From an uncultured Thermoleophilia bacterium (GTDB lineage Bacteria > Actinomycetota > Thermoleophilia > UBA2241), in the NCBI GenBank assembly GCA_903921965.1, contig CAIXSE010000641.1:1-11972 (forward strand): 11,972 bases of DNA, read 5' to 3'. Of this stretch, positions 1 to 11,972 are shown piece after piece. The first letter of the stretch is position 1. The number at the start of each line of letters is the position of its first letter. The notes beneath the pieces are model-generated. The model had not been told where the DNA came from. It did not search any database and saw nothing but the letters and a program-made list of their open reading frames with translations. Both the position numbers and the translations under genes were made by a program.

Positions 1-10
1 GCCGCGCCGC

Positions 11-1312
11 TCAGCCGGCGCTGCCGCAGCAGCGCTTGTACTTCCGGCCGCTGCCGCAGGGGCACGGGTCGTTGCGGCCCGTGGCGCGCGCCTCCTCGGC
101 GAGGAGGGCCATGACCTCCGGCGCCTCGCCGCCCCGGGCGAGGATCTGCGCCATGAGGCGCATCGGCCGCTCCGTGTGCGCGAAGAACGCCTTGAGCCCG
201 GCGCACAGCCAGTTGAGGCCGGGCTCGCCGTCGCTCGTCAGCAGCAGCCGGTTCTTGGGGCACTCGCCGTTGCAGGCGAAGAGGAAGGCGCACTCGCGGC
301 AGAACGCGGGCAGCGTCTCCTGCTTGGCCCGCCCGAAGGCGCGCTGGCGCTCGCCGTTCACGAGGTCGGCCTCGGCGATCTCGAGGATGTTGCCGAGCAG
401 GTAGCGCGGGTCGACGAAGTGGTCGCAGGAGTACAGATCGCCGGTGTGCTCCAGCGCCAGGGCGTCGCCGCAGGTGGGCCGCAGGACGCACACCCCGCCG
501 GCGCCGTGCACGTAGGCGCCCAGCACGGCGTCGAAGAACTGCACGAAGACCTCGCCCACGTCGCGCCGCACCCACTCGTCGAACAGCGCGTTGAGAAAGC
601 GTCCGTAGGCCTCGGGCGCGACGCTGCGGTCGGTGACCGTGCCCGCCTGCGGCGGCCCGGCCCGCCCCGGTCCCCAGGCGCCCTCCCACGACGGCGGCGC
701 AGCGACCTCCACGATCGGTATCAGCTGGATGAAGCGCGCCCCCAGCTCGTCGCGGAAGAAGCGGTACACGTCCAGCGGGTGGCCGGCGTTGGCCGCGTTG
801 ACGGTGCAGAGCACGTTGAACTCCACGCCGTGCTCCTGCAGCCTGCGGGCGGCGGCCACGACGCGGTCGAAGACCGGGTGGCCGCCGGCGTCGTGCCGGT
901 AGGCGTCGTGCAGCTCCCGCGGGCCGTCGAGGCTGAGCCCGACGAGGTAGTCGTTCTCGGCGAGGAAGCGGCACCACTCGTCGTCGAGCAGCACGCCGTT
1001 CGTCTGCAGGGTGCGCTCGACGGCCATGCCGGCGGGCACGAGGCGGACCTCCGCCGCGCGTGCCCGCCGGAAGAAGTCGAGCCCCATCAGGGTCGGCTCG
1101 CCGCCCTGCCAGGCGAGCGTGACCTGCGGGACCTGCTGGGCGCTCGCCGTCTGCGCGACGCAGGCCTCCATGACCTCGTCGCCCATGCGGAAGTCGCTGC
1201 CGGGGTACAGCCCGTCCTTCTCGAGGAAGAAGCAGTAGTCGCAGCGCAGGTTGCAGCGCGCCCCGGTGGGCTTGGCCATGACGTGGAAGGCGGGGACGGG
1301 CGGCGTGGTCAT
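11..1312 (-). CDS. Anaerobic sulfatase-maturase-type radical SAM/SPASM enzyme with C-terminal SEC-C motif
   Basis: Enzymes of this family oxidise a Cys or Ser in a sulfatase active site to formylglycine without oxygen, using S-adenosylmethionine and three [4Fe-4S] clusters in the cytoplasm. From the ATG at 1312 the protein has 433 residues. The radical-SAM motif is Cys20, Cys24 and Cys27 (CNLRCDYC), and a GGEPT SAM-binding motif lies at 70-74. The SPASM cysteines are 275, 281, 296, 338, 341, 347, 351 and 370, with spacing almost identical to that known for the Clostridium perfringens enzyme. Asp297 directly follows Cys296, where that family has its proposed catalytic base. Residues 412-433 form a SEC-C zinc motif (CPCGSG, ending CC). 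An in-frame ATG at 1321 would add three residues; neither start has a strong ribosome site. The gene follows the DUF6326-like gene by about 45 bases on the same strand. No sulfatase lies in the window, so the substrate is unknown; a related peptide-modifying role is possible. Confidence 0.9.
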   Translation of the reverse strand: MTTPPVPAFHVMAKPTGARCNLRCDYCFFLEKDGLYPGSDFRMGDEVMEACVAQTASAQQVPQVTLAWQGGEPTLMGLDFFRRARAAEVRLVPAGMAVERTLQTNGVLLDDEWCRFLAENDYLVGLSLDGPRELHDAYRHDAGGHPVFDRVVAAARRLQEHGVEFNVLCTVNAANAGHPLDVYRFFRDELGARFIQLIPIVEVAAPPSWEGAWGPGRAGPPQAGTVTDRSVAPEAYGRFLNALFDEWVRRDVGEVFVQFFDAVLGAYVHGAGGVCVLRPTCGDALALEHTGDLYSCDHFVDPRYLLGNILEIAEADLVNGERQRAFGRAKQETLPAFCRECAFLFACNGECPKNRLLLTSDGEPGLNWLCAGLKAFFAHTERPMRLMAQILARGGEAPEVMALLAEEARATGRNDPCPCGSGRKYKRCCGSAG

Positions 1313-1356
1313 GACCCGCATGGTACGACAGCGCCGCCCGCCCCTGCCACGCGTGG

Positions 1357-1785
1357 TCAGCCGGTCACCAGGTCGCCGGCCGGCGCCGTCCGGGCCGCGG
1401 TGCGCCACGTCCAGGCCGAGCGCGCGATCAGCACGCAGCCCAGGGTCTCGACGGCGGCGATGAACGCGTAGTGCGGCTCGGCCGGCGAGCCCATGCCCCA
1501 GACGTAGACGACGGTGAATGCCGCGGCCGCGAGGTTCGCCCAGCGCGCCGCCCGCTGCGGGAGCACCAGGGAGAGCAGCACCATGGCGATGGGGACCTCG
1601 GTGAGGACGGCGGCGAGCAGCAGGAAGCCCGGGGTGATGGCGATCTCCCCGGCTCGCCCGGCCAGGATCTGCTGCAGGTTCCCCGCGCTCATGAACGACA
1701 GCACGTCGGCGACGATCATGTTCAGCATCACGAAGACCCACAGCAGCGCCAGGCGGATCCTGTTCTCGGTGTCGGGGGTGGTCAT
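1357..1785 (-). CDS. DUF6326-like small integral membrane protein
   Basis: A 142-residue hydrophobic protein with four likely membrane helices at about 11-32, 53-75, 82-99 and 106-124. The N-terminal part (LWVFVMLNMIVADVLSFM) and the length match what I recall of the DUF6326 family, whose function is unknown. The start is secure: a GGAGAGGAG ribosome site lies just upstream of the ATG at 1785. The gene is divergent from a TetR gene and shares a promoter region with two palindromic operator-like sites, so it is probably the main target of that repressor. The sulfatase-maturase gene follows on the same strand and may be co-transcribed. Membrane targets of divergent TetR repressors are often involved in efflux or stress, but nothing in this sequence shows a transport motif. 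Confidence 0.8.
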   Translation of the reverse strand: MTTPDTENRIRLALLWVFVMLNMIVADVLSFMSAGNLQQILAGRAGEIAITPGFLLLAAVLTEVPIAMVLLSLVLPQRAARWANLAAAAFTVVYVWGMGSPAEPHYAFIAAVETLGCVLIARSAWTWRTAARTAPAGDLVTG

Positions 1786-1805
1786 GTGTGCTCCTCTCCG
1801 GGTGG

Positions 1806-1822
1806 AACTAACGGTGTTAGTT
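1806..1822. promoter_or_regulatory. Palindromic operator-like site 1 of the first TetR
   Basis: The sequence AACTAACGGTGTTAGTT is a perfect inverted repeat with 7-base arms around GGT. It lies 20 bases upstream of the DUF6326-like start and 35 bases upstream of the tetR start. A second copy with the same 6-base arms is at 1843-1857, 36 bases away centre to centre. Position in a divergent promoter next to a TetR gene makes it the likely binding site of that repressor (inference). Confidence 0.8.
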
Positions 1823-1842
1823 TTCTACGTCGCACAGCTTGG

Positions 1843-1857
1843 ACTAACAGTGTTAGT
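1843..1857. promoter_or_regulatory. Palindromic operator-like site 2, touching the tetR start codon
   Basis: ACTAAC-AGT-GTTAGT is a perfect inverted repeat with 6-base arms, differing from site 1 only in the spacer. Its last base is followed immediately by the ATG at 1858, so it occupies the place where a ribosome site would be. Next to it on the minus strand is a perfect TTGACA (1864 down to 1859), a candidate -35 for the DUF6326-like gene. No good -10 is seen at ideal spacing; TAGAAA at 1827-1822 and CAAGCT at 1841-1836 are weak candidates. Confidence 0.8.
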
Positions 1858-2619
1858 ATGTCAAGTGCCGCGCCGGGACCGCCGGCGCGACGGGCCGGAG
1901 GAGGCGCGACGGCGGCACCGACCACAGGCGGAGGCTCTCGGCGGGAGAAGCTCGACAGGGAGCGCGTGCTGCGCGCGGCGATGGCGCTCGCCGACGAGCG
2001 CGGCATGGAGGCCGTCACCATGCGCGAGCTGGGCCGCCGGCTCGGCGTCGAGGCGGCCTCGCTCTACAACCACGTCGCCGGCAAGGACGACCTGCTCGAC
2101 GGCATCGTGGAGCTGGTCGTGGCCCGGATCGACGTGCCCGACGGCGCCACCGGCTGGAAGGAGGCCATGCGGCGCCGGGCCGTCTCGGCGAGGGCCGTCT
2201 TCTCGCGACATCCCTGGGCGGCGGCGCTCATCGACTCGCGGGGACGCAGCGGCGCCGCGAGCCTCTTCTACGCGGACCGGGTCCTCGGGGCGCTGCTGGG
2301 GGCGGGGTTCTCGCCGGCCGACGCCGCCAACGCCTTCCTGGCCCTCGACAGCTACATCTTCGGCTTCGAGCGCCAGCGGGCCAATCTCTCGCTGGACGGC
2401 GACGTGGACACCACCGCGGCGGCGCAGGAGCTCCTGGACGCGGCCCCGCCGGGGGCGTACCCGGCACTGGTGCGCGTCGCCACGGAGTACGCCTCGACGC
2501 CCTACGACGAGGAGGCCGCCTTCGCGTTCGGCCTCGACCTGATCCTCGACGGCCTGGAGAGGCTGCTCGAGTCCGATAGCATCGCCGGCAGGCGCCCGCC
2601 GCCGGCGGGCCGGAGCTGA
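1858..2619 (+). CDS. TetR-family repressor with tetracycline-repressor-like C-terminal domain (first paralogue)
   Basis: A 253-residue repressor. The first 32 residues are a low-complexity Ala/Gly/Pro/Arg tail. The TetR DNA-binding domain follows at about 33-85, with helix-turn-helix TMRELGRRLGVEAASLYNHV at about 54-73 and the family signature KDDLLDGI. The rest is the helical ligand-binding/dimerisation domain of the TetR_C_1 type (SARAVFSRHPWAAALIDSR). The ATG at 1858 is the only upstream start in frame before the helix-turn-helix. It directly abuts an operator palindrome and has no ribosome site, so the mRNA may be leaderless. The stop is 10 bases before the RidA-family gene, so the two are probably co-transcribed. 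A paralogue lies at 4790-5467. The gene is expected to repress itself and the divergent DUF6326-like gene; its ligand is unknown. Confidence 0.92.
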   Translation: MSSAAPGPPARRAGGGATAAPTTGGGSRREKLDRERVLRAAMALADERGMEAVTMRELGRRLGVEAASLYNHVAGKDDLLDGIVELVVARIDVPDGATGWKEAMRRRAVSARAVFSRHPWAAALIDSRGRSGAASLFYADRVLGALLGAGFSPADAANAFLALDSYIFGFERQRANLSLDGDVDTTAAAQELLDAAPPGAYPALVRVATEYASTPYDEEAAFAFGLDLILDGLERLLESDSIAGRRPPPAGRS

Positions 2620-2629
2620 GGAGACAGCG

Positions 2630-3076
2630 GTGAAAGAGGAAGTGAAGTACTACCCCTTCAAGATCGGGGGGGTCGAGCAGACCTGGCCCAACGTGCACCC
2701 GGGGACGCCGAAGTACGCGGCCGGCATCGTGGTGGGCAACCTCGCCTTCCTGTCCGGTATGACGCCGCAGAGCACCGAGGACGGCTCGTGCCTCACCGTC
2801 GGCGTGCACGACCAGGTGTTCGCCTGTCTCGACAAGGTGCGCGCAGTGCTCGAAGAGATGGGCAGCTCCATGGAGAACGTCGTGAAGACGGTGATCCTGC
2901 TCAAGGACCTCGAGTATTACCAGCAGATGCGTGCCGCGGAGCTGGAGTACTACCAGCAGTACGCGCCGCGCCTGGTCAAGGAGCCGCCGGCCAGCACCTA
3001 CGTGCAGCCGGCGATCCTCGCGCGCCCCGAGTTCCTCGTGGAGTTCGACGTGACGGCGGTCATCGAGAGGGCGTGA
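2630..3076 (+). CDS. RidA/YjgF/UK114-family protein lacking the deaminase arginine
   Basis: A 148-residue protein (RidA is usually near 128) starting at a GTG preceded by GAGGAGA. The family fold is clear: GNLAFLSGMTPQ (36-47), then the helix DKVRAVLEEMGSSMENVVKTVILLKDL (from about 68) and the C-terminal strand EFLVEFDVTAVIE. RidA proteins hydrolyse reactive enamine/imine intermediates in the cytoplasm as trimers. That activity needs an arginine (Arg105 in Escherichia coli, in PARSCVE). Here the aligned segment is PASTYVQ, placing Ser122 at that position. This fits the Rid subgroups without the arginine, for which imine hydrolysis is not expected. The hexapeptide LEYYQQ occurs twice, 11 residues apart (94-99, 105-110). 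It follows tetR by 10 bases and precedes the FlbD-like and cupin genes. Confidence 0.88.
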   Translation: MKEEVKYYPFKIGGVEQTWPNVHPGTPKYAAGIVVGNLAFLSGMTPQSTEDGSCLTVGVHDQVFACLDKVRAVLEEMGSSMENVVKTVILLKDLEYYQQMRAAELEYYQQYAPRLVKEPPASTYVQPAILARPEFLVEFDVTAVIERA

Positions 3077-3143
3077 GCGGTCGGCGGCACCGGACGGCGG
3101 GGGACGGGTCCCGGCCACGGTCTTCGGAAGAGGGAGGCGAGTG

Positions 3144-3395
3144 ATGCTCATCGAGCTGCACGACGGCGACGGCACGCCGGTCTACATCAATCCGCGCTAC
3201 GTCATCGCCGTGCGTGAGGAGACGCACCGAGGGCGCCCCGGCGTCGCTTCGGAGGGCGAGTACCGCGACACGCTGGTGATGACGACGAAGCACGAGTTCA
3301 ACGTGCGGGAGACGCCGGACGTGGTGGCGCGTGAGCTCGCCCGCGCGTCCCGGGAGTCGGGCGCCGGCGGCGAGGGGGGCCCGGAGGCCGGCTGA
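3144..3395 (+). CDS. Small FlbD-like protein
   Basis: An 83-residue protein from ATG 3144; GTG 3141 is also in frame, but the GGAGG at 3133-3137 is better spaced for the ATG. The pattern L-x-ELHDGDGTPVYINPRYVIAV, then DTLVMTTKHEFNVRETPDVVARELA, resembles the flagellar FlbD family: a short beta-rich domain with Asn-Pro, a DT-V strand, then V-R-E-T/S and a final helix. There is a charged insertion between the halves (ETHRGRPGVASEGEY) and a Gly/Glu-rich tail. No flagellar gene is in the window, so the flagellar name should not be taken as its function. It lies 67 bases after the RidA-family gene on the same strand and is probably in the same operon. The match is by remembered pattern only. Confidence 0.7.
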   Translation: MLIELHDGDGTPVYINPRYVIAVREETHRGRPGVASEGEYRDTLVMTTKHEFNVRETPDVVARELARASRESGAGGEGGPEAG

Positions 3396-3515
3396 CGCGC
3401 ACCCCGCAGGTTGACCACCGTCAAGCGTCCGCGCGCGCCGGCCGGGGTACCCACAGGTCAGACGCAGACCTCGAGCGCCAGCCGCACGGCGGGCGCTCCG
3501 ACGAACGGAGACCCC

Positions 3516-3839
3516 ATGCAGACGATCACCGCCGACCAGATCGCAGTGGCCGACAACCCGCACGGCGTCGACGTGCGCCACCTCTACCGCAACCCGCACG
3601 TCATGGTCTCGCAGGTCACGCTGGAGCCGGGTGAGGTGGTCAAGCCGCACAAGGCGCCGGTGGACGTCTTCTTCTACGTGGTGGAAGGCGCGCCGAGCAT
3701 CGAGGTCGAGGGCGAGACGGTGACCGTCGAGGCGGGGACGCTGGTGCCCAGCGAGGCCGGGCACCTGCACGCGATCCGCAACGAGGGCATCGGGCGCGTG
3801 CGCTTCCTGGTGGTCAAGACGCCGAACCCGAAGGCCTGA
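3516..3839 (+). CDS. Cupin-fold protein with altered metal ligands
   Basis: A 107-residue single-domain cupin from ATG 3516, with GGAG five bases upstream. The first cupin motif is PGEVVKPHKAPVDVFFYVVEG (39-58) in shape: it keeps His45 but has Ala47 and Val51 where the usual second His and Glu would lie. The second motif, around EAGTLVPSEAGHLHAIRN (72-89), keeps His85, with His83 two residues before it. Only part of the classical 3-His/1-Glu set is therefore present, and the protein could use a changed metal site or act by simple binding. It is the last gene in the tetR-ridA-flbD-like direction, 120 bases after the FlbD-like gene, and a strong hairpin follows it. The longer frame upstream has no ribosome site and low-complexity sequence, so the ATG at 3516 was chosen. 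Confidence 0.88.
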   Translation: MQTITADQIAVADNPHGVDVRHLYRNPHVMVSQVTLEPGEVVKPHKAPVDVFFYVVEGAPSIEVEGETVTVEAGTLVPSEAGHLHAIRNEGIGRVRFLVVKTPNPKA

Positions 3840-3848
3840 CGCGTGGCG

Positions 3849-3881
3849 GGGGGCCGGGGCCGCTCTGCGGCCCCGGCCCCC
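3849..3881. terminator. Bidirectional hairpin between convergent genes
   Basis: An inverted repeat with 15-base arms (3849-3863 and 3867-3881) and a TCT loop, almost entirely G/C. It lies 9 bases after the cupin stop and 22 bases beyond the stop of the convergent DUF4386-like gene. There is no U-tract, as is common in GC-rich actinobacteria. Position and stem strength support a shared terminator. Confidence 0.8.
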
Positions 3882-3903
3882 TGCGCGTACGGCGCCGCGT
3901 GCG

Positions 3904-4665
3904 TCAGGACGCGTCGCGCTGCGCCGCGAGCCGGACGGGGCGTGCGCCGGCCGTGTCCCGCGCCGGGGCCGCGTCGTGTGCGGCGGCGCCGGCGGTCAGC
4001 GGCGCGGTGCGCAGCAGGGCCACGCCGAGCCACGCCAGCCACGCGATCTGCAGCACGCCGAACAGGTAGGCGAGGTCGCGCAGCGGCGGCGCGACGGAGA
4101 GCAGGCCGGCGCCGCCGACGACCACGCCGAGCCAGACCAGCGGCCGGGAGAGCGTCCGCGTGCGCAGGGCGGCGACGCTCACGAGCAGCACCCACAGGCC
4201 GCCGAGGAGCTCGCCGCCGGCCCCGCCGAGCCCCTGCGACACCGGTTCGACGGCCTGCCAGACCGCCGCGGCCTGCGCCGGGTAGGAGCCGCTCAGCCCG
4301 ACGACGGCGTCGACGCCGGCGTTGAAGACGAGCCCGCCGGCGACGAGCATCACGGCCCAGACGAGGCCCACGACCGTGGCGGTCTGGGCCAGCAGCGGTG
4401 CGCCCGCCTTCAGGCGCCGGTGGAGCGCCAGGGCCAGGACGGCCAGCACGACGCCGAACAGCACGTAGGTGACCAGCTCCATGACCCGCATGCCGTCCTG
4501 TTCGGCCACGAGCACGGCGACCTTCTTCGCGGGGGCGGTCACGCTCTGGTAGTCGGAGAAGACGAGGAAGTACGGCATGGCCACCAGGTAGGCGGCGGCC
4601 AGGTACAACGCGGCCCAGCCTCCCGCCTTCTGGTCCCGCGCGATCCCCCCGGTCTGGGTCTTCAT
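3904..4665 (-). CDS. DUF4386-like integral membrane protein
   Basis: A 253-residue protein with six likely membrane helices at about 17-37, 60-81, 91-113, 148-168, 175-193 and 198-218, and a hydrophilic Ala/Arg-rich tail of about 30 residues. The start is supported by AGGAGGGA just upstream of the ATG at 4665. The arrangement (YLAAAYLVAMPYFLV near the N terminus, a long loop, then paired helices ending in WLAWLGVALL) resembles the DUF4386 family, whose function is not established; the family match is moderate. The gene is divergent from the second TetR. Its own promoter, TTGACA-N16-TATGCT, is covered by two TetR-type palindromes, so it should be tightly repressed until that TetR meets its ligand (inference). 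Confidence 0.82.
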   Translation of the reverse strand: MKTQTGGIARDQKAGGWAALYLAAAYLVAMPYFLVFSDYQSVTAPAKKVAVLVAEQDGMRVMELVTYVLFGVVLAVLALALHRRLKAGAPLLAQTATVVGLVWAVMLVAGGLVFNAGVDAVVGLSGSYPAQAAAVWQAVEPVSQGLGGAGGELLGGLWVLLVSVAALRTRTLSRPLVWLGVVVGGAGLLSVAPPLRDLAYLFGVLQIAWLAWLGVALLRTAPLTAGAAAHDAAPARDTAGARPVRLAAQRDAS

Positions 4666-4721
4666 CGTGTCCCTCCTGTCGAGACGTCGTCGCGCTGGTC
4701 GCCGGCGGCGGTGCGCTGTAG

Positions 4722-4736
4722 ACTTACGACGTAAGC
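4722..4736. promoter_or_regulatory. Palindromic operator-like site 1 of the second TetR
   Basis: ACTTACGACGTAAGC contains the inverted repeat CTTACG-A-CGTAAG. It covers most of the -10 element of the divergent DUF4386-like gene. A better-matched copy lies 20 bases away, about two helical turns, so the two sites face the same side of the DNA. Confidence 0.8.
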
Positions 4737-4761
4737 ATAAGACTTACAACGTAAGTGTCAA
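4734..4761 (-). promoter_or_regulatory. Promoter of the DUF4386-like gene
   Basis: On the minus strand, TTGACA (4761-4756) is followed after 16 bases by TATGCT (4739-4734), a good match to a primary sigma factor promoter. Both TetR palindromes overlap it, which fits repression by blocking RNA polymerase. The predicted transcript would start about 60 bases before the ATG at 4665. Confidence 0.7.
4742..4756. promoter_or_regulatory. Palindromic operator-like site 2 of the second TetR
   Basis: ACTTAC-AAC-GTAAGT is a perfect inverted repeat with 6-base arms. It fills the spacer of the minus-strand promoter. Compared with the first TetR operators (ACTAAC-N3-GTTAGT), the only arm change is at plus and minus 4 from the dyad centre. 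Confidence 0.82.
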
Positions 4762-4789
4762 GCATCCGACTCGTGCGAGGATTGCGCCC

Positions 4790-5467
4790 ATGCCGAGACG
4801 CCAGCCGCCTGACCCCGACGCCAGGGCCCCGCTCACCAGGGAGAGCGTGCTGCGCGCCGCCGTCGCGCTCGCCGACGAGCGCGGGCTCGGCGCGCTCACC
4901 ATGCGCGAGCTCGGGCAGCGGCTGGGGGTCGAGGCGATGTCGCTGTACAACCACGTCGCCAACAAGGACGACCTCCTCGACGGCATGGTCGACCTCGTGG
5001 TCGCCGAGATCGAGCTGCCCGCGACCGTGGCCGACTGGCGGGAGGCCATGCGCCGACGGGCTCTCTCCGCGCGGGCCGTCTTCGCGCGCCACCCGTGGGC
5101 CGCGGCCCTCGTCGACTCGCGGGAGAGCAGCGGCCCGGCGCGCCTGCGCTACCTCGAGTGGGTCCTCGGGACCCTGCGGCTGGCCGGGTTCCCCATCGCC
5201 ACGGCGCTCCGGGTGTTCTCCCTGCTCGACAGCTACATCTACGGGTTCGGCCGGCAGCAGCTCAACATGGCGGCCGGGGGGGAGGCCGAGCCCGAGGCCA
5301 TGGCGGAGGCCTTCATGCAGGCGCTGCCCGCCGACGAGTACCCGTACCTTCGCGAGGCGGTCGTGTCCGCGATGGCCGGCGGGTACGACGACGCCGCCGA
5401 CTTCGCCTTCGGCCTCGAGCTCATCCTCGACGGGCTGCAGGCGCTGCTGGACCGCACGGCCACGTAG
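4790..5467 (+). CDS. TetR-family repressor with tetracycline-repressor-like C-terminal domain (second paralogue)
   Basis: A 225-residue repressor clearly paralogous to that at 1858-2619; they share long stretches such as RHPWAAAL, the LDSYI-GF region and the FAFGL-LILDGL end. The helix-turn-helix is at about 37-56 (TMRELGQRLGVEAMSLYNHV), followed by KDDLLDGM. Met50 stands where the first paralogue has Ala67; this aligns with Pro39 of Tn10 TetR. The ATG at 4790 has GCGAGG about nine bases upstream; longer readings have no plausible start. Two palindromes lie 34-68 bases upstream, between this gene and the divergent DUF4386-like gene, so autorepression and repression of the neighbour are expected. 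The next gene downstream, of unknown family, is 86 bases away. Confidence 0.92.
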   Translation: MPRRQPPDPDARAPLTRESVLRAAVALADERGLGALTMRELGQRLGVEAMSLYNHVANKDDLLDGMVDLVVAEIELPATVADWREAMRRRALSARAVFARHPWAAALVDSRESSGPARLRYLEWVLGTLRLAGFPIATALRVFSLLDSYIYGFGRQQLNMAAGGEAEPEAMAEAFMQALPADEYPYLREAVVSAMAGGYDDAADFAFGLELILDGLQALLDRTAT

Positions 5468-5553
5468 ACCGTGAGTGCCCGGTGCCCTTTGGCGGCCATC
5501 CGGGGAAGAAGGCCCCCAGTGTGCATCCATCCCAGGACCCGAGGAGGCACGGC

Positions 5554-6018
5554 GTGTCTCAGACAGTCGACTTCACCAGCGTGTCCACGGACGGTCTCGA
5601 GTCCTCGCCGGTCGCGGACGCGCTCGCCGGGCTCCGCGCCAACGAGGCCCGGTACTTCTGGAACAGGTACAAGCACGAGTTCGTGGTCGTGCCGGCGGGC
5701 GAGAGCCGCGACACCCTGGACTACGTGGCGCGCATCCTCAAGCAGGAGCGCGACATCGCGATCGCCGCGCGGCCGCTGCAGACGTCGCGCTTCCAGGTGG
5801 AGGACATCCGCTGGGCGTACGTGTTCTACGAGAGCGGTCTCTCGGTCAACGTCCTCTACACGGTCGGCGACCCCAGGAAGCGGGCCGTGGGCTTCAAACT
5901 CTCGGAGGGCATGGAGGTCCCCGCGGAGCTCGAGGGGAGGTTCAAGTTCGCGCGGCAGAAGTCGAAGCTCGCCGGGACGATCCGCGGCTCGTTCTTCGTG
6001 ATCAAGGGCGAGTACTGA
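5554..6018 (+). CDS. Protein of unknown family, 154 residues
   Basis: I do not recognise this protein. The GTG start at 5554 is well supported by GAGGAGG six bases upstream. It is 154 residues, soluble, without cysteine, signal peptide or membrane helix. The first 30 or so residues look flexible and acidic ([10 protein letters not shown]), then comes a mixed alpha/beta region with a conserved-looking core: [20 protein letters not shown], then [25 protein letters not shown], and a basic C-terminal part ([26 protein letters not shown]). Codon choice (G/C at third positions) matches its neighbours, so it is a real gene. It lies 86 bases after the second tetR on the same strand and could be co-transcribed. 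No catalytic motif is evident. Confidence 0.8.
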
Positions 6019-6029
6019 CCGCGCGGATC

Positions 6030-6194
6030 CGGCGGGCGACCGCCGCTGTGGCGCGCGAGGCCCCGGGCGAGGTCGCGGAACGGCTTGTCGGGCCCGATGG
6101 TCTCGTCGCGGTGGTGCGGCCCCGAGCCGGAGATCAGCACGACCGCGGGGAACGGGCCGTCACCGGCCGCTCGCCCATCCCTGCACGAGCGCAC
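6030..6194 (-). pseudogene. Fragment of an alpha/beta hydrolase
   Basis: Reading the minus strand from about 6194, the translation contains [19 protein letters not shown], then [16 protein letters not shown]. That is the typical early part of a BAAT/peptidase-S9-like alpha/beta hydrolase (HGSGP-type oxyanion region, then the strand leading to the nucleophile). The similarity stops near GLARHSGG, and the frame then runs into the antisense of the gene ending at 6018. The nucleophile elbow, acid and His are all missing, and no proper start is seen. I therefore call it a remnant of about 45 recognisable residues. It lies 12 bases beyond the stop of the 78-residue membrane protein gene. Confidence 0.6.
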
Positions 6195-6206
6195 CGGTGG
6201 GACGTC

Positions 6207-6311
6207 TCAGAAGAACACCAGGCCCAGGGTGATCCCCACCAGGACCCAGGCGAGGCCGAGCGAGGCGACGATGATGCCGGCCAGGCCGTAGCCGCTGCGC
6301 GTGCGGCGCCG
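6207..6311 (-). repeat. Direct repeat copy A (3' end of the 78-residue gene)
   Basis: This 105-base segment encodes the last 34 codons plus stop of the small membrane protein. It matches 10108-10212 at about 93 of 105 bases by hand count, without indels and in the same orientation. The match ends abruptly on both sides. Confidence 0.85.
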
Positions 6312-6443
6312 GCCGGCGATGCTCACCACGAGCCCGGCTGCCCAGAGGGCGAGGGCGACCGGCGATACCGCGGGAAAGGCCGCCACCACCCAGCCCGCGG
6401 CGGCCGCGCCCAGTCCGTACTTGCCCCAGTCACGCTGCGTCAC
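6207..6443 (-). CDS. Small two-to-three-helix membrane protein, 78 residues
   Basis: From the GTG at 6443 (GGAG five bases upstream), a 78-residue protein begins MTQRDWGKYGLG. It has hydrophobic segments at about 11-44 (probably two short helices) and 52-76, separated by a basic linker AGRRRTRSG. The layout resembles DUF4190-like small membrane proteins that are often encoded singly in actinobacteria, but function is unknown. The longer frame upstream of 6443 is Arg/Gly-rich with no ribosome site. The 3' end (6207-6311) is repeated at 10108-10212 with no indel. The gene lies 114 bases downstream of the hydrolase gene on the same strand. Confidence 0.75.
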   Translation of the reverse strand: MTQRDWGKYGLGAAAAGWVVAAFPAVSPVALALWAAGLVVSIAGRRRTRSGYGLAGIIVASLGLAWVLVGITLGLVFF

Positions 6444-6557
6444 TCGTGCTCCGGCCCGTGGTGTCGCTTGCGCCCGCCCGCACCCGCCTCGCTGCCGAAG
6501 GATACCGCGGGCGCCGGGGGGCACGGGCCGGCTGCGCGCGGCGGCGGGCGAGACGCT

Positions 6558-7553
6558 TCAGGCCGTGGTGATGAACCGCTCGACGGCCCGGCTCACGGCG
6601 TCCGCGCGGATCGACTCGAAGCGGTCGAAGCTGTGCTGGGCGCCGGGCAGTTCGGCGTACACGGTCCGCTGGGGCGAGCTGGCGCGCAGCCGCTCCGCGA
6701 ACGCGCGGGCGTGCGACGGCGGGACCAGGATGTCGTTCCGACCGTGGATCACGAGGGTCGGGGGGAACGGCCGCAGCGGCACGAGGCGGCCGTAGTAGCC
6801 GTACCTGCCGACGATGCCTGCGATCCCCGGCGCACCGGCGTTGACCGCGTCGACGGCCAGGTAGGCGCCGGCCGAGCTGCCGACGAGGAAGATGCGCTCG
6901 GGGTCGCCGCCGTACTCCTGCGCGTGGGCTCGAACCCACGCGATCGCGGCCAGCACGTCGGCGAGCTGCTCCTCGTAGGCTACGCTCGGCTGCAGCCGGT
7001 AATCCGCGCTCGCGCAGAGCATGCCGCGCCCGGCGAGGTGCCCGATGAGCGGCCGCGCCTCACGGCGCTTGTCACCCCACCTGAAGGCGCCGCCGTGGAG
7101 GTGCAGCACCACCGGGGAGCCTTCCGGCCGGTCCTGGTGGTGGTAGACGTCCAGGGTGCGGTACGCGCCCTCGCCGTAGGCGAGGCCGGCGACCCGCACG
7201 ACATCGCGCCGGACCGCCGGCAGCGGCGCGAGCAGGATCCGCCGCCACGGCCGAGTCGCCGGCGGCTCGTGCAGCGCGGCGTCCGCCCGGAGCGACTGCC
7301 TGACGACCGCCGCGAGCGCGGCGAGCACGGCGAGCGCTGCGGCCGCTACGGCGACGCCGCCCGCCGAGGCGAGGCCGTCCAGCGCCAGGGCTGCGGCCGT
7401 CGCCGCGACCAGAAGGTAGACGGCGAGGAACGGCAGCCCTCCGGCCAGAAGTCCCGGCAGGTGGGCGAACGGGCCGAACCGCCGCCACCTGGTGAGGGCG
7501 CAGGCGGCGCTCCAGCCGAGCGCCGCGACCGTGACCAGGTACCAGACGGGCAT
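6558..7553 (-). CDS. Membrane-anchored alpha/beta hydrolase (carboxylesterase/HSL-like)
   Basis: A 331-residue protein with three N-terminal hydrophobic segments (about 3-20, 33-55, 62-85) followed by a complete alpha/beta hydrolase domain from about 120. Visible motifs are the HGG oxyanion box (HLHGGAFRWG, 151-160), the nucleophile elbow GSSAG with Ser227, Asp274 in HGRNDILVP, and His307 in GAQHSFD. The catalytic triad is therefore intact. The family hydrolyses carboxylic esters; the membrane segments suggest the domain is held at the membrane and acts on lipid-like or hydrophobic esters (inference). The ATG at 7553 has only a weak GC-rich ribosome site, and no start further upstream is open. 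It begins 37 bases after the MFS gene on the same strand, so the two may form one transcript. Confidence 0.9.
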   Translation of the reverse strand: MPVWYLVTVAALGWSAACALTRWRRFGPFAHLPGLLAGGLPFLAVYLLVAATAAALALDGLASAGGVAVAAAALAVLAALAAVVRQSLRADAALHEPPATRPWRRILLAPLPAVRRDVVRVAGLAYGEGAYRTLDVYHHQDRPEGSPVVLHLHGGAFRWGDKRREARPLIGHLAGRGMLCASADYRLQPSVAYEEQLADVLAAIAWVRAHAQEYGGDPERIFLVGSSAGAYLAVDAVNAGAPGIAGIVGRYGYYGRLVPLRPFPPTLVIHGRNDILVPPSHARAFAERLRASSPQRTVYAELPGAQHSFDRFESIRADAVSRAVERFITTA

Positions 7554-7590
7554 CAGGCGCCGCCCGGGGCCGCCGCTCGCCGCCCGGCGC

Positions 7591-8787
7591 TCAGCTCGCC
7601 CCCGTCCCTCCGGCCTCGCCGGCCACGCGGCGCCTCCTGCCTCGGGCGGTCCCTCCGAGGAGCAGCGCCACCCCGGCGAGCCCCATCAGGCTGGCGGCCA
7701 CGTACATGGCCGGGAAGCCGAACGCCTGGGCCGTCACCCCCCACACGATGGACCCGACGCTGATGCCGAGGTCCATGGCGGTGCCGAAGGTGCCCATGGC
7801 GGCGCCGCGCTCCTGCGGCTTCGCCCGGTCGATCGTCAGCGCCATGATCGTGGGCTGGGCGGCGCCGACGCCGATCGCGTACAGCACGGCGACGACGAGC
7901 AGCGTGGTCATGCTCTTCGCCTGCGAGAGCACGAGCAGGGCGACGAAGGTGAACAGCAGACCCGGGGCGATCACCGCGACCCTCCCGCGCTTGTCCGACA
8001 CACGTCCGAGCGGACCGCGGATCACCAGCACGACCACCGAGAAGACGGTGAAGAACAGGCCGGGGTTGCCGAGCTTGGCCTCCTCGGCGAAGAGAGGGAG
8101 CAGGGCGACCACCGAGGCGTAGGTCAGCGCGTTGGTGAACAGCACCGCGGCGGGGAAGAGCGCCGAGGGGAGGATGAAGCTGCGCCAGCCGCTGAGGGCG
8201 GCCCCGTGACCGGGCTCGCGGCGGGGCTCGGCGATGCCGGCCGTGGTCAGCGCCGCCGCGGCCGACAGCACCATGGCCGCCACGAACAGCGCCCCGTAGC
8301 CCGTCCGGCCCACGAGGAAGACGCCGAGCGCCGGGCCGATCGCCATGGCCACGTTCATGCCCACGCCGAAGTAGCCCATGGCCTCGCCGCGGCGGGAGAG
8401 CGGGGCGAGGTCGGCGGCCAGCGCGCTCGCCGCGGTGCCGAACGCGGCCCAGCCGACACCGTGCAGGACGCGCACGGCCATCAGCAGCGGCACCGTGTGC
8501 GCGGGCTCGTAGAGCAGGGAGCTCAGGGCCGTGATGACCGCGCCCGCCAGCATGATGCCCTTCTTGGCCCGCCGGTCCGAGAGGCGCCCGATCCAGGGTC
8601 GCAGGATGACGGCGGTGAGCGTGAAGCAGGCGAGGACGATGCCCGCGTCCGAGACGCTGCCGCCGATGGCCACCACGTAGAGCGGCAGCGTCGCCAGCAG
8701 CAGGTACATGCTGGTGAACGAGAACAGGTTCGCCACCGTGGCGAGCGTGAAGTTGCGGCTGAAGATGCGGTCCGCCGGACCGGCCAT
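7591..8787 (-). CDS. Major facilitator superfamily transporter
   Basis: A 398-residue protein with about 12 hydrophobic segments split by a central loop near 190-205 (EPRREPGHG), the usual MFS 6+6 layout. Motif A appears between helices 2 and 3 (GRLSDRRAKK, about 67-76) and again in the second half (GRVSDKRGR). Together with VRVLHGVGWAAFGTA in helix 4, this places it among drug/metabolite exporter-like MFS proteins; the substrate cannot be read from sequence. A GTG at 8793 is also in frame, but AAGGTG is spaced properly for the ATG at 8787. The alpha/beta hydrolase gene follows closely. The C-terminal 20 residues are Arg/Gly-rich and cytoplasmic. Confidence 0.92.
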   Translation of the reverse strand: MAGPADRIFSRNFTLATVANLFSFTSMYLLLATLPLYVVAIGGSVSDAGIVLACFTLTAVILRPWIGRLSDRRAKKGIMLAGAVITALSSLLYEPAHTVPLLMAVRVLHGVGWAAFGTAASALAADLAPLSRRGEAMGYFGVGMNVAMAIGPALGVFLVGRTGYGALFVAAMVLSAAAALTTAGIAEPRREPGHGAALSGWRSFILPSALFPAAVLFTNALTYASVVALLPLFAEEAKLGNPGLFFTVFSVVVLVIRGPLGRVSDKRGRVAVIAPGLLFTFVALLVLSQAKSMTTLLVVAVLYAIGVGAAQPTIMALTIDRAKPQERGAAMGTFGTAMDLGISVGSIVWGVTAQAFGFPAMYVAASLMGLAGVALLLGGTARGRRRRVAGEAGGTGAS

Positions 8788-8844
8788 GCTCACCTTCGAT
8801 CGTAGGGAGCGCTGCGCGAGAGCGTCGCGCGCGGTGCAGGCGTC

Positions 8845-8850
8845 AGCATA
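8845..8850 (-). promoter_or_regulatory. Possible -10 element for the MFS gene
   Basis: TATGCT on the minus strand lies 58 bases before the ATG at 8787. The -35 position shows only GCTACA (8873-8868, 17-base spacing), so the promoter is weakly supported. Confidence 0.35.
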
Positions 8851-8872
8851 GCGCTCCTGCTCGTGTTTGTAG

Positions 8873-8918
8873 CGCCCGGCCGGGGAGCGGGGGCGACCGT
8901 GCCGGCGCCGGCCGGGCG
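8873..8918 (-). terminator. GC-rich hairpin downstream of the winged-helix gene
   Basis: Perfect 11-base arms (8873-8883 and 8908-8918) around a 24-base loop lie 28 bases beyond the winged-helix stop. There is no U-tract and the loop is long, so termination is only plausible. It separates the winged-helix operon from the MFS gene on the same strand. Confidence 0.45.
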
Positions 8919-8945
8919 AGATACGGGACGCCGCCGGGGCTCCGC

Positions 8946-9245
8946 TCAGAGTCCGCCGAGGAGCTCGCGCAGCGCGGCCGTGTAGGAGTCGAGTGCGGCG
9001 CGGCCCCGGTGCGTCAGCGCGACGGTGGTCTTCGACCAGATGCCGTGGCCGGTCTTCTCGCTGGCGACGTACCCCGCCTCTTCGAGCTTGCGGAGGTGCG
9101 TGAGCAGGTTGCCGGGCGTGAGCCCGAGCATCTCCTGCAGCCGTGGGAAGGACAGCTCGTCGCCGTCCGGCAGGCTCGCCAGCGTGACGACGATGCGCAG
9201 GCGCGCGGGCGCGTGGATCAGCGGGTCGAGGACGTCGTCCGTCAC
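8946..9245 (-). CDS. Winged-helix transcriptional regulator (PF13601-like)
   Basis: A 99-residue single-domain regulator. It has an N-terminal helix with the typical DPLIHAPARLRIVVTLASL start, a helix-turn-helix at about 33-57 (FPRLQEMLGLTPGNLLTHLRKLEEAGYV), and a beta wing at about 60-78 (EKTGHGIWSKTTVALTHRGR). This matches the short MarR/ArsR-like winged-helix family that is often paired with a membrane protein in actinobacteria. The GTG start overlaps the stop of the upstream membrane-protein gene in the sequence GTGA, which implies translational coupling and matched amounts. There are no cysteine or metal-sensor motifs, so its signal is unknown. It probably binds the CTTTG-N5-CAAAG palindrome in the operon promoter (inference). 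Confidence 0.9.
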   Translation of the reverse strand: MTDDVLDPLIHAPARLRIVVTLASLPDGDELSFPRLQEMLGLTPGNLLTHLRKLEEAGYVASEKTGHGIWSKTTVALTHRGRAALDSYTAALRELLGGL

Positions 9246-9907
9246 TGCCGGCGCTGCCGGAACTGGACGGCGGCCAGCACGAGGATGACTACGAAGCCGC
9301 CGACGCCTGCGTACAGCCAGACGCCGATCGGTCCCGCGAAGGCGCTTCCCGCCAGAACGGCGATCACGGCGATCGCGACGCAGAGCGTCTGCACGTCGTC
9401 GCGGACCGCCGCGAACACGCCGCCGCCGGCGACCAGGACGATCGGCGAGACGACCGCCGGATACACGCCGTAGACGATCGCCCAGCTGACGCCGAGGTAG
9501 CGCAGCGCGCCCTGGAAGACCACGGCCGCGATGTAGGCCGAGCCCATGGCCGCGCCGAGGTAGGTCTCCTGTCGCCTCGAACGCCCGCTGACCCCTCTCC
9601 GCGCGCGCCCCGGCCTGGTGACGATGCTCCCGGCGACCGCCGCGACGGCGATCAGGGAGAAGATGGTCACAAGGGCCCAGCCCGTCGGTCCCGTGTAGGG
9701 GTGTTGCCCCCGGACCGAGAGCCAGAGGGTGCCGTAGATGGCCAGCCAGATGACCGCCGTGGCCAGGGTGAGCCAGGGCGAGTGCCAGAAGCCGAACTGG
9801 CGCCTGGCCTCGCGGCTGGTCTGCTCGATCAGCTGCGCCGCTTCCTCAGGACCGAGTCCGGCCTCGTCGTCAGCGGCGCTCTCATCCGTCTGGTGTGGCT
9901 CCGGCAT
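9242..9907 (-). CDS. Six-helix membrane protein coupled to a winged-helix regulator
   Basis: From ATG 9907 (GGAG eight bases upstream), a 221-residue protein. An acidic N-terminal segment (DESAADDEAGLGPEEAAQLIEQTSREARRQFG, about 8-39) precedes about six membrane helices near 45-65, 74-96, 116-138, 142-164, 170-190 and 193-213. A basic loop (RPGRARRGVSGRSRRQ, 98-113) should be cytoplasmic. An upstream GTG at 9943 is in frame, but it lies inside the palindrome and near the predicted transcription start with no ribosome site, so I rejected it. No family name can be given with confidence; membrane partners of this regulator type are known but poorly characterised. The stop overlaps the regulator start by four bases. 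Confidence 0.85.
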   Translation of the reverse strand: MPEPHQTDESAADDEAGLGPEEAAQLIEQTSREARRQFGFWHSPWLTLATAVIWLAIYGTLWLSVRGQHPYTGPTGWALVTIFSLIAVAAVAGSIVTRPGRARRGVSGRSRRQETYLGAAMGSAYIAAVVFQGALRYLGVSWAIVYGVYPAVVSPIVLVAGGGVFAAVRDDVQTLCVAIAVIAVLAGSAFAGPIGVWLYAGVGGFVVILVLAAVQFRQRRQ

Positions 9908-9932
9908 GGCGCACGCTCCGCGAGGACGTTTA

Positions 9933-9947
9933 CTTTGCGTCACAAAG
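9933..9947. promoter_or_regulatory. Operator-like palindrome CTTTG-N5-CAAAG
   Basis: CTTTGCGTCACAAAG has perfect 5-base arms, and arms of seven with one mismatch around a central T. It overlaps the -10 and predicted start of the minus-strand promoter below, a position suited to autorepression by the operon's winged-helix regulator. Confidence 0.65.
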
Positions 9948-9974
9948 CTACGCCGCTCCGGGGCGCGACGTCAA
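9945..9974 (-). promoter_or_regulatory. Promoter of the membrane protein/winged-helix operon
   Basis: On the minus strand, TTGACG (9974-9969) and TAGCTT (9950-9945) are 18 bases apart. The predicted start is about 30 bases before the ATG at 9907, and the -10 overlaps the palindrome at 9933-9947. Confidence 0.6.
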
Positions 9975-10107
9975 GGCCGTCGCGAGCCGCGGCGGCGGAC
10001 CGTCGCTGACTGCGGCGCGGTCCCCGCCCGGCCCCGACCGCCGGCCGGCGCGCAGCCGTGCCCGGAGTCGCGCGCTGCCGGGCCGGTGAGCGTGAGCTGC
10101 GGCCGGC

Positions 10108-10212
10108 TCAGAAGAAGGCCAGCCCCAGGGTGATCCCGACCGCGACCCAGGCGAGGCCGAGTGAGGCGAGGACGACCCCGGCCAGGCCGTAGCCGCTCCG
10201 CGTGCGGCGCCG
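10108..10212 (-). pseudogene. Truncated copy of the 78-residue membrane protein gene (direct repeat copy B)
   Basis: These 105 bases encode RRRTRSGYGLAG and the final membrane helix, ending LGLAFF and a stop. They are homologous to the end of the gene at 6207-6443, with 29 of 34 residues and about 93 of 105 bases identical by hand count. Upstream of codon 34 the similarity stops at once and the sequence becomes the leader of the dehydrogenase gene. There is no start or first helix, so this is a remnant. The changes are codon-like substitutions without indels, which suggests both copies were coding for some time before truncation. Confidence 0.8.
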
Positions 10213-10262
10213 CGACTGCGCGACCACGACGACGGCCTCGGAGCGGAGACGGGTCGTCTTGA

Positions 10263-10280
10263 TACACTGGCCGTCCAGTG
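10263..10280. promoter_or_regulatory. Palindrome CACTGG-N4-CCAGTG upstream of the dehydrogenase, with possible -10
   Basis: CACTGG (10265-10270) and CCAGTG (10275-10280) form a perfect inverted repeat, 75 bases upstream of the GTG at 10355. TACACT (10263-10268) could be a -10 inside it; no convincing -35 is seen. The shape is that of a TetR-type operator, but no regulator gene adjoins it. Confidence 0.5.
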
Positions 10281-10354
10281 ACGGCATCGCCTGCCGCGTT
10301 CCGCCCGCTGGTCGTGCCGCATCCCGCTCGAAGGTCAGAGGCAGGTGGTCGCGG

Positions 10355-11275
10355 GTGCAAGCGGTGGTCTGCACCAGATACGGTCCCCCGGAGGTGCTCG
10401 AGCTCGTCGACCTTGCGGTCCCGGCGCCGCGGCGGGGCGAGGTGCGCGTGCGGGTCCGCGCCACGGCCGTCACCTCGAGCGACACCTACGTCCGCGGGCT
10501 GAGGCTCGGCCCGCTCTACCGGCTCATGGCTCGGCTCGCCCTGGGGTGGAGCGCACCGAGGCAGCCCGTCCTCGGCATGGTGCTCTCCGGCGAGATCGAT
10601 GCCGTCGGCGAGGGCGTCTCGGCGTTCGCGCCGGGCGACCGGGTCTTCGGCTTCGACCGGCACAGGTTCGGCGCGTACGCGCAGTACGTGTGCTGGCCCG
10701 CCGGCGGCCTGCTGGCGACGCGTCCGCCCGGCATGACCGACGAGGATGCCGCCGCCGTCCCCTACGGCGGCCTGCTCGCGCTGCACTTCCTGCGCAAGGC
10801 GCGGGTCGCACGGGGACACGATGTCCTCATCTACGGAGCGTCGGGCGCCGTCGGCACCTCCGCCGTCCAGCTCGCCCGGCACTTCGGCGCCCGGGTCACC
10901 GGCGTCTGCGGGCCGGCCAACGTCGAGCTGGTGCGTTCCCTCGGGGCGGTCCAGGTCGTCGACTACACGCGCGAGGACTTCACCGCGGGACCGGGGCGGT
11001 ACGACGTCGTGCTCGACGCGGTCGGCAAGGCGAAGAGCGCGGCGGCCCTCGAACGCTGCGCCCGGGTGCTGTCGCCCGGCGGGCGCTGCATCTCGGTCGA
11101 CGACGGGACCCCGAAGCTGCTGCGCGGGGATCTGGCCCTCCTCGGCGAGCTGGCGGGATCGGGTGAGCTGCAACCCGTGGTCGACCGGCGCTATCCGCTC
11201 GCCGGGATCGTCGAGGCGCACAGGTATGTCGAGCAGGGGCACAAGCGTGGCAACGTGGTCGTCACGGTGCCGTGA
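10355..11275 (+). CDS. NAD(P)-dependent MDR-family dehydrogenase (quinone oxidoreductase-like)
   Basis: A 306-residue medium-chain dehydrogenase/reductase. It starts at GTG 10355 with the family-typical MQAVVCTRYGPPEVLEL, and AGGTGG lies upstream. The GroES-like domain covers about 1-115 (GEVRVRVRATAVTSSD; VLGMVLSGEIDAVGEGVSAFAPGDRVFGF). The Rossmann domain has the nucleotide motif YGASGAVGTSAVQLA (160-174) and ends in HRYVEQGHKRGNVVVTV. The cysteine and histidine ligands of zinc alcohol dehydrogenases are absent, as expected for the zinc-independent branch that reduces quinones or enones with NAD(P)H in the cytoplasm. The length is a little short of the usual 320, but all elements are present. 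A longer upstream reading frame runs across the palindrome and is not credible. Confidence 0.92.
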   Translation: MQAVVCTRYGPPEVLELVDLAVPAPRRGEVRVRVRATAVTSSDTYVRGLRLGPLYRLMARLALGWSAPRQPVLGMVLSGEIDAVGEGVSAFAPGDRVFGFDRHRFGAYAQYVCWPAGGLLATRPPGMTDEDAAAVPYGGLLALHFLRKARVARGHDVLIYGASGAVGTSAVQLARHFGARVTGVCGPANVELVRSLGAVQVVDYTREDFTAGPGRYDVVLDAVGKAKSAAALERCARVLSPGGRCISVDDGTPKLLRGDLALLGELAGSGELQPVVDRRYPLAGIVEAHRYVEQGHKRGNVVVTVP

Positions 11276-11410
11276 CGCGGTCTCGCGACGCGCGTCCGGC
11301 TACCGCGCCGGAGCGCCGTGCGGGGCGGCCGGCATGCCGTCCCTGGACACGCCGTGTTCTGCCGCCTCCTTCTGCCACCAGGAGGCCGCGCCTCTCATGA
11401 CCGTCGGCGG

Positions 11411-11439
11411 GTCCCCGGTCGAGCCCTTGTGCCGGGGAC
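11411..11439. terminator. Hairpin, possible terminator
   Basis: GTCCCCGG (11411-11418) and CCGGGGAC (11432-11439) form an 8-base perfect stem with a 13-base loop, about 135 bases beyond the dehydrogenase stop. There is no U-tract. Confidence 0.4.
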
Positions 11440-11511
11440 TCACCGACCGCCCTGGTCCTCTGCCGCCACAGCCGGCCTGTTCGGCGGGACTGACGGCACC
11501 GCGGGAGGTCT

Positions 11512-11549
11512 GAAGCCCACAGCGCTTCGACTCGGGCGCTGTGGGCTTC
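11512..11549. terminator. Strong 14-bp hairpin, possible terminator or RNA structure
   Basis: GAAGCCCACAGCGC (11512-11525) and its exact reverse complement (11536-11549) flank a 10-base loop, TTCGACTCGG. The stem is mixed in sequence rather than simple G/C runs, so it is very unlikely to be a chance effect of composition. It may end a transcript from the dehydrogenase side or belong to an unannotated RNA. Confidence 0.6.
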
Positions 11550-11858
11550 GATGCCGGCGCCACCACGCGGTCCTGAGCCCGGTCATGCCCGACAAGGCCG
11601 GACGCCATGGATCGCATGACGGACCCCTCCAGTCATCGGCTCGTACGGGTCGCCGGCCGTGATCGTCGTGGCTGTCGAGGGACCTCCTCGCCGCCGCCGG
11701 TGCAGGGCCATCGGCGCCGCGGGCCTGAGCCTGCACCCGAGGCGCCGGGCTCGATCGCGTGACGTCGTCGCCGCCGAGGGGAGGCCGCGGTGTGCGGCGG
11801 CTCGTGGGGCCAGAGCTCCGCTCGTCCGCCGGAGCCGCGCACGGCCTCGCATGCCGAG

Positions 11859-11889
11859 TTGCCTACGTGCCGGCAGGTCGTGGTATCCT
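11859..11889 (+). promoter_or_regulatory. Possible promoter of the tRNA gene
   Basis: TATCCT (11884-11889) fits a -10, and TTGCCT (11859-11864) is a weak -35 with a 19-base spacer. The -10 is 45 bases before the tRNA. A small bulged hairpin (TGCA-GA-GGG with CCCTGCA, 11901-11920) lies in the leader between. Confidence 0.45.
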
Positions 11890-11934
11890 ATGCCAGCCGC
11901 TGCAGAGGGAAATCCCTGCACATCGGCCCTTTCT

Positions 11935-11972
11935 GCCCTCGTAGCTCAGTGGATAGAGCACAGGTTTCCTAA
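11935..11972 (+). tRNA. tRNA-Arg(CCT), 5' part, cut by the window end
   Basis: The acceptor 5' strand GCCCTCG (11935-11941) is followed by TA. The D arm is GCTC, loop AGTGGATA, GAGC (11944-11959). The 5' half of the anticodon stem is CAGGT (11961-11965) and the loop TTCCTAA (11966-11972). Positions 34-36 are CCT, which reads the arginine codon AGG. The sequence ends just after the anticodon loop, so the 3' strand, T arm and CCA cannot be seen. Confidence 0.93.

What the first reader, a model, noticed from the sequence alone, without database searches (positions are those of the whole stretch)
1806..4756. Two paralogous TetR repressors whose operators and recognition helices appear to co-vary at one position
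Seen: the first TetR has two sites ACTAAC-N3-GTTAGT (1807-1821, 1843-1857), the second has two sites ACTTAC-N3-GTAAGT (4722-4736, imperfect at one end, and 4742-4756). The arms differ only at plus/minus 4 from the dyad. The recognition helices are GVEAASLYNHV and GVEAMSLYNHV, differing only at one residue (Ala67 against Met50). Established: in Tn10 TetR the aligned residue is Pro39, and changes at Glu37/Pro39 switch recognition to tetO variants at position 4. The right half TG-T-T-AG here even aligns with TG-A-T-AG of tetO. Inference: this duplication split into two insulated regulons by one residue and one base pair per half site.
Basis: partly seen in the sequence, partly recalled or inferred. 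Interest (0 to 1): 0.75.

Follow-up and report, generated by a model that had tools for sequence, protein, structure and literature searches.

The report
Paired repressors, one-residue operator switch
Two related gene-silencing proteins in one bacterium have DNA-reading helices that differ by one amino acid and binding sites that differ mainly by one base pair per half, and in their relatives the same amino acid usually tracks the same base.

Summary
The two TetR_C_1 repressors differ in the recognition helix only at TetR residue 39 (Ala67 / Met50); their operators differ at ±4. Among 369 distinct relatives' HTHs, 167 had an operator when sites were called blind to ±4: Met39 goes with T at -4 (158 of 170 sites T:T), Ala, Pro and Gly39 with A (18 of 23, 11 of 11, 3 of 3 A:A); Thr39 follows no rule. 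Residue 39 has the highest mutual information with position 4 of 58 HTH columns. The switch recurs in other residue-37/38 backgrounds and in 6 of 6 resolved independent pairs on a weakly supported tree. Residues 37/38, 40 and 43 track positions 5, 6 and 7. Tet classes A, B, D and G, not used in fitting, agree at positions 4 and 6. Two corrections: TetR1 and TetR2 are not sister proteins, so this is no local duplication; and insulation is inferred, not shown. The residue-39/position-4 link is known from engineered Tn10 TetR, and a published statistical TetR-operator model could not be read. The kind is known; the explicit natural rule and this paired locus may be new.

The parts
1858..2619 (+). 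TetR1, 253 aa TetR_N + TetR_C_1 repressor, Ala39 type (Ala67)
   Evidence: the ATG follows directly on the second operator
2044..2076 (+). recognition helix GVEAASLYNHV of TetR1; the Ala67 codon is 2056-2058
   Evidence: translation, HMM columns
1807..1821 (.). operator ACTAACGGTGTTAGT
1843..1857 (.). operator ACTAACAGTGTTAGT
1357..1785 (-). divergent DUF6326 gene, presumed target of TetR1
   Evidence: Pfam PF19851 E 4.9e-19; DUF6326 also divergent to the Ala39 tetR in L001, L005, L006
4790..5467 (+). TetR2, 225 aa TetR_N + TetR_C_1 repressor, Met39 type (Met50)
4925..4957 (+). recognition helix GVEAMSLYNHV of TetR2; the Met50 codon is 4937-4939
   Evidence: translation, HMM columns
4722..4736 (.). 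operator ACTTACGACGTAAGC (last base breaks the dyad)
4742..4756 (.). operator ACTTACAACGTAAGT
4734..4761 (-). sigma-70-like promoter TTGACA-16-TATGCT for the divergent DUF4386 gene; operator 4742-4756 fills most of the spacer and 4722-4736 overlaps the -10
   Evidence: the only promoter-like site found in 1700-4800; shuffles mean 0.0, sd 0.2
3904..4665 (-). divergent DUF4386 gene, presumed target of TetR2
   Evidence: Pfam PF14329 E 2.4e-06, 28 bits against a cut-off of 27.6, so marginal

Best explanation
Each repressor is a TetR_C_1 switch that acts on its own divergent promoter. A dimer sits on two 15-bp operators and shuts off its own gene and a divergent gene (DUF6326 for TetR1, DUF4386 for TetR2). 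The recognition helix reads each half-site in register: residue 39 with ±4, residues 37/38 with ±5, residue 40 (and 37) with ±6, residue 43 with ±7, with the near-invariant Arg28 facing G at ±2. Residue 39 is a toggle: Met goes with T at -4 (half-site ..TAC), Ala, Pro or Gly with A at -4 (half-site ..AAC). TetR1 and TetR2 share 37, 38, 40 and 43, so their half-site arms are the same except at ±4. Shown: the sites, the residues, their co-variation in homologues and its recurrence. Inferred: that residue 39 causes the preference by direct contact (by analogy with Pro39 of Tn10 TetR; Arg28/G2 likewise recalled), that repression occurs, and that the two operators are not cross-bound.
For: Blind operator calls on 369 distinct HTHs, 167 with a site (C-2/G+2, A-3/T+3, symmetric at 5, 6, 7): Met39 158 of 170 sites T:T; Ala39 18 of 23, Pro39 11 of 11, Gly39 3 of 3 A:A; no Met39 site A:A, no Ala39 site T:T. 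By protein: Met39 117 T, 0 A, 8 mixed; Ala/Pro/Gly39 22 A, 0 T, 4 mixed. Mutual information with position 4: residue 39 0.589, next residue 43 0.258. Leave-one-out on 151 Met/Ala/Pro/Gly proteins: residue 39 predicts 143, baseline 119, best of the 11 other columns tried 131. Glu37-Ala38 subfamily (7 Ala39, 153 Met39): column 39 is the only perfectly separating one of 58; sites blind to ±4 are A:A in 11 of 11 and T:T in 157 of 162. Same 37-38, different 39: the commonest half-sites switch from T to A in EA, VP, QA, GP, SA and, less cleanly, GA. Tree pairs, Ala/Pro/Gly against Met with resolved base: 6 same way, 0 opposite. Tet classes A, B, D, G, not used in fitting: all Pro39, all A at -4. Both types side by side in L002 with matching sites.
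Against: Operators are inferred from dyads; published sites were compared only for Tet classes, ActR and SCO7222. Without the A-3/T+3 condition the calls are noisier: Met39 162 T:T among at least 230 listed sites, Ala39 19 of 30 A:A, Pro39 11 of 17, Gly39 3 of 4. Thr39 has mixed ±4 (30 sites); one Asn39 protein has T. Ala39 in L175 has mixed half-sites; so has the Met39 neighbour in L005 (GCTGAC / GTAAGC). 55 of 153 Met39 and 1 of 7 Ala39 proteins of the subfamily have no site of that pattern, and 202 of 369 proteins overall have no blind site. Ala39 arose once in this subfamily on the tree, so the window pair is one event. Starred branches give only 2 independent pairs; 6 of 6 on the best tree is a two-sided p of about 0.03. 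Several background contrasts rest on one protein (VP-Ala, VP-Gly, QA-Met, QA-Ala, GA-Met, SA-Met, SA-Pro).
Confidence: 0.85

Rival explanations
1. Shared descent only: the Ala39 clade happens to have a different operator, and residue 39 is a passenger marker of the clade.
For: Ala39 is a single clade of 7 in the subfamily; the family tree is weakly supported, with 2 starred pairs.
Against: The same residue and base change together in other residue-37/38 backgrounds, on 6 of 6 resolved pairs of the best tree, and Tet classes A, B, D, G fit.
Confidence: 0.07
2. Another HTH residue (32, 47, 17 or 43) or the N-terminal arm sets the ±4 preference.
For: Residues 43 and 17 carry some information on position 4.
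Against: Residue 39 alone separates the 7 Ala39 from the 153 Met39 proteins; 29 and 22 of the 153 Met39 proteins share an Ala39-clade residue at 32 and 47; L014 has Arg32 and L064 Gly47, both with CTTAC sites. The N-terminal arm was not examined.
Confidence: 0.06
3. The ±4 difference is real but not insulating: each repressor binds both operator types in the cell and the loci cross-regulate. (This can hold together with the best explanation.)
For: No binding data; the arms differ at one base pair per half-site; the two promoters lie about 3 kb apart.
Against: Among Met39 and Ala/Pro/Gly39 promoters none had both a T:T and an A:A site; an engineered V36F E37A P39K / tetO-4C5G pair is described as specific relative to tetO (PMC6515661 passage), though with more changes on both sides.
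Confidence: 0.3

Closest known systems
Tn10-type TetR (classes A, B, D, G) with tetO
   Same: Divergent layout, two dyads with C-2/G+2 next to a TTGACA-like box, A at -4 with Pro39; residue 40 Thr with C at -6 (B, D) and Ala with T at -6 (A, G)
   Different: tetO has T at -3 (Gln38) where these have A (Ala38); TetR2 has Met39 and T at -4; the divergent genes are DUF6326 and DUF4386, not a tetracycline pump
Engineered TetR V36F E37A P39K with tetO-4C5G
   Same: Changing residue 39 together with 36 and 37 changes recognition at positions 4 and 5, giving a pair specific relative to tetO (PMC6515661, passage seen; Krueger 2007 seen only as a reference)
   Different: Laboratory product in Tn10 TetR with C at position 4; here the natural change is Ala/Met with A/T
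SimR (2y2z; DNA complex 3zql) and ActR (2opt)
   Same: Closest solved relatives by sequence (E 8.2e-28 and 2.1e-21); SimR has Met39, ActR Ala39
   Different: Distant; antibiotic-export repressors. ActR's published putative sites hold CCACCGTT (AACGGTGG on the other strand; PMC3511530 passage), loosely consistent with A at -4 but irregular. SimR's operator sequence was not seen
Statistical TetR-operator model (Long et al. 2020, NAR)
   Same: Predicts TetR-family sites by statistical learning; benchmarked in the Snowprint paper (passage and reference)
   Different: Not held, so I cannot say whether it contains the residue-39 rule
Residue-base correlation studies in LacI, GntR, IclR and MerR
   Same: Same kind of analysis (PMC2978694, PMC4494728, PMC8222616, PMC5045206; titles and abstract starts only)
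   Different: Other families

Membership tests
TetR family (PF00440 TetR_N) | TetR_N HTH above the Pfam cut-off | tested here: met
   46.9 and 40.6 bits against 24
TetR_C_1 (PF02909) | C-terminal domain above the Pfam cut-off | tested here: met
   73 and 83.2 bits against 21
Tet repressor-type operator recognition | 15-bp dyad with C-2/G+2, Arg28, two copies in a divergent promoter | tested here: met
   Sites, MR at 27-28 in both proteins, divergent genes; Arg28 in 356 of 369 relatives
Tet repressor-type operator recognition | Residue 39 contacts base 4 | tested here: inconclusive
   Co-variation found; no complex structure of these proteins
Tetracycline-resistance repressor | Divergent to a tetracycline efflux pump | tested here: not met
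   Divergent genes are DUF6326 and DUF4386; the ligand could not be tested
Insulated paralogue pair | Neither repressor binds the other's operator | not testable with these tools
   needs binding assays

The most novel reading that the evidence does not exclude
TetR_C_1 repressors obey a compact natural recognition code in four registers: 39 with ±4 (Met-T; Ala/Pro/Gly-A; Thr relaxed), 37/38 with ±5, 40 with ±6 (Ser/Thr-C, Ala-T, Arg-G), 43 with ±7 (Asn-A, Lys/Arg-G). Evolution moves single registers to make orthogonal repressor-operator pairs, and operators can be written down from five residues. The window is a one-register example, and the neighbouring of an Ala39 and a Met39 repressor in 3 of 7 Ala39 loci (window, L002, L005) suggests selection for orthogonality.
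Probability: 0.55. Interest if true: 0.68.

Novelty: new member of a known kind. Interest (0 to 1): 0.57.

Why it matters
TetR-type repressors are very common in bacteria and a main source of parts for biosensors, yet most have no known operator (general knowledge). A residue-to-base rule that holds across a Pfam family would let operators be predicted and orthogonal pairs be chosen from sequence, and shows how natural paralogues could avoid cross-talk by one residue and one base pair per half-site. It is a natural counterpart to what was earlier made in the laboratory with Tn10 TetR.

Tried and rejected

Local tandem duplication: not supported by the tree. Chance dyads: rejected (shuffled upstream DNA gives 7.6 TetRs with a site per replicate against 167 observed). 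Positions 32 or 47 as determinant: rejected for the subfamily. Central bases as determinant: they vary among Met39 sites.

Ala39 in the [VI]EAA.LYNH form is rare: 1 of 400 genomes of the phylum of G003 (the seed itself); in the phylum of G002, 37 of 296 genomes matched the open form and the only Ala39 match was the seed. So more independent Ala39 origins in this subfamily could not be gathered.

The starred-branch pair test lacked power (2 pairs); the 9 pairs are on the unsupported best tree. Two GPAT rows (L274, L275, another TetR type) were dropped from that pair count only. The 399 sequences scanned hold some TetRs of other types from the flanks. No structure prediction was run.

Papers: 9 searches. 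One search found none; two searches listed PMC6515661. No listed title or abstract start points to a residue-39 rule in natural TetRs, but bodies were not read except passages of PMC6515661, PMC11686294 (no mention of P39), PMC10858194, PMC5812520 and PMC3511530. So I do not claim that the rule is unpublished.

Two Pfam queries were probably given out of frame by me (window 11-1313 minus; L003), so their 'no family' is not a finding; the DUF6326-like protein of L003 was only read by eye.
Full report
What is in the window. Two TetR_C_1 repressor genes, TetR1 (1858-2619) and TetR2 (4790-5467), each lie divergent to a gene of unknown function, DUF6326 and (marginally) DUF4386. Between each divergent pair are two 15-bp dyads. 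The one consensus promoter found in 1700-4800 is TTGACA-16-TATGCT on the minus strand before the DUF4386 gene; operator 4742-4756 fills most of its spacer and 4722-4736 overlaps the -10, so a bound repressor would block polymerase. No such promoter was found for TetR1, TetR2 or the DUF6326 gene. TetR1's start codon follows its second operator without a gap. In the subfamily, 26 of 100 proteins with an operator have an exact TTGACA within 14 bases of an operator end. The Tet class A, B, D and G promoters show the same two dyads with TGTCAA just beyond.

Homologues, close set. Ala39 members L001, L002, L003, L005 and L006 have CTAAC-N3-GTTAG sites. Met39 members from records titled Actinomycetota, Chloroflexi, Myxococcus, Spirochaetes, a cyanobacterium, Planctomycetota and others mostly have CTTAC-N3-GTAAG; several show no site. 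L002 carries both repressors side by side, each with its own operator class. L005 carries both too, but its Met39 neighbour has an imperfect site, GCTGACGGTGTAAGC. Of the other Ala39 loci, L001, L003 and L006 lie on short contigs or near a contig end, and L004 shows no Glu37-Ala38 Met39 neighbour in its 6.7 kb. L004 has Ala39 and Ala40, with dyads GTTAACAGTGTTAAT and ATTAACAGTGTTCAT: A at -4 is kept, C at -6 is replaced by T.

Homologues, broad set. Protein searches in 40, 119, 81, 81 and 79 unnamed, partly overlapping genomes (with N-terminal pieces) and 140 fetched stretches, with the loci, gave 398 loci plus the window and 369 distinct HTH domains after removing repeats. Residue 39: Met 268, Ala 38, Thr 27, Pro 18, Gly 9, Ser 3, Asn 2, Arg 2, Gln 1, gap 1.

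Blind test. Sites were called with C-2/G+2, A-3/T+3 and dyad symmetry at ±5, ±6 and ±7, ignoring ±4. 167 of 369 proteins had a site; shuffled upstream DNA gave 7.6 per replicate. Reading both half-sites in the same sense, Met39 gave T:T in 158 of 170 sites, Ala39 A:A in 18 of 23, Pro39 in 11 of 11, Gly39 in 3 of 3. Thr39 gave no rule (30 sites: CT 8, AC 7, AT 5, TA 3, CA 2, five others 1 each). One Asn39 protein gave T:T. Dropping the A-3/T+3 condition adds noise: Met39 162 T:T among at least 230 listed, Ala39 19 of 30 A:A, Pro39 11 of 17, Gly39 3 of 4. By protein: Met 117 T, 0 A, 8 mixed; Ala/Pro/Gly 22 A, 0 T, 4 mixed; Fisher p 4.6e-26 on the unmixed proteins, not corrected for kinship. For Met, Ala, Pro and Gly the rule names 393 of 414 half-sites correctly.

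Which residue. Mutual information between each of 58 HTH columns and each operator position, called blind to that position: position 4 with residue 39 (0.589; next 43 at 0.258), position 5 with 37 and 38 (0.591, 0.492), position 6 with 37 and 40 (0.508, 0.434), position 7 with 43 (0.552). Position 3, nearly always A under these calls, showed no clear partner (all 0.112 or less). By leave-one-out among residues 37-40 and 43, the best single predictors are 39 for position 4 (150 of 167, baseline 122), 38 for 5 (143 of 172, baseline 95), 40 for 6 (148 of 175, baseline 112) and 43 for 7 (137 of 205, baseline 88). Position 6 is C with Ser40 (281 of 338 half-sites), T with Ala40 (95 of 114), G with Arg40 (12 of 16); position 7 is G with Lys43 (56 of 58) and mostly A with Asn43 (232 of 330). 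In the Glu37-Ala38 subfamily, column 39 is the only one of 58 that separates 7 Ala39 from 153 Met39 proteins. 55 of the 153 and 1 of the 7 lack a site of the .CTNAC-N3-GTNAG. pattern, so the rule is untested for most of them.

Independence. In the subfamily Ala39 arose once, inside Met39 (support 89, not starred). Across the family the best tree needs 10 changes between Met and non-Met, of which starred branches force 2. On the best tree 9 independent pairs exist: 5 or 6 go the same way, 0 the opposite way, 1 ties (Asn39), the rest are unresolved; with Ala/Pro/Gly against Met and resolved bases only, 6 of 6 go the same way. Holding residues 37-38 fixed, the commonest half-sites switch in each of six backgrounds: EA (73 Met, 6 Ala proteins), VP (15 Met GTGTAC; 1 Ala GTGAAC; 1 Gly CTGAAC; 1 Thr mixed), QA (1 Met, 1 Ala, 2 Pro), GP (7 Met, 7 Ala, 1 Gly; some stray half-sites in both), SA (1 Met, 1 Pro) and GA (1 Met; 2 Ala with 6 A and 2 T half-sites; 11 Thr mixed).

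Check on Tet repressors. From annotated plasmids, TetR(A) QQPA, TetR(B) EQPT, TetR(D) EQPT and TetR(G) QQPA have half-sites TTTATC, TCTATC, CCTATC and TTTATC/CTTATC. The blind caller, here without the A-3 condition, found one site each for A and B and none for D and G, whose dyads are not symmetric at ±7; these were found by a pattern (D) and read from the sequence. A stands at -4 with Pro39 in 4 of 4; T at -6 with Ala40 in A and G, C at -6 with Thr40 in B and D. T at -3 with Gln38 lies outside the code fitted here. Two other plasmid hits (Nonomuraea, Acinetobacter) had no site to test. Published footprints: SCO7222 TGGAACGNCGTTCCA and ActR CCACCGTT-containing sites (PMC3511530 passage). ActR is Ala39. 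SCO7222 is, from memory, PDB 2hxo, which is Gly39. Both fit A at -4, ActR only loosely because its sites are irregular.

Regulon size. Exact ACTWAC-N3-GTWAGT in six draft genomes with an Ala39 relative gave 7 places in 5 genomes, all at the Ala39 tetR promoter; the reversed control gave 0. The Met39 site of L002 is inexact and so not counted there. These look like local switches.

What is known. That residues 37 and 39 of Tn10 TetR govern position 4 is established by engineering (recalled, and a passage on V36F E37A P39K / tetO-4C5G in PMC6515661). A statistical model of TetR-family operators exists (Long et al. 2020, seen only through Snowprint). So this is a natural, well supported case of a known contact; whether the explicit rule is already in print I cannot say. 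The ligands and the functions of both loci remain unknown.

Noticed in passing
L147, L158, L170, L172, L188, L290, L367, L372 and other Thr39 loci: Thr39 (GATS, AATA) repressors have operators whose two half-sites often differ at ±4 (e.g. GCGAACAATGTACGC), and C is allowed; a relaxed or asymmetric reading that the Met/Ala rule does not explain.
   Followed up: partly
L004, L208 and Ala40 proteins in general: Residue 40 tracks operator position 6 (Ser/Thr-C, Ala-T, Arg-G), also between Tet classes A/G and B/D.
   Followed up: yes
window 6207-6524 (-) and 10108-10485 (-): Two ORFs share a C-terminal stretch SGYGLAG..ASLGLAWV.VGITLGL.FF, so a small, probably membrane-bound protein seems to be duplicated within the window.
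   Followed up: no
window 11-1741 (-): The ORF reads like a radical-SAM enzyme of the sulfatase-maturing type with a C-terminal DPCPCGSGRKYKRCC (SEC-C-like) motif; labels from memory, and my Pfam query was out of frame.
   Followed up: no
window about 11935-11972 (+): The window end looks like the first half of a tRNA gene (from memory); ARAGORN finds none, perhaps because it is cut off.
   Followed up: no
window 1357-1785, L001, L005, L006: DUF6326 proteins lie divergent to the Ala39 repressor in 4 of the 7 Ala39 loci by Pfam (L003 by eye as well); L004 has DUF4386 and L002 a zinc-type dehydrogenase instead.
   Followed up: partly
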